Shown here: positions 1 to 46,041 of the stretch, in pieces
How the letters are laid out: the number at the start of each line of letters is the position of its first letter
Numbering within the stretch: the first letter of the stretch is position 1
IMG/VR virus record: IMGVR_UViG_3300046000_009335
Coordinates: 1-46,041 of that record
DNA from: a virus
Direction: 5' to 3' (one strand)
DNA length: 46,041 nt
Notes under the pieces: model-generated
What the model saw: the letters and a program-made list of their open reading frames with translations, nothing else
Told to the model about the DNA's origin: nothing
The model's database searches: none
Translations under genes and position numbers: made by a program

Positions 1-141
1 AGTCCCTTCGGCCTCTCGGGCGCGCCGATGTGCGCGAAGGCGGCTCGGGCTGCGGCACGCCATTCGTCCTTGTATGCAGAGTATTGCCATTCATACCTTT
101 TCGGGCCTTCATACTCGGCGCGTATAATTTGCGCCAGCGCC
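1..141. repeat. Left copy of 141-bp terminal direct repeat (circular join)
   Basis: Bases 1-141 are identical to 45901-46041. A gene reads through the join without a break, so the map is circular or circularly permuted. A repeat of exactly 141 bp equals a common largest k-mer of short-read assemblers, so it is more likely an assembly overlap than a physical terminal repeat; that last point is inference. Confidence 0.95.
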
Positions 142-191
142 TCCACGTCGGCGTCGGTCGGGGCGGCATTAGAGTGTGTCTGTGTCTTCAT
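1..191 (-). CDS. Junction-spanning hypothetical protein, N-terminal part
   Basis: ATG at 191 overlaps the stop of the upstream gene (ATGA at 188-191), the coupling used throughout this operon. The frame is open to base 1 and continues without a shift from 45900 down to a stop at 45375, giving a 238-residue protein over the circular join. This part starts MKTQTHSNAAPTDADVEALA and is helical and charged with no family I recognise. Joined to the other part, the protein contains two diverged copies of a roughly 50-residue unit, each starting GLPTxEE and followed by REPVG. Function unknown. Confidence 0.8.
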   Translation of the reverse strand, partial: MKTQTHSNAAPTDADVEALAQIIRAEYEGPKRYEWQYSAYKDEWRAAARAAFAHIGAPERPKG

Positions 192-541
192 GCGGCATAC
201 CTCCATGCTCTCGGGTTGGTGACGCCCATCGCGCACAGGTCGCTGGCGATGGTGCCCTTGCTCGCCGGCAGTCCGACGACATCGCGCAGGTGCTCTTGGA
301 TCTCCCGGAGGGGGGGACTGCGCGTCCACCCCCCCAAGTACTCACTGATGGCCTCGCGGCGCAGAGCGCACAACTCCTTGCGGGGCGTGTAGGGCGCGTC
401 TCTCGGGGTGTATGCCGACTTAGGAACCACCTCGAGCAGCTCCTTCACGGTGGCGCAAAGTTCCCCGATGAAGGTGTTGGGGTGTGGGCTGATGATTCCT
501 GCATAGTCCAGGAGCGCTTCGATTTTCTTGCGGTCAATCAT
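188..541 (-). CDS. Hypothetical protein, 117 aa
   Basis: The chosen start (MIDRKKIEALLDYAG) overlaps the upstream stop by 4 bases (538-541), matching the pattern of neighbouring genes; the frame extends further upstream but only over the neighbour. The protein has a short charged N-terminus and a C-terminal stretch rich in helix-forming residues with a possible helix-turn-helix-like segment (LREIQEHLRDVVGLPASKGT). I do not recognise a family. It is part of the leftward early operon, between a coiled-coil protein and the junction-spanning gene. Confidence 0.75.
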   Translation of the reverse strand: MIDRKKIEALLDYAGIISPHPNTFIGELCATVKELLEVVPKSAYTPRDAPYTPRKELCALRREAISEYLGGWTRSPPLREIQEHLRDVVGLPASKGTIASDLCAMGVTNPRAWRYAA

Positions 542-1419
542 CCCATCGCCATCCGCACGCGGTTGAGGAGGTTGTGCGCAATGGCGCGAGCACAGTCGGC
601 ACGGAAGGTGGCGAGGCCGTTGCGGACGTGGTAGTCGCTCATGATTTCCTGGATCTCGCAAACGCTGAGCAGGGAGGCGAACACCTTCTTCCTGAATGCG
701 TCCCTGTCGAAGTTGCCGCTCTTCATGAGTTCACGCACCTGAGCCCTCGCCCGCTCCCGCTCGTTCACCGTCTTGCAGTGGAGCGAGAAGGCCCCTTCCG
801 ACGCTGCCTGCTCCTGCGCAACGCGGTTGTCGTAGCGGAGCAGAAGCTTGTCGAACTTCGTCTCCCACTCCCGGCACTTCGACCAGGCGACATTGGCCTC
901 ATCGCGAAGCAGGACGAGCTGCTCTTTCAGCCCATCGTTCTTCTTGTGGAGCGCGACGTTGGTTGCTCTGGAGTTGGCGAGCTTCGCGTTGATGTCCTCG
1001 TTGGTGCTGCGGAGCTCTTTGTTTATGTCGATGAGGGTGTTGTAGTACCCCATCGCCTTCTCTGCCTTCTCCTCAGCCCGCGTGTGTGCCTTCTGCCACT
1101 CCAGTACGCTCTCCCGGGAGCGCCGGAGCTCCATCTTCCGGTCCTCAATCACCTGTCCCAAGCTCTCGTAGGTGTAGTAACACGCGCCCATGAGCGCCTG
1201 GCTGACCTCGCTCCGCTCCTGGTACATCTTGACATGCTTTTCCTTGAGGGTCGTGTTGGCGCGAGACAGTACGCCGACCTCCTGGTTGAGGAAGCTGACC
1301 TCCTCCTTCAGCTTCTTGACCTCGAGCATGAGGCGGGATTCCTTCTCGGTGCCCAGTCCATAGTTATGGGGGCCAGGCAGGAAGGCGTAGGTGTGGGCGT
1401 CAATTGCGTCAGGGTTCAT
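538..1419 (-). CDS. Coiled-coil hypothetical protein, 293 aa
   Basis: Start MNPDAIDAHTYAFLPGP at 1419 overlaps the upstream stop by 4 bases. Residues about 25-200 are a long run of Glu/Lys/Leu/Asn-rich heptad-like sequence, indicating an extended coiled coil; the C-terminal 90 residues are basic and probably globular (RDAFRKKVFASLLSVCE onward). No enzymatic motif is visible. Similar long coiled-coil proteins of unknown role are common in phage early operons; whether it is structural, a host-takeover factor or a DNA-associated scaffold cannot be read from the sequence. Confidence 0.8.
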   Translation of the reverse strand: MNPDAIDAHTYAFLPGPHNYGLGTEKESRLMLEVKKLKEEVSFLNQEVGVLSRANTTLKEKHVKMYQERSEVSQALMGACYYTYESLGQVIEDRKMELRRSRESVLEWQKAHTRAEEKAEKAMGYYNTLIDINKELRSTNEDINAKLANSRATNVALHKKNDGLKEQLVLLRDEANVAWSKCREWETKFDKLLLRYDNRVAQEQAASEGAFSLHCKTVNERERARAQVRELMKSGNFDRDAFRKKVFASLLSVCEIQEIMSDYHVRNGLATFRADCARAIAHNLLNRVRMAMG

Positions 1420-1949
1420 TCTTTGTGTTCCTTGCATTCGTCGGGGATGGTCTCGATGTGGCGGAGGGCGGTGGCCGGCACGAACCAAGCCTCGCCGTAG
1501 CCGCCGTGATTGGCGCGGTACTTCTCCTGCTTTGCCTCTCGGCCCCAGATCCAACCGCGCACTTCGAAGTTGGGCACGGTGCCGGTGACCAGCACGAACA
1601 CCTCGTCGTCGTCGTCATCGGGCCTGACAATCAGGTCGTAGTGGGCCTTGCTGCGGGTTCGCACCTGGATACTCCGGCCCAAATCAGCCTCCTTGAACGT
1701 GTTGATCGTGTGGCTGTTGTGGATGTTGAGCGCTTTCGCTACGGCCAGCTCCCCGCAAGCGCCCTCGATGTGGATCTGCCAGGCGCTCTCGCCCCCGAAC
1801 TTGGTCTCCCTCCCATGAAACGTAGCGCAAAGGTTCCGCATGACGCCGGTGACGGCGGCGGCAAGCGTCTCTGCCTGACTCAGGTTGATGCTGGTGCTGT
1901 AGGTGCGGAGCGCTGGGGTGCGCTCTGCGGTCGCGATTTGGTTGGTCAT
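1416..1949 (-). CDS. Putative restriction-endonuclease-fold protein, 177 aa
   Basis: Start at 1949 and stop at 1416 are both 4-base overlaps with the neighbouring genes. The order GACGELAVAKAL (Glu), GRSIQVRTR, HYDLIVRPDD and a hydrophobic strand FVLVTG resembles the small phage proteins with a PD-(D/E)XK-like core, in which an early Glu is followed by an (E/Q)xK/R strand; here the usual Lys position is Gln-Val-Arg, so catalytic activity is doubtful. The core is followed by a GWIWGREAK segment and an acidic tail. Role may be DNA processing; assignment is tentative. Confidence 0.6.
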   Translation of the reverse strand: MTNQIATAERTPALRTYSTSINLSQAETLAAAVTGVMRNLCATFHGRETKFGGESAWQIHIEGACGELAVAKALNIHNSHTINTFKEADLGRSIQVRTRSKAHYDLIVRPDDDDDEVFVLVTGTVPNFEVRGWIWGREAKQEKYRANHGGYGEAWFVPATALRHIETIPDECKEHKE

Positions 1950-2122
1950 GGAGCGATAAGTTCCTTTATAATCTCTCGTGCTTGCCGGTCGTCACTTACT
2001 GCCTGGTCGCATCTGTGCGCCAGGTGGAGAGCGAGGATTCCAAGCTGCTTGATGTGTGTGGCCGTGTCGAGCTCCTTCAGCTTCTCGATGCGGGCCTTGA
2101 CGGATTTCACGTAGCTCGTCAT
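1946..2122 (-). CDS. Small hypothetical protein, 58 aa
   Basis: ATG at 2122 overlaps the stop of the nuclease gene (ATGA, 2119-2122), and its own stop overlaps the ATG of the next gene (1946-1949), so it fills the gap exactly. The product (MTSYVKSVKARIEKLKELD...) is helical and charged, with an amphipathic middle (QLGILALHLAHRCDQ). No family recognised. Both overlaps are the main evidence that it is real. Confidence 0.7.
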   Translation of the reverse strand: MTSYVKSVKARIEKLKELDTATHIKQLGILALHLAHRCDQAVSDDRQAREIIKELIAP

Positions 2123-3141
2123 TCATACTCCCAGTAAGTTGCTGCTGCTCGTACCATCGCTCGGGCTCGGGCGATGTTCTGGTCTTGCTTCTCGGTGGCC
2201 GCTTCACCCATCACTGGGTTGGCATCCCGCCAGGTATCGATGAGGCTGAGTGCGTGGGTGACGCCCATCGTGGGGAGGTACTCCAGTCCCTCGTGCATCG
2301 CACTGCCGACATAGAGACTGTCGCTGGTGTCGGCGTTCTTGGCCTGGAGCTGCATGATGCTGCCCCAGAAGTACTTCTGCTCGCAGAGGCTAAACTTGGC
2401 CGCGCTGCTGTAGGTGATGATGTCCTGAGGCTTCAGGTCCGCCGGCAGGTTGAGCTCGGTGTGACCTTTGGGCTTCACCTCGAAGCGGCGCTCGATGATG
2501 TCCCACAGGTCGGCCCCATCCTTCGCCCCACCACAGAGATCAACGTAGGGGCAGCGCGACCCGTAGGCCCCACAGGCGGCTTCGTTGGTCAGGTAGGACT
2601 GTGTGCGCTCGGCGAGCTGGATGCGCTCCTTGACCGCCCAGAGCCACGCAGCGGCTTGGTCCAGAGCGGACTGGGTGATGGGGTGGGTGATGGTGCGGAT
2701 GCGTTCACCTGGCCGCTCCATAATCCAAGCGTAGCAGCGGTCCTCGTAGGCTTCGGCTGCGGATTTAGCAAGGAATACCGGGACGCTAAATTGATCCGGC
2801 ATTTCCGATGCTGGCTGAGCGTCTATCTCTGCGAGCTTGGCCTGCGCCGCCTTGTGGTCTTCCCTGCTGAGCTTGATGCCCGGAGTCTGGATGACTCGGT
2901 ACTGGTACTCGGTGACGTTGTAGCCCAAGCGCTTGAGCGCCAGAGCGTAGCATTCAGCCTGGAAGCCGACGGCCTTGCGATCTGCGAAGGAGTCGATGTC
3001 GGCGGCTGATTTCCAGTCGACGATGGTTTCCCCCGTTATGAGGTCGATCTTGCCGGCGTACTTGAAGCGTGGGCTGCTGGCCCCAGTGATAGGGGAGCGT
3101 AGCGGCATGCAGACCAGTAACTCCGATTCAGTCTGAATCAT
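2119..3141 (-). CDS. Cas4/RecB-like PD-(D/E)XK nuclease with permuted halves, 340 aa
   Basis: Start MIQTESELLVC at 3141 overlaps the upstream stop (3138). Residues 30-46 carry the nuclease core GKIDLI...IVDWKSA (Asp33, Asp42, Lys44), followed by the RecB-type Q61xxxY65 motif. Cys190, Cys197 and Cys203 (CPYVDLC) match the C-terminal Fe-S cysteines of Cas4/AddB-like nucleases. Residues 241-290 then show what is normally the N-terminus of this family: YSSAAKFSLCEQKYFW (fourth Cys, 253) and VGSAMHEGLEYL (His283). The two halves are thus in reverse order. The family degrades or trims DNA ends in recombination; neighbours (Sak4-like ATPase, RuvC) fit. Activity of the permuted form is unproven. Confidence 0.75.
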   Translation of the reverse strand: MIQTESELLVCMPLRSPITGASSPRFKYAGKIDLITGETIVDWKSAADIDSFADRKAVGFQAECYALALKRLGYNVTEYQYRVIQTPGIKLSREDHKAAQAKLAEIDAQPASEMPDQFSVPVFLAKSAAEAYEDRCYAWIMERPGERIRTITHPITQSALDQAAAWLWAVKERIQLAERTQSYLTNEAACGAYGSRCPYVDLCGGAKDGADLWDIIERRFEVKPKGHTELNLPADLKPQDIITYSSAAKFSLCEQKYFWGSIMQLQAKNADTSDSLYVGSAMHEGLEYLPTMGVTHALSLIDTWRDANPVMGEAATEKQDQNIARARAMVRAAATYWEYE

Positions 3142-3323
3142 GTGCGGCACCGAGAATAGGTTGAGTTGGCGTAGATGGTTACCGCAAAGCAGCCGGCGAA
3201 GATGGTGAGATAGAGTGCCAGCGCGCCGATGAGGGGCGAGCAAACAACCCACCAGGAGTAGTCGATAACTGTGGTCAGCTTAAGAACGACAAGGATGAGG
3301 GTAAGCGCTTCAAGAAATCCCAA
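3138..3323 (-). CDS. Small membrane protein, 61 aa
   Basis: Start at 3323 overlaps the end of the HNH gene by 14 bases, and the stop overlaps the nuclease start by 4. The protein is mostly hydrophobic, with two probable membrane segments (ALTLILVVLKLTTVI and LIGALALYLTIFAGCFAVTI) and a short polar tail. No family recognised. Its place between an HNH gene and the nuclease gene gives no clear clue to function. Confidence 0.65.
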   Translation of the reverse strand: MGFLEALTLILVVLKLTTVIDYSWWVVCSPLIGALALYLTIFAGCFAVTIYANSTYSRCRT

Positions 3324-3771
3324 TAGAGTTCTCCGTGCAGGGTTGGGTTGTGGTGAGTTTCTTTTTTGCCCTATGCCTCTTACTTGCTAGGGCGCAACAT
3401 GTTTGGCATTTGCGGTATCCATTTCTGAGGAACCTTTGGGCTCCGTGTCCAAAGGGGCAGTCTGTGTGGTTTTGGCGACCATTAGATCGCTGGCGTCGGC
3501 GGTTCTCATTGCGGGATACGGCCTCAAGGTGCTCAGGATTAACGCACGAGGGGTTGTAGCACAGATGGTCGAGTTCGAGGCCAGGTGGGATTGGCCCAAC
3601 AATCGCGACATACGATGCCCTGTGTGCCAGGAGGGTCTTTTCCTCGCCATTGCGACAGATAGAAGTTTGCCCGTACCCGTTCTTGTTTTTGTATTTCTGC
3701 CATACCCAGCACCCAGTCTCCTCGTCTACAACTGAGTACTTGAAGATTCTTTCTGCTAGATCCCTGCCCAA
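3310..3771 (-). CDS. HNH homing-type endonuclease, 153 aa
   Basis: The segment LELDHLCYNPSCVNPEHLEAVSRNEN is the HNH_3-type core (Asp-His, Asn, His), preceded by the GCWVWQKYKNKNGYGQ signature common in phage stand-alone HNH enzymes and followed by a zinc-ribbon-like CPFGH...CQTC tail. The start is taken as TTG at 3771, because a strong ribosome site (AGGAGGAAGAGG) lies directly upstream and no ATG is available. Such enzymes nick DNA and spread with flanking markers. It sits downstream of a tRNA cluster and a strong hairpin, as an apparent insertion in the early operon. Confidence 0.85.
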   Translation of the reverse strand: MGRDLAERIFKYSVVDEETGCWVWQKYKNKNGYGQTSICRNGEEKTLLAHRASYVAIVGPIPPGLELDHLCYNPSCVNPEHLEAVSRNENRRRQRSNGRQNHTDCPFGHGAQRFLRNGYRKCQTCCALASKRHRAKKKLTTTQPCTENSIGIS

Positions 3772-3792
3772 CCTCTTCCTCCTATGGTTGCT

Positions 3793-3826
3793 GGGGGGCG
3801 GCGTTTGAGTACTACCGCCGCCCCCC
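3793..3826. other. Perfect 11-bp GC hairpin before the HNH gene
   Basis: 3793-3803 (GGGGGGCGGCG) pairs perfectly with 3816-3826, with a 12-base loop. In the leftward transcript it lies just upstream of the HNH ribosome site. There is no following U-run in either direction, so it looks more like a stability or attenuation element than an intrinsic terminator. Confidence 0.6.
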
Positions 3827-3874
3827 TGATCTGTTCCTGCACATGACCTGGTCGGTGAGCTACAGGAAAAATGC

Positions 3875-3956
3875 AGCCGGGAGGGAGGATTGAACTCCCC
3901 GCAGTACTGGGCTGGGGAGCGACCCCGAACCGTCCCTGCAACGAACCAGTCCCGGC
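3875..3956 (-). tRNA. tRNA-like element, degenerate
   Basis: Read on the minus strand, a perfect 7-bp acceptor (GCCGGGA/TCCCGGC) encloses a canonical T arm (GGGAG TTCAATC CTCCC), giving 82 nt. The 3' end is TGCA rather than NCCA. The D arm does not fold in a standard way, and the best anticodon stem-loop (loop GTCGCTC, anticodon CGC) has only three clean pairs and a pyrimidine at position 37. It lies in line with two good tRNAs. It may be a decayed tRNA or a tRNA mimic; tRNA-scanning software would decide. Confidence 0.35.
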
Positions 3957-3966
3957 ATAAATCGTA

Positions 3967-3994
3967 CCCCCACCGTGCAGCAACACGATGGGGG
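3967..3994. other. 11-bp stem-loop between tRNA-like element and tRNA-Lys
   Basis: 3967-3977 (CCCCCACCGTG) pairs with 3984-3994 (CACGATGGGGG) with a 6-base loop; on the minus strand the single irregular pair is a G-U wobble, so the structure favours the leftward transcript. It may mark a processing site or weak terminator in the tRNA cluster. Confidence 0.45.
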
Positions 3995-4036
3995 CCTGAG
4001 AACTATCTACAGACACTTCTCAAGGTGTGTAGAATC

Positions 4037-4111
4037 TGGCAGTCGAGGTCGGACTTGCACCGACATCTCTGGCTTAAAAGGCCTGTGCTCTACTCGTTGA
4101 GCTACTCGACT
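4037..4111 (-). tRNA. tRNA-Lys (anticodon TTT)
   Basis: On the minus strand: acceptor AGTCGAG/CTCGACT, D arm GCTC...GAGC, anticodon arm CAGGC-CTTTTAA-GCCAG (one A-A mismatch in the stem), T arm GTCGG-TGCAAGT-CCGAC, discriminator G and an encoded CCA. The anticodon TTT reads Lys AAA/AAG. Phage tRNAs often supplement host pools or replace tRNAs cleaved by host defences. Confidence 0.85.
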
Positions 4112-4116
4112 AAATT

Positions 4117-4190
4117 TGGTAGCGCAGCTCGGAGTCGAACCGAGTATGCGGGGTTATGAGCCCCGAGTGATGCCATTTCACTACCGCGCT
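4117..4190 (-). tRNA. tRNA with CAT anticodon (Met, or Ile2 if modified)
   Basis: On the minus strand: acceptor AGCGCGG/CTGCGCT, D arm GTGA...TCAC, anticodon arm CGGGG-CTCATAA-CCCCG, T arm CTCGG-TTCGACT-CCGAG, discriminator A and encoded CCA. The fold is clean. CAT fits elongator Met, or Ile2 if the C34 is lysidine-modified; the sequence alone does not decide. Confidence 0.85.
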
Positions 4191-4461
4191 AAAAGTTGAC
4201 TAGATTCAAATGTTCAAAGGTGCCGGGAGGGTCCGCCCGGCTCGGGTTGCTGGGTCATCCTTGCAGGGATGCCCAGCGTCATCAGCCACCGCTAGAGGCT
4301 TATAGATTGGCTCGAGTGCCCTGCGGAAGAGCGACCGTTACTGGCCTGGCGTCGGATAGAAACGCCTCACTCGAGCAAATCTATAAGCCCCCTTCCGCCG
4401 TCTGTTGTCGGCTGAGTCTCCTCGCCATTGTTTTCCAGGCGGAAGGGGAAGCTTTATGCGC
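4191..4461 (-). other. 271-bp non-coding interval, structured
   Basis: No reading frame with a ribosome site is visible between the DUF669-like gene and tRNA-Met. It holds three potential hairpins: the long inverted repeat at 4297-4389 (separate entry), a 10-bp stem with one bulge around 4250-4276 (CTGGGTCATCC/GGGATGCCCAG) and a 6-bp GCCGGG/CCCGGC stem near 4220-4240. Confidence 0.5.
4297..4389 (-). ncRNA. Candidate structured RNA: 20-bp inverted repeat around a 53-nt insert
   Basis: 4297-4316 (GGCTTATAGATTGGCTCGAG) and 4370-4389 are inverted repeats with one mismatch. The 53-nt apical part contains a further GGCGT...ACGCC hairpin. In the leftward transcript this gives a long terminal stem with a branched top, between the recombination genes and the tRNAs. 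The CTTATAGATT arms resemble the CTTATAAGC-type repeats at 6.3 and 12.6 kb. I match it to no known ribozyme or riboswitch class; strand and function are inferred from operon direction. Confidence 0.45.
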
Positions 4462-4986
4462 TTAGAAGGGGATGTCTTCCTCGTCTACGCTGGGGCTGTA
4501 CGCGGCGCTGGTGGTGCCGGTCGAGCGCGCTGGGGGCCGAGCGCCAGCAGCGAAGGAGGGGTTCTCCATGTGCTTGGGCTGGCCCTGAGGCTGGTCGTCG
4601 GAGTCGGCGCGCCAGCGGACGATCTCCTTGTACCACTTGCCACTCTGGTCGTTCTGGCGATAGTCGATCATCACCCAGAGGTTGCGGTCCTCGAGGGGCC
4701 GAAGCGTCTCGACGTTCTCGGTGTCGATCTCGCGGCGCTGGTCGCGGTCCAGGCCGCAGCACTCCACCCATGACACATAGGACGCCAGGCACTTCTCGCT
4801 GACCCAGTGCTGGGCCTTCGCCTCCATGCCGGTCTCCGCGTTGTAGACCATCTGCTCAATCTGCGGCGTTTTTTTCGGCCCGATGTACTTGAGGGTACTG
4901 GGGCCAGTAAGGACTCGGTGCCAGCCGCAGCCCAAGTACTTGTCGTCGCCGTGATACTTCGGTTCAATTCCGTCGAGTGATGCCAT
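4462..4986 (-). CDS. DUF669-like single-stranded DNA-binding protein, 174 aa
   Basis: The protein ends in an acidic SSB-type tail (SVDEEDIPF) after a low-complexity Pro/Ser/Thr linker, and its body (GCGWHRVLTG, WKARHWVSEKC-like segment, RNLWVMIDYRQND, WYKEIVRW) has the length and layout of the DUF669 family. That family is regularly found directly beside Sak4/AAA_24 ATPases in phages and is believed to be their ssDNA-binding partner; here it starts 2 bases after that gene ends. It should act in phage recombination or repair. ATG at 4986. Confidence 0.75.
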   Translation of the reverse strand: MASLDGIEPKYHGDDKYLGCGWHRVLTGPSTLKYIGPKKTPQIEQMVYNAETGMEAKAQHWVSEKCLASYVSWVECCGLDRDQRREIDTENVETLRPLEDRNLWVMIDYRQNDQSGKWYKEIVRWRADSDDQPQGQPKHMENPSFAAGARPPARSTGTTSAAYSPSVDEEDIPF

Positions 4987-4988
4987 AG

Positions 4989-5870
4989 TTATTTCGTGCC
5001 TTTCGGGGCGTTGAGTGCGGCAAGGAAGGTGCTGTAGGAGGCCGTGTGGTCATCCGGCAGCTTGATGCGAGAGGGAAGTCCGTGACGATTCTTGGCCTCG
5101 TGGATGGCCGTCTCAGAGGTATGCAGCAAGCGCTGACGACCGCCTTTGGCCTTCCCTTTGGTATCGCCATCAGCAACGACCACCGTCGTCTCACGAGCAC
5201 CGAAGAGGACCATGTCGGCCCAGCCGCGCAGCATCGGCCACACATACTTCTGGTTGACGTTGGGCACGTATCGGTTGTAGTCGGCACCATCGGGGTTTTT
5301 GAAGCTGCCGATGGTGGTGTGCATCAGCAGGATGACGCCGATGTTCTTGGCGACCAGCGCCTCGAGAGCACCATGCGTCACGCGCTTGATTTCCGGGAGC
5401 ACACTCGCGAAGCCGTTCTGGTAGTTCATGAAGCCCTTCGGCCCCATATCGCCGCCGTAAGCTTCCTTGCCGTGATGCTCGTAGGCGTGGGCCAGGAAGC
5501 CGTCGTCGTCGAAACAATCCAGGACGACCGTCTGCCGGTCGTGCTTGGCACGCACCAGGTGGGTCAGGGTCTTGAGCAGGGTAATCCAGCCGTCGCCCTC
5601 GACCTCGTTGTCGATCTTGATTTCCGGCACCCACTGGGCGTCTTCGGGGATGAGCCCGTTCTCAGCCAGCTTGGCGATGCCGGACTCCTCACCACCGCAA
5701 GGGATGAAGATGGGGCTGGGAGCGTGTGCGGCCAGCGTGCTCTTCCCCAGCCCGGCACCGGCGTGGAAGATGATCTTGTTGGGGGTTGGTGTCGCAGTCG
5801 CTCGGCTGCGGATGTTGAGGTCAAGCTTCAATGTCGTCGCTCCATTGGGGTTCGCCGCAACCTGCGGCAT
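4989..5870 (-). CDS. Sak4-like RecA-fold ATPase (AAA_24), 293 aa
   Basis: Walker A is GAGLGKST (residues 38-45), a hydrophobic Walker B strand ends VVLDCFDDD, and a later IGVILLMHTTIGSF segment follows, as in the AAA_24/Sak4 single-strand annealing family. Its DUF669-like partner lies immediately downstream. Two starts are possible: ATG at 5870, overlapping the upstream gene by about 50 bases, or TTG at 5831, which has a better ribosome site (GGAG, 8 bases upstream) and deletes 13 residues. Expected role is ATP-dependent annealing or strand exchange in phage recombination. Confidence 0.8.
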   Translation of the reverse strand: MPQVAANPNGATTLKLDLNIRSRATATPTPNKIIFHAGAGLGKSTLAAHAPSPIFIPCGGEESGIAKLAENGLIPEDAQWVPEIKIDNEVEGDGWITLLKTLTHLVRAKHDRQTVVLDCFDDDGFLAHAYEHHGKEAYGGDMGPKGFMNYQNGFASVLPEIKRVTHGALEALVAKNIGVILLMHTTIGSFKNPDGADYNRYVPNVNQKYVWPMLRGWADMVLFGARETTVVVADGDTKGKAKGGRQRLLHTSETAIHEAKNRHGLPSRIKLPDDHTASYSTFLAALNAPKGTK

Positions 5871-6015
5871 CCAGTTCGTCTTCCAGCCCGTCGAGCTCGT
5901 CGACCAGCACCGGCTCCTCCGCCATCACAAAGCACCCATCGTCGCCATCGTGCTCGAAGTCGAGCTCCTCAACCTCGCCATCACCGACAATCTCACTTCC
6001 GAAGTAGATACTCAT
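5821..6015 (-). CDS. Acidic small protein, 64 aa
   Basis: Start MSIYFGSEIVGDGEVEELDF at 6015 has a GGAG ribosome site 6 bases upstream. The product is strongly acidic (about a third Asp/Glu), a composition typical of phage DNA mimics or small regulatory proteins, but no family is recognised. Its 3' end overlaps the ATPase start region. Confidence 0.6.
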   Translation of the reverse strand: MSIYFGSEIVGDGEVEELDFEHDGDDGCFVMAEEPVLVDELDGLEDELDAAGCGEPQWSDDIEA

Positions 6016-6172
6016 TGCTTGCTCCGTGTCGCCGCTCCCGGCGGTTTCCAATCAACGGCTGCTGGGGGTTCAAACTGGCTACCACCGCTGCGAAGAGCGC
6101 ACCGATGGTAGCCACCACAGGAGCCAAAAGTTGAGCGGAGGCGGAGCGCTTCGGCTGTCTTGTTTTCATCAT
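5993..6172 (-). CDS. Small single-pass membrane protein, 59 aa
   Basis: The first gene of the leftward operon. A strong ribosome site (CGGAGGACACA) precedes two consecutive ATGs (6172, 6169), and a consensus promoter ends 30 bases upstream. The product begins MMKTRQPKRSASA (basic), has one membrane segment (LLAPVVATIGALFAAVVASL) and a basic tail. The 3' end overlaps the next gene by 23 bases in another frame. Function unknown; a position directly behind the promoter is typical of early host-interacting proteins. Confidence 0.65.
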   Translation of the reverse strand: MMKTRQPKRSASAQLLAPVVATIGALFAAVVASLNPQQPLIGNRRERRHGASNEYLLRK

Positions 6173-6201
6173 TGTGTCCGTCCTCCGTTCGTCGAGTCAC
6201 C

Positions 6202-6230
6202 ATTGTAGCAAAACTTGTGGGGTATGTCAA
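6202..6230 (-). promoter_or_regulatory. Sigma70-type promoter of the leftward early operon
   Basis: On the minus strand TTGACA (6230-6225), a 17-bp spacer and TACAAT (6207-6202), an almost perfect consensus, 30 bases upstream of the first early gene. Confidence 0.85.
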
Positions 6231-6263
6231 CAACTAATTTCGAGGGGGTCGCCTCGCGCCCGT

Positions 6264-6388
6264 GCGCGGCAAGCCTATAAGCCTATAAGCTAATAGCACC
6301 TTTAAAAACCTTAGCTTATAAGCTTATAAGCTAGTAAGCTTATAGGCTTACTTAAGCGAATAAGCTTATAAGCGCAGAGGCTTATTTA
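6264..6388 (-). repeat. Early-operon leader element (CTTATAAGC repeat array)
   Basis: An AT-rich array of GCTTATAAGC/GCCTATAAGC units. 6272-6293 can pair with 6311-6332 over about 22 bp (two G-U wobbles in RNA) around a loop containing GGTTTTTAAAGGTGCT. Its core 6264-6310 recurs inverted at 12648-12694 with 3 differences in 47, so it has the same orientation relative to both main operons. It lies between an upstream weak promoter (6388-6416) and the strong one (6202-6230). Possible roles: operator array, antitermination leader, or origin iterons. Confidence 0.8.
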
Positions 6389-6416
6389 GGGTAGCAAATT
6401 GCTACGGGCGCGTCAA
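6388..6416 (-). promoter_or_regulatory. Candidate promoter with 15-bp palindromic operator
   Basis: On the minus strand TTGACG (6416-6411), 17-bp spacer, TACCCT (6393-6388). The spacer holds a perfect palindrome GTAGCAAATTGCTAC (6391-6405), ideally placed for repression. Transcripts from here would carry the repeat leader into the early operon. The -10 is weak (3 of 6), so this is tentative. Confidence 0.5.
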
Positions 6417-6444
6417 GCTTGAATTGGTATATTTATGTTCAGTA

Positions 6445-6473
6445 TTGCAATTAGGTAGCGATCATGCGACAAT
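6445..6473 (+). promoter_or_regulatory. Candidate promoter of the HTH regulator gene
   Basis: TTGCAA (6445-6450), 17-bp spacer, GACAAT (6468-6473); both hexamers match 4 of 6. A short inverted repeat GACA-ATTC-TGTC overlaps the -10 and could be an autoregulatory operator. Confidence 0.4.
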
Positions 6474-6511
6474 TCTGTCACGGGAGACATCACAACACAG
6501 GAGGCAAAACG

Positions 6512-6880
6512 ATGGACGTCCGGGCCGATTACATGGCATGGAAGAAGAAAAACGGCTACAACCAGCATGAGGTTGCAGCGATACTGGAGTGCTCCAGGCC
6601 CGCGATTGCGAGCTTTGAATCTGGGCGCTCTCCGTACCCGCGTGGGGACACCCTGCTCAAGATGCTGGCGGTACTGTACCCAGAGTGGGATAGCGCCCAT
6701 ACGAGGCGCACAGACCACGTTTGTGTGGGTTGCAAGGGCACCGTACCAGGCCCCCAGCAGGGCGCAAAATACTGCATGCAGTGCGGCCTGCACTTCGGTA
6801 ATGGGTGCTCGAAGTGCGGGCATGTGAATCTCAAGGGGGCCAGGTTCTGCAACGATTGCGGCCATCAAAGCAAGGCTTGA
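6512..6880 (+). CDS. Cro/C1-type HTH regulator with double zinc ribbon, 122 aa
   Basis: ATG at 6512 follows a good ribosome site (CAGGAGGC). Residues about 8-55 (YMAWKKKNGYNQHEVAAILE, then SRPAIASFESGR) form a Cro/C1-family helix-turn-helix. The C-terminal half contains four CxxC knuckles (CVGC, CMQC, CSKC, CNDC), a double zinc ribbon like those of bacterial zinc-ribbon proteins. It is divergent from the early operon with operators on both sides, so it is the best candidate for the lysogeny/lysis regulator. The fusion of HTH and zinc ribbon is unusual for a phage repressor, which normally has a dimerising or self-cleaving C-terminus. Confidence 0.8.
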   Translation: MDVRADYMAWKKKNGYNQHEVAAILECSRPAIASFESGRSPYPRGDTLLKMLAVLYPEWDSAHTRRTDHVCVGCKGTVPGPQQGAKYCMQCGLHFGNGCSKCGHVNLKGARFCNDCGHQSKA

Positions 6881-6918
6881 CAACACGCACAGAGATGTGT
6901 ACTATGGGTCACATCTCT
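6877..6918 (+). promoter_or_regulatory. Promoter with 9-bp inverted-repeat operator upstream of integrase
   Basis: TTGACA (6877-6882) overlaps the regulator stop codon; a 17-bp spacer leads to TACTAT (6900-6905). A perfect inverted repeat AGAGATGTG (6891-6899) and CACATCTCT (6910-6918), centres two helical turns apart, straddles the -10. This is the classic layout of a repressed promoter. Confidence 0.75.
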
Positions 6919-7021
6919 GGCACCTCAATGTGTCTGGGACGATGAAATGGCGAGGGCGGCGTTGTGGTGGTGATGGGTGATGGGTACAACATATGGTACC
7001 TTCACTTGCTTCCACCCTTTA

Positions 7022-7069
7022 GGGCGATTAGCTCAGTTGGTTAGAGCACCTGTCTTACACACAGGGGGT
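7022..7069 (+). other. Truncated tRNA-Val sequence, probable phage attachment site (attP)
   Basis: The 48 bases match the 5' part of a bacterial tRNA-Val(TAC): acceptor GGGCGAT, D arm AGCTCAGTTGGTTAGAGC and anticodon arm CCTGT-CTTACAC-ACAGG. The T arm and 3' acceptor are missing (no ATCGCCC follows), so it is not a functional tRNA. It lies 63 bases before the integrase start, the usual place for an attP that carries tRNA identity. Exact core limits cannot be read without the host site. Confidence 0.7.
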
Positions 7070-7132
7070 GGTTCAACCGGCTCAGCATCTTCCGCGCCTC
7101 CCTCTCCTCAATGTGACCACAGGAGAGCCGCA

Positions 7133-8212
7133 ATGGACGTATATCGCAGGACAGAAAATGGCGTAGTGACCTACTACGCGAAGCTATTCTCGAATGGCAA
7201 GCTGGTGCGGAGGAGCACTGGCACAGGGAGCAAGCGCGAGGCCGTCATGCGCGCCCGGGCGATGCAGGCGGAGCTGGATGACCAGACAGCGCCCGTCACT
7301 GGCTCCATGACCCATGTCACCGCCTGGTCCATCTACGAGGGCTGGGCGAGCTCCAGGCGCAGGGCGAGGACGGTGGACAACTACCGCATCTTCTGGAACC
7401 AGTTCTGGCTCTGGGCACCCACCCAGAACCTCTACGCGGTGACCCCCGAGATGGCGCTGGCCTGGCGCACTAAGATGATGACCACGCCGTCCCGCTTCGG
7501 TCGTCCGCTTGCCGCACATTCCACCAACGACTACCTTCGGTGCATGAGCACAATCTACGCACAACTCGCCACGCTGGGCTACACAGGGACGAATCCATTT
7601 ACCGCCGAGCAGTGTCCTCGTGAAGCAACAGGCAAGCGCAGGCCCAGCTACTTGACCGCTGCTGAGGTCCAGGTGGCGATGGTCGCCGCCGAGAAGGTGG
7701 GCAGGGACACACACCTGTTCCTCGCGCTCGGAACCTATGCCGGCCTTCGGAAGGGCGAGCTGCTCAACCTGCGTTGGCGTGACGTGGACTGGGACCGCGC
7801 CGGCGATGATGGCGTTCCTATCGGCTGTCTCTACGTGTGGGGCACTGAGGGCCATCAGGTCAAGACTGCGGCCTCGAGTGCCGTAGTGCCCCTACATCCT
7901 GCGCTCAAAGAGCTCCTGAGTCACTACAGGCCCATTCACCTGGACCTGGACGACTACATCGTGCGGCCTGATGTCACTATGCGGAGGCTGAGCGGGTACA
8001 GGTGGGATCCGCGCAAAAGCCTGTCAATCGTAGGCGCTGCTGTGGGCAGGCGCATCAATCCACACATGCTCCGTCACACATTTGCATCACTGCTCGCCCA
8101 GAAGGGGGTCAGCCTCTATAAGATATCCGCCTGGCTTCGCCATGAGAACATCTCCACCACTGAGGTCTACGCCCACTTGTGCCCCGTAGACTCCGAAATC
8201 TCCCGACTGTAA
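7133..8212 (+). CDS. int: Tyrosine-recombinase integrase, 359 aa
   Basis: ATG at 7133 has ribosome site AGGAGAG; the frame is open upstream but only through the tRNA fragment. Residues about 50-165 form the SAM-like core-binding domain. The catalytic domain shows Arg in GLRKGELL (about 206), HMLRHTF (His311, Arg314), WLRHEN (His337) and the nucleophile in TTEVYAH (Tyr346), all expected residues. It should integrate the phage at a host tRNA-Val gene, given the adjacent tRNA fragment. Expression is probably controlled by the operator-bearing promoter at 6877-6918. No excisionase is recognisable nearby. Confidence 0.92.
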   Translation: MDVYRRTENGVVTYYAKLFSNGKLVRRSTGTGSKREAVMRARAMQAELDDQTAPVTGSMTHVTAWSIYEGWASSRRRARTVDNYRIFWNQFWLWAPTQNLYAVTPEMALAWRTKMMTTPSRFGRPLAAHSTNDYLRCMSTIYAQLATLGYTGTNPFTAEQCPREATGKRRPSYLTAAEVQVAMVAAEKVGRDTHLFLALGTYAGLRKGELLNLRWRDVDWDRAGDDGVPIGCLYVWGTEGHQVKTAASSAVVPLHPALKELLSHYRPIHLDLDDYIVRPDVTMRRLSGYRWDPRKSLSIVGAAVGRRINPHMLRHTFASLLAQKGVSLYKISAWLRHENISTTEVYAHLCPVDSEISRL

Positions 8213-8231
8213 GTGACGATTAGTTAACATA

Positions 8232-8261
8232 TTGACAAATTGTTGTCGTTGTGTGTATTGT
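8232..8261 (+). promoter_or_regulatory. Candidate promoter for the 95-aa orphan gene
   Basis: TTGACA (8232-8237), 18-bp spacer, TATTGT (8256-8261). An inverted repeat GACAA-ATTG-TTGTC overlaps the -35 and resembles the GACA-N4-TGTC repeat at the regulator promoter, suggesting a shared regulator. Confidence 0.55.
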
Positions 8262-8295
8262 GTCTTTGGGGGAAGAAGTTCACCGGGAGAAATCT

Positions 8296-8583
8296 ATGGG
8301 ATTGCGTGAATTGGCAGAAACTGAGTACAAAGATGGAATTCCGACATGGCGGAAGGAGATCTTCGAGAGGCTGAAGTTGTGGGGGGGGATTGGCAAGGTC
8401 GCCTACGTTGCGGACTTTGAGGCGCGGGTGTTGACGATAGACGGGCTGGTCTTCGAGTTGCCGGCCAACCACACCAGGAGGCCACCCAGCGCGTTGTGGG
8501 TGTGTTCGCTCCACGAGGATGGCACCAGCAGTTCTCTGGGTGAGATATGCAGCCTCTGGGAGCTGGGTGAGGCGTTACTGTAG
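8296..8583 (+). CDS. Hypothetical protein, 95 aa
   Basis: ATG at 8296 (MGLRELAETEYKDGIPTW) follows the ribosome site GGGAGAAATCT; a longer frame upstream lacks one. The gene has its own promoter and is followed directly by an intrinsic terminator, so it is a single-gene transcription unit of the kind seen for lysogenic-conversion genes (morons). The protein is soluble, with a mixed alpha/beta pattern (KVAYVADFEARVLTIDGLVFEL). No family recognised. Confidence 0.7.
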   Translation: MGLRELAETEYKDGIPTWRKEIFERLKLWGGIGKVAYVADFEARVLTIDGLVFELPANHTRRPPSALWVCSLHEDGTSSSLGEICSLWELGEALL

Positions 8584-8595
8584 GAGTGATAGGCA

Positions 8596-8626
8596 AGCCC
8601 CTCGAGAGAGCATCTCGGGGGGCTTT
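8596..8626 (+). terminator. Intrinsic terminator after the 95-aa gene
   Basis: AGCCCCTCGAGA (8596-8607) pairs with 8613-8624 over 12 bp with one G-U, 5-base loop, followed by a short T-run. It closes the rightward regulator/integrase region. Confidence 0.8.
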
Positions 8627-8629
8627 GTC

Positions 8630-8668
8630 GTGGGTGCTTGTTTACGGGTGTAGTGGGTGCTTGTTTAC
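8630..8668. repeat. Two 16-bp direct repeats, 23-bp period
   Basis: GTGGGTGCTTGTTTAC occurs at 8630-8645 and again at 8653-8668. The spacing of about two helical turns is iteron- or operator-like. They lie just outside the left boundary repeat of the accessory module. Confidence 0.75.
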
Positions 8669-8717
8669 CACAGGCGCGGCCCGGCACCGGCGGGCGCGGC
8701 GCGGTGGGCGGGGTGGT

Positions 8718-8758
8718 CGGCGTGCGTCGATACCTAGCCCGGCTTTGCTTTGGAGTTC
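8718..8758 (+). repeat. Left boundary inverted repeat of accessory module
   Basis: 41 bp beginning CGGCGTGCGTCGATACCTAG match the reverse complement of 12148-12190 with a 2-base gap and about 7 substitutions. A further partial copy follows at about 8763-8795 (GCTATGC-TTTGAAGTTC-TAGGTAT), and TCGATACCTAG/CTAGGTATCGA form a local inverted repeat. Together the two outer copies enclose the leftward module like terminal inverted repeats. Confidence 0.65.
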
Positions 8759-9047
8759 TAGGTATCGATATGCTATGCTTTGAAGTTCTAGGTATGTCAG
8801 CGGGGCGGCGCGTTTGGGCGGGGGCTCGCGGTCGGGGTGGGAAGTCGGGCGGCGCGTTGGTGCTGGGTGCTGGGTTCCGTCTCGGTGCTGGGCGCAAGCT
8901 GGGCGGGCGGCGTCTCGTGGTGCCTGGCGTTAAGCTCCGGGCGGGGTCGATATCGGGGCGGGTCTATACCTTGCCTGCCTGGCGTTTGTTCCTCTGGGGT
9001 CAACGTGGGCGGTCGATATCGGGGGCGGCGTGCCTGGATATGATAAA

Positions 9048-9073
9048 TCCCGCAAGCTGGGCGGCTTGCGGGA
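9048..9073 (-). terminator. Intrinsic terminator of the accessory module
   Basis: On the minus strand TCCCGCAAGC pairs perfectly with GCTTGCGGGA around a 6-base loop and is followed by TTTATC. It lies 31 bases past the last module gene. Confidence 0.8.
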
Positions 9074-9104
9074 CTGTGAAGGGGGGGGCGGTGTGGGCGG
9101 TCGG

Positions 9105-9332
9105 TTACTCCAAGCTATTGCAGGTCAAGCAATCAAGGGCGGCGGTGATTTGTCGCCATGCGGTATCAATGCGGCGGACGGTTTCAAGGTTGGGTGCCTG
9201 GCGTTGCTCCTCGTCAATCCGGGCGTTGACTAAGTAAGCTGCCTCCGTGTCTAGAAGGCTGAGGGCGGCGCCGTAACGGTTCCGGCGGTCTCGGGCGGCT
9301 TCCTGGCGGGCGGTCTCGTTGGGGTCTAACAT
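9105..9332 (-). CDS. Small helical hypothetical protein, 75 aa
   Basis: ATG at 9332 (MLDPNETARQEAARDRR) is preceded by AAGGAG at 9 bases; a TTG further upstream overlaps the previous gene but has no ribosome site. The product is Ala/Arg/Glu-rich and predicted wholly helical. It is the last gene before the module terminator. No family recognised. Confidence 0.65.
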   Translation of the reverse strand: MLDPNETARQEAARDRRNRYGAALSLLDTEAAYLVNARIDEEQRQAPNLETVRRIDTAWRQITAALDCLTCNSLE

Positions 9333-9345
9333 GCGGGAGAGCTCC

Positions 9346-9633
9346 TTAGATAGCAAAACGCGGGGCTTTGCGGGGTTTGGGTTGTAGTGGGTGCGGGCGG
9401 TGATCGTCTGCTGACGGGTCGGTGAGCGTCTCGGGGGTGATATATACGCGGTGGAACTGGTACAGGAACGCGGCGGCGGTGTTATAGGCTGTCAAGCGGG
9501 CGCTGTCGTCTTCTCGGGTCAATCCGGGTCTGTCCTGGATAATGGCAAGCCACAATCGGGCGGCTATCTGGGCGGGGGTCTCTTCGGGGCTGGGCTTAAC
9601 GGTGGCAAGCTTTCTACAGGTGAATACGTTCAT
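9346..9633 (-). CDS. Hypothetical protein, 95 aa
   Basis: Start MNVFTCRKLATVKP at 9633 overlaps the stop of the upstream gene (ATGA at 9630-9633). The middle (AARLWLAIIQDRPGLTREDD, AYNTAAAFLYQF) is helical, and the tail is Pro/Arg/Lys-rich. No family recognised; translational coupling to the cysteine-motif gene suggests linked function. Confidence 0.65.
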   Translation of the reverse strand: MNVFTCRKLATVKPSPEETPAQIAARLWLAIIQDRPGLTREDDSARLTAYNTAAAFLYQFHRVYITPETLTDPSADDHRPHPLQPKPRKAPRFAI

Positions 9634-10439
9634 GCTGCTTTTGCTCCTACTGCGTTCCGGGCTCCTGTGCCATGCGCCACGATTGCGATACTCTTCGCGT
9701 TGAGGGTATTTCCGGCGCACAATCCACACCGGGCGCAAGTCGTCTTGTAATTCATCTCCTTTGAAGCGGGGCAAAGAATTTCTGCGGGGGTCAGTTCGTC
9801 AGTGCGGGCGATAACCCTAAACGTGCGGGCTCCGTCCTTCCAGGCGTCCATTGCTTCGGGCAAGTCCTGCACGCTGCGCATATACAAGGCGGCGTCAAAG
9901 CTGGATCCAAGCGTAAGTGCTTGGTGGGAGTAGGCTGTATGGCCAGTACAATCGGCCAACAGGTTGTCCCAAACATGGCGGGGGACGGCGGCGCCATCGC
10001 CATAGGTGCCGATCCTAACTTCTCGACCGGCACCGGCGGCGCGTATAAGGTCGGGGGCGTTGCTGTAATCGGGGTATTGATGCCGGCGGAGTGCTTTGTA
10101 GACTGCGAGGGGGCCGTGTATCAGGGCGACATAGCAGCCGCGATCGTCTGCATACCCTGAGTCGTTGTCGTTCGGGGTTCCTTTCTGGGGGCACGTTCCG
10201 CAGATTCCAAAATCGAGGCCTGTGCGGTTGGCGGTTATGGGGTCAGCGTCTCGCCTAATGATATAGGTTTGCACGGTGTCGGCGGTCTTGGTGTTGGTCG
10301 TGTGGTGAAGGGCGATAACGGCGATCGGGCTTCCGTCCAATAGTGAGGGGCCGTTGTAGATAATGAGGCCTGTGGGTTTCTTCGGGCGGCGCCTGGCTAA
10401 ATAGGCGGCTTGCATGATGTGGAAGGGGGCTGATAACAT
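9630..10439 (-). CDS. Conserved-type phage protein with two Cys clusters, 269 aa
   Basis: ATG at 10439 follows AAGGAAATCAA. The sequence has the layout of a phage/plasmid hypothetical family I recall: an N-terminal YNGPSLLDGSPIAVIAL segment, CGTCPQKG and a later DDRGCYV, HGPLAVYKAL, then RIGTYGDGAAVP...W, TAYSHQ, ARTFRVI, and a C-terminal CPAS...CARCGLC cluster. The conserved cysteines (at least six) suggest a zinc or iron-sulfur site. Its biochemical role is not known to me. It is the central gene of the accessory module. Confidence 0.7.
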   Translation of the reverse strand: MLSAPFHIMQAAYLARRRPKKPTGLIIYNGPSLLDGSPIAVIALHHTTNTKTADTVQTYIIRRDADPITANRTGLDFGICGTCPQKGTPNDNDSGYADDRGCYVALIHGPLAVYKALRRHQYPDYSNAPDLIRAAGAGREVRIGTYGDGAAVPRHVWDNLLADCTGHTAYSHQALTLGSSFDAALYMRSVQDLPEAMDAWKDGARTFRVIARTDELTPAEILCPASKEMNYKTTCARCGLCAGNTLNAKSIAIVAHGTGARNAVGAKAA

Positions 10440-10472
10440 TTGATTTCCTTAAGCGGTGGCGGTGGAGGTGAA

Positions 10473-10504
10473 GGACGGGCCCTGCCTGCAAGCGGGGCCC
10501 GTCC
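10473..10504. other. 10-bp perfect stem-loop in the 10439/10515 intergenic gap
   Basis: GGACGGGCCC (10473-10482) pairs perfectly with 10495-10504 around a 12-base loop. It lies between two module genes with no U-run on the minus strand, so it may attenuate or stabilise the mRNA rather than terminate. Confidence 0.55.
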
Positions 10505-10514
10505 TGGTGGTGGG

Positions 10515-11168
10515 TTAGGATTTGGGTCGAATGACAACATAATCAGCGCGGGGCTGTCCTGCGCGGGTCTCGGTGACATTGGGGCAGGTGTGGCAGGTGG
10601 CATGCTCGGGGCCGTCCTGGATAGACGGGCACAAGGGGGCGCCAATTTTGCACAGGGGGCTCTGGGCGTCAATCATTCCAGCGCGTAACAGGGCGGCGCG
10701 TTTGCTGTCCTTCGGGAATAGGGGGAAGAAAAAAGCGCAAAATACCGGCTTAATGTGTCGGGTCAGTTTGGCGATACAAGCGGGGGTTCCGTGATATTCA
10801 GGGTCGGGTCCGTGCTCGTGGTAGGCTTTGGCAAGCTGGCGCGCCTGGCGATAGTTGAGGGCGATCGGGCTGGTGCTTGCTCCAAGTCCTGATGGCAAGT
10901 GGGTGATCTTCCATCCGTGTCCAGTGGGCTCGCCGGCTTTGAGCGTGCGGTGAACGGCATAGTTGCCGATTGCGATGGCGTCAAATGGGGCGGGGGCAAG
11001 GTGCTTGGGGTTCTCCATGCGCACCCGAACAATGCACGGGGCGAACTTGTCCCGGGTGCGGTCGTGGTAGTAGGGGGCGTCAAGATAGCGGTCTTCGTGT
11101 GCCTGGCGTTCGGCCAATCCGGGATTAAGCAAAGGGAGAGGGGCGGGGTCGTCGTCGTGGTAGTACAT
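10515..11168 (-). CDS. Hypothetical protein with C-terminal Cys motif, 217 aa
   Basis: ATG at 11168 follows AAGGAG with 8-base spacing. Residues 1-40 are His/Asp/Tyr-rich (YYHDDD, YLDAPYYHDRTRDK). A middle region (SPIALNYRQARQLAKAYHEHGPD) looks helical, and the C-terminus has four or more cysteines (CKIGAPLCPS, CHTCP). I recognise no family. The shared Cys-x2-C-P style with the downstream 269-residue protein, and their adjacency, suggest they act together. Confidence 0.65.
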   Translation of the reverse strand: MYYHDDDPAPLPLLNPGLAERQAHEDRYLDAPYYHDRTRDKFAPCIVRVRMENPKHLAPAPFDAIAIGNYAVHRTLKAGEPTGHGWKITHLPSGLGASTSPIALNYRQARQLAKAYHEHGPDPEYHGTPACIAKLTRHIKPVFCAFFFPLFPKDSKRAALLRAGMIDAQSPLCKIGAPLCPSIQDGPEHATCHTCPNVTETRAGQPRADYVVIRPKS

Positions 11169-11204
11169 TGGGTGTGCTCCTTGTGAAGGGTGAAGGGTGA
11201 AGGG

Positions 11205-11420
11205 TTAACGGTAGTGGCCGTCATTGCAAAGGGTGAGGGGGCGTCTGGAGTCGTCGCTATATCCAACCACTTGGTAAAGGGTGGTTGGGCTCCAAAGATT
11301 GCAATAAGAGACAATCTCAACCTGGCTGAATGTCCAGCGGCACTGTTTAAAGGTCTGAAGGCGGGCAAGCCTGGCGTCTCGGGGGTCTTCAAAGTAGGCG
11401 GCGTCGTTGGTGGTTGGCAT
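11205..11420 (-). CDS. Hypothetical protein, 71 aa
   Basis: ATG at 11420 has ribosome site GGAG 8 bases upstream. The product (MPTTNDAAYFEDPRDARLAR, then WTFSQVEIVSYCNLWSP) is small and soluble. No family recognised. Second gene of the module. Confidence 0.6.
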   Translation of the reverse strand: MPTTNDAAYFEDPRDARLARLQTFKQCRWTFSQVEIVSYCNLWSPTTLYQVVGYSDDSRRPLTLCNDGHYR

Positions 11421-11421
11421 C

Positions 11422-11562
11422 TTATTTACTCCAAAACGTTGAACGGCGGGGGGGCTGGTGCACTTTGCGGCGGTCGATAAGCTCTAACACGATGGTCAGC
11501 AAGATGCCGGACAGGGCGCAAGCGGTTAGGAATAGGGTCAGCTCTAATTGGTCGGGTGTCAT
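11422..11562 (-). CDS. Small membrane protein, 46 aa
   Basis: ATG at 11562 follows AAGGAG with 8-base spacing and ends 2 bases before the next gene. The product (MTPDQLELTLFLTACALSGI...) has one membrane segment of about 22 residues and a short basic tail (IDRRKVHQPPRR). First gene of the accessory module. Function unknown. Confidence 0.65.
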   Translation of the reverse strand: MTPDQLELTLFLTACALSGILLTIVLELIDRRKVHQPPRRSTFWSK

Positions 11563-11757
11563 TTGGTGGGCTCCTTCGTGGTGGTGGTGTGCCTGGCGTC
11601 TCGGGTTTGATGGGTCGTGCGGTGCTCTGGGCGGTGCTCGGGGTCCATTGCTGCCATGATTCGCCATGCGGGGGGGTGTGGTGCCTGCCTGCTTCGTCCT
11701 TCTCATTTCTTAGGCTCGTGTCTTGTCTGATGCAAGGGGGGGCAAACTAACGGGAGA

Positions 11758-11792
11758 AGGTAGGGGCGACCTAGTAGCAGGTGGGGCGACCT
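11758..11792. promoter_or_regulatory. Two AGGT-N6/7-ACCT operator-like sites
   Basis: AGGT-N7-ACCT at 11758-11772 and AGGT-N6-ACCT at 11779-11792, embedded in direct repeats (GGGGCGACCTA), 40-70 bases downstream of the module promoter. The regular spacing of about 21 bp suggests cooperative binding of a repressor. Confidence 0.5.
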
Positions 11793-11830
11793 ATTCAATT
11801 TGTGCGGCGGCTGGTGCCTGCCTTGTCACA

Positions 11831-11859
11831 ATGGTAGCAGGTGCGCGGGGTGCTGTCAA
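11831..11859 (-). promoter_or_regulatory. Promoter of the accessory module
   Basis: On the minus strand TTGACA (11859-11854), 17-bp spacer, TACCAT (11836-11831). It is the only strong promoter pointing into the six leftward genes, which end at the terminator 9048-9073. Confidence 0.75.
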
Positions 11860-12544
11860 GGGAAAAAGTGAGGGGGTGGGTGCACTTTGTTACCGTTTCA
11901 CCGGCAGTGCACATCATATGCATGCGCTAAGTCCTTACATGTATAGACTTACGTCGGCTCAGCTCACTTTCAATGTTAGCTGCTCGGCTGTCCAGCCTGG
12001 CACACCTAATAACATGACACCGGGCACATTGACACCGGCAAGCCTGGCGGAAGGGCTGTATTTATTGGGGTTTCTCGCATGGGTGCACATGTTGTGATAA
12101 CAGGTGATGGGCTCCAGGAGGGGGGTAGATCGGTCTGTCTATGCATTGAAGTTCAAGGCATAGCCAGGCTGGGTATCGACACACCCGCCGGCCATCGAAG
12201 GGGGGCGTCAGGGGGCCAGGCGTGCGCGGATGTAATGTACACTTCCCTTCGCTGTCCTCCCCACTTTTCGAGTTTGCGCAAACCCTTGCGCCGTAAGCAC
12301 TTACGCCTCCTCGCCCCCCACCTACGCCCACTGCGCTCTCCTGCACTCCATCCAGGCTGCAACCCCCAGCGCTGACGCCTCATCCGCGCTGCCGTCCCTG
12401 CCCCGAGCCGAGACTTCTCCGCCCCACCCCCACAAGCCCCCACCCAGAGCTTTCGACGCCTTAGAATCGATCCTGTGAGGCGTGCTGTGCTCCCTGAAAA
12501 AATTCTCCAAAAAAATTCCAGCTACATCGGTATCCCGGTTCAAC
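11860..12544. other. 685-bp non-coding interval with palindromes and strand-composition switch
   Basis: No supported gene. It contains GTGCACT/AGTGCAC (11880-11886/11906-11912), the right boundary repeat, TTTGCGCAAA (12273-12282) and CGTAAG-CA-CTTACG (12292-12305), which adjoins a C-rich plus strand at about 12240-12450. The plus strand is G-rich to the left and C-rich to the right, a skew change of the kind seen at origins. An origin is possible but unproven. Confidence 0.5.
12148..12190 (-). repeat. Right boundary inverted repeat of accessory module
   Basis: 43 bp whose reverse complement begins CGGCGGGTGTGTCGATACCC match 8718-8758. It also holds a local palindrome TTGAA-G-TTCAA inside CTATGC...GCATAG (about 12139-12164). 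Differences from the left copy are mostly transitions. Confidence 0.65.
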
Positions 12545-12573
12545 TTGACATCTGCACACTTTTTGTGTATAAT
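12545..12573 (+). promoter_or_regulatory. Perfect-consensus sigma70 promoter of the late operon
   Basis: TTGACA (12545-12550), 17-bp spacer, TATAAT (12568-12573): both hexamers and spacing are ideal. The spacer carries ACAC-TTTTT-GTGT, a possible operator. A promoter this strong on the late genes of a temperate phage implies control by a repressor or by events in the leader. Confidence 0.85.
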
Positions 12574-12576
12574 CGA

Positions 12577-12694
12577 GCCTATAGGCGGAATCGAGCGAGT
12601 TAGCCTATAAGCTTATAAGCTAATAAGCTTACTAGCTAATAAGCTTGGGTTTTTAAAGGTGCTGTTAGCTTATACGCTTATAGGCTTACCGCGC
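12577..12694 (+). repeat. Late-operon leader element (CTTATAAGC repeat array)
   Basis: Starts just after the late -10. 12648-12694 is the inverted counterpart of 6264-6310 (3 differences in 47). 12601-12623 can pair with 12665-12687 (about 21 of 23), enclosing CTAATAAGCTT repeats and the conserved GGTTTTTAAAGGTGCT. As at the early operon it lies between promoter and first gene, so it would be transcribed as a structured leader. Confidence 0.8.
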
Positions 12695-12718
12695 GCGAGG
12701 CCTCGAGCCGGAGATAGC

Positions 12719-13126
12719 ATGGCAAGAGAGAAGCTTCGGGCTGGCTATCGGGAACTCCACTGGACACATCCCAGAGTGATGGATTCGCCGATAGACCATG
12801 AGGCCCTCAGCCAGCGCGCCTACAAGTGGGTGGGGGAGCACCGGGTGGTGATGGCTTACGAGCTTAACCGCAGCCTCCACGCCGGCGAGCATGTTCATCA
12901 TATTGATGGCAACAAGCTCAACAACACCCCCCAGAATCTGGAAGTCCTTCCGTCCCGGAAGCACTCCGAGCTCCATGCCGATATCTGGCAGGAGCTACAA
13001 GCCGCCCGAGAGGAACTCTCCTTCTGGCGCGCAATGGGCGAACACCTTGACCGAGCGAGAGCACTGGCGGAGAAGCATGGACGATTCAGTAAACGGGGTG
13101 GCCTACTGCCACTGGTGCCAGGTTGA
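12719..13126 (+). CDS. HNH endonuclease, first gene of late operon, 135 aa
   Basis: ATG at 12719 (MAREKLRAGYRELHW) has GGAG 5 bases upstream. The HNH_3 core is EHRVVMAYELNR...HVHHIDGNKLNNTPQNLEVL followed by KHSELH. The C-terminal 40 residues are a helical extension. HNH proteins encoded beside terminase genes are often needed for terminase cutting; as this one lies about 1 kb before TerS, a packaging role is possible, or it may be a free-standing homing enzyme. Confidence 0.8.
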   Translation: MAREKLRAGYRELHWTHPRVMDSPIDHEALSQRAYKWVGEHRVVMAYELNRSLHAGEHVHHIDGNKLNNTPQNLEVLPSRKHSELHADIWQELQAAREELSFWRAMGEHLDRARALAEKHGRFSKRGGLLPLVPG

Positions 13127-13913
13127 GCCGGCTTGGTACAAGAAGCCCAAGCCAGTCTGCTTCGACTGTGATATGTGCAGGGGCCATCGGCGCATGCCAG
13201 GCACCTGCGAGTATCCCCTCGAGGCGGTGAAGGCTGAGCAGAAGCGAGTACGAGACACAGATAAGAACTCCCCCTTCTATCGCCTGAAGGCGCACGGGGA
13301 GGGAATTGAGAAGGGAATGCGGTGGTGGAGGGGCGAGCTTCCAGGATGGGTCTTGGAAGAAACCAAACAGAGAGTGGAGAAGAACAGAATGAGCGCAGAC
13401 CAATATTATGGATTTCGGTATGAACCCCTCGCCTTAGGCGTGGTCATCCGTCCTGTCAATAAGCTGAGAGAGGGCATCTATTCCAGCCCTCTCGAGGTCA
13501 AGGTTGATGGGCTGGAGAAGGTGGTTAAGAAGCAGGCGGCTCGCGTCAATACGCTGGAGGCGGAGGTCGAGGATCTTGAGAATGAAGTGGAGAGCCTGAA
13601 CGACCAGCTCGAGAGCGTAGAGGACCAGTTGGCTGTCTCGGAGAAGGCTGGCGCAGAGCTGGAGGCCACCAACAAGTTTCTTCGTGAGAGATTGCTGGCC
13701 ACAGGCCTCCGCGCCCACCAGGCCGAACTCCGCGATTCTGCCGCCGGCAACCGCGCCAACTCGCTCGCGGGACAGCTCAAGGATCTCCAGGAGCGCAATG
13801 TTCGCCAGGAGGTAATCATCTGCAACATGGACTCCCGCATGCGTAACTTCACCGGCGAAGATCGCCGACACACCTTCTCCGACTACTCCGCAGGGGGCAG
13901 GTACGCCCGATGA
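13077..13913 (+). CDS. Zinc-finger and coiled-coil protein, 278 aa
   Basis: ATG at 13077 (MDDSVNGVAYCHWCQ) follows GGAGAAGC and overlaps the HNH gene by 50 bases in another frame. The N-terminus has a treble-type cysteine set (CHWC, CFDCDMC, then GTC). Residues about 125-215 are a heptad-rich coiled coil (KVVKKQAARVNTLEAEVEDL onward), and the C-terminus is basic. No family recognised. The operon position before TerS suggests a DNA-packaging or regulatory role, unproven. Confidence 0.7.
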   Translation: MDDSVNGVAYCHWCQVEPAWYKKPKPVCFDCDMCRGHRRMPGTCEYPLEAVKAEQKRVRDTDKNSPFYRLKAHGEGIEKGMRWWRGELPGWVLEETKQRVEKNRMSADQYYGFRYEPLALGVVIRPVNKLREGIYSSPLEVKVDGLEKVVKKQAARVNTLEAEVEDLENEVESLNDQLESVEDQLAVSEKAGAELEATNKFLRERLLATGLRAHQAELRDSAAGNRANSLAGQLKDLQERNVRQEVIICNMDSRMRNFTGEDRRHTFSDYSAGGRYAR

Positions 13914-14125
13914 GTAACGACGCAGCCCGCAGCCTGTACAACGCGCTGGCGGGACTTCTTGACTCCAAGCACCCGACCCTCTCGACTGCAATCGAGGCGG
14001 TGGAGTTGCTGGCATCCGAGCTCGATGACCGGAACACGAACGCCCACGAAGACAATCTGAGCTGGGCACCGGCTGTTCCGACCAACTCGCTGGAGTATGA
14101 AGACCGGGTGCTTTGTGCGGAGTGA
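13910..14125 (+). CDS. Small acidic hypothetical protein, 71 aa
   Basis: ATG at 13910 overlaps the upstream stop (ATGA). The N-terminal 35 residues form an amphipathic helix pair (ARSLYNALAGLLDSKHPTLS, then AIEAVELLASELDDR), and the tail is acidic. No family recognised. It lies directly before TerS. Confidence 0.65.
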   Translation: MSNDAARSLYNALAGLLDSKHPTLSTAIEAVELLASELDDRNTNAHEDNLSWAPAVPTNSLEYEDRVLCAE

Positions 14126-14131
14126 TCCGTA

Positions 14132-14602
14132 ATGGCCCGACCGATCAAAGAATTGAATCACAAGCATCGCCGGGTGGCTCAGCTCCGAGCACAAGGGCTG
14201 ACTCACCCGGAGATTGCCGAGCAGACCGGCTTCTCCCCTTCCCACGTCAAGACCATCCTGGCAACCCCAGAGGTCAAGGACATGGTGACTGCGGAGAGCA
14301 TCCGGGACAGTGCGCTCAAGACCATGAAGACGGTCGAGGAGGTACTGGACCGGGCTAAGGTTTCGGCAATCCTTCTGCTGGAGCAGGTCATCAACGACTC
14401 TGACCTGCTTGGGGACAACGCCCCCACCACGAAGCAGCGCCTGGACGCAGCTATCGAGCTGCTGGGAATCGCTGGCTACAGCAAGACCCAGCGGGTTGAC
14501 CACCAACACAGTCACCTTCTGCAGCACACGGACCTGGCTGAGATCCGCAGCCGGGCGATGCTCCCCCCTATGGTTCATGTTATTGATGTGGAGGCCCTAT
14601 GA
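14132..14602 (+). CDS. Terminase small subunit candidate, 156 aa
   Basis: ATG at 14132 has GGAG 9 bases upstream. Residues about 8-45 (HRRVAQLRAQGLTHPEIAEQ, TGFSPSHVKTILATPEV) form a typical TerS-type helix-turn-helix, followed by long helices (ALKTMKTVEEVLDRAKVSAI) suited to ring assembly and a C-terminal tail. Size fits the family. TerL lies 2.2 kb downstream, beyond the lysis cassette. It should bind the packaging site and regulate the large subunit. Confidence 0.75.
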   Translation: MARPIKELNHKHRRVAQLRAQGLTHPEIAEQTGFSPSHVKTILATPEVKDMVTAESIRDSALKTMKTVEEVLDRAKVSAILLLEQVINDSDLLGDNAPTTKQRLDAAIELLGIAGYSKTQRVDHQHSHLLQHTDLAEIRSRAMLPPMVHVIDVEAL

Positions 14603-14757
14603 GGATTGACAGCAGTCTCATCCTCGCCTCCCTCTTCCTTGCCTTTATCCTCTTCTCGACGGCTGCAATCTTCGCGATTGCCCACGACCATGAGCGACAA
14701 CAACCACCCCGAAAGATCCCGCATGTCCATCGACGCTTTCATTACCTCCATTGTTGA
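14599..14757 (+). CDS. Small membrane protein, lysis region, 52 aa
   Basis: ATG at 14599 overlaps the TerS stop (ATGA). An N-terminal membrane helix (SLILASLFLAFILFSTAAIF) is followed by a His/Arg-rich tail. It overlaps the next small membrane gene in a different frame. Place directly before the endolysin suggests a holin-, antiholin- or spanin-like role; the sequence does not decide. Confidence 0.55.
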   Translation: MRIDSSLILASLFLAFILFSTAAIFAIAHDHERQQPPRKIPHVHRRFHYLHC

Positions 14758-14830
14758 CTACCTCCAGTTCCTGGCAGTAGCCATCCCCGAAGCCATCGCT
14801 GCGTTCCTCGCTGTTCTGGGTCTCGTCTAA
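14690..14830 (+). CDS. Small hydrophobic protein, lysis region, 46 aa
   Basis: The ATG at 14690 (MSDNNHPERSR) is nested in the previous gene in another frame; an internal ATG at 14723 (MSIDAFITSIVDYLQ) would give 35 residues. The C-terminal 30 residues are hydrophobic and helical (LQFLAVAIPEAIAAFLAVLG), resembling a short holin. The gene ends 2 bases before the endolysin. No clear ribosome site, so expression may depend on coupling. Confidence 0.45.
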   Translation: MSDNNHPERSRMSIDAFITSIVDYLQFLAVAIPEAIAAFLAVLGLV

Positions 14831-14832
14831 GC

Positions 14833-15378
14833 ATGGGTGACCTGCCCTACCCTCCCGCGTTCGACAGGGCGGTGACCATCACCCTTCGAGAAGAGGGTGG
14901 GGCCCGACTCGCCAACCACAAGTTTGATCCAGGTGGAAAGACGAAGTACGGCATCAGCCAGAAGAGCTACCCGCACCTGAATATCTCGCTGCTCACCGAA
15001 GCTGAAGCCATCGACATCTACTTCCGGGACTACTGGCTCCCCCTCCATCTCGGCCTCATTCACAGCCCCTATGTGGCCGCAGAGATCTTTGATACTGCGG
15101 TGAACTGCGGGGTGGGCACTTCGGCCAGAATCGCTCAGCGGGCAGTGAACATGCTCTCTCTGGGCCAGGAGCTGAAGGAGGACGGCAAGATGGGGCCAGC
15201 CACGATTGCCGCCCTGAACGAACTCTCTCGGAAGCATGAGCTTCCACTGGTGGTCTGCCTGAATCTCAATCAAGGCATCCGATATGTCGAGATCGTGAAG
15301 AGCAACCCCAAAGACTTTAAGCACTTCATCAAGGGTTGGATGAAGCGACTGGCGCCCCCGAAGGAATTGCTGACATGA
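14833..15378 (+). CDS. Endolysin, glycoside hydrolase 108-type N-acetylmuramidase, 181 aa
   Basis: The sequence LREEGGARLANHKFDPGGKTKYGIS is the hallmark of GH108 muramidases, with the catalytic Glu in the EEGG motif (Glu20/21) and the D-x-GG-x-T-x-YGIS loop. The C-terminal half (AVNCGVGTSARIAQRAVN, GKMGPATIAALN) matches the peptidoglycan-binding-3 region that accompanies GH108. There is no signal peptide, so release should need a holin, for which candidates flank the gene. It cleaves host peptidoglycan at lysis. Confidence 0.92.
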   Translation: MGDLPYPPAFDRAVTITLREEGGARLANHKFDPGGKTKYGISQKSYPHLNISLLTEAEAIDIYFRDYWLPLHLGLIHSPYVAAEIFDTAVNCGVGTSARIAQRAVNMLSLGQELKEDGKMGPATIAALNELSRKHELPLVVCLNLNQGIRYVEIVKSNPKDFKHFIKGWMKRLAPPKELLT

Positions 15379-15689
15379 ACTACTCTTTCGCCAAGACCGT
15401 CGAGAAGGTAATCATCGCCTTCATCATGGCCTTCCTTCCGGGCATCACGGTCACCGCCACCCTTCCTGACACTGCCGCCCAGTTCCAGGCCACCTGGTAT
15501 CTCTTTGCGGCATCCTTGCTCACCGCCCTTGCGAAGGGCTACGACAACTACCGCAAGAACTCCCCTCCTCCCTCCAATGACGCCCTCGTCTCACTCGACT
15601 ATGCAGCCCTGCCAGCCTCGCTCCTGGTGTATCTCTCCCTCCCTGCTGCTGGCGTGGGCGTCATTTCTACTCTTACTGGAATCTGCTGA
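15375..15689 (+). CDS. Holin candidate, 104 aa, three membrane segments
   Basis: ATG at 15375 overlaps the endolysin stop (ATGA). Hydrophobic stretches at residues about 9-28 (VEKVIIAFIMAFLPGITVTA), 42-56 (WYLFAASLLTALAKG) and 80-102 (PASLLVYLSLPAAGVGVIST) give a three-span topology as in class I holins. The polar loop contains NYRKNSPPPSNDA. Family assignment rests on topology and on coupling to the endolysin. Confidence 0.65.
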   Translation: MNYSFAKTVEKVIIAFIMAFLPGITVTATLPDTAAQFQATWYLFAASLLTALAKGYDNYRKNSPPPSNDALVSLDYAALPASLLVYLSLPAAGVGVISTLTGIC

Positions 15690-16237
15690 TGGCCCTCAAA
15701 GATATCCGAAGCACGCGATCCCGCGTTGACGAGCTCCGCAGCATCAGAGACCAGATCGACTTGGTCTGTCGCGGCTCGAATGATGTACAGAAGTACTACG
15801 ACCGCGCCCTGCTCGTTGGCGGCAACGACATCAAGGATATCCACACCGCATGCCTTGACCGCCTGGTTGACCTTGATGGCATCCTGGCGCAAGCCTACGC
15901 CGACCTTGCTGCCTTCCGTACCAACGGCATGGTCTTCAAGTACCGCTGGCAGGCTGGCAAGGGGAACATCCGGTACGTCAAGTTCACCACGACCCAGACC
16001 CTTGAGTTGGTGGATATCTATGGCGACGTTCTCACAACGGGCTGGTGTACCGGAACGATCGCGGATGTCTTCGCTGTTGGCGACATCGTCAAGATCGAGA
16101 ACGCGGAGGTTACTTCCAATAACGGCAATCGCGAAGTGTCTGTCATCACTGACCAGACCATTACCTTCCTCAACATTCAAGGCGCGGCAACCCTGACGGA
16201 CGCTTCGGCCATCGTTACCCTGTGGGCAAGAGCATGA
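15689..16237 (+). CDS. Hypothetical protein, possible virion component, 182 aa
   Basis: The ATG overlaps the upstream stop by 1 base. The N-terminal half is helical (LKDIRSTRSRVDELRSIRDQ), and the C-terminal half is beta-rich with Thr/Val/Ile strands (NIRYVKFTTTQTLELVDIYG), a layout seen in small phage fibre or decoration proteins with a coiled base and beta tip. No family recognised. It lies between lysis genes and the tRNA-like element. Confidence 0.6.
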   Translation: MALKDIRSTRSRVDELRSIRDQIDLVCRGSNDVQKYYDRALLVGGNDIKDIHTACLDRLVDLDGILAQAYADLAAFRTNGMVFKYRWQAGKGNIRYVKFTTTQTLELVDIYGDVLTTGWCTGTIADVFAVGDIVKIENAEVTSNNGNREVSVITDQTITFLNIQGAATLTDASAIVTLWARA

Positions 16238-16527
16238 CCCTTGTCGACGTAAAGGAACATATGCCGGACATCAACAACGATACCGGCGTCTCGCTCAAGA
16301 TGGTCACTTCTGTCGTCTGCCTGGCGGTCTTCCTGGTAACGACCTACTTCAACCTGAACGCCAAGCAGACCGAGATTCTCTTCAAGGTCGAGCAGATCGA
16401 GCAGTCCATCAATCGTGGTGGCCGCTGGACCCGGGACGACATGAGCCGCTTCACCAGCGAGGTGAAGCTCCTCAACCCAGATATTAAGTTTCCCGACCTC
16501 GCGTCGATTGGAAGCTCCGGGAGCTGA
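16234..16527 (+). CDS. Single-pass membrane protein, spanin-like candidate, 97 aa
   Basis: ATG at 16234 overlaps the upstream stop (ATGA). A membrane segment (VTSVVCLAVFLVTTYF) is followed by a helical periplasm-type region (AKQTEILFKVEQIEQSIN). The topology, with a short N-terminal tail, one helix and a helical ectodomain, fits an inner-membrane spanin or a phage membrane protein of the lysis cassette. No Rz motif is identifiable. Confidence 0.55.
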   Translation: MTLVDVKEHMPDINNDTGVSLKMVTSVVCLAVFLVTTYFNLNAKQTEILFKVEQIEQSINRGGRWTRDDMSRFTSEVKLLNPDIKFPDLASIGSSGS

Positions 16528-16535
16528 GCTCCCAC

Positions 16536-16645
16536 TCAAAGGTGGCGGAATTGGCACACGCACTCCACACCCGCGACGGCGGACGGAGAGAGCAAGTTAC
16601 GGCGAAAGCACAACCCACTTGCAGGTTCGACCCCTGCCCTTTGAG
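16536..16645 (+). tRNA. Class II (Leu/Ser-type) tRNA-like gene with enlarged anticodon loop
   Basis: Acceptor TCAAAGG/CCTTTGA (extendable to 9 bp), positions 8-9 TG, D arm GCGGAATTGGCACACGC as in class II tRNA-Leu, and T arm GCAGG-TTCGACC-CCTGC are all canonical. The anticodon stem CTCC/GGAG encloses 18 nt instead of 7, itself able to form CCGC-GACG-GCGG, and the long variable arm pairs CAAGT/ACTTG around a GCGAAAGC hairpin. Total 110 nt against about 87 for tRNA-Leu; CCA is not encoded. It may carry an 11-nt insertion, be a tRNA mimic, or be decayed. Identity cannot be assigned. Confidence 0.6.
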
Positions 16646-16792
16646 TTTCAATTGCGGCCTCGCGGCCATGCCCCCAGCGGCCCAAGCTGGCGCACTTGAT
16701 GGCGTAAGGTTCAAGCGGGGCTGTCACCCGAAGACGACAGTGACTGCCGGGAATAGACTGGCGCTTCCCCCTCCCACGAAAGTACCCCCTCC

Positions 16793-18379
16793 TTGCAAAG
16801 CCCCGAAGACCGGGCTGCGCTTCTCGACATCATGGGCCAGTGCTACCGCAGCACTGAGGCATGCGGGCGAATCCTCTTCCCTGAGCACTTCACCCTTCCC
16901 GAGACCGCACTCCACCGACAGATCAACGAAGCCATTGATGACGACAGCCTGAAGAAGGTAGTCATCAGCGCTCCTCGCGGGCTTGGCAAGACCACGACGA
17001 TGTCTATCGCCAAGTGCGCCCAGAGCATCCTCTTCGGCAAGCACCGCTTCATCTGCTACATCAGCAACTCGCTCGATGCCGCGCAGCGCCAGACGGACAA
17101 CCTGAAGCGCGAGCTGATGACCAACAAGGATGTCAAGCGCTTCTTCGGCAGCATCCGGCCCGACAAGTATGACGGCGTGGACGAGACCTTCAGCAAGCTG
17201 AGCTGGGTCGCCAAGAGCAACCTGTCCGGCAAGCAGACCATCGTCCTCCCTCGCGGCAATCAGCAGCAGGTACGCGGACTCAAGTTCGGCGCTATCCGCC
17301 CCGACCTCCTCATCTTCGACGACCTGGAAGAGTCCCTTCTCCTGAACAGCGAAGAGCAGCGCAAGAAGCTGAAGGATTGGTTCTTCTCTGATGCCCTTGA
17401 GTGCGTGGACCAGATGGGTGCCCCCTACAAAATTATCTACATCGACACGCTCAAGCATGAGGACAGCCTCCTCGCCAATCTCCAGGAGCTGCCGGACTGG
17501 CACCATGTACGCCTCAGTATCTGCGACGAAAACTTCCAGAGCCTGGCCCCCGAGTTCAAGACCACCGAACGCATCGCGGAGATGGTGGAATCGGCGCGAG
17601 CTTCCGGCACTCTTGACCACTTCTACCGCGAGCATATGTCCGAGCCTGTCAGCAAGGAAGATGCAAGCTTCAAGAGCGAGTACTTCAAATATTACGACGA
17701 ACAGGACGTGGAACTAAGCTCCGACCCTGACGTTGAATCCTTCGTTATTGTCGACCCCGCGAAGACCGCAAAAGCGACCAGTGCCTACAGTGCGGTGGTC
17801 GGGGTTGGCGTCAACCTTCGCACCAATACGATCTACGTCCGTGATCTTGTCATGGAGCGCCTCGAGCGCGACGACCTGATGGATGCTGCGATGACCATGT
17901 GCGAGCGCCTACGGGCCCGCGTACTTGGCGTCGAAGTCACGGGGTTGGACCAGTGGATCGAACAGCCATTCCGAGACGAGATTACGCGGCGGGGGGCTAT
18001 GGTGCAATTCGTACCCCTTCACGCGAAGAAGGGTAAAGGGGAGCTGGGCTACGAGTCCGGCAAGGTTGGCCGAATCGCCGGCCTGGTCCCGTATTACCGG
18101 CAGGGACTCATCTGGCACAACAAGGCGGTCTGCGGCCCCCTCGAGCAGCAGCTTCGCTCCTTCCCCCGCTCTAAGCGCTGGGACGCGATGGACGCTCTGG
18201 CCTACACCCTCGAGCTCCTCGACTACGGTGAGCGCTACTTCTGGCCACAGCGTGCGAGCGACCCCAAGTTCAACATCGAGACGGAGTACGCCGAGCTTGA
18301 GCGCGACTTCAAGATGCCCGACCTCCCGGAGCTCTCCGATAGCTGGGGCCAAATCAACGACGACTGGATGGACTATTAA
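16793..18379 (+). CDS. Terminase large subunit, 528 aa
   Basis: ATPase domain: Walker A APRGLGKTT (about residue 60) and Walker B LLIFDDLEE (about 172). Nuclease domain: VIVDPAKT (about 321), VLGVEVTGLDQW and the final WDAMDALAY (about 466), which supply the metal-binding acids. It powers DNA packaging through the portal encoded next. Start is uncertain: TTG at 16793 is the first start-type codon after an in-frame stop at 16754, with no obvious ribosome site; the next ATG (16832, MGQCYRST) would remove part of the conserved N-terminus. Confidence 0.9.
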   Translation: MQSPEDRAALLDIMGQCYRSTEACGRILFPEHFTLPETALHRQINEAIDDDSLKKVVISAPRGLGKTTTMSIAKCAQSILFGKHRFICYISNSLDAAQRQTDNLKRELMTNKDVKRFFGSIRPDKYDGVDETFSKLSWVAKSNLSGKQTIVLPRGNQQQVRGLKFGAIRPDLLIFDDLEESLLLNSEEQRKKLKDWFFSDALECVDQMGAPYKIIYIDTLKHEDSLLANLQELPDWHHVRLSICDENFQSLAPEFKTTERIAEMVESARASGTLDHFYREHMSEPVSKEDASFKSEYFKYYDEQDVELSSDPDVESFVIVDPAKTAKATSAYSAVVGVGVNLRTNTIYVRDLVMERLERDDLMDAAMTMCERLRARVLGVEVTGLDQWIEQPFRDEITRRGAMVQFVPLHAKKGKGELGYESGKVGRIAGLVPYYRQGLIWHNKAVCGPLEQQLRSFPRSKRWDAMDALAYTLELLDYGERYFWPQRASDPKFNIETEYAELERDFKMPDLPELSDSWGQINDDWMDY

Positions 18380-20271
18380 TGCCCGCAATCATTGACCCGA
18401 ATCCCCACCGCCGCGAAGGCTCTATCAGCTCCGACAAGGACTACATGTATCAGTATCCTGGCGAGCTGGACCTGAAGCCTGGAAGCCCTCTTCACGAGAA
18501 GCTCCGCCGGCGGATTCTGGACCGGGCTCAGGAGAGCTGGGAAGTAATCAGCCAGCGACACACTGCGTGGGACAAGGTGGAAGACACCTGTACCGCATTC
18601 ATGCCCCTCGACGAGAAGGAGCGCCAGGTCCAGCGTATGGACTCTCGCCGCCCTGTCAGTATCGTCGTCCCCCTCTCTTACGCGGTCAAGGAGACCCTGC
18701 TTGCCCACCTCATCAGCATCTTCAGCATGGACGGTATCTGGCAGTACGAGGCGCGTGGGCCGGAGGATGTGGGTGGCGTGGCTCTCATGGAGAATCTGGT
18801 TGACGCCCAGAGCAAGCGATTCAAGCACCTTCTTGCCCTTCACACCTTCTTCCAGGACGGCATCAGCAAAGGCATCGGGGTAGTCGCTCCGGTGTGGGAG
18901 ACCAAGTACGGCCTCCGCGACCAGGTCATTCTCGACCCCATGACTGGCATGCCGGTAGCTTCCAAGCAGGAGCACCTGACCTTCGAGGGCAACCGCCTTC
19001 GCAACATCAATCCTCGCCTCTATCTGCCGGACCCCAACGTCCCTGCCCACGAAGTGCAGGACGGCGAGGCTGTCGGGTGGGTATGGCGCGACTCCCAGAT
19101 TGGCATCCTCGAAGAGGAGCAGCGCAACCCGGGAGCCATCTTCAACGCCAAGTACCTTCAGCACATCGCCGAAGGACGCAGCCAGATCTTCAAGGGCCGG
19201 GATGACACCCGGCAGACGGCCATCCGCAACACGCGCCCCGTCGACCGCATCTACATGTACGAGCGTATCATCCCCGCCGAAGTTGGGCTGGGTCCGAGTG
19301 AGTTCCCCGAGATCTGGTGCTTCCAGCTCGCGGCGGATGAGGTCATCATTGGCGCTCAGCCTCTTGGCCTGAACCACAACATGTTCCCGCTGGCTGTATG
19401 TGCCCCCGACTATGACGGCTACTCCTGCGCACCCATTGCCCGCCTCGAGGTAACTCTTGGCCTGCAGGGCGTAGCGGATTTCCTCTACAACAGCCACATC
19501 GCCCACTGCCGCAAGAGCCTCAATGGCGTGACGGTGGTTGACCCCAGTGTCATCAATATCAACGACATGACCGCGCCTGGTGCGCACAAGCTCATCCGGG
19601 TGCGCCGCTCGATGTTCGGCATGAACGCCATCGACAAGGGCTTCAAGCAGTTCCCTGTGAGCGACCCCACCACGAACCATGTGAGTGAGGTCGGCATGAT
19701 CGACTCCCTCATCGCCAAGATTACCGGCGCTTCGGATTCGATGCAGGGTGTCTTCTCCGGTGGTGAGCGCAAGAGCGCACAGGAGGCCCGGGACACTTAC
19801 CTCTCCGGTATCGGACGGGTGGAGAAGATGGCCCGCATCATCAGCGAGCAGGCGATGGGTGACTTGGGCTACATGATTGCCAAGCACACTCAGCAGTTCC
19901 TCAGCCAGGAGTCCTACGTGAACATCACGGGTCGCCTCCAGGAGGACATCATGGAACTCTACGGGCTTGACCCGATGGAGACCCGGATTCCTGTTGGCCC
20001 TCAAGACCTCATCGATGTGGACTTCGACGCCATCGTCCGAGACGGCACGATGCCCTCGAGCTCCTTCACCTCCGAGCACATCCAGCTCATGCAGCTCGCC
20101 ATCCAAGACCCCCGCGTGTATCAGACCTTCGACACCGCCCGGTGGATGGCCGAGATCGCCAAGAGTATGGGCATCAAGAACATCAACGACTTCAAGTTCA
20201 AGACGACCGTGATGCCCACCGCCGACGTGGCCGGCATGGCGGAGTCTGGTGAATTGGTTCCTGCTGGATGA
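18379..20271 (+). CDS. Portal (head-tail connector) protein, 630 aa
   Basis: ATG at 18379 overlaps the TerL stop by 1 base. Size, position after TerL and the layout with an early RRPVSIVVPLSYAVKETLLA segment, FQDGISKGIGVVAPVWE and a C-terminal helical SGGERKSAQEARDTYLSGIG region fit podovirus-type portals. Twelve copies would form the DNA channel at the capsid vertex. Not closely T7-like by eye. Confidence 0.8.
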   Translation: MPAIIDPNPHRREGSISSDKDYMYQYPGELDLKPGSPLHEKLRRRILDRAQESWEVISQRHTAWDKVEDTCTAFMPLDEKERQVQRMDSRRPVSIVVPLSYAVKETLLAHLISIFSMDGIWQYEARGPEDVGGVALMENLVDAQSKRFKHLLALHTFFQDGISKGIGVVAPVWETKYGLRDQVILDPMTGMPVASKQEHLTFEGNRLRNINPRLYLPDPNVPAHEVQDGEAVGWVWRDSQIGILEEEQRNPGAIFNAKYLQHIAEGRSQIFKGRDDTRQTAIRNTRPVDRIYMYERIIPAEVGLGPSEFPEIWCFQLAADEVIIGAQPLGLNHNMFPLAVCAPDYDGYSCAPIARLEVTLGLQGVADFLYNSHIAHCRKSLNGVTVVDPSVININDMTAPGAHKLIRVRRSMFGMNAIDKGFKQFPVSDPTTNHVSEVGMIDSLIAKITGASDSMQGVFSGGERKSAQEARDTYLSGIGRVEKMARIISEQAMGDLGYMIAKHTQQFLSQESYVNITGRLQEDIMELYGLDPMETRIPVGPQDLIDVDFDAIVRDGTMPSSSFTSEHIQLMQLAIQDPRVYQTFDTARWMAEIAKSMGIKNINDFKFKTTVMPTADVAGMAESGELVPAG

Positions 20272-20504
20272 ACGACGATCCAAAGATCAGCAAGCAGGAA
20301 TGGGCGAAGCTCTTCGCAGACAAAGCGTGGCAAGCCTTTATGTGGCATGTGGACTTCTCCGTCGCCGAGACGATGGTGGTCCTGAAGCTTGGTGACGGCA
20401 TTGAGCTGCACCGGGCACAGGGGGCCATCTCGGCCCTCGAACGTATTAAAGCCTTCCAGGAGGGAGTGCTTCAAACCTTAGAAGAGGAAGACCATGACGA
20501 CTGA
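20268..20504 (+). CDS. Hypothetical protein, 78 aa
   Basis: ATG at 20268 overlaps the portal stop (ATGA). A helical, acidic-tailed protein (WAKLFADKAWQAFMWHVDFS; LEEEDHDD at the C-terminus). Small ORFs of this kind between portal and scaffold are common in podoviruses; function unknown. Confidence 0.7.
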   Translation: MNDDPKISKQEWAKLFADKAWQAFMWHVDFSVAETMVVLKLGDGIELHRAQGAISALERIKAFQEGVLQTLEEEDHDD

Positions 20505-21291
20505 ATTTGACGACCTTGATGCGATTGGCCCCGAGCACGCTGTTTTGGGAGATGAGAAGATCGTATCCGCGCCAGAACCCGTAGAGATTGAGGCCCCTGC
20601 GCTTGACGAGAGCGACTTCGATGGGCCTGATGTCGAGTTTGCTCCTGCGCCCGCACCCGTTGCTGAAGAGTCCCTCGAAGACCGCCTTCAGCGCCAGCAG
20701 GAGCTCATTGACAAGCTTCTGGCGGGAAAGCCCCTCGTTGATATCCCGGAGGGCTACACGCCCGCCCCAGCCCCTGTGCAGACCGCCCCCGTAGCGCCCG
20801 TAGAGCCTGAGTTGCTTGTCAGTGACGAAATCTACGACGAGCTCATGTCGGACCCCAGAAAGTTCAATGACTTCCTGGTGGCTGTGCTGAAGAAGACTCG
20901 CGAGGAAGCGGTGGCCGAAGCCTATGGCGCGGCGCTGCAGAATATTCCGGCAGTGATGGAGCCCTCCATCCATGAAGCTGCTCGCAATCAGTACGAAGTG
21001 ACTCGCTGGATGCAGGAGAACCCAATCTTGGGTCAGCATCAGCAGGCCGCTGCAACCATCCTTAACCAGGTCGACGCCTACCACCCGGCTCTCTCGCTCA
21101 CTGAGAAGCTCGCGATGACTCTGAATACCCTCAACTCCCATCTGGGAGGAGCACCGCAGCGGACGGCGGTCACCACCCGTCCCACGTCTGGCGTCCAGCG
21201 TCCAGCCTTCGCACAGGCCCCTCGTGGCTCTGCTCCGAAGGCATCGGTTCGCTCCGGCCTCCAGGCGGAACTCGACGAACTCACCCTCTAA
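20494..21291 (+). CDS. Scaffolding protein candidate, 265 aa
   Basis: The ATG overlaps the previous gene by 11 bases, with ribosome site GAGGAAG. The composition is that of phage scaffolds: acidic, with Glu/Pro/Ala/Gln-rich low-complexity regions (DDLDAIGPEHAVL, FAPAPAPVAEESL), helices (EDRLQRQQELIDKLLAG) and a short charged C-terminal helix (RSGLQAELDELTL) of the type that binds coat protein. It lies between portal and capsid as expected. No conserved domain is read directly. Confidence 0.75.
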   Translation: MTTEFDDLDAIGPEHAVLGDEKIVSAPEPVEIEAPALDESDFDGPDVEFAPAPAPVAEESLEDRLQRQQELIDKLLAGKPLVDIPEGYTPAPAPVQTAPVAPVEPELLVSDEIYDELMSDPRKFNDFLVAVLKKTREEAVAEAYGAALQNIPAVMEPSIHEAARNQYEVTRWMQENPILGQHQQAAATILNQVDAYHPALSLTEKLAMTLNTLNSHLGGAPQRTAVTTRPTSGVQRPAFAQAPRGSAPKASVRSGLQAELDELTL

Positions 21292-21303
21292 GGAATACCC
21301 CTC

Positions 21304-21639
21304 ATGGCAATTGATAAGCAGGGTCGCGCTGGACAGTGGAACTACAATGTTCTGATTGTTGCTGCCGCGACCGTCGCGACCACCCTGAAGCCCTATCAGA
21401 CTACGGTCCTCATGACCGCTCCGGCTTCCGGTAACTCGGTCATCACCCTCCCCAATGTCGCTGAGTGCGCTGGTCGCATCTTCACGGTCAACTGTATCGA
21501 CGGCACGGGCACTTGCTCTGTAGCCGGCGCTGGCGACGAGCTCAAAGCTTACGCCTCTGGCTCCATCACCGCCAACGGCATGTGCTCCGTCTACTCGGAC
21601 GGCATCAACTGGCACGCCATCGGATTCCAGGCCACCTAA
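21304..21639 (+). CDS. Decoration-like beta protein, 111 aa
   Basis: ATG at 21304 follows AAGGAATACCCC. The sequence is Thr/Ala/Val-rich with alternating strands and glycines (PASGNSVITLPNVAECAGRI, GTGTCSVAGAGDELKAYASG), like small beta-barrel capsid decoration or fibre-tip domains. No family recognised. Encoded between scaffold and capsid. Confidence 0.6.
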   Translation: MAIDKQGRAGQWNYNVLIVAAATVATTLKPYQTTVLMTAPASGNSVITLPNVAECAGRIFTVNCIDGTGTCSVAGAGDELKAYASGSITANGMCSVYSDGINWHAIGFQAT

Positions 21640-21664
21640 TTAGTAACCAGGAGCACCACCCCCA

Positions 21665-22708
21665 ATGAGCATTAAAGGCGACCTGCGCGAATGGCGTGTC
21701 GATATTCACGCCCTGCAGCACTTTACTTCGGTCCCTCCCGACTCTGAGACCGGAGCGCTGTATGTCGACGGCGAACCCTACGGCTCTGGGGGTGGTGATT
21801 CCTACACCCATCCCAACCACTCTGGCGATGTGACCAGTGTGGCGGATGGGGCTCAGACTATTGCTACTGGTGCCGTCACGAACGCCAAGATGGCGAACAT
21901 GGCCCAGAACACCATCAAGGGCAACGACGCAGTTCTTGGGGTTCCCAAAGACCTGACGAAGGCTGAGGCGCTGGCTCTGCTGAATGTCGCAGACGGCGCT
22001 CAGGTCAACACGGTCACCTCCGTGAACACCGAGACCGGCGCTGTGGTTCTCACGAGCGACGACATCAGTGATGCGGCGCAGACCAACAAGTGGTCCAGCG
22101 CAGCCAGAAATACCAAGACCGACTATCTTACGGTAACGGCTGCGACCGACCTCGACACAATCAGGGCCAACACGACCACCAACAACGCGAAAGTCACCAA
22201 CGCCACCCACACCGGCGAGGTAACTGGATCAGCAGCGCTCACGCTGGCGGCTTCGGCTGTCACAGCCCGTACGCTGGCTACTCCGGTCGGTGCTGACCAC
22301 GCGCTCATCTATGACGCTTCTGGTGCGATTATCGCGAAGGCGCTCATCAGTCTCTGGCCGATGACCCGAATTGTTGCTGCTGTTGCGGCTGCGGCCACAG
22401 TGACCATCAACGCGAGCCTTGCCTTCAACGGCATCTTCAAGCTCACGACCTCCGCGACCGCCATCACCACGATGGCTGCTCCTACAGGCTCCCCGATTGA
22501 CGGACAGACGATGGAGATCTGGATCGTACAGGACGCCACCGGAAGCCGTACTATCGGCACCTGGAATGCGGCCTTCAGGTGGAATGCCGTTGGCGGCGTA
22601 CCAACCCTTACCACCACGCCGCTCGCCGTCGACATCCTGTGCTTTCAGTATTACTCCACCACTGCTGCGTGGATGTGTACCGCGAAGCTCCTGGCGGCGG
22701 CTATCTAA
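21665..22708 (+). CDS. Fibre-like structural protein, 347 aa
   Basis: Contains repeated fibre-stalk motifs: HPNHSGDVTSVADGAQTIAT, AVTNAKMANMAQNTIKGN, VTSVNTETGAVVLTSDDISD and THTGEVTGSAALTLAASAVT, all frequent in trimeric phage fibres. The C-terminal third (LISLWPMTRIVAAVAAAATV onward) is beta-rich and may be a tip domain. Its place between scaffold and capsid, rather than with the tail genes, suggests a head fibre; a tail or receptor-binding role is possible. Confidence 0.7.
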   Translation: MSIKGDLREWRVDIHALQHFTSVPPDSETGALYVDGEPYGSGGGDSYTHPNHSGDVTSVADGAQTIATGAVTNAKMANMAQNTIKGNDAVLGVPKDLTKAEALALLNVADGAQVNTVTSVNTETGAVVLTSDDISDAAQTNKWSSAARNTKTDYLTVTAATDLDTIRANTTTNNAKVTNATHTGEVTGSAALTLAASAVTARTLATPVGADHALIYDASGAIIAKALISLWPMTRIVAAVAAAATVTINASLAFNGIFKLTTSATAITTMAAPTGSPIDGQTMEIWIVQDATGSRTIGTWNAAFRWNAVGGVPTLTTTPLAVDILCFQYYSTTAAWMCTAKLLAAAI

Positions 22709-23238
22709 TGGCGAGCACCGGCAACATCTATCCAGGAACGCTTACTGAAGTTGCTCCTGGAGACAACACTTGGGTCGACCTGGCTAACGCCAAGACGGTC
22801 TCGGACGACGTGGCGACCTGCAGCCTTGACGGCGTGTCGACTGCCTTCTGGCTCCACGCCACCAATTTTGGGTTTACGATCCCGGCTGGGGCCACCATCA
22901 ACGGCATCGTCGTTGGGCACAAAACAAGCGAAGACGTTGATGTGGATGGTGAGGTAAATAGCGTCCAAATCATTGTGGGCGGATCTCGGGTCGGGACACC
23001 AAAGACCACCGGAGACATCACCACAACACTCACCACCAGAGCCAGCGGCACTGTATCGGACCTTTGGGGCTTGACCCCAACCCGCGACCAGGTTGTCGCA
23101 ACGGACTTTGGGGTTGCTCTCCAGCTCAGGAATTGGACTGCTGGGGGTTTGGGCAACGTCAATGTCGCCTACATCCGCATGGACATCACCTACACCGCCG
23201 CTTCTGGCGTGACCTACGGCTTTCACACAGTCCTCTAA
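22708..23238 (+). CDS. Structural beta-sandwich-like protein, 176 aa
   Basis: The ATG at 22708 overlaps the fibre gene's stop by 1 base. Thr/Gly/Val-rich strands (WVDLANAKTVSDDVATCSLD, TIPAGATINGIVVGHKTSED, VNVAYIRMDITYTAASG) resemble the Ig-like or jelly-roll domains of phage neck and fibre proteins. Probably a virion accessory coupled to the fibre-like protein. No specific family. Confidence 0.6.
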   Translation: MASTGNIYPGTLTEVAPGDNTWVDLANAKTVSDDVATCSLDGVSTAFWLHATNFGFTIPAGATINGIVVGHKTSEDVDVDGEVNSVQIIVGGSRVGTPKTTGDITTTLTTRASGTVSDLWGLTPTRDQVVATDFGVALQLRNWTAGGLGNVNVAYIRMDITYTAASGVTYGFHTVL

Positions 23239-23246
23239 GGATCCCA

Positions 23247-23723
23247 ATGGCAGAACGAAACACAGTTGTAACCATTCCGAAGTACGTCGACGCGCTCGTT
23301 CCTGGCAGCGGGAAGTACTCGATGTCTGAGCTTCGAGAACACAACAGGCTCCGCTCCCAGCGAGTCTACGACGAACTCCAAGCGCTCAACGATATTGAGA
23401 TGCTCGCTCGCGTGGCTCAGGCGCTCCCTACCGGAGACACCGCCGAAGAGGTCGCTGCCTTCGAGGCCGGGTTTACGGTACAGATGAAGCGCCTTGTCCG
23501 AGACTATCGCGTGCTCGCGACCACGAACGACGCGACCCCGAAGGATGTGCGCAACGCGGTCCTCCAGGCCATCATCGACAACTTTGCAGCCCGTGACGCA
23601 AACAGCGACGGGAAGATTAACAAAGCGGAATCTGGCCTCCACGACCAGCTCTTCAACGCCCTCGACATTGACGCTGACAACAGGCTCACCGTCGCAGAAC
23701 TCCAGGCTGGCATCGCCGCCTGA
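23247..23723 (+). CDS. Virion-region protein with two EF-hand-like calcium loops, 158 aa
   Basis: ATG at 23247 has AAGGATCCCA upstream. The C-terminus carries two EF-hand loops, DANSDGKINKAE and DIDADNRLTVAE, with Asp/Asn at positions 1, 3, 5 and Glu at 12, spaced as a pair. The N-terminal 110 residues are helical (YSMSELREHNRLRSQRVYDE, RDYRVLATTND). EF-hand or dockerin-like pairs are rare in phage morphogenesis genes. Immediately upstream of capsid, so it may be a calcium-dependent capsid accessory or completion protein. Confidence 0.7.
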   Translation: MAERNTVVTIPKYVDALVPGSGKYSMSELREHNRLRSQRVYDELQALNDIEMLARVAQALPTGDTAEEVAAFEAGFTVQMKRLVRDYRVLATTNDATPKDVRNAVLQAIIDNFAARDANSDGKINKAESGLHDQLFNALDIDADNRLTVAELQAGIAA

Positions 23724-23810
23724 CCCACCGCCTCCCAATCACTGGCAGGCACCCCCTAAACACACGCGCCACTTCCGCTCGTCCTGAGCATGGCGCAGGA
23801 GAACATAATC

Positions 23811-25142
23811 ATGGCAGACGCAATCGGCTATTTCGGCATGCGTGGTTCGGGCAACTGGACCGCCGACGAACGCCCCAAGAGCTACCGGGAGAAGATCCTG
23901 GAGCTGTACCCCAATGGCGATATGCCCCTCACCGGCCTTCTGAGCAAGACCGCCAGCGAGACCGTCAATGACCCCGAGTTCAACTGGTGGGAAGAGCCCC
24001 TTGCCAGCCAGGCGGGCGACCTCTCCGGTCATGGTGTCTACACCGACCAGAGCCTCGCTACCGAATACACCAGCTCCAGCACTGTTGCGGTTGGTGGAAA
24101 CATCTACGTCAAGGTGAGCGAAGCGACCTGTAACGAGATTCGCGAAGGCCACCTGGTGATGCTGCGCTTCTACAGCGCGACCGCCCCCGATGCCAGCCGC
24201 GATCGGCGCGGTAAGGTTGTTGGTCGGCGCACCAACGGCGCGGATTCGATGATCGCTATCAAGATGCGTGAAGCGGATACCGCGACCGCGACCAACCTGT
24301 CCACCGCGAACCGCATCGTGGTCATCGGTAACTCCAACGCGGAAGGCAGCGCGATGCCTGATGGGATTCAGTACGATCCCACCAAGTACGTGAACTACAC
24401 CCAGATTTTCCGCACGCCCCTGCGCTTCACCGGCACTGCTCTGAGCCAGGCGCTCCGCACCAGCGACCCGTACAAGCGGCAGAAGGCCCGGATCCTGAAA
24501 TATCACGGGATCGAGATGGAACGTGCGTTGATCTACAACGGCGCGCCTTATGAAGGCACCGGCGCGAACGGCTTCCCCGAACGCGAGTGCGGTGGCTTGA
24601 TGAAGTGGATCTCCACCTACGCTGCGGCGAACGTAGACAACTACGTTTCCTCGACCTCTGTAGCCACGAGCACCACTTGGGTGTCCGGCGGTAAGGATTG
24701 GCTGGACGCGAAGATGGAATCCGTCTTCAAGTATGGCCGCAACCGCAAGCTGGCTCTCGTCGGCACGGGTGCCCTCTCCGCCATCAACGCCCTCGCCAGC
24801 CAGTACGGCACGGTGAACATCAGCCCGAAGGACCGTTCCTACGGCATGTCCGTTGTCGAGTGGGTGACCCCCTTCGGCATGCTGGACCTGATGATCCATC
24901 CCCTCTTCTCGCACGAGAAGACCGAGTCCGACACCATGCTGATCGTCGAGCCCGAGAACATCAAGCTTCGTCCCCTGAAGGGCCGTGACACCCACTACAA
25001 GAAAGACGATCGTCTGGAACGTGGTGGCGCTCAGGGTATCGACGGCATCGAAGAGGAGTTCCTGACCGAAATGGGCTGGGAAATCCACCACCCCCTGACG
25101 ATGGGTATCTTCACTGGTCTCGGCAACACCCACGCCAGCTAA
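23811..25142 (+). CDS. Major capsid protein, 443 aa
   Basis: ATG at 23811 (MADAIGYFGMRGSGNW) has AGGAG 9 bases upstream; the earlier in-frame ATG at 23790 lacks a site. The sequence (YPNGDMPLTGLLSKTASETV, EFNWWEEPLASQAGDLSG, KYVNYTQIFRTPLRFTGTA) resembles the SU10-type group of HK97-fold capsid proteins. It is followed at once by a strong terminator, consistent with a highly expressed product. Family by recollection of motifs, not search. Confidence 0.85.
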   Translation: MADAIGYFGMRGSGNWTADERPKSYREKILELYPNGDMPLTGLLSKTASETVNDPEFNWWEEPLASQAGDLSGHGVYTDQSLATEYTSSSTVAVGGNIYVKVSEATCNEIREGHLVMLRFYSATAPDASRDRRGKVVGRRTNGADSMIAIKMREADTATATNLSTANRIVVIGNSNAEGSAMPDGIQYDPTKYVNYTQIFRTPLRFTGTALSQALRTSDPYKRQKARILKYHGIEMERALIYNGAPYEGTGANGFPERECGGLMKWISTYAAANVDNYVSSTSVATSTTWVSGGKDWLDAKMESVFKYGRNRKLALVGTGALSAINALASQYGTVNISPKDRSYGMSVVEWVTPFGMLDLMIHPLFSHEKTESDTMLIVEPENIKLRPLKGRDTHYKKDDRLERGGAQGIDGIEEEFLTEMGWEIHHPLTMGIFTGLGNTHAS

Positions 25143-25160
25143 TCCCAACCCAATGTAATC

Positions 25161-25193
25161 AAGGGGAGCGCAGCCCGTCTGCGCTCCCCTTTT
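25161..25193 (+). terminator. Intrinsic terminator after the capsid gene
   Basis: AAGGGGAGCGCAG (25161-25173) pairs perfectly with 25179-25191, 5-base loop, ending in TTTT. The next gene's ribosome site (GGAGATCT) follows only a few bases later, so it probably reduces rather than stops tail-gene transcription. Confidence 0.85.
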
Positions 25194-25203
25194 CTGGAGA
25201 TCT

Positions 25204-25872
25204 ATGGCTACTCTACTTCAGCTCCGCACTACCTTCGTAAAGCGCTCTGGGCGAACCGACCTGGCTTCGACCGACTACACGACCGACAATGGCGCGGACT
25301 TCTTCATCAACGAAGGCATTCGCGAGCTGGATGGCCTGCTCCCGAATCCAATCAGCCGCAAGACGCTCAGTACCAGCCTTGCGGCTTCTGCGTATTCGGT
25401 GAGCTTCGCCGACCTGCGCGTCCCCATCAACGTATGGGCAACCGACTCCGACAGCGACCGTTGGCTGCTTGGTAACAAGACCGAGCGGGACATGCGGAAC
25501 AACTGGGAGACCACCTTCGACCTTGTCGACTCCGGCTCTCCCACTTACTGGTCCATTGGCACCACCCTGAATAGCGCCACACCCAGCACCACGATGGCGC
25601 TGACCATCATGCCGCCTGCTGACGCAACACACACCATCGAGGTTGAGGGCTACTTCTGGAGCACCACTCTCGCAATCAATACGGATACCAACTGGTGGTC
25701 CGTCACCCATCCCGGACTCTGCTACCTGGCTGCGCAGTACGCCCTCGAGGTGAGCCTGCGCAACACGGCTGGCATGAAGGACTGGATGGGGGCAATCGAG
25801 CTCAGGCTTCGCGGTATTGACCACGACGCCGCTGAGACAGAAGCAGCAGGCAATATGGAGTTGAGTGGATGA
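25204..25872 (+). CDS. Head-tail adaptor (tail tube A-like), 222 aa
   Basis: ATG at 25204 has GGAG 4 bases upstream. The N-terminal helices (TTFVKRSGRTDLASTDYTTD, FFINEGIRELDGLL) followed by a beta-rich middle and a C-terminal helical part (CYLAAQYALEVSLRNTAGMK) match podovirus gp11/gp4-type adaptor proteins in length and layout. It should sit between portal and nozzle. Confidence 0.65.
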   Translation: MATLLQLRTTFVKRSGRTDLASTDYTTDNGADFFINEGIRELDGLLPNPISRKTLSTSLAASAYSVSFADLRVPINVWATDSDSDRWLLGNKTERDMRNNWETTFDLVDSGSPTYWSIGTTLNSATPSTTMALTIMPPADATHTIEVEGYFWSTTLAINTDTNWWSVTHPGLCYLAAQYALEVSLRNTAGMKDWMGAIELRLRGIDHDAAETEAAGNMELSG

Positions 25873-26264
25873 TTGAAAAACGTGAGCGCATCAACAACAC
25901 GCGGAAGGTGACCGACGCCATGCGCACGGAACGCCCTGCCCGCCAGGTTGTGGTCAAGACTCATGCAGTGGCCTTCAGCGAGTACGTGATGGTCCCAGAC
26001 CAAGACGGCTTCGCCTTCCGGCACATGGCCCCTGTGGGCTACTACTGCAAGTCCCTGCAGCTCTTCCTGGACAACTGCTCTGGCGCTCGCATCCAGCTCC
26101 GTGTGGGCGATGACGAGTATGTGGAGCGGGATGTTGTTGCTGGGGAGAACACCTTCCAGATTGAGCGGGTGATTCCTGCCGGCACCCGTATCCGGCTCCG
26201 CTTCATCGAAAGCACCACCGCGATGGGGATCTGGATCGCGTGGGTCGGAGAAGCCAGTGCCTGA
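25869..26264 (+). CDS. Hypothetical virion protein, 131 aa
   Basis: ATG overlaps the adaptor stop (ATGA). Basic helical N-terminus (MIEKRERINNTRKVTDAMRT), then a compact beta domain (GDDEYVERDVVAGENTFQIE, TRIRLRFIESTTAMGIWIAW). No family recognised; operon position indicates a tail or neck component. Confidence 0.65.
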   Translation: MIEKRERINNTRKVTDAMRTERPARQVVVKTHAVAFSEYVMVPDQDGFAFRHMAPVGYYCKSLQLFLDNCSGARIQLRVGDDEYVERDVVAGENTFQIERVIPAGTRIRLRFIESTTAMGIWIAWVGEASA

Positions 26265-27828
26265 ACTCGTAATCAAAGAGGGGCTCAGGACGGGCATCCG
26301 TTCCCGGGAGGACAACGAGCGAAACAGTGACCAACTCACCGTGCTCTACAACGCGAAGCCTGGCATTCACGGACTCGTCCAGCACAGCCCTATCAGCTTC
26401 CCCCCCACGCTCTCCTCTGCGATTGCTGGTGCTAGCATCACGGTCAGCCACCCATTCCCTCAGCTATTCAGGGGACAGATGGCAACCTACCTCTTCAGTG
26501 AGACCGGAGTCTGGAGTGTCAATGAAACCAACATGCTCTCCACTGGAACCGTACTCACCGCCCTCACACTCAAGAAGCTGGATGACACCTCTGGAGCTAT
26601 CGCTTCTGGAGGGGGCGCTTGGCAGTTCGCTGACTGTGGTAAATCGTGGTGGGCATTCAACGGAACCACCACCGTCTTCTACGCCGAAGTCGGGGGAGTT
26701 TGGGCAGTTCGAGTAGATACCGCCTTCCAGGTGCCCACCCAGTCCGGCTGTCACTTCAGGGGCCGAGCGCTCTTTGGTGGCTTCGACGAGAACAACTACT
26801 GGAACTCGGTGTGGGATGCCAATATCGCTGGATGGACGGACACCTACATTGTCAACCCGGCTGGTGCCACCATCGCCGGTATCGGCTCCAACTTCGTGAG
26901 CTGGTCCAGCATCGGTGGCGGTGATGTTCTCGGGATGCTCTACCCGGACCTGATGGTCGAGGGGCATGAGAAGTACAGCACGGGTGGGCATAGCGCAACC
27001 AGGCCCATCTGGAACGACTTCCTGGAGCGCAATGAATGCGGCTGGATGCCGATGGACTGGGCAGGGCGCGTGCTCTGCATGAAGCCTCTCGGGGATGCGG
27101 TAGTCGTCTATGGCGACAATGGCATCTCGGCGCTCACGATGGTCAGCTCTCCCGTGCCCACCTTTGGCCTGCAGCCCGTTGCCAAGTTCGGTATCGCTTC
27201 CCGCACTGCGGTTGGTGGTGACGAGAACGGGCACCTCTTCATGGATAACTCCGGCATGCTCTGGGAGCTGGGCACTGACCTGAAGCCCATCCGTCGCGAC
27301 CACCAGGAGAGCTTCCTGCCCTTCGTGGGGGACGACATCTCTATCGTCCACAACCCGCAGATCAAAGAGTTCCACATCACCGGCACTGTCAGCTCGGTTC
27401 GTCGCTGCTACACCCTGACTGAGTCCGGGCTATACCGACACAAGCACGCACCGACCAGCGCCTTCTACCTCTCTGGCGGCATGGTCGGTATCTACGAGAC
27501 CCTCTCTGGCTTCGACACCGTAGAGGTCCGCACGGACACTCTCGACTTCGAGACCCGCGATATCAAGACCATCCACAGCATCCAGCTCGGCTGTACGGTG
27601 ACTTCTCCGCTTAGCTGCAGGATCTTCTACCGGAGCGACGCAAGCGCAGCCTGGTCCAGCACAGCTCTCGTAGCGCTTGACCTGAAGGGCAACGCCGACA
27701 TCCTCGCCTCTGGAGTCGAGTTCCAAATCCAGATCTACGGCCTCGACTACACCGACTTCGAGCGCATCGACTACATCAAACTCCTCTGGCGCGAGCTCGG
27801 GGTCCGCAACTTTAGGGGTTCCGCATGA
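26257..27828 (+). CDS. Nozzle-like tail protein, paralogue 1, 523 aa
   Basis: GTG start at 26257, overlapping the previous gene by 8 bases. A long beta-rich protein with blade-like repeats (GVWSVNE, GAWQFADCGKSWWAFNG, GRALFGGFDENN, VVVYGDNGISAL, GHLFMDNSGMLWELG) as in the beta-propeller nozzle (gp12-type) proteins of podoviruses. It is collinear with the next gene: VLCMKPLGDAVVVYGDNGIS and FETRDIKTIHSIQLG have direct counterparts there. Expected in the tail tube that contacts the adaptor. Confidence 0.65.
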   Translation: MPELVIKEGLRTGIRSREDNERNSDQLTVLYNAKPGIHGLVQHSPISFPPTLSSAIAGASITVSHPFPQLFRGQMATYLFSETGVWSVNETNMLSTGTVLTALTLKKLDDTSGAIASGGGAWQFADCGKSWWAFNGTTTVFYAEVGGVWAVRVDTAFQVPTQSGCHFRGRALFGGFDENNYWNSVWDANIAGWTDTYIVNPAGATIAGIGSNFVSWSSIGGGDVLGMLYPDLMVEGHEKYSTGGHSATRPIWNDFLERNECGWMPMDWAGRVLCMKPLGDAVVVYGDNGISALTMVSSPVPTFGLQPVAKFGIASRTAVGGDENGHLFMDNSGMLWELGTDLKPIRRDHQESFLPFVGDDISIVHNPQIKEFHITGTVSSVRRCYTLTESGLYRHKHAPTSAFYLSGGMVGIYETLSGFDTVEVRTDTLDFETRDIKTIHSIQLGCTVTSPLSCRIFYRSDASAAWSSTALVALDLKGNADILASGVEFQIQIYGLDYTDFERIDYIKLLWRELGVRNFRGSA

Positions 27829-29765
27829 AAGAGTTTAACTTCCTGATCGACAAGGCCCTCGTCGCTGGTCAGCACACCGAGACCATCGGGGCCCGCAACC
27901 GGGACGTGCTGGTGACCGCCAAGAATATGCGGCCCACTGAGTACGGACTGGCCTTCAACAAGGTCGTCAACGAGTCCCTTGTCAGCCCTCCCGCCACCGC
28001 GTGGCCCTATCCCCAGCTCTTCAAGGGCAAGAGCTCCTCTCTCCTTGTGGCCGAGCAGGCTGTCTACACCGTGAGCGAATCTACGTGGGCGCTCACCCAG
28101 AGCAAGGTGTATGACCTCTCTGAGATTCAGGCACCCACATCCTCCACCATCGTCACCAATGGCACCTTCACTGGCGCGTCCACTGGCTGGACGCTGGGCT
28201 CTGGCTGGTCCTATTCCGCCAATAAGCTGGTCGGTACTGGGGTCACTGCGGGCGCTGCCGCGACTCAGGCGAACGCCGCTCAGGCTGGCGCAAAGATGGA
28301 GGCCAACACGCTCTACCGGATTACGGTGGATATCTCCACCAGTGACCTCGTGGGCAGTCTGTTCCTGACCTGCGGCAGTGCGACCAGTGACTACTTCTCC
28401 ACCGTCGAAACCCACACCTTTGACCTCTACTCGACGACCGCTGGAGACATCGCCCTGAAGTCCACCGACGGGTTCACCGGCACGGTAGACAACATCACGG
28501 TGAAGAAGATTGCTGAAGCCTCCATCCCCACTGGCGGTGGCGCGTGGCAGTTCGTTGACTTTCGTGGCGTGTGGTTCCTCCTCAAGTCGAACTGTATGAT
28601 TGCCAAGCTCCCCTACTACTCCGACAACCGCCTGGTTGCGATTACCTCCAGCAGCGACGACTTCGCCTGTGTGGCCGGAGAGAACCTGAACAACCGGCTC
28701 TTTCTCGGCGGCATCACCGCTCCGACCCTGCTTGCCAGCGCCAACTTCGTTGAGGCTTGGAAGGCATGGGTGGAGAACAGCTCCGACTGGTCCGACGAAC
28801 TCACCTACGCGGACATGACCCTGCGCACCAATGTGGTGATGTACTCCACCCGCGTAGGCGGTGACGTGTACTGGCCGTTCATCTTCGAGATGGCGCTACT
28901 GGGGCTCCCCCACCGCACCACCGCTACCATCGTCGCGGACCTCAAAGCGAACTATATCGACTGGATCCGCAAGGGCGAGCTTGGCTTCATCCCCCTTCAG
29001 CATCAGGGCTCCGTGCTCTGCCTGAAGCGGCTTGGCAGCTCGATTGTGGCGTACTGCGCCGATGGCGTCAGTATCATCTCTGCGCGTGAGCAGCGCGGCT
29101 TCCGGGCTGTTCCCGTGCATGGTGCAGGGATTGCCTCCAAGTGTGCGGTGAGTGGTGACGACAGCCGGCACCTCTTCCTGGATACCAACAACGTCCTCTG
29201 GGCGCTCACTCCCGACGGCGCACTGAAGCGCATGGTCGGCACGGGCACCTTCAACGCGATGGTCACCGCTGAAGCAACCAACCCCATCGTGGGCAACTAC
29301 GACCCAGAAGAGCAGGAATACTACCTTTGCTCCGACCTCGAGGGATACATCCATACCCGCACTGGGCTGGGTGAAATCACGAAGCTGCCGACCTCCTTTG
29401 TTGTTGCTGGCAGCGGCCTGGTTGGTGTCGTCGAGGACTTGGGTACGCCCAACATCGAGGTGGAGACCGAGACCTTCGACATGGGCATGCGCGCACTGAA
29501 GACGATTCACAGTATCGCAATCGGCTATCAGGACATCACCAGCCTTCAGGTTGTGGTGCGCTACCGATACGACGACACCCCCACCTGGAGGGAGAGTCCG
29601 GCCTTTACGGTCAACGCGGACTCCATTGCGGTTCCCCTCTTCACCGCGAAGGACTTCCGGCTCAAGTTCACCGGAGTGCCAGGCACCGCTGCGAAGATCG
29701 ACTACATCGACGTGGCGTACCAGATCTCCGACAAGCGGAACATTCGGAGCGCGTATGAGCTTTAA
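27825..29765 (+). CDS. Nozzle-like tail protein, paralogue 2 with inserted domain, 646 aa
   Basis: ATG overlaps the previous stop (ATGA). Collinear with the upstream paralogue (VLCLKRLGSSIVAYCADGVS, RHLFLDTNNVLWALT, RALKTIHSIAIGY). At residues about 103-226 it has an insertion absent from the paralogue: NGTFTGASTGWTLGSGWSYS..., ending FTGTVDNITVKK. That pattern is typical of carbohydrate-binding jelly-roll modules in phage and bacterial glycan-binding proteins. It may add surface-polysaccharide binding to a tail tube protein. Confidence 0.65.
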   Translation: MKEFNFLIDKALVAGQHTETIGARNRDVLVTAKNMRPTEYGLAFNKVVNESLVSPPATAWPYPQLFKGKSSSLLVAEQAVYTVSESTWALTQSKVYDLSEIQAPTSSTIVTNGTFTGASTGWTLGSGWSYSANKLVGTGVTAGAAATQANAAQAGAKMEANTLYRITVDISTSDLVGSLFLTCGSATSDYFSTVETHTFDLYSTTAGDIALKSTDGFTGTVDNITVKKIAEASIPTGGGAWQFVDFRGVWFLLKSNCMIAKLPYYSDNRLVAITSSSDDFACVAGENLNNRLFLGGITAPTLLASANFVEAWKAWVENSSDWSDELTYADMTLRTNVVMYSTRVGGDVYWPFIFEMALLGLPHRTTATIVADLKANYIDWIRKGELGFIPLQHQGSVLCLKRLGSSIVAYCADGVSIISAREQRGFRAVPVHGAGIASKCAVSGDDSRHLFLDTNNVLWALTPDGALKRMVGTGTFNAMVTAEATNPIVGNYDPEEQEYYLCSDLEGYIHTRTGLGEITKLPTSFVVAGSGLVGVVEDLGTPNIEVETETFDMGMRALKTIHSIAIGYQDITSLQVVVRYRYDDTPTWRESPAFTVNADSIAVPLFTAKDFRLKFTGVPGTAAKIDYIDVAYQISDKRNIRSAYEL

Positions 29766-30210
29766 GACTGGACTGATCCGGCTCACCCCCGCGCAGGCGA
29801 GCCACTTCTGGTCGGTGCTCAGCATCGGCTTCATGAAGGCGCTCCCGCCCGGAGTGCTTCCCGGGACTACTGTCGCGAACAACATCCTCACCGGCATCCA
29901 TCGCCGCACCCACGACTGCTGGGTCATCCAGCGCCGCACCGAGACCACGCAGAAACAGATTGGTGCGGCGATCACTACCGTCCAGGCTGAGTCCACATCC
30001 GCAGAGCGTGAGCTCGTCCTCTATGCCGTCTACAGCAACGGGGATATGTCCGATGTGGAGTGGGGTGAAGCGCTGGGCCTCCTTGCCGCAGTGGCGAAGA
30101 AGGCGAAGTGCCAACGCATCATTGCTTACTCGAAGAACCCGCGAATGATCGCTCTCGCCGAATCTCTCGGCGGTCGAGTCGATACCCGCGTCATTGAATT
30201 GGAGGTCTAA
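29755..30210 (+). CDS. GNAT-like small virion-region protein, 151 aa
   Basis: ATG at 29755 overlaps the previous gene by 11 bases. The C-terminal half (ELVLYAVYSNGDMSDVEWGE, QRIIAYSKNPRMIALAESLG, ending RVIELEV) resembles the GNAT fold (N-P-xMI-xLAExLGG near the C-terminus) as seen in T7 gp13-type proteins encoded at the same place. Likely an internal or assembly protein with a GNAT-derived fold; catalysis is uncertain. Confidence 0.6.
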   Translation: MSFKTGLIRLTPAQASHFWSVLSIGFMKALPPGVLPGTTVANNILTGIHRRTHDCWVIQRRTETTQKQIGAAITTVQAESTSAERELVLYAVYSNGDMSDVEWGEALGLLAAVAKKAKCQRIIAYSKNPRMIALAESLGGRVDTRVIELEV

Positions 30211-30211
30211 T

Positions 30212-31153
30212 ATGTCCAAAGGCGGAGGTACGGCGCTCTCTGCGCTGACTACTTACCAGATGAATACCCATGCGGCGCTGCTTGGTGGCGGGATTAATCA
30301 GGTTGCATCGGTGAGCCCGACCGGCCAAGCTGACCCCGCCAGCGACCTGCCGCAGGGTATCCTCGACTACCTGGATGACGCACTCGCTGGGGGCAACCCC
30401 TTCAGCGCTGCGTTCAGCTATGACCCCAGCACGGATATGCTTACCATCCAGGACTCTGTCGATGCCTTCCAGGCGCTCGTGAGCGCACTGGACCCCGAGA
30501 CCGATCTTGGCAGTCACATCTCGCTGGCTATCACCTCTGCGGATGGGGCCATCACTACGACCTCTATCGATGCCGACGTGGATGCCTTCGAGACGGCGAG
30601 CGCTCCGGCGTTCGCTCGGTCTGTGAATCGGCTCACTAGCGGGATGGCTGAAATCAATGCGGTCAACTCCAGCGCCTTCATCATCGGGATGGCCCAGATG
30701 GAGAACGCCCGGACGAATGAGCTTGCCGCTTACCGGGCGAAGCTCGCCAGCCAGAACCAGCATGACCGCACTGTGCTCGTTGCCCAGTTTGCTGCGGATA
30801 TCGCGAACATGCAGGGGCGTCAGCTTGACGCTCAGCGTGCGGCGACCGACATGCAGCGCGCAGTCAGCACCAACAACATTATCGCCATGAAAGAGTTCCT
30901 GGCTGAAGAGCTGGACCTCGACTACAAAGACAGCACCTACGAGATGGAGCTGTTCTCCTTCGCGAACCAGACCCTTGCCGCTGGTCTCGGCGCTTCTCAG
31001 CACGCAATCGGCCCCAGCAAGGCATCTTCCCAGCTCTCCGCCGCAATCTCTACGGGCGGCACCCTCGCCGCTCTCGGCGGACAACTCTCTCCCGCTCTCG
31101 GGGCTCTCGGCTTTCTGGTCGGTAGCACGGGCGCGTGGTTGGCGAACGCATAA
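30212..31153 (+). CDS. Internal virion protein candidate, 313 aa
   Basis: ATG at 30212 follows an excellent site GGAGGTCTAAT. Mostly helical, Ala/Gln/Met-rich in the middle (AQMENARTNELAAYRAKLAS, NMQGRQLDAQRAATDMQRAV) and with a hydrophobic Gly/Ala/Leu C-terminus (LAALGGQLSPALGALGFLVG). The gene order nozzle, GNAT-like, then three helical proteins and a giant protein parallels podovirus internal-core genes ejected with DNA. Confidence 0.65.
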   Translation: MSKGGGTALSALTTYQMNTHAALLGGGINQVASVSPTGQADPASDLPQGILDYLDDALAGGNPFSAAFSYDPSTDMLTIQDSVDAFQALVSALDPETDLGSHISLAITSADGAITTTSIDADVDAFETASAPAFARSVNRLTSGMAEINAVNSSAFIIGMAQMENARTNELAAYRAKLASQNQHDRTVLVAQFAADIANMQGRQLDAQRAATDMQRAVSTNNIIAMKEFLAEELDLDYKDSTYEMELFSFANQTLAAGLGASQHAIGPSKASSQLSAAISTGGTLAALGGQLSPALGALGFLVGSTGAWLANA

Positions 31154-31162
31154 AGGACTCTC

Positions 31163-31849
31163 ATGAAAAACATCTTCAAATCCTCTGAGTTCGCGCTGGC
31201 AATGGCCGCGCTTGCTCAGGCCCCTCTCGCGGGGCAGCCCAATGCGAAAGACTCCGCTGCCTACGCTGGCGCTGAGGGACTACAGACTCTGGGTCAGGGG
31301 CTTGCCCAGCAGGAAGCGCTGAAGAAGGCCCGCAAGGAAGCCGAGAAGCAGAAGAAGGGCGCTCTGGGCGGCAGTCTTGGATCGCTGATTGGCGGAGCTG
31401 CAATGTCGCTCATTCCCGGCGTTGGTCCCTTTGCTGCCGCGCTTCTCGCCGGTGGCGGCGCTACTGTTGGCGGCAGCATCGGCACTGCTGTGGCGGGTGG
31501 CTCTGGCGGTATCGGCGATGCCGCGCTGAAGTACGGTGCTCCTGCGGCTGTCGGCGGGCTGGTCTCTGCCGGCGCGAATAAGCTGGGTGACCTGGTACTC
31601 AAGGGCACTACGGCTCAGGTCCCGCTTAACACCGGGCACATCAACTCTGCATACAGCCCAGACTTCAAGCCATTCCAGGCGACTCCCGGCCCTGCTGGTG
31701 TGATGCTCACTGGCCGCAATAAGGAAGTGGTGACCAAGCCGCTTCGCAACAAGCTCGGCAATGCAATCAAGCGGGTGGGCAGCAATATCAACCGGCTCCC
31801 CGCCGAGAGCAACGGCACCTTCACCTTCCACCCTGACGGAGGCTACTAA
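31163..31849 (+). CDS. Gly-rich hydrophobic internal virion protein candidate, 228 aa
   Basis: ATG at 31163 follows AAGGACTCTC. A basic helix (EALKKARKEAEKQKKG) precedes a long Gly/Ala/Ile-rich region (GSLGSLIGGAAMSLIPGVGP onward) typical of membrane-inserting ejection proteins. C-terminus polar. Likely an ejected core protein that lines the envelope channel. Confidence 0.6.
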   Translation: MKNIFKSSEFALAMAALAQAPLAGQPNAKDSAAYAGAEGLQTLGQGLAQQEALKKARKEAEKQKKGALGGSLGSLIGGAAMSLIPGVGPFAAALLAGGGATVGGSIGTAVAGGSGGIGDAALKYGAPAAVGGLVSAGANKLGDLVLKGTTAQVPLNTGHINSAYSPDFKPFQATPGPAGVMLTGRNKEVVTKPLRNKLGNAIKRVGSNINRLPAESNGTFTFHPDGGY

Positions 31850-33357
31850 TGGCCCGCATCAACATCCCCCACATGGGCATCACTGGCGAGGACTGGCCCG
31901 ACCTTGACGGTATGGCCCCCACGCAGTGGCACAGTCATATCAAGAAGACTCTGGCAGAGCGCCAGGCGCAGCAGCTCTCCGGGAAGCCAGGCTCCACGCC
32001 CTTCCCTCAGCAGGCCCCGCAGCCTGGTGGTCAGCCGTTCCCCAACTCGCAGCCGGGCGGACCAATGCCCGCACCAGCTCCTGGTCGGGACTTCGCTTCG
32101 ATGCTGGCCCAGATTCAGCAGAACGCGCCCGCTGCGCCGGTTGCCTCCAGGCCCGGTCTGGGCGACTCCATCATGAAGGCCATCTCCGCCTACGCCGCAC
32201 CGACGACGGGCGGAATTGATGTTCCCATCAAGGCTGGCATGACTCCCGACCAGGTGACCGCTGTGAACCAGCAGCTTCTGGGCGAGCAGGAGCTTGCGGC
32301 CCGCACTGCTCAGGCCGAGAAGGAGAGCGCGCGGCAGGACCAGACTGCGGCGATGCAGATGCAGGAGATGGAGATGTCTCGGCAGATGCAGCAGGTGAAG
32401 TTGGCTGAGATGATGATGCCGAAGAGGAATGTCCAGATTGCCCCTGATGGCACTGTGATCGACCTCGAAAGCATCGGTATTGGCACGCAGCTCGGACAGG
32501 CTCCTCTGACCGCTGACCAGGTGGCGGACAATGCTGCGAGGGACAAGGCCTTCGGTCTTGATGAGAAGCAGCTTGCTGCCCAGATCGACTACCAGAACAG
32601 GTCGCTAGCGCAGGACGATGCGCAGCACGCTGCATCCCTCGCTGCCTCCCGCGCAAGCGCCGGAGCTGGCACGAAGGACTGGAACTTCAGCGAGAAGTAT
32701 GGCGTGTTCGTCAATGAGCGCACTGGTGAATGGAAGGAGGCTCCTGGCCTTCCTGGCGCAGGCGAAGAGCCGCTTGATCCCAACGCTCTCATGGCCGGTA
32801 TCCGCCTGGCTCGCCCCGATATCGATACCCTGATGGAGACCATGATTCCCCCTGAAGAGATGGTCAAGATCAATGGCGCTCTGGGTGACCTTCAGGGAGA
32901 GGACCGGTCGCAGAAGCGGTCGGGCGATATCCGCGCCTACCTGAAGCGCTCCGACCCGGACGCGTACTACTCGGCGATGGATGAAGAGCAGGTTCGTGGA
33001 GAGAGCTACGCTCGCGCCGAGCGACAGAACTGGAAGCAGCGCCCGGGAGCTGCAGCGCCTGGTGGTCCCCAAGTGGACCCCACGTCCGGGCACCCCGTAG
33101 ATGACGCCGATCTCGACGAGAGTGCTCCTCCGCCGACGGTGCTGCAGACCCTCGCCGACAAGCTCGGCATCTCCCCTGCGGTAAGCGACGAGGTCAAGAA
33201 GTATCTCATCCAAGCTCAGCTCGGACAGCAGGAAAAGATGCGGAAGCTTCAGGCGGGGATGCCGATTACTCCGTCGGGAGCCCAGCTTGCCACTCCCCCC
33301 GAGAAAGATATCGCCAAGCTCAGCCCGACTGAGATGCTCATGTTTGGTATCAAATAA
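31849..33357 (+). CDS. Gln/Pro-rich internal virion protein candidate, 502 aa
   Basis: ATG overlaps the previous stop by 1 base. An N-terminal Pro/Gln/Gly-rich region (residues about 30-100), long helices with repeated MQ pairs (MQMQEMEMSRQMQQVKLAEM), and a helical C-terminus. No enzymatic motif. Size and place before the giant protein suggest a core or ejection protein. Confidence 0.6.
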   Translation: MARINIPHMGITGEDWPDLDGMAPTQWHSHIKKTLAERQAQQLSGKPGSTPFPQQAPQPGGQPFPNSQPGGPMPAPAPGRDFASMLAQIQQNAPAAPVASRPGLGDSIMKAISAYAAPTTGGIDVPIKAGMTPDQVTAVNQQLLGEQELAARTAQAEKESARQDQTAAMQMQEMEMSRQMQQVKLAEMMMPKRNVQIAPDGTVIDLESIGIGTQLGQAPLTADQVADNAARDKAFGLDEKQLAAQIDYQNRSLAQDDAQHAASLAASRASAGAGTKDWNFSEKYGVFVNERTGEWKEAPGLPGAGEEPLDPNALMAGIRLARPDIDTLMETMIPPEEMVKINGALGDLQGEDRSQKRSGDIRAYLKRSDPDAYYSAMDEEQVRGESYARAERQNWKQRPGAAAPGGPQVDPTSGHPVDDADLDESAPPPTVLQTLADKLGISPAVSDEVKKYLIQAQLGQQEKMRKLQAGMPITPSGAQLATPPEKDIAKLSPTEMLMFGIK

Positions 33358-33366
33358 GGAACACCC

Positions 33367-36300
33367 ATGCTACAGTACATTGCAGAAGATGGAACGACCC
33401 GCGTCAAGATGACCGCCGCTGAGAAGGCGGCTGCTGGCCTGCGCCCCAGCGCGGCGACGGTGGGTAGGGAGCAGGCCATCGCGGGACTTGCCGCTAAGGA
33501 CCAGGCACGGGCGGAAGCTCAGGCGGTGGCTCCGAAGCGGGAACGTCCTGGCAACTGGGTCGACTCCGCAATTGCTGGAGCAATGGGCGATACCTCCAGG
33601 ACCGACTCTGGTCTTCTTCGCGGCGGCGCGAATATGGCTGGTCACCTGACTCGCGACGTGGGCGCTATCAGTGCGGCCACCCTCGCCACTGGCAACCCTG
33701 TCACTGGCCTGCCTCTCGGCATGGCTGTGTCTCGTCCTCTGGGGCAGACCTTGAGCGCTGTCTCTGAAGGTCGCCCGGTAACCGTCGGCGGTGTCCTTCA
33801 GGGCGCTGCTGCTGGCGCTACCATCGGCGCTGTTGGCGCTGGTGCTGGTGCTGGAATCACCGCGCTCGGCTCCAGGTATCTACTCCCTGAAGTGGGCGTG
33901 GCTGGACTGAACGCTGTTGGTAAGGTGGTCGAGAAGTCTGTACTTCCCACTGCTTGGAAGGCCGGTATGGTTGCGGCTGAAGAGCTTGGTGTGGGTGCTG
34001 GCATGGAAGGCGCGACCGCTATCGCCGAAGGACGCCCCGTGTCTGCTGAGCAGCTGCTCTATGATACCGCGCTGGGTATGGGTTCGCGTGGCATTCTCCA
34101 TGCGGGCAACCGTATCGTGCAGGGCAAGGCTCCGGCGCGAACTGGCACGGACGCTGGACTCGATATCATCGACCCGCTGAAGGCTGCAGTTGCGAACGGG
34201 ACCACCCAGACCCCTGCGGCTATCTCTGCCATCAATGCGTCCCTCCAGTCGCTGAATGCGGCTCCCATCAACGCGCCGGTCACTGGAACCTTCGGGTTGC
34301 CTCCTCTCGCTTCGAAGCTGGGTCTTGACCCCATGCTCTCCGGACCTTCTGTGTCCGCTGTTGAGCCTGTCAATCCCAAGACCGGCGTTCCGCAGAGCGA
34401 GATGGATGCTCTCTTCGAAGAGCAGTACCGCGACCGGAATCCGCTCCCGGTGCTCGGTGCCGACCCGATCAATCCGCAGACCGGACTGCCGCAGAGTGAG
34501 ATGGACGCCCTCTTCGAGGAACTCTATCAGAGCAAGCAGCCCCAGACGAGTGAGTTGGATACGCTGCTCGAGGAAGCATACCAGAACAAGGGTGCTGTTC
34601 CCGGCCTCGAGCGCATGGGCCCGACGCCCCCCGCTCTCGCGTATGGCCCTAAGCATAAGCCAATCATGCCCGGTGTCGGCGAAGTGTCCCTTCTGCCCCA
34701 GCCCGTCCTGCCTCCGTATGGCCCCGAGACCCCGCGCACACTCGCGCTCCCGGCTCCGGGACAGGCCGCCATTGGCGAGATCCCGTCCGACATCCGGCGC
34801 ACTACGGCTGGGCCGAATGGCGCGACCATGCTGCCCAGCGACTCTGCCCAGTCGGGACGTGGCGCGGAGAAGGTGTGGTACATGCACGGCGGAAGCAAGA
34901 TCCGCTTCGCCACCCCCTCTGAGGCACAGGCGCACCTGGACAACTATCTCAAGACGGCGAAGAATCCCAAGAAGAACCTCGAAGTGAAGCGCATGGCTAC
35001 GCTTGATCGTGGCCCCGAGCTTACCGCGAACGGGCTCACTCCCGAGCAGTCCCGCGACCAGCACCGAGTGCGTGCGGCCAACTCTCCTGGCATGACTCAG
35101 GAGCGGCCTAAAGCGTTCGGTCCCGAGACGGACTCCAGCATTCCTCCGCTACCTAACCAGCCCGCGAACAACTGGGATACCAGCCGGGTGATTGGGCATG
35201 CCGACGAAGGCGTGAGTATCGGCAGGGAGGAGAATACGAACAAGGAGCTGGCCGCATTCCGCGAGGAGGTCCGCTCTCTGGGTGTGCTGCTGCCCAAAGG
35301 CCAGACCCTCGAGGATCTTGGGTTCCGCAACTCTGAGCGCAACGACGGCACTAAGCGCACTCTTCATTGGGTGAACAAGAACGGGCGCTTCACCGCCGAC
35401 CAGTGGGTCGAGATGGCGCGGGAGCGTGGGCTTGTGCCGCAGGGCGAAAAGGGCAACGGGAGCGAGGAGCTCTCCGCGCTCATGACCGGCGATAATGGCG
35501 GCGCTCTCCGGCGGGATGCTGAGGACTTGGTTGCCGTTCCAGCGTTCGCCAATCCAAAAGAATCGCCGCGAGGGGAGGAAGCCAAGTCCGTCTACGAGAT
35601 CATGCGGGACATGGGACTTACCGAGTCGGACGCTCCCGCCAGCAAGCCAGCTCCCGCATACGGCCCAGACACCCCGAAACCCACCCCGATGGACCGCGCT
35701 GCGGCTATTGCAGAGGGGCTGAAGAAAAGTGGGTGGACTCCGCCAAAAACGACCTCTGAGGTTGCCCCAGAAACGACGAGCTCCCTCGAGGTAGTATTCT
35801 CGGAGCCTGAGACGGCTAAAGCGCCTGACGTGGCAGCTCCGGCTGCTGACGGGGATTCCGCGCCTGTCGGCGGACCACGCGTCTCCGTTCGCGCCCAAGA
35901 TGGCCCGCGACCCGACATGAATCGCACTCCGGTGGAGGTTCCGCCCGTTGAAGTGAGAGCTACAACTACCAGGCGGCAGAAGAACGCTGCCAAGCGCGAA
36001 GAGCTGAAGGCTGAGAAGGCTGGGGAGTCCACCTCCATCCGCGATGACATCAAGCGCCTCGCCTCCAGCACCGACCGCACCCTCCTGGCTGACCTTCGGG
36101 AGCAGCTTCCCCAGCATGGCCGGGCTGCGCTGGACAAAGAGCTCATCGCGATGCAGCGAGACGGCGAGCTTGTCCTGAACCGCAACGATGACCCGCAAAC
36201 TATTACCCCCCGAGACGAAGCTGCGAAGCTGATGCTGGGTGATGACCGGCGGGATATTGTCTACTTGACGCCGAAGAAGGCTGTGGTAGAATCCGGCATG

Positions 36301-39300
36301 GATAAGCCGAAGGATACAGAGGGGTGGAAGGTCACTCGCGAGGAGTTCAGCAAGGGCGAGGGCGTCATCTTTCATGGAAGCCCAACCAAGAACATTGACA
36401 GGCTGGAGGCGAGCCGTGCCCAAATGGCTGGTGAGGGCATCTACTTTGGCACAGACAAGGACTACCTGGCTGGCGAGTTCGGCCTGGATGGAGAAATGTA
36501 TCCAGCGAAACTCTCTCCCGACGCGGTTGTCATTGACGAGTCCAATGGGAGACACTATACGACCGAAGAGATTGAGTCCACCAAAGCATGGAATGACAAG
36601 TTCTCGAAGGAATGGGATGACGCAGACGACGCATGGGAAAATGATTCCGACTTTGTGAATGCAGTGTATCGCGAGAAGGGCGTGGATGCTGTCGTACTCG
36701 GAGACGCCGCCGGGTCTTACGGCGTTGAGACGGTAGTCATCAATCCTGACGCCGTCAAGACGCACAGGCAGATGGTAAAGGAAGCCCTCGACGCCGGACA
36801 GACTGTGCCTCCAGAAGTTCTCGCAGACTACCCAGACCTGGCCCCAGCCCCAGCGCCCACCCGCCGAGAAGCGAACACCGCCAAGCGCGAAGCGAACAAG
36901 GCCAGCCGCAATGGCAAGAACGGCGAGAAGACCAACGACACTCTCGGCCAGCGCGCTGCTGAGCTGTCTGGTGAGAAGCCGGTCTCTCCCGAGAACACCG
37001 TCTCTGCCCCTTCGGAGATCCTCTCCAAGAAGGGGGCAAAAGCAGGCCCCCCCGTCACTGCTTCCCGAGAACTCGAGACCGCACAGAAGCGGGCCGAGAT
37101 GACCCAGTTGCTGGTGGACGGACTCCGCGAGCGCGGTGCCCCCGTGCCTCCGGCTAAGGCGAAGCAGCTCGACTCCTACCGCGCTGAAGCTGCGCGGCTG
37201 TTTAAGAAGGAGAACCCGAAGGCTACCCCCGAGCAGGCGGCTGACTTCCTGAAGGGCAAGGGCAAGACCGCGACCAGCGAAGGCAAGGGTGGCGATGATG
37301 CTGGCGGTATCCTCAACCCGGCTCGCATCTATCGCGAGCACCAGGCTAAGGAGAAGCGCTTCCAGGACTACCGCGACCGTCAAGCCGACCTCTTGGAAAA
37401 GTGGCATAAGGACATCGAGGGTCGGGCTCAAACGCAGAAGGACATCCACAAGCTCATCGAAGAGGTGGCCTCCGACATCGGCCTGACCAATACGGAGATT
37501 GAAGCCCGCATTGTCGCCCGCGCGAAAGCCCGCGCGGCGTGGGGGCTCCCTATGGCTCCCTTCATCGACACCACCCCGCTGGCAGACATGAACCGAGTCG
37601 AGCTGGCCCAGTTGGCGAAGCAGCTCCGGGTGCCGAATCGTGGCAAGAACGAAGCGCTACGCCGCGCCATCCTGGCGGAGAATGCGCGCCTCCACGAAGG
37701 ACGCCGTGCGCCGAAGGACCGTGCCGAGCAGATGAAGATGGCGGCGCGACATGACGACACCTACGCCGCCACGCAGGAGCTCAAGTCGAAGCGGGGCTCG
37801 ATGAGTAACACCGCCAGACACATCAAGAACGCGCTCATCGACGAGCGCTCTGGTGCTCGTGACCTGCTTCGCAAGCTTACCGGAAGGACCGGAAAGCGCG
37901 TTGGCAACTGGCGTGAAACGGCGGCTTCGGTCGACCCCTACGCGAGCCAGAAGGTGCGGATGATCAACGCTGTCATCTTCGATGGCTTCAGCGACAAGAA
38001 GACCGGCCTGACCGGAGAGCTGCTCGACATCAAGGACTGGGCGGGCAAGGGCATCATGTCTGAGCGCAGCCTCGTTGACAACATGATTATCGCTCGCGCC
38101 AGCCAGGAGCTCGCGCAGCAGTTCCCGGCCATGCGGTTCACCCACGACAACACGCTCAACAGCTTCACCTCCTGGATTGAATCGGTGCAGGACGCTGGGG
38201 ATCTTGGTAGTCGAGTATGGCGCGCAAGTGAGGAGTTCTTCGATATCACCCGAGACATCCCGAACCAGCTCATGAAGGAGGGATTGATTACCCGGGAGCA
38301 GTATGACGGACTCATCACCAAGCAGCACTATGCTCCGCGCCAGATCCTCCGAGAGAACTCTGATGCCGGTCTTCTCGACAGCGTCTTCGGTATCGACCCG
38401 CAGTCCGGGCTTCACCGCCTGGATGGTGGTAGCCTGAAGGAGATTGAGACCAACATGTCCTCCCTGCTCGAGTACGTTGTGATGACGACCGAGCGCAACA
38501 TCGCCAACAACCGGGCGAACACCGCACTCTACCGGCTTGTGCGCGGCAACCAGGCTGCGTTCGAGGGCGAGGGCCTGTCTATTCGCAGCGAGAAGAAGGG
38601 CAACTTCCAGCCCGATGTGCCTTATGGTCACCGCACTATTGTGGGCAAGATCAAGGGCAAGAAGGTCCAGGTGATTGTGCCTGAGTGGTTCCAGAAGAGC
38701 TGGACCAGCGCTCCCGCTGTGGAGCAGGCTGCTTGGCACGACTGGTTCAAGCTTGCAGTGGGCGCCCCCATCCTCCGCGAGTTCGCCACTGGTGCCTTCG
38801 CACCGCTCTTCGCTGTGCCCAACCTGTTCCGCGACACGATGCACCTCGCCGCCACGCAGGATGCCTATGGCAAGAACTACGTCAAGGCCCGATGGAACAT
38901 CGCACGGGATGTGTGGAAACTGAAGGGCAAGGATGGTGCCTGGCAGGGCTTCAACCGCAGCAACGCCAGCCCGCTACTGATGGAGTTCCTGGAGAATGGG
39001 GGTGGTGGCGCGAGCCTGAGCAACCTGACCTCCCTCGAGCGTGACCGGGCGCACATCGCCCCTCGCCTGAAGAAGGTGCTGGAGCGGATGAGCACGATCA
39101 ATAACTGGAGCGAGACCGTAGTCCGGCTTGCCCACTATGAGAAGCTCAAGTCGCAGGGTATGTCGAAGTTCGATGCCGCCGCTATCGCCAGAGACCGAAT
39201 CAACTTCTCTCAGGGTGGCTCGCTGATTCGCTTCCTCTCTCAGTATGTGCCGTATCTCGGCGCTCGAGTGGCGGGTGGGCGAACGGTCGCTCAGTCCATC

Positions 39301-40566
39301 AAGCGGGACTGGAAGCGCGCTGCCTTCATGCAGTCTCAGATCGCGGGTATCGCTGCACTGAAGACCGCCGCTATCTACAAGGCAACGCCGCTGCTTATTG
39401 GTGGTGCGATGTGGTCTCTCGGTGAGGTCTATGACATGATCAGTGATGACTCGAAGACCCGCAAGACGGTCACTCCGACGTTCATCAACCGCATCAATCC
39501 AGAGACTGGCAAGCGCGAATGGCTCACCTTCCAGACCGCTGTCGATGGCAGCATGGCTCTGCCGCACGCCATCGGCGAGCAGACCGGGCGGCTCATCGCT
39601 GGGCAGGATGTGCGAATGGACTCCATCTCCGACCAGGTGATGGAGCTGTTGGTGTTCCCCGACATGGGCGGCAACGCCCCTATCGCCGTTGCCGGCTGGG
39701 CTGCGCTTCAGCTTGGGGTGAATACCTTTACCGGGCAGAAGCTCTGGCAGGGTGGAGAGACGGACGACAAAACCCTCGAGTACAATGACAACACCCACAA
39801 GTTCTTCAGGCATGTGAGCAAGGCCTCGATGGGCGCGGTCAGCCCTGTTGTTGCTCAGCGCTTTGCCAGCGCCTACCTGAACGGCAACAATCACGGCTGG
39901 GACTTTCTTGGCGGGGTGTACAACATGGTCGCCGACATGGTTGGCGATGACCCCAACAAGCAGGAGCTGATGATGCGGGATATCGGCGACTCGATCATCG
40001 CTGCGAGTGGTGGCCTGGCAAAGTGGACCGCTACGGACGCCTCCGATACCAGGCTCAGAATCGCGGACGCCAAGAGGTCTAGTGGCGACCGCCGACGCAC
40101 CCAGATTGAGGTCGATGCCATTACCCGAGACATCGACAGTATCGATGATGTGAAGGGCAAGGTCGCCGCCATCCGCGACCTGGTGATGAGTCACCCCGCG
40201 ACCGACCGCAAGGCGCTGGCCGCGAAGCTCATGCGCGAGGCAAAGACCGCAGCGCTGCTGCCGCGAGTCGCAACGAATGTGAAGCTCATCAACTCGATGT
40301 CCACTGGCGCAGCTCAGGCCGCTGTGTACTTCAAGGAGTACCTGAAGGAGAGCAAGGACGGCAAGGTGGACATGGGCTACGCGATGGGCATCTCTGGTGT
40401 GAGTGACAACCCGGAGTTCAAGCAGGCGCTGGCCTACTTCGTGATGACGAACAAGGAGGACCACGCTTCGGCTCAGGGTGGGAAGTCTATCATTGGCTTC
40501 GACCGAGATCGGTCGGTGGATGAGTTCCTCGAGTGGCGCAAGAAGGAAGAGGCCGCGAAGAAGTAA
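33367..40566 (+). CDS. Giant polyvalent internal virion protein, 2,399 aa
   Basis: ATG follows AAGGAACACCC. Visible order: Gly/Ala-rich hydrophobic segment (about 95-260); near-repeats NPKTGVPQSEMDALFEE and NPQTGLPQSEMDALFEE, then a weaker SELDTLLEEAY (about 332-420); Pro-rich YGP-containing linkers; a winged-helix-like MuF/polyvalent segment (LLADLREQLPQHGRAALDKE, about 900-975); an ADP-ribosyltransferase-like segment (HGSP at 1003, GEGIYFG at 1022-1028, about 1000-1140); charged helices; and a C-terminal LPD38-like region (GAPILREFATGAFAPLFAVP at about 1790). No muramidase motif seen. Such polyvalent proteins are packaged and injected with DNA, carrying effectors that act first on the host. 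Confidence 0.75.
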   Translation: MLQYIAEDGTTRVKMTAAEKAAAGLRPSAATVGREQAIAGLAAKDQARAEAQAVAPKRERPGNWVDSAIAGAMGDTSRTDSGLLRGGANMAGHLTRDVGAISAATLATGNPVTGLPLGMAVSRPLGQTLSAVSEGRPVTVGGVLQGAAAGATIGAVGAGAGAGITALGSRYLLPEVGVAGLNAVGKVVEKSVLPTAWKAGMVAAEELGVGAGMEGATAIAEGRPVSAEQLLYDTALGMGSRGILHAGNRIVQGKAPARTGTDAGLDIIDPLKAAVANGTTQTPAAISAINASLQSLNAAPINAPVTGTFGLPPLASKLGLDPMLSGPSVSAVEPVNPKTGVPQSEMDALFEEQYRDRNPLPVLGADPINPQTGLPQSEMDALFEELYQSKQPQTSELDTLLEEAYQNKGAVPGLERMGPTPPALAYGPKHKPIMPGVGEVSLLPQPVLPPYGPETPRTLALPAPGQAAIGEIPSDIRRTTAGPNGATMLPSDSAQSGRGAEKVWYMHGGSKIRFATPSEAQAHLDNYLKTAKNPKKNLEVKRMATLDRGPELTANGLTPEQSRDQHRVRAANSPGMTQERPKAFGPETDSSIPPLPNQPANNWDTSRVIGHADEGVSIGREENTNKELAAFREEVRSLGVLLPKGQTLEDLGFRNSERNDGTKRTLHWVNKNGRFTADQWVEMARERGLVPQGEKGNGSEELSALMTGDNGGALRRDAEDLVAVPAFANPKESPRGEEAKSVYEIMRDMGLTESDAPASKPAPAYGPDTPKPTPMDRAAAIAEGLKKSGWTPPKTTSEVAPETTSSLEVVFSEPETAKAPDVAAPAADGDSAPVGGPRVSVRAQDGPRPDMNRTPVEVPPVEVRATTTRRQKNAAKREELKAEKAGESTSIRDDIKRLASSTDRTLLADLREQLPQHGRAALDKELIAMQRDGELVLNRNDDPQTITPRDEAAKLMLGDDRRDIVYLTPKKAVVESGMDKPKDTEGWKVTREEFSKGEGVIFHGSPTKNIDRLEASRAQMAGEGIYFGTDKDYLAGEFGLDGEMYPAKLSPDAVVIDESNGRHYTTEEIESTKAWNDKFSKEWDDADDAWENDSDFVNAVYREKGVDAVVLGDAAGSYGVETVVINPDAVKTHRQMVKEALDAGQTVPPEVLADYPDLAPAPAPTRREANTAKREANKASRNGKNGEKTNDTLGQRAAELSGEKPVSPENTVSAPSEILSKKGAKAGPPVTASRELETAQKRAEMTQLLVDGLRERGAPVPPAKAKQLDSYRAEAARLFKKENPKATPEQAADFLKGKGKTATSEGKGGDDAGGILNPARIYREHQAKEKRFQDYRDRQADLLEKWHKDIEGRAQTQKDIHKLIEEVASDIGLTNTEIEARIVARAKARAAWGLPMAPFIDTTPLADMNRVELAQLAKQLRVPNRGKNEALRRAILAENARLHEGRRAPKDRAEQMKMAARHDDTYAATQELKSKRGSMSNTARHIKNALIDERSGARDLLRKLTGRTGKRVGNWRETAASVDPYASQKVRMINAVIFDGFSDKKTGLTGELLDIKDWAGKGIMSERSLVDNMIIARASQELAQQFPAMRFTHDNTLNSFTSWIESVQDAGDLGSRVWRASEEFFDITRDIPNQLMKEGLITREQYDGLITKQHYAPRQILRENSDAGLLDSVFGIDPQSGLHRLDGGSLKEIETNMSSLLEYVVMTTERNIANNRANTALYRLVRGNQAAFEGEGLSIRSEKKGNFQPDVPYGHRTIVGKIKGKKVQVIVPEWFQKSWTSAPAVEQAAWHDWFKLAVGAPILREFATGAFAPLFAVPNLFRDTMHLAATQDAYGKNYVKARWNIARDVWKLKGKDGAWQGFNRSNASPLLMEFLENGGGGASLSNLTSLERDRAHIAPRLKKVLERMSTINNWSETVVRLAHYEKLKSQGMSKFDAAAIARDRINFSQGGSLIRFLSQYVPYLGARVAGGRTVAQSIKRDWKRAAFMQSQIAGIAALKTAAIYKATPLLIGGAMWSLGEVYDMISDDSKTRKTVTPTFINRINPETGKREWLTFQTAVDGSMALPHAIGEQTGRLIAGQDVRMDSISDQVMELLVFPDMGGNAPIAVAGWAALQLGVNTFTGQKLWQGGETDDKTLEYNDNTHKFFRHVSKASMGAVSPVVAQRFASAYLNGNNHGWDFLGGVYNMVADMVGDDPNKQELMMRDIGDSIIAASGGLAKWTATDASDTRLRIADAKRSSGDRRRTQIEVDAITRDIDSIDDVKGKVAAIRDLVMSHPATDRKALAAKLMREAKTAALLPRVATNVKLINSMSTGAAQAAVYFKEYLKESKDGKVDMGYAMGISGVSDNPEFKQALAYFVMTNKEDHASAQGGKSIIGFDRDRSVDEFLEWRKKEEAAKK

Positions 40567-40573
40567 CAGAAAC

Positions 40574-40611
40574 AGAAAAGCCCGGTAGCTGATTGGCTAC
40601 CGGGCTTTTCT
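40574..40611. terminator. Bidirectional terminator between late and early units
   Basis: AGAAAAGCCCGGTAGC (40574-40589) pairs perfectly over 16 bp with 40596-40611, 6-base loop; the A/T-rich stem ends give a U-run in both directions. The late operon ends at 40566 and the leftward operon's last stop codon is inside the stem (40611). Confidence 0.95.
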
Positions 40612-40886
40612 TATGTCTCTTGGAGGCTACCGACTATCGGGCGGAAGCCCTCCTTGCATCTTGAGTTGAGTCCGAAGTGGCGGCGGAGCTGGGCAACGCT
40701 CATACCCTTGTCTTCCTCCTCGACCTGCTTCGCTTGCCACTCTCGCTGATATTTACGCCGCGCATCCAGGTTGGCGTAGTAGCTGCCGCGCTGCCGGCAT
40801 GCGTCCGTGCAGTGCCGCTTGTTTCCGTGCGCGTCGAGGTTGAGCAGCTTGTCGCAGTTGGCGCACCGTCGAAGGCCATCACTCAT
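40611..40886 (-). CDS. Small zinc-ribbon protein, 91 aa
   Basis: ATG at 40886 shares bases with the RNA ligase stop (TGATG). N-terminal zinc site CANC...CTDAC (CxxC-x16-CxxxC) with a basic helix (ARRKYQREWQAKQ) and a C-terminal helix. Such small zinc proteins often bind nucleic acid. It is the last gene of the leftward operon, following RNA ligase. Confidence 0.7.
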   Translation of the reverse strand: MSDGLRRCANCDKLLNLDAHGNKRHCTDACRQRGSYYANLDARRKYQREWQAKQVEEEDKGMSVAQLRRHFGLNSRCKEGFRPIVGSLQET

Positions 40887-41884
40887 CAGTTATCCTCCGT
40901 CTGGTCTCGGTTGGCCCGCTCGTGATAGTCCACACTGACGAAGCGGGCGATGCGGCGGGTTGGGCCGTAGGCGGTGGCGACGATGCCCTCGCGCCCCTTG
41001 AAGGGTTCCTTGATAAGCTCTGGTTCACAGAGGGTGGTCGGCCCATCTACCATCGACATGATGGTCTTCTCGTCCCACAGGCCAGCGTAAAGCACTGGCA
41101 CGGTGGGGATGTTGAAGTGCTGGAAGATGTGCGTCTTGGTGCTCACGTCGACGTACCTGTGATTGATGACCAGGTCGAACGCCGCCCATGTGGGGTAGTC
41201 CCTGCCGTAGCGCATGTCCTGGATGTTGCCTCCGAAGATTTCCCCGAAGAGGATAACATTCGCATCGCCGTTCTGCTGGCTTACCTGCTCCAGCATGCGG
41301 ACGACATCGTCGTTCTGGAGCGGCATTGCGTAGAGCGCGCCCTCAGTGACCGTGCGCTGGGTGTTGTGGCTACCGGCGACGAACTTGCCCTCGATGATGC
41401 CTACCCGGAAGTTCGTCCCGTGAATCTTCTCGGTGACGTGGACTCGGTCCCCTTCTTTGAAGACGGCCTGTTGCTCCGCCCAGTGGCCCAGCTTGGCGTA
41501 GCGGGTGAATGCCGGCAGCTCATGCACCTGGTCGCCAGTGATGGTCTTCACGGGCGGCTCGTACTTCGTCAGGCCGAAGTCCCCATCTGGGTCGGAGCCC
41601 ATGTAGCCATCGGGCAGGGGAATCAGAGCGCCGAAGCTGGCCTGTCCGCGCAGCCTGGTGGCACGTACGCGCTCTCCCTTCTCGGTGGTCTGGGTATATG
41701 CATCGATACCCCAGCGCACCGCCTGGCCCAGCGGGACCAGCGTGTCGGGCGGCAGGAAGAGGCGTCTGTCCCCAACCCTGATACCCTTCTGGGACGCGCA
41801 CCACCAGCCGCCGGTGCGCACCATGTCCAGGCGGTCAGCATTCGGGTGAGGAATTACTTCTTCGATTTCTACGATGGAGGCCAT
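40886..41884 (-). CDS. RNA ligase (Rnl-type nucleotidyltransferase), 332 aa
   Basis: ATG at 41884 follows AAGGAATCAGC. Motif I is EKIHGTN with nucleophile Lys153; ILFGEIFGG supplies motif III-type residues; REGIVA is motif IV. The N-terminal 110 residues (IVEIEEVIPHPNADRLDMVR, VGDRRLFLPPDTLVPLG) match the OB-like extension of the Rnl5/TIGR02306 group. Motif V usually has a Lys (K-S/V); here the corresponding place reads RIARFVSVDY, with Arg. It should reseal broken RNA, for example tRNAs cut by host defence nucleases. Next to a kinase-like gene. Confidence 0.85.
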   Translation of the reverse strand: MASIVEIEEVIPHPNADRLDMVRTGGWWCASQKGIRVGDRRLFLPPDTLVPLGQAVRWGIDAYTQTTEKGERVRATRLRGQASFGALIPLPDGYMGSDPDGDFGLTKYEPPVKTITGDQVHELPAFTRYAKLGHWAEQQAVFKEGDRVHVTEKIHGTNFRVGIIEGKFVAGSHNTQRTVTEGALYAMPLQNDDVVRMLEQVSQQNGDANVILFGEIFGGNIQDMRYGRDYPTWAAFDLVINHRYVDVSTKTHIFQHFNIPTVPVLYAGLWDEKTIMSMVDGPTTLCEPELIKEPFKGREGIVATAYGPTRRIARFVSVDYHERANRDQTEDN

Positions 41885-41893
41885 GCTGATTCC

Positions 41894-42364
41894 TTATGCG
41901 TTGGCGATAGTGCGCATGCGCTGGATGTTGGGTTCGCGGAGGGAGAGCTCTCGGCGGAGCAGGTCGACCACGCTTGGTGCATGGGCAGTCTGTCCCGCAG
42001 TCGGCCTGTACCAGCCGGCTTCTTTGGGGTAGTGCATGATCTCGGTGGCGCGCCATGCGTCCGGGATGGTCTGGACTCGAAGGGTGTTCGCGAAGTGGAG
42101 TTCCTCCGGCGTCTTCGGCTCCCTGATACAGGTGACGATGGTGATATTGGGCACCGAGCGGATGTTGGCGTAGGCGTACGCCGGACTCAGCTCGTGCAGG
42201 TAGGCGCTCTTGATGATGAGCGAGCAGGACAGCCTGGAGGACTCGAAGATGCGTACGAAATCAGTGTAGTCGCGGACATCTGCTGTGTTGTAGTGGGCGT
42301 TACGTTTAAGCCACTCCCCCTGCCCGCTGTTGGGTAGGCCGCGTACGAGGTAGACATTATTCAC
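41894..42364 (-). CDS. Kinase-like P-loop protein with degenerate Walker A, 156 aa
   Basis: GTG start at 42364 overlaps the upstream stop (GTGA). RGLPNSGQGEWLK is in the place of a GxPxSGKGxW P-loop of polynucleotide-kinase-type proteins, with Gln15 for the catalytic Lys. A TIVTCIREP strand and C-terminal helices follow. The neighbour is an RNA ligase, so this looks like the kinase half of an RNA-repair pair that has lost or changed activity. It may bind nucleotide or RNA without phosphoryl transfer. Confidence 0.65.
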   Translation of the reverse strand: MNNVYLVRGLPNSGQGEWLKRNAHYNTADVRDYTDFVRIFESSRLSCSLIIKSAYLHELSPAYAYANIRSVPNITIVTCIREPKTPEELHFANTLRVQTIPDAWRATEIMHYPKEAGWYRPTAGQTAHAPSVVDLLRRELSLREPNIQRMRTIANA

Positions 42365-42591
42365 TGCACCTTCTTTCTAATTTCCAGCATGTCTGGATTG
42401 TTGAGCAGGGTGTCCCAGAGCCGCCGGTGCTTCTCTGTGGCCGTCATCATCAGGTTGAACAGCGCCTCCTGCGCATTGCCTCGCTCGCCGTGCGGCACCT
42501 GCCTCTCGAACCTGAGCGCTGCTGCCGTCTCAACCTTGAAGCAGGCGAGACGGCAGCGGTCTTCGGGGTTATGCTTGGACTGCTTACGCAT
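42361..42591 (-). CDS. Hypothetical protein, 76 aa
   Basis: Both ends overlap neighbours (stop overlaps GTGA at 42361-42364; start overlaps the upstream gene by 8). Helical and basic (MRKQSKHNPEDRCRLACFKV; RRLWDTLLNNPDMLEIRKKV). No family recognised. Confidence 0.6.
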   Translation of the reverse strand: MRKQSKHNPEDRCRLACFKVETAAALRFERQVPHGERGNAQEALFNLMMTATEKHRRLWDTLLNNPDMLEIRKKVQ

Positions 42592-42883
42592 CCATGAGCT
42601 CTCCGGTCCTCATCAGGATCAGGTAGCCGAGCAAGTCCTGGATGGCGTCTTCCTCGTCGCCCGGAGCTGCGGTGCGGATACGTGACAGCTTGTCATCCAT
42701 GCGCACCAGGAGCTGCTCTCGGGAGTCGGCCTTGCTGAAGACGCGGATGGGGCGCAAGGCGGAGTTGCCATACTTCTTGTTTTTTTCCCGAAGGAACAGG
42801 TTCAGCTCGCGGAGCACCTGAGTCAACGCGTTCTCGAAGTCGAGCTTGGGCTTGGGGTACGACACTGGTCCTCCTGTGATCAT
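42584..42883 (-). CDS. DUF1599/Nmad1-like protein, 99 aa
   Basis: ATG at 42883 (MITGGPVSYPKPKLDFENAL) overlaps the upstream stop and has AGGAATCAA before it. KKYGNSALRPIRVFSK, then VRMDDKLSRI, then DEEDAIQDLLGYLILM match the DUF1599 pattern (YGxSA..., R-DDKLSR-, D-xGYLIL), a family linked to nucleotide modification or MazG-like handling of nucleotides. Likely role in nucleotide metabolism during infection. Confidence 0.75.
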   Translation of the reverse strand: MITGGPVSYPKPKLDFENALTQVLRELNLFLREKNKKYGNSALRPIRVFSKADSREQLLVRMDDKLSRIRTAAPGDEEDAIQDLLGYLILMRTGELMDA

Positions 42884-43017
42884 TTGATTCCTCTCGATAA
42901 GATTGCGGTTGTCACCCCGCCGACGAGCAGGGTGTAACATGCTGGTGCTGGAAGGCAGATGGCTGCGCCTATCATTCCACTGCCAAGCATGAGGACGAAG
43001 GCTCTTGCGTGGCTCAT
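42880..43017 (-). CDS. Small hydrophobic membrane protein, 45 aa
   Basis: ATG at 43017 overlaps the upstream stop (ATGA) and the TGA overlaps the next ATG (42880-42883), so it exactly fills the gap. The product (MSHARAFVLMLGSGMIGAAI...) is mostly hydrophobic, with one or two short membrane spans and a basic C-terminus. No family recognised. Confidence 0.6.
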   Translation of the reverse strand: MSHARAFVLMLGSGMIGAAICLPAPACYTLLVGGVTTAILSRGIK

Positions 43018-43346
43018 CCCGCAGCCCTCATTGCCTCAACGTGCAACTGCTGGGCGAGGAAGCGGCCAAGCCGGGCTTCCATCGTCTGCTTGCGGCACTC
43101 TCCGGTGTCGAAGAGCTCATTGTCTCCCCGAGTAACCCGCGCCCGGGCGTTGGTTCCGTTGTTCCCGATGGATGCGATCTCCACCTTGATGGTCTCGGCT
43201 CGCACCCGGAGGGCATCGAACTCGACCCTCTCATTCAGGCTGGCCTTACTGATGCGGATGCTGGGCTTGTAGGTCTTCTCGCTCTCCGCTCGAAGCCACG
43301 CCCAGTCGGCTGCTTTCTCTGCTGGGCTCTGGTTGTCAATGCTCAC
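43014..43346 (-). CDS. Hypothetical protein, 110 aa
   Basis: GTG at 43346 (MSIDNQSPAEKAADWAWLRA) has ribosome site CGGAGG 6 bases upstream and overlaps the helicase stop (GTGA); an upstream TTG would also be open but has no site. Soluble, alternating helices and strands (IKVEIASIGNNGTNARARVT). Small helicase-adjacent protein; a helicase loader is possible but not shown. Confidence 0.65.
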   Translation of the reverse strand: MSIDNQSPAEKAADWAWLRAESEKTYKPSIRISKASLNERVEFDALRVRAETIKVEIASIGNNGTNARARVTRGDNELFDTGECRKQTMEARLGRFLAQQLHVEAMRAAG

Positions 43347-44686
43347 TTCGGTCCTCCGGTCATTCGCCAATCCACGAACCGCGCCTGCGGTGCGTAGTAC
43401 TCCAGGTCCAAGACCCCGTGCGGGCCGTCCCGCTGGACCAAGCGGGCTTTAATCTTGCGGTAGGCCCCATTGCATAGCTGGGTCTCCGCGTCGGTCATGG
43501 GGGCCTCCCAGAGCAGCAGGATGACATCCGCTGATTGCTCTATCAGGCCGCTGCCTTTAAGCTCATCCATGCTGGGCTCGCCGGCGAACTCTTCACTGCG
43601 CCGACGGAGCTGGGCGACAAGGATGATGGGCCGCTTGATCTCCTTCTTCAGGGCAACCAGGCTGCGGAGCGCATGGTTGATGGTCTCCACTGGCCCGTTG
43701 AACTTCTCCTTGCTCGTAATCATCTCCACATAGTCGATGGCGATGTACTTGATGCTGGGGTCGCGGGCAATCTCATGCCGGATGCTGGCGCAGATGCCCT
43801 CGATGTCATGCTGGTTATCGATGATGCGGATGGGCATCTTGTAGAGCTTCTCCGCATTGTCCTGGAGCAGCTCTCGGATAGAGAGTGCCCCGTCCTGGCC
43901 CGACACCCGGCGTCTCCATGCTCCGTGATCGCAGAGGCGAGCAGCGAAGCGTCGAGCGATACGGTCGGCGGACATCTCCAGACTGTAGAATAGACCGGCC
44001 CCCTGACTGCGGGACCAGCGCGCCAGCAGGTCGATGGTGAGCGCTGTCTTGCCGGTCTTGGGGCGAGCCCCGATAACGATGAGGTGGTCGCTCTGGATCT
44101 TGACCTTCTCGTCGAGCTGGCGAATGTCGGTGGTCAGCACTGCGCTGTCCACGCCAGCCTCGAGCCACGCCTCGTGCGCAGCCCGAAGGTCTTCCATCCC
44201 GAGAGACTTGCAGGCCCGGTTGCTGAGCGCCTTCACGTCGGTGAAGACGCTGGAGACCAGGTCTGATGATGGGCTCTTCTGCGCCCGCCGCATCCAGTTG
44301 GCCCCGAGAGTGATTACCCTGCGAGCGTTGGAGTAGGCGGCGACTTGGTTGATGTGGTAGTCCAGCGTGGCGGTGCTGGCACTGGTGTCGGTCATCTTCG
44401 CGATGTCGAAGGCGGTCACCTTGCCAGCTCGTCCGTCGTTCTCCATGCGCTGGACCACGCTGAGCAGGTCGATAGGTACGCCCTCCTCGTTCATCTCACA
44501 GAGGGCCCTGAAGGTGGAGCGGTGGGCCGGCACGTAGAAGTCGTCGGGTTCGAGGCTCTGTCGTGCCTGGCTAACCAGCTCACCATCACTGTTGAGGAGT
44601 ACGCCGATGACGGCCTCCTCGCTGTCTGCCACGAATGGCATCTCTGCGGTACTAAGCACGGGCGTAGTCGAGGATGGCAACTGCAT
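43343..44686 (-). CDS. DnaB-like replicative helicase, 447 aa
   Basis: N-terminal DnaB domain (VADSEEAVIGVLLNSDGELV, YVPAHRSTFRALCEMNEEGV) and a RecA-type C-terminal domain with Walker A GARPKTGKTA, Walker B YIAIDYVEMI, the QLRRRSE region and a DELKGSGLIEQSAD segment, all DnaB family marks. It unwinds DNA at forks, apparently with host primase and polymerase. Start ATG 44686 overlaps the RuvC-like gene by 35 bases; an internal ATG at 44641 (MPFVADSEEAV) is equally plausible. Confidence 0.9.
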   Translation of the reverse strand: MQLPSSTTPVLSTAEMPFVADSEEAVIGVLLNSDGELVSQARQSLEPDDFYVPAHRSTFRALCEMNEEGVPIDLLSVVQRMENDGRAGKVTAFDIAKMTDTSASTATLDYHINQVAAYSNARRVITLGANWMRRAQKSPSSDLVSSVFTDVKALSNRACKSLGMEDLRAAHEAWLEAGVDSAVLTTDIRQLDEKVKIQSDHLIVIGARPKTGKTALTIDLLARWSRSQGAGLFYSLEMSADRIARRFAARLCDHGAWRRRVSGQDGALSIRELLQDNAEKLYKMPIRIIDNQHDIEGICASIRHEIARDPSIKYIAIDYVEMITSKEKFNGPVETINHALRSLVALKKEIKRPIILVAQLRRRSEEFAGEPSMDELKGSGLIEQSADVILLLWEAPMTDAETQLCNGAYRKIKARLVQRDGPHGVLDLEYYAPQARFVDWRMTGGPK

Positions 44687-45104
44687 CCGCCGTGTCGAGG
44701 ATAATCTGCTTTGCCAGGTCAGGATAGCGCAAGCGCATCATGTCACGGATGATGCGCTTACGCTCGGTGCGGGCCTTACCCGGACCCTTAGGTAGGGGCT
44801 GTAGTCGTTTCATCCATGCCATCGGCGAGACCTCGAGCTTGGGGATACCGAAGGCTTCGAGGGCGCATCGGAGGGCTCCCCAGTTCTGGCCGAGCCGGAA
44901 GTTCCCCTTACATCCGTTCGTGCTCATGGCGTGGACGAGTTCGATGGTGGCTTCTGCCTTATTGGCGTAGGGCCTGAGGAGGTGCCAGATACCGAACTCG
45001 CTATCTGGCATCCGGGCAATAGTGGTCGCTCTGGTGGCTGGGTCGTGGAAGGCGAAGCCTCCGCTCCAGCCCGGATCAATTCCAATCTGTATCTTTGCTG
45101 ACAT
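44652..45104 (-). CDS. RuvC-like Holliday-junction resolvase, 150 aa
   Basis: Ribosome site GAAGGGACTCG precedes ATG 45104. GIDPGWSGG (Asp10), ATIELVHAM (Glu55) and the C-terminal DTADAVAILDY (Asp137/Asp140) are the acidic active-site residues of phage RuvC-type nucleases; WxxxLQPLPKGPGKAR is also typical. It would resolve branched DNA before packaging. Upstream of the helicase. Confidence 0.8.
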   Translation of the reverse strand: MSAKIQIGIDPGWSGGFAFHDPATRATTIARMPDSEFGIWHLLRPYANKAEATIELVHAMSTNGCKGNFRLGQNWGALRCALEAFGIPKLEVSPMAWMKRLQPLPKGPGKARTERKRIIRDMMRLRYPDLAKQIILDTADAVAILDYARA

Positions 45105-45276
45105 CGAGTCCCTTCTGGATGTGGTCTAGTTTCTGGCGGCAACTGCGTCGGGCGTGCCTGGATAACTGTCGGTGCCCGAGCGTGCCCACCTTGCAGCAGG
45201 AGCAGCGCCAGCGCCGGATACTGAAGGCTCGGTTAGCCTCCCTCCTCTCGGTCACTGGGTCCGGTTGGTCTGTCAT
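45076..45276 (-). CDS. Small Cys/His zinc-binding protein candidate, 66 aa
   Basis: ATG at 45276 has a strong site AAGGAGACGTCTC. The motif CSCC-x9-LSRHARRSC (Cys and His spaced as a zinc finger) is set in a basic protein. It overlaps the start of the RuvC-like gene by 29 bases. No family recognised; nucleic-acid binding is likely from composition. Confidence 0.6.
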   Translation of the reverse strand: MTDQPDPVTERREANRAFSIRRWRCSCCKVGTLGHRQLSRHARRSCRQKLDHIQKGLDVSKDTDWN

Positions 45277-45306
45277 GAGACGTCTCCTTCGCTATTCTGA
45301 TTTCTG

Positions 45307-45378
45307 TTAGCTGGTTTGCGCTTCGAGCAGGGCCAGGACCGCCTTCTTTGCTTCCCACTCAAGGCTTATGCAGCTCAT
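45307..45378 (-). CDS. 23-aa micro-ORF coupled to the junction-spanning gene
   Basis: ATG at 45378 overlaps the junction-spanning gene's stop (ATGA at 45375-45378) and encodes MSCISLEWEAKKAVLALLEA plus QTS. It fills the otherwise empty gap before the zinc-protein gene. The operon's 4-base overlap rule is the only evidence; it could be a leader or a chance frame. Confidence 0.35.
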   Translation of the reverse strand: MSCISLEWEAKKAVLALLEAQTS

Positions 45379-46041
45379 GCGTCGCCCTCCAGCGCGGCGC
45401 GGGCTGCACGAATACGGCCAGCCAGCGTCACGCAGTCATCCGCCCACTTATCGCCACGCTTGCGTTCATTCGCGCACTCCTTGCACTCATAGACGGGCTT
45501 GATGCGGGAGCGGCAGAGGTCGAGACATGTTTGCCAACTTGGCACATCCATCGAGTCCGCTTTGTTCCACTCGTTGAATAACTCGTCCGGCGTCACGTCC
45601 AGCGTCCAGCCCACCGGCTCGCGCAGGTACGGGGCGAGCGTGGCGAGGATGGCGTTGATGCCCGCAATGGTTTGCTTTTTGCATATCGGCCTGATGTTGT
45701 TGAAGATAGTTCCATCATCACGGCCAACCCAGTACACCTGAGCCAACTCCTCCACCGTCGGCAGTCCCACCGGCTCGCGGAGAGCGACGTTGTGGCGCGT
45801 AACAATCCTATCCGCCTTGTTTGGAGTGAGTCGTGCGAAGCATCCAGCCGAATCAAAAACAGCGCCATACTCGTCACATGTCCATTCCTCCGATGTCGGC
45901 AGTCCCTTCGGCCTCTCGGGCGCGCCGATGTGCGCGAAGGCGGCTCGGGCTGCGGCACGCCATTCGTCCTTGTATGCAGAGTATTGCCATTCATACCTTT
46001 TCGGGCCTTCATACTCGGCGCGTATAATTTGCGCCAGCGCC
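45375..46041 (-). CDS. Junction-spanning hypothetical protein, C-terminal part
   Basis: Continues in frame from the start codon at 191 across the join (this copy is cut at its 5' end by the window edge). Internal near-repeats: GLPTSEEWTCDEYGAVFDSA...LREPVG and GLPTVEELAQVYWVGRDDGT...LREPVG, each about 50 residues. A C-terminal CKECANERKRGDKWADDCV cysteine segment follows. Total 238 residues over the join. No family recognised; located between the two ends of the early operon. Confidence 0.8.
   Translation of the reverse strand, partial: ALAQIIRAEYEGPKRYEWQYSAYKDEWRAAARAAFAHIGAPERPKGLPTSEEWTCDEYGAVFDSAGCFARLTPNKADRIVTRHNVALREPVGLPTVEELAQVYWVGRDDGTIFNNIRPICKKQTIAGINAILATLAPYLREPVGWTLDVTPDELFNEWNKADSMDVPSWQTCLDLCRSRIKPVYECKECANERKRGDKWADDCVTLAGRIRAARAALEGDA
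45901..46041. repeat. Right copy of 141-bp terminal direct repeat
   Basis: Identical to 1-141; see that entry. Counting one copy, the genome is 45,900 bp. Confidence 0.95.

Follow-up and report, generated by a model that had tools for sequence, protein, structure and literature searches.

Temperate phages carry accessory transcription units that have been defined as morons, and the entry of such accessory operons into phage genomes has been called unexplained (PMC4378225). A compositionally distinct operon lying between two matched clusters of sites offers a concrete case in which the reading of flanking repeats as recombination edges can be separated from a regulatory reading. Such an operon, a module of six genes at ~8.7-12.2 kb, is present in IMG/VR virus record IMGVR_UViG_3300046000_009335, which was analyzed over positions 1-46,041 (46,041 nucleotides, hereafter the window). 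We read this module, with moderate confidence, as an accessory operon resembling a moron, carried by a temperate phage of podovirus type; its flanking repeats would be sites for a regulator or an architectural protein.

The first and last 141 bases of the record are identical, which marks it as the complete assembly of a circular genome of 45.9 kb. Among named genomes, that of Desulfofustis phage LS06-2018-MD01 comes closest (~35-40% identity in the terminase, portal, and major capsid proteins), and the same three proteins group the phage with the PaP2/119X-like podoviruses. The module lies within a lysogeny region, consisting of a regulator, a tRNA-Val-like candidate attP and an integrase, between two lytic operons (Table 1). 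A DNA-level search of known phages returned no near relative, no close relative was found either with or without the module, and a search for prophage relatives in GTDB genomes yielded 12 distant loci, none of them close. Three contigs of 48-50 kb, read completely, are without the module, and the whole regulator-integrase-module block, together with the repeats, is missing from four apparently complete structural relatives (LS06-2018-MD01 and three MAG contigs), which are only ~40% identical to this phage and have diverged too far for an exact empty site to be recognized. An additional record, IMGVR_UViG_3300046028_007472, is 100% identical over the compared stretch, but starts at window position 12586, in an AT-rich array, and does not cover the module.

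Table 1. Features of the module and its surroundings (window coordinates).
Feature	Position	Strand	Remarks
Leftward operon	~6.1 kb through coordinate origin to 40.9 kb	-	Sak4-like, PD-(D/E)XK nuclease, HNH, RuvC-like, DnaB-like, and RNA ligase genes
Left AT-rich iterated array	6261..6385		AAGCTTATA units; near leftward promoter 6230-6202
Regulator	6512..6880	+	XRE-type HTH and zinc-ribbon
Candidate attP	7022..7084	+	truncated tRNA-Val(TAC)-like sequence, directly 5' of int
Tyrosine integrase (int)	7133..8212	+	likely start ATG 7133 with AGGAG
Hairpin and short T run	8595..8625	+	probable terminator of rightward integrase unit
R1a, left boundary repeat	8722..8768	+	47-nt arm that forms a perfect 11-bp dyad, TCGATACCTAG-20-CTAGGTATCGA
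R1b	8772..8796	+	second 25-bp dyad-like site, CTATGCTTT GAAGTTC TAGGTATGT, 30 bp from R1a
Module terminator hairpin	9048..9073	-	perfectly paired 10-bp stem; z = -6.4; followed by a modest T tail
Gene 6, orphan	9105..9332	-	75 aa
Gene 5, orphan	9346..9633	-	95 aa; start codon overlaps gene 4 stop
Gene 4, DUF7227/GP88-like	9630..10439	-	269 aa, Cys-rich; PHROG 2554
Gene 3, orphan	10515..11168	-	217 aa, Pro/His-rich, C-terminal CxxC
Gene 2, orphan	11205..11420	-	71 aa
Gene 1, orphan	11422..11562	-	46 aa; strong Shine-Dalgarno; one likely membrane helix (by eye)
Module promoter	11831..11859	-	TTGACA-17-TACCAT; sigma-70-like, 10/12, extended -10
R2, right boundary repeat	12138..12184	-	inverted with respect to R1
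Right AT-rich iterated array	12576..12697		inverted copy of left array, just past consensus rightward promoter 12545-12573
Rightward operon	12.7-40.6 kb	+	virion genes

To judge from sequence signals, the module possesses both a promoter and a terminator of its own, each located where the original prediction had placed it. The six leftward genes of that prediction were likewise recovered; a Shine-Dalgarno-like sequence precedes each, and starts chosen on the basis of these sequences are, for three genes, shorter than those of the longest open reading frames. A composition unlike that of the flanks, also claimed at the outset, is borne out by third-position G (0.17 in the six module genes, compared to 0.31-0.33 in the lytic genes, whether leftward or rightward, and 0.37 for regulator and integrase) and by proline content (7.8% in the module, compared to 4.4-5.2% elsewhere). 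The leftward lytic genes occupy the same strand yet fall within the 0.31-0.33 range, so that strand does not account for this codon bias. One G-rich block of ~4 kb, by far the strongest in the genome (score 283, the next being 40), corresponds to the module, but its edges match the repeats only roughly: it starts at ~8209, where the integrase gene stops, and its right end falls at 11882 or 12237, according to the penalty applied. A foreign origin is not the only possible source of such a composition. The 840-bp spacer at 11706-12545 contains no hidden gene with coding-like codon usage, and no RNA family was detected in the module.

Consistent with the original prediction, no gene between the repeats resembles a transposase or recombinase. 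Searches with PADLOC defence models produced zero matches at E <= 0.1 for all six proteins. Of the suggestion that this is a host-interaction island, the moron-like accessory character is upheld by promoter, terminator, and composition; a defence role has no positive evidence. Relatives had been suggested as worth seeking for the proteins of the genes starting at 10439 and 11168, and were found for the former (gene 4) but not for the latter (gene 3), which has none in phages, plasmids, IMG/VR or GTDB genomes; genes 2 and 5 are also without relatives in phages. Gene 3 was considered as a paralog of gene 4 and rejected upon profile comparison (1.6% probability), and a single-sequence model of its fold proved useless (pLDDT 34). 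The overlap between genes 4 and 5 suggests that the two are likely translationally coupled, and gene 6 displays a very weak, non-significant match to the Rep-like family PF07232 (E = 0.09, under the cut-off). As five of the six proteins are orphans, any function assigned to the module is a guess.

Gene 4 encodes the only module protein with relatives. It matches phrog_2554 with E = 6.5e-57 and scores 23.3 against Pfam DUF7227, just under the cut-off of 27. Seven cysteines are invariant over a 44-sequence alignment (C80xxC83, C102, C223, and C235xxC238xxC241), and the Cys-rich product probably binds a metal or an Fe-S cluster. Its fold was modeled with confidence (pLDDT 91), and structure comparison linked the model to viral DUF7227 entries in BFVD and, more weakly, to Gene product 88 entries; no match was obtained among solved structures (best E 0.099). 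There are 148 relatives among phage records, those listed often being close to genome ends, at least 590 confirmed among the first 600 IMG/VR candidates, and others on six plasmids. The family is spread across unrelated phages, often at genome ends or amid small ORFs, and a recognizable integrase or T7-type RNA polymerase accompanies it in 1 of 80 IMG/VR loci. A literature search found no publication naming the DUF7227/GP88-like family under these designations, and the placement of this widespread, uncharacterized, Cys-rich family within an accessory unit of a temperate phage provides a handle for tests of function.

The boundary repeats, first described as imperfect inverted repeats of about 42 bp at 8718-8758 and 12148-12190, are real and are better delimited as arms of 47 nt, matching at 36 of 47 positions (77% complementary). 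In 60 dinucleotide-shuffled versions of this 4.2-kb segment, the ungapped inverted-repeat score never reached the 25 of the real arms (mean 13.6, maximum 21). Each arm has internal structure: the inner part of the left arm occurs in tandem (8742-8765 and 8772-8795, a spacing of exactly 30 bp), and R2 holds a 25-bp palindrome, CTATGCATT GAAGTTC AAGGCATAG, at 12139-12163. The 46-kb genome contains four exact matches to a 12-bp half-site, TTCWADGYATMG, all of them within R1/R2, a count that documents confinement and not independent discovery since the motif was derived from the sites themselves. No common flanking word of 5-9 bp, as expected of a target-site duplication, was found within 8 bp of the repeat ends, where a single 4-bp word is common to both sides. 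In an exact pattern search of IMG/VR (2.9 million viral contigs), the two longer degenerate patterns gave zero matches, so that the search for the repeats in other viral genomes, proposed with the original prediction, uncovered no other copy. The 16-mer TTGAAGTTCTAGGTAT matches 72 viral contigs; because many of these carry the extension TTTGAAGTTCTAGGTATG, reading FEVLGM, the matches are taken as coding, with reading frames presumed, or as chance. Relatives of gene 4 do occur without comparable boundaries: at 25 loci, the best inverted repeat straddling the gene scored 20, compared to 25 here. For this one gene, then, the situation that the original prediction had named as refuting it does arise.

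The inner repeats are probably not the attachment site of the integrase. That role was considered and rejected, given the tRNA-Val-like candidate just 5' of the likely int start, which scores 28.3 bits as an Rfam tRNA against a cut-off of 29. The hairpin downstream of int probably insulates the integrase unit from the convergent module. Farther out, the two AT-rich arrays contain an inverted pair stronger than the inner repeat (6261-6350/12608-12697; 90 nt, 86%), enclose the whole regulator-integrase-module region, and adjoin promoters matching the consensus at 11 (leftward) and 12 (rightward) of 12 positions; in sequence they look like operator or iteron arrays. Neither this outer pair nor R1b figured in the original prediction. 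The control region thus contains two inverted pairs, one nested within the other, and a function in regulation or DNA architecture suits the inner repeats more naturally than one as transposon ends.

Under the accessory-operon reading, host sigma-70 RNA polymerase would transcribe the six genes leftward, from the promoter to the hairpin, independently of the two lytic operons. We infer that the module was probably acquired from another replicon, and that the gene 4 product and its small partners most likely act on the host, either early in infection or in the lysogen. R1 and R2, located in the two spacers around the operon, would each be a cluster of 25-bp sites bound by the same dimeric protein, whose existence and nature we likewise infer; their simplest role would be regulation or looping of the unit, or they may be old recombination edges, in preference to a role in transposition. 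This reading draws upon the module's own promoter and terminator, a codon bias setting it apart from every other gene class, and its standing as the strongest G-rich block. It also draws upon the position beside a regulator, a tRNA-derived attP and an integrase, the absence of that entire block from the four complete structural relatives, the spread of the gene 4 family over unrelated phages, and the confinement of half-site copies to R1/R2. Counting against it is the compositional left edge, which falls at the integrase stop and not at R1, and counting against an operator role is the distance of ~250-380 bp from R1/R2 to the nearest promoter or module terminator, which is far for classical operators.

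The main rival, possible though we lean against it, holds that the module was never acquired: it would be an immediate-early region native to the phage, serving host takeover and transcribed first by the host RNA polymerase, and its composition would reflect different selection on early genes. Such a role would suit the PHROG 2554 genes that autographiviruses and larger phages carry close to their genome ends, and likewise the gene of phages S2B and jiawei, found amid small ORFs on the same genome side as integrase and RNA polymerase; a strong promoter with no obvious operators adjoining also agrees with it. Yet the codon usage is sharply unlike that of the replication operon, another pre-late unit and one that also runs leftward; an early operon in leading position would not usually converge with int or possess a terminator of its own, and the scarcity of integrase or T7-type RNA polymerase genes beside gene 4 relatives in IMG/VR also weighs against the idea.

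The remaining alternatives, namely mobile, invertible or satellite elements, are possible but unsupported by positive evidence beyond the repeats, and nothing found shows the module to be self-mobile. Ends of Tn7- or Mu-type elements carry several protein-binding half-sites, and by analogy the several half-sites in R1 and R2, together with the significant inverted repeats that bound the block on either side and TG...CA-like termini, could mark a non-autonomous transposon or similar cassette. We regard this as improbable: the repeats are only 77% alike, no duplication of >=5 bp flanks them, no transposase is encoded, no further copy of the repeat exists among the viral contigs searched, the compositional edge lies away from R1, and gene 4 relatives lack a repeat as strong. 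The non-autonomous cassette of the original prediction is accordingly not sustained. A similarly slim prospect is that the module is a novel type of cassette carried by phages, with R1/R2 serving as its recombination sites or its ends and a recombinase acting in trans to mobilize or invert it; if true, this would explain the entry of multi-gene morons into phage genomes. That a tyrosine recombinase, perhaps the neighboring integrase, inverts the segment from R1 to R2, thereby reversing the module's direction, is suggested by the adjoining integrase gene, by the 9-7-9 layout of R2, which resembles a tyrosine-recombinase core, and by the middle GAAGTTC common to R1b and R2; it is very improbable, as the integrase has its own tRNA-derived candidate attP with different core sequences, sites of this type are normally near-identical and R1 and R2 are not (77%), and the promoter and all genes lie inside, such that flipping switches nothing obvious. 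Least credible, to the point of being extremely improbable, is the satellite or plasmid-like replicon also raised by the original prediction, toward which distinct composition, the PF07232 match of gene 6 and the plasmid members of the gene 4 family might point; no replication, packaging or integration gene is present, that match is not significant, and gene 3 is without a plasmid relative.

The module can be compared with several described systems. Mycobacteriophage mobile elements (MPMEs) are much smaller than the module and code for a single small protein. Like the module, MPMEs and small phage transposons are segments of phage genomes bounded by inverted repeats, and MPME position varies between near-identical genomes (PMC3203893); no duplication, second copy or variable position was seen here. 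Among phages with a gene 4 relative, Caulobacter phage S2B and Mycobacterium phage jiawei (Autographiviridae with an integrase) carry in their early region a DUF7227/GP88-like gene amid small orphan ORFs, not far from the integrase. Their genes are co-directional with int and RNA polymerase, whereas here, in a phage of PaP2 type, module and int converge, and the S2B locus, when tested, had no boundary repeat as strong as R1/R2. The PaP2/119X-like podoviruses and LS06-2018-MD01 have terminase, portal, and major capsid proteins (~25-45% identity) and gene order in common with this phage, but LS06-2018-MD01 and the three MAG contigs are without regulator, integrase, module, and repeats. Morons, like the module, have their own promoter and terminator and a composition unlike that of their neighbors, and lie between functional blocks beside lysogeny genes; they usually consist of one gene, whereas the module has six, and, unlike morons, the module is flanked on both sides by a significant inverted repeat.

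The AT-rich iterated arrays constitute an outer inverted pair in a nested arrangement and adjoin both of the divergent lytic promoters, the rightward of which matches the sigma-70 consensus perfectly (12/12, with a spacing of 17 bp). These arrays are candidate operators or iterons and are possibly bound by the regulator, an XRE helix-turn-helix fused to C-terminal zinc ribbons. A separate IMG/VR record, IMGVR_UViG_3300046028_007472, is 100% identical to the window over the compared stretch and starts at window position 12586, within the right array, a start that probably reflects an assembly break at the repeat. The composition of an 840-bp spacer, apparently non-coding, shifts from G-rich to strongly C-rich at approximately 12237.

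Features of the phage genome and their window coordinates
Feature	Position	Units
AT-rich iterated arrays, inverted pair	6261-6385; 12576-12697	AAGCTTATA
XRE regulator	6512-6880	
tRNA-Val(TAC)-like sequence	7022-7084	
Spacer	11706-12545	
Rightward operon promoter	12545-12573	
Paralogous proteins	26257-27828; 27825-29765	
Phage RNA ligase, tRNA-Lys and tRNA-Met genes	40886-41884; 4037-4190	
Terminal repeat	1-141; 45901-46041	

Immediately upstream of the integrase start, a truncated tRNA-Val(TAC)-like sequence provides a candidate attP, with a putative crossover near the anticodon loop; unusually, it is the 5' part of the tRNA that is present, and not the 3' part. Because its 141-bp terminal repeat is an exact match, the record represents a closed circle of 45.9 kb. 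Within the virion region, two neighboring proteins are paralogues (~28% identity) and represent a tandem duplication. Lastly, the phage carries its RNA ligase alongside genes for tRNA-Lys and tRNA-Met, a pairing suggestive of tRNA repair that would counter anticodon nucleases of the host.
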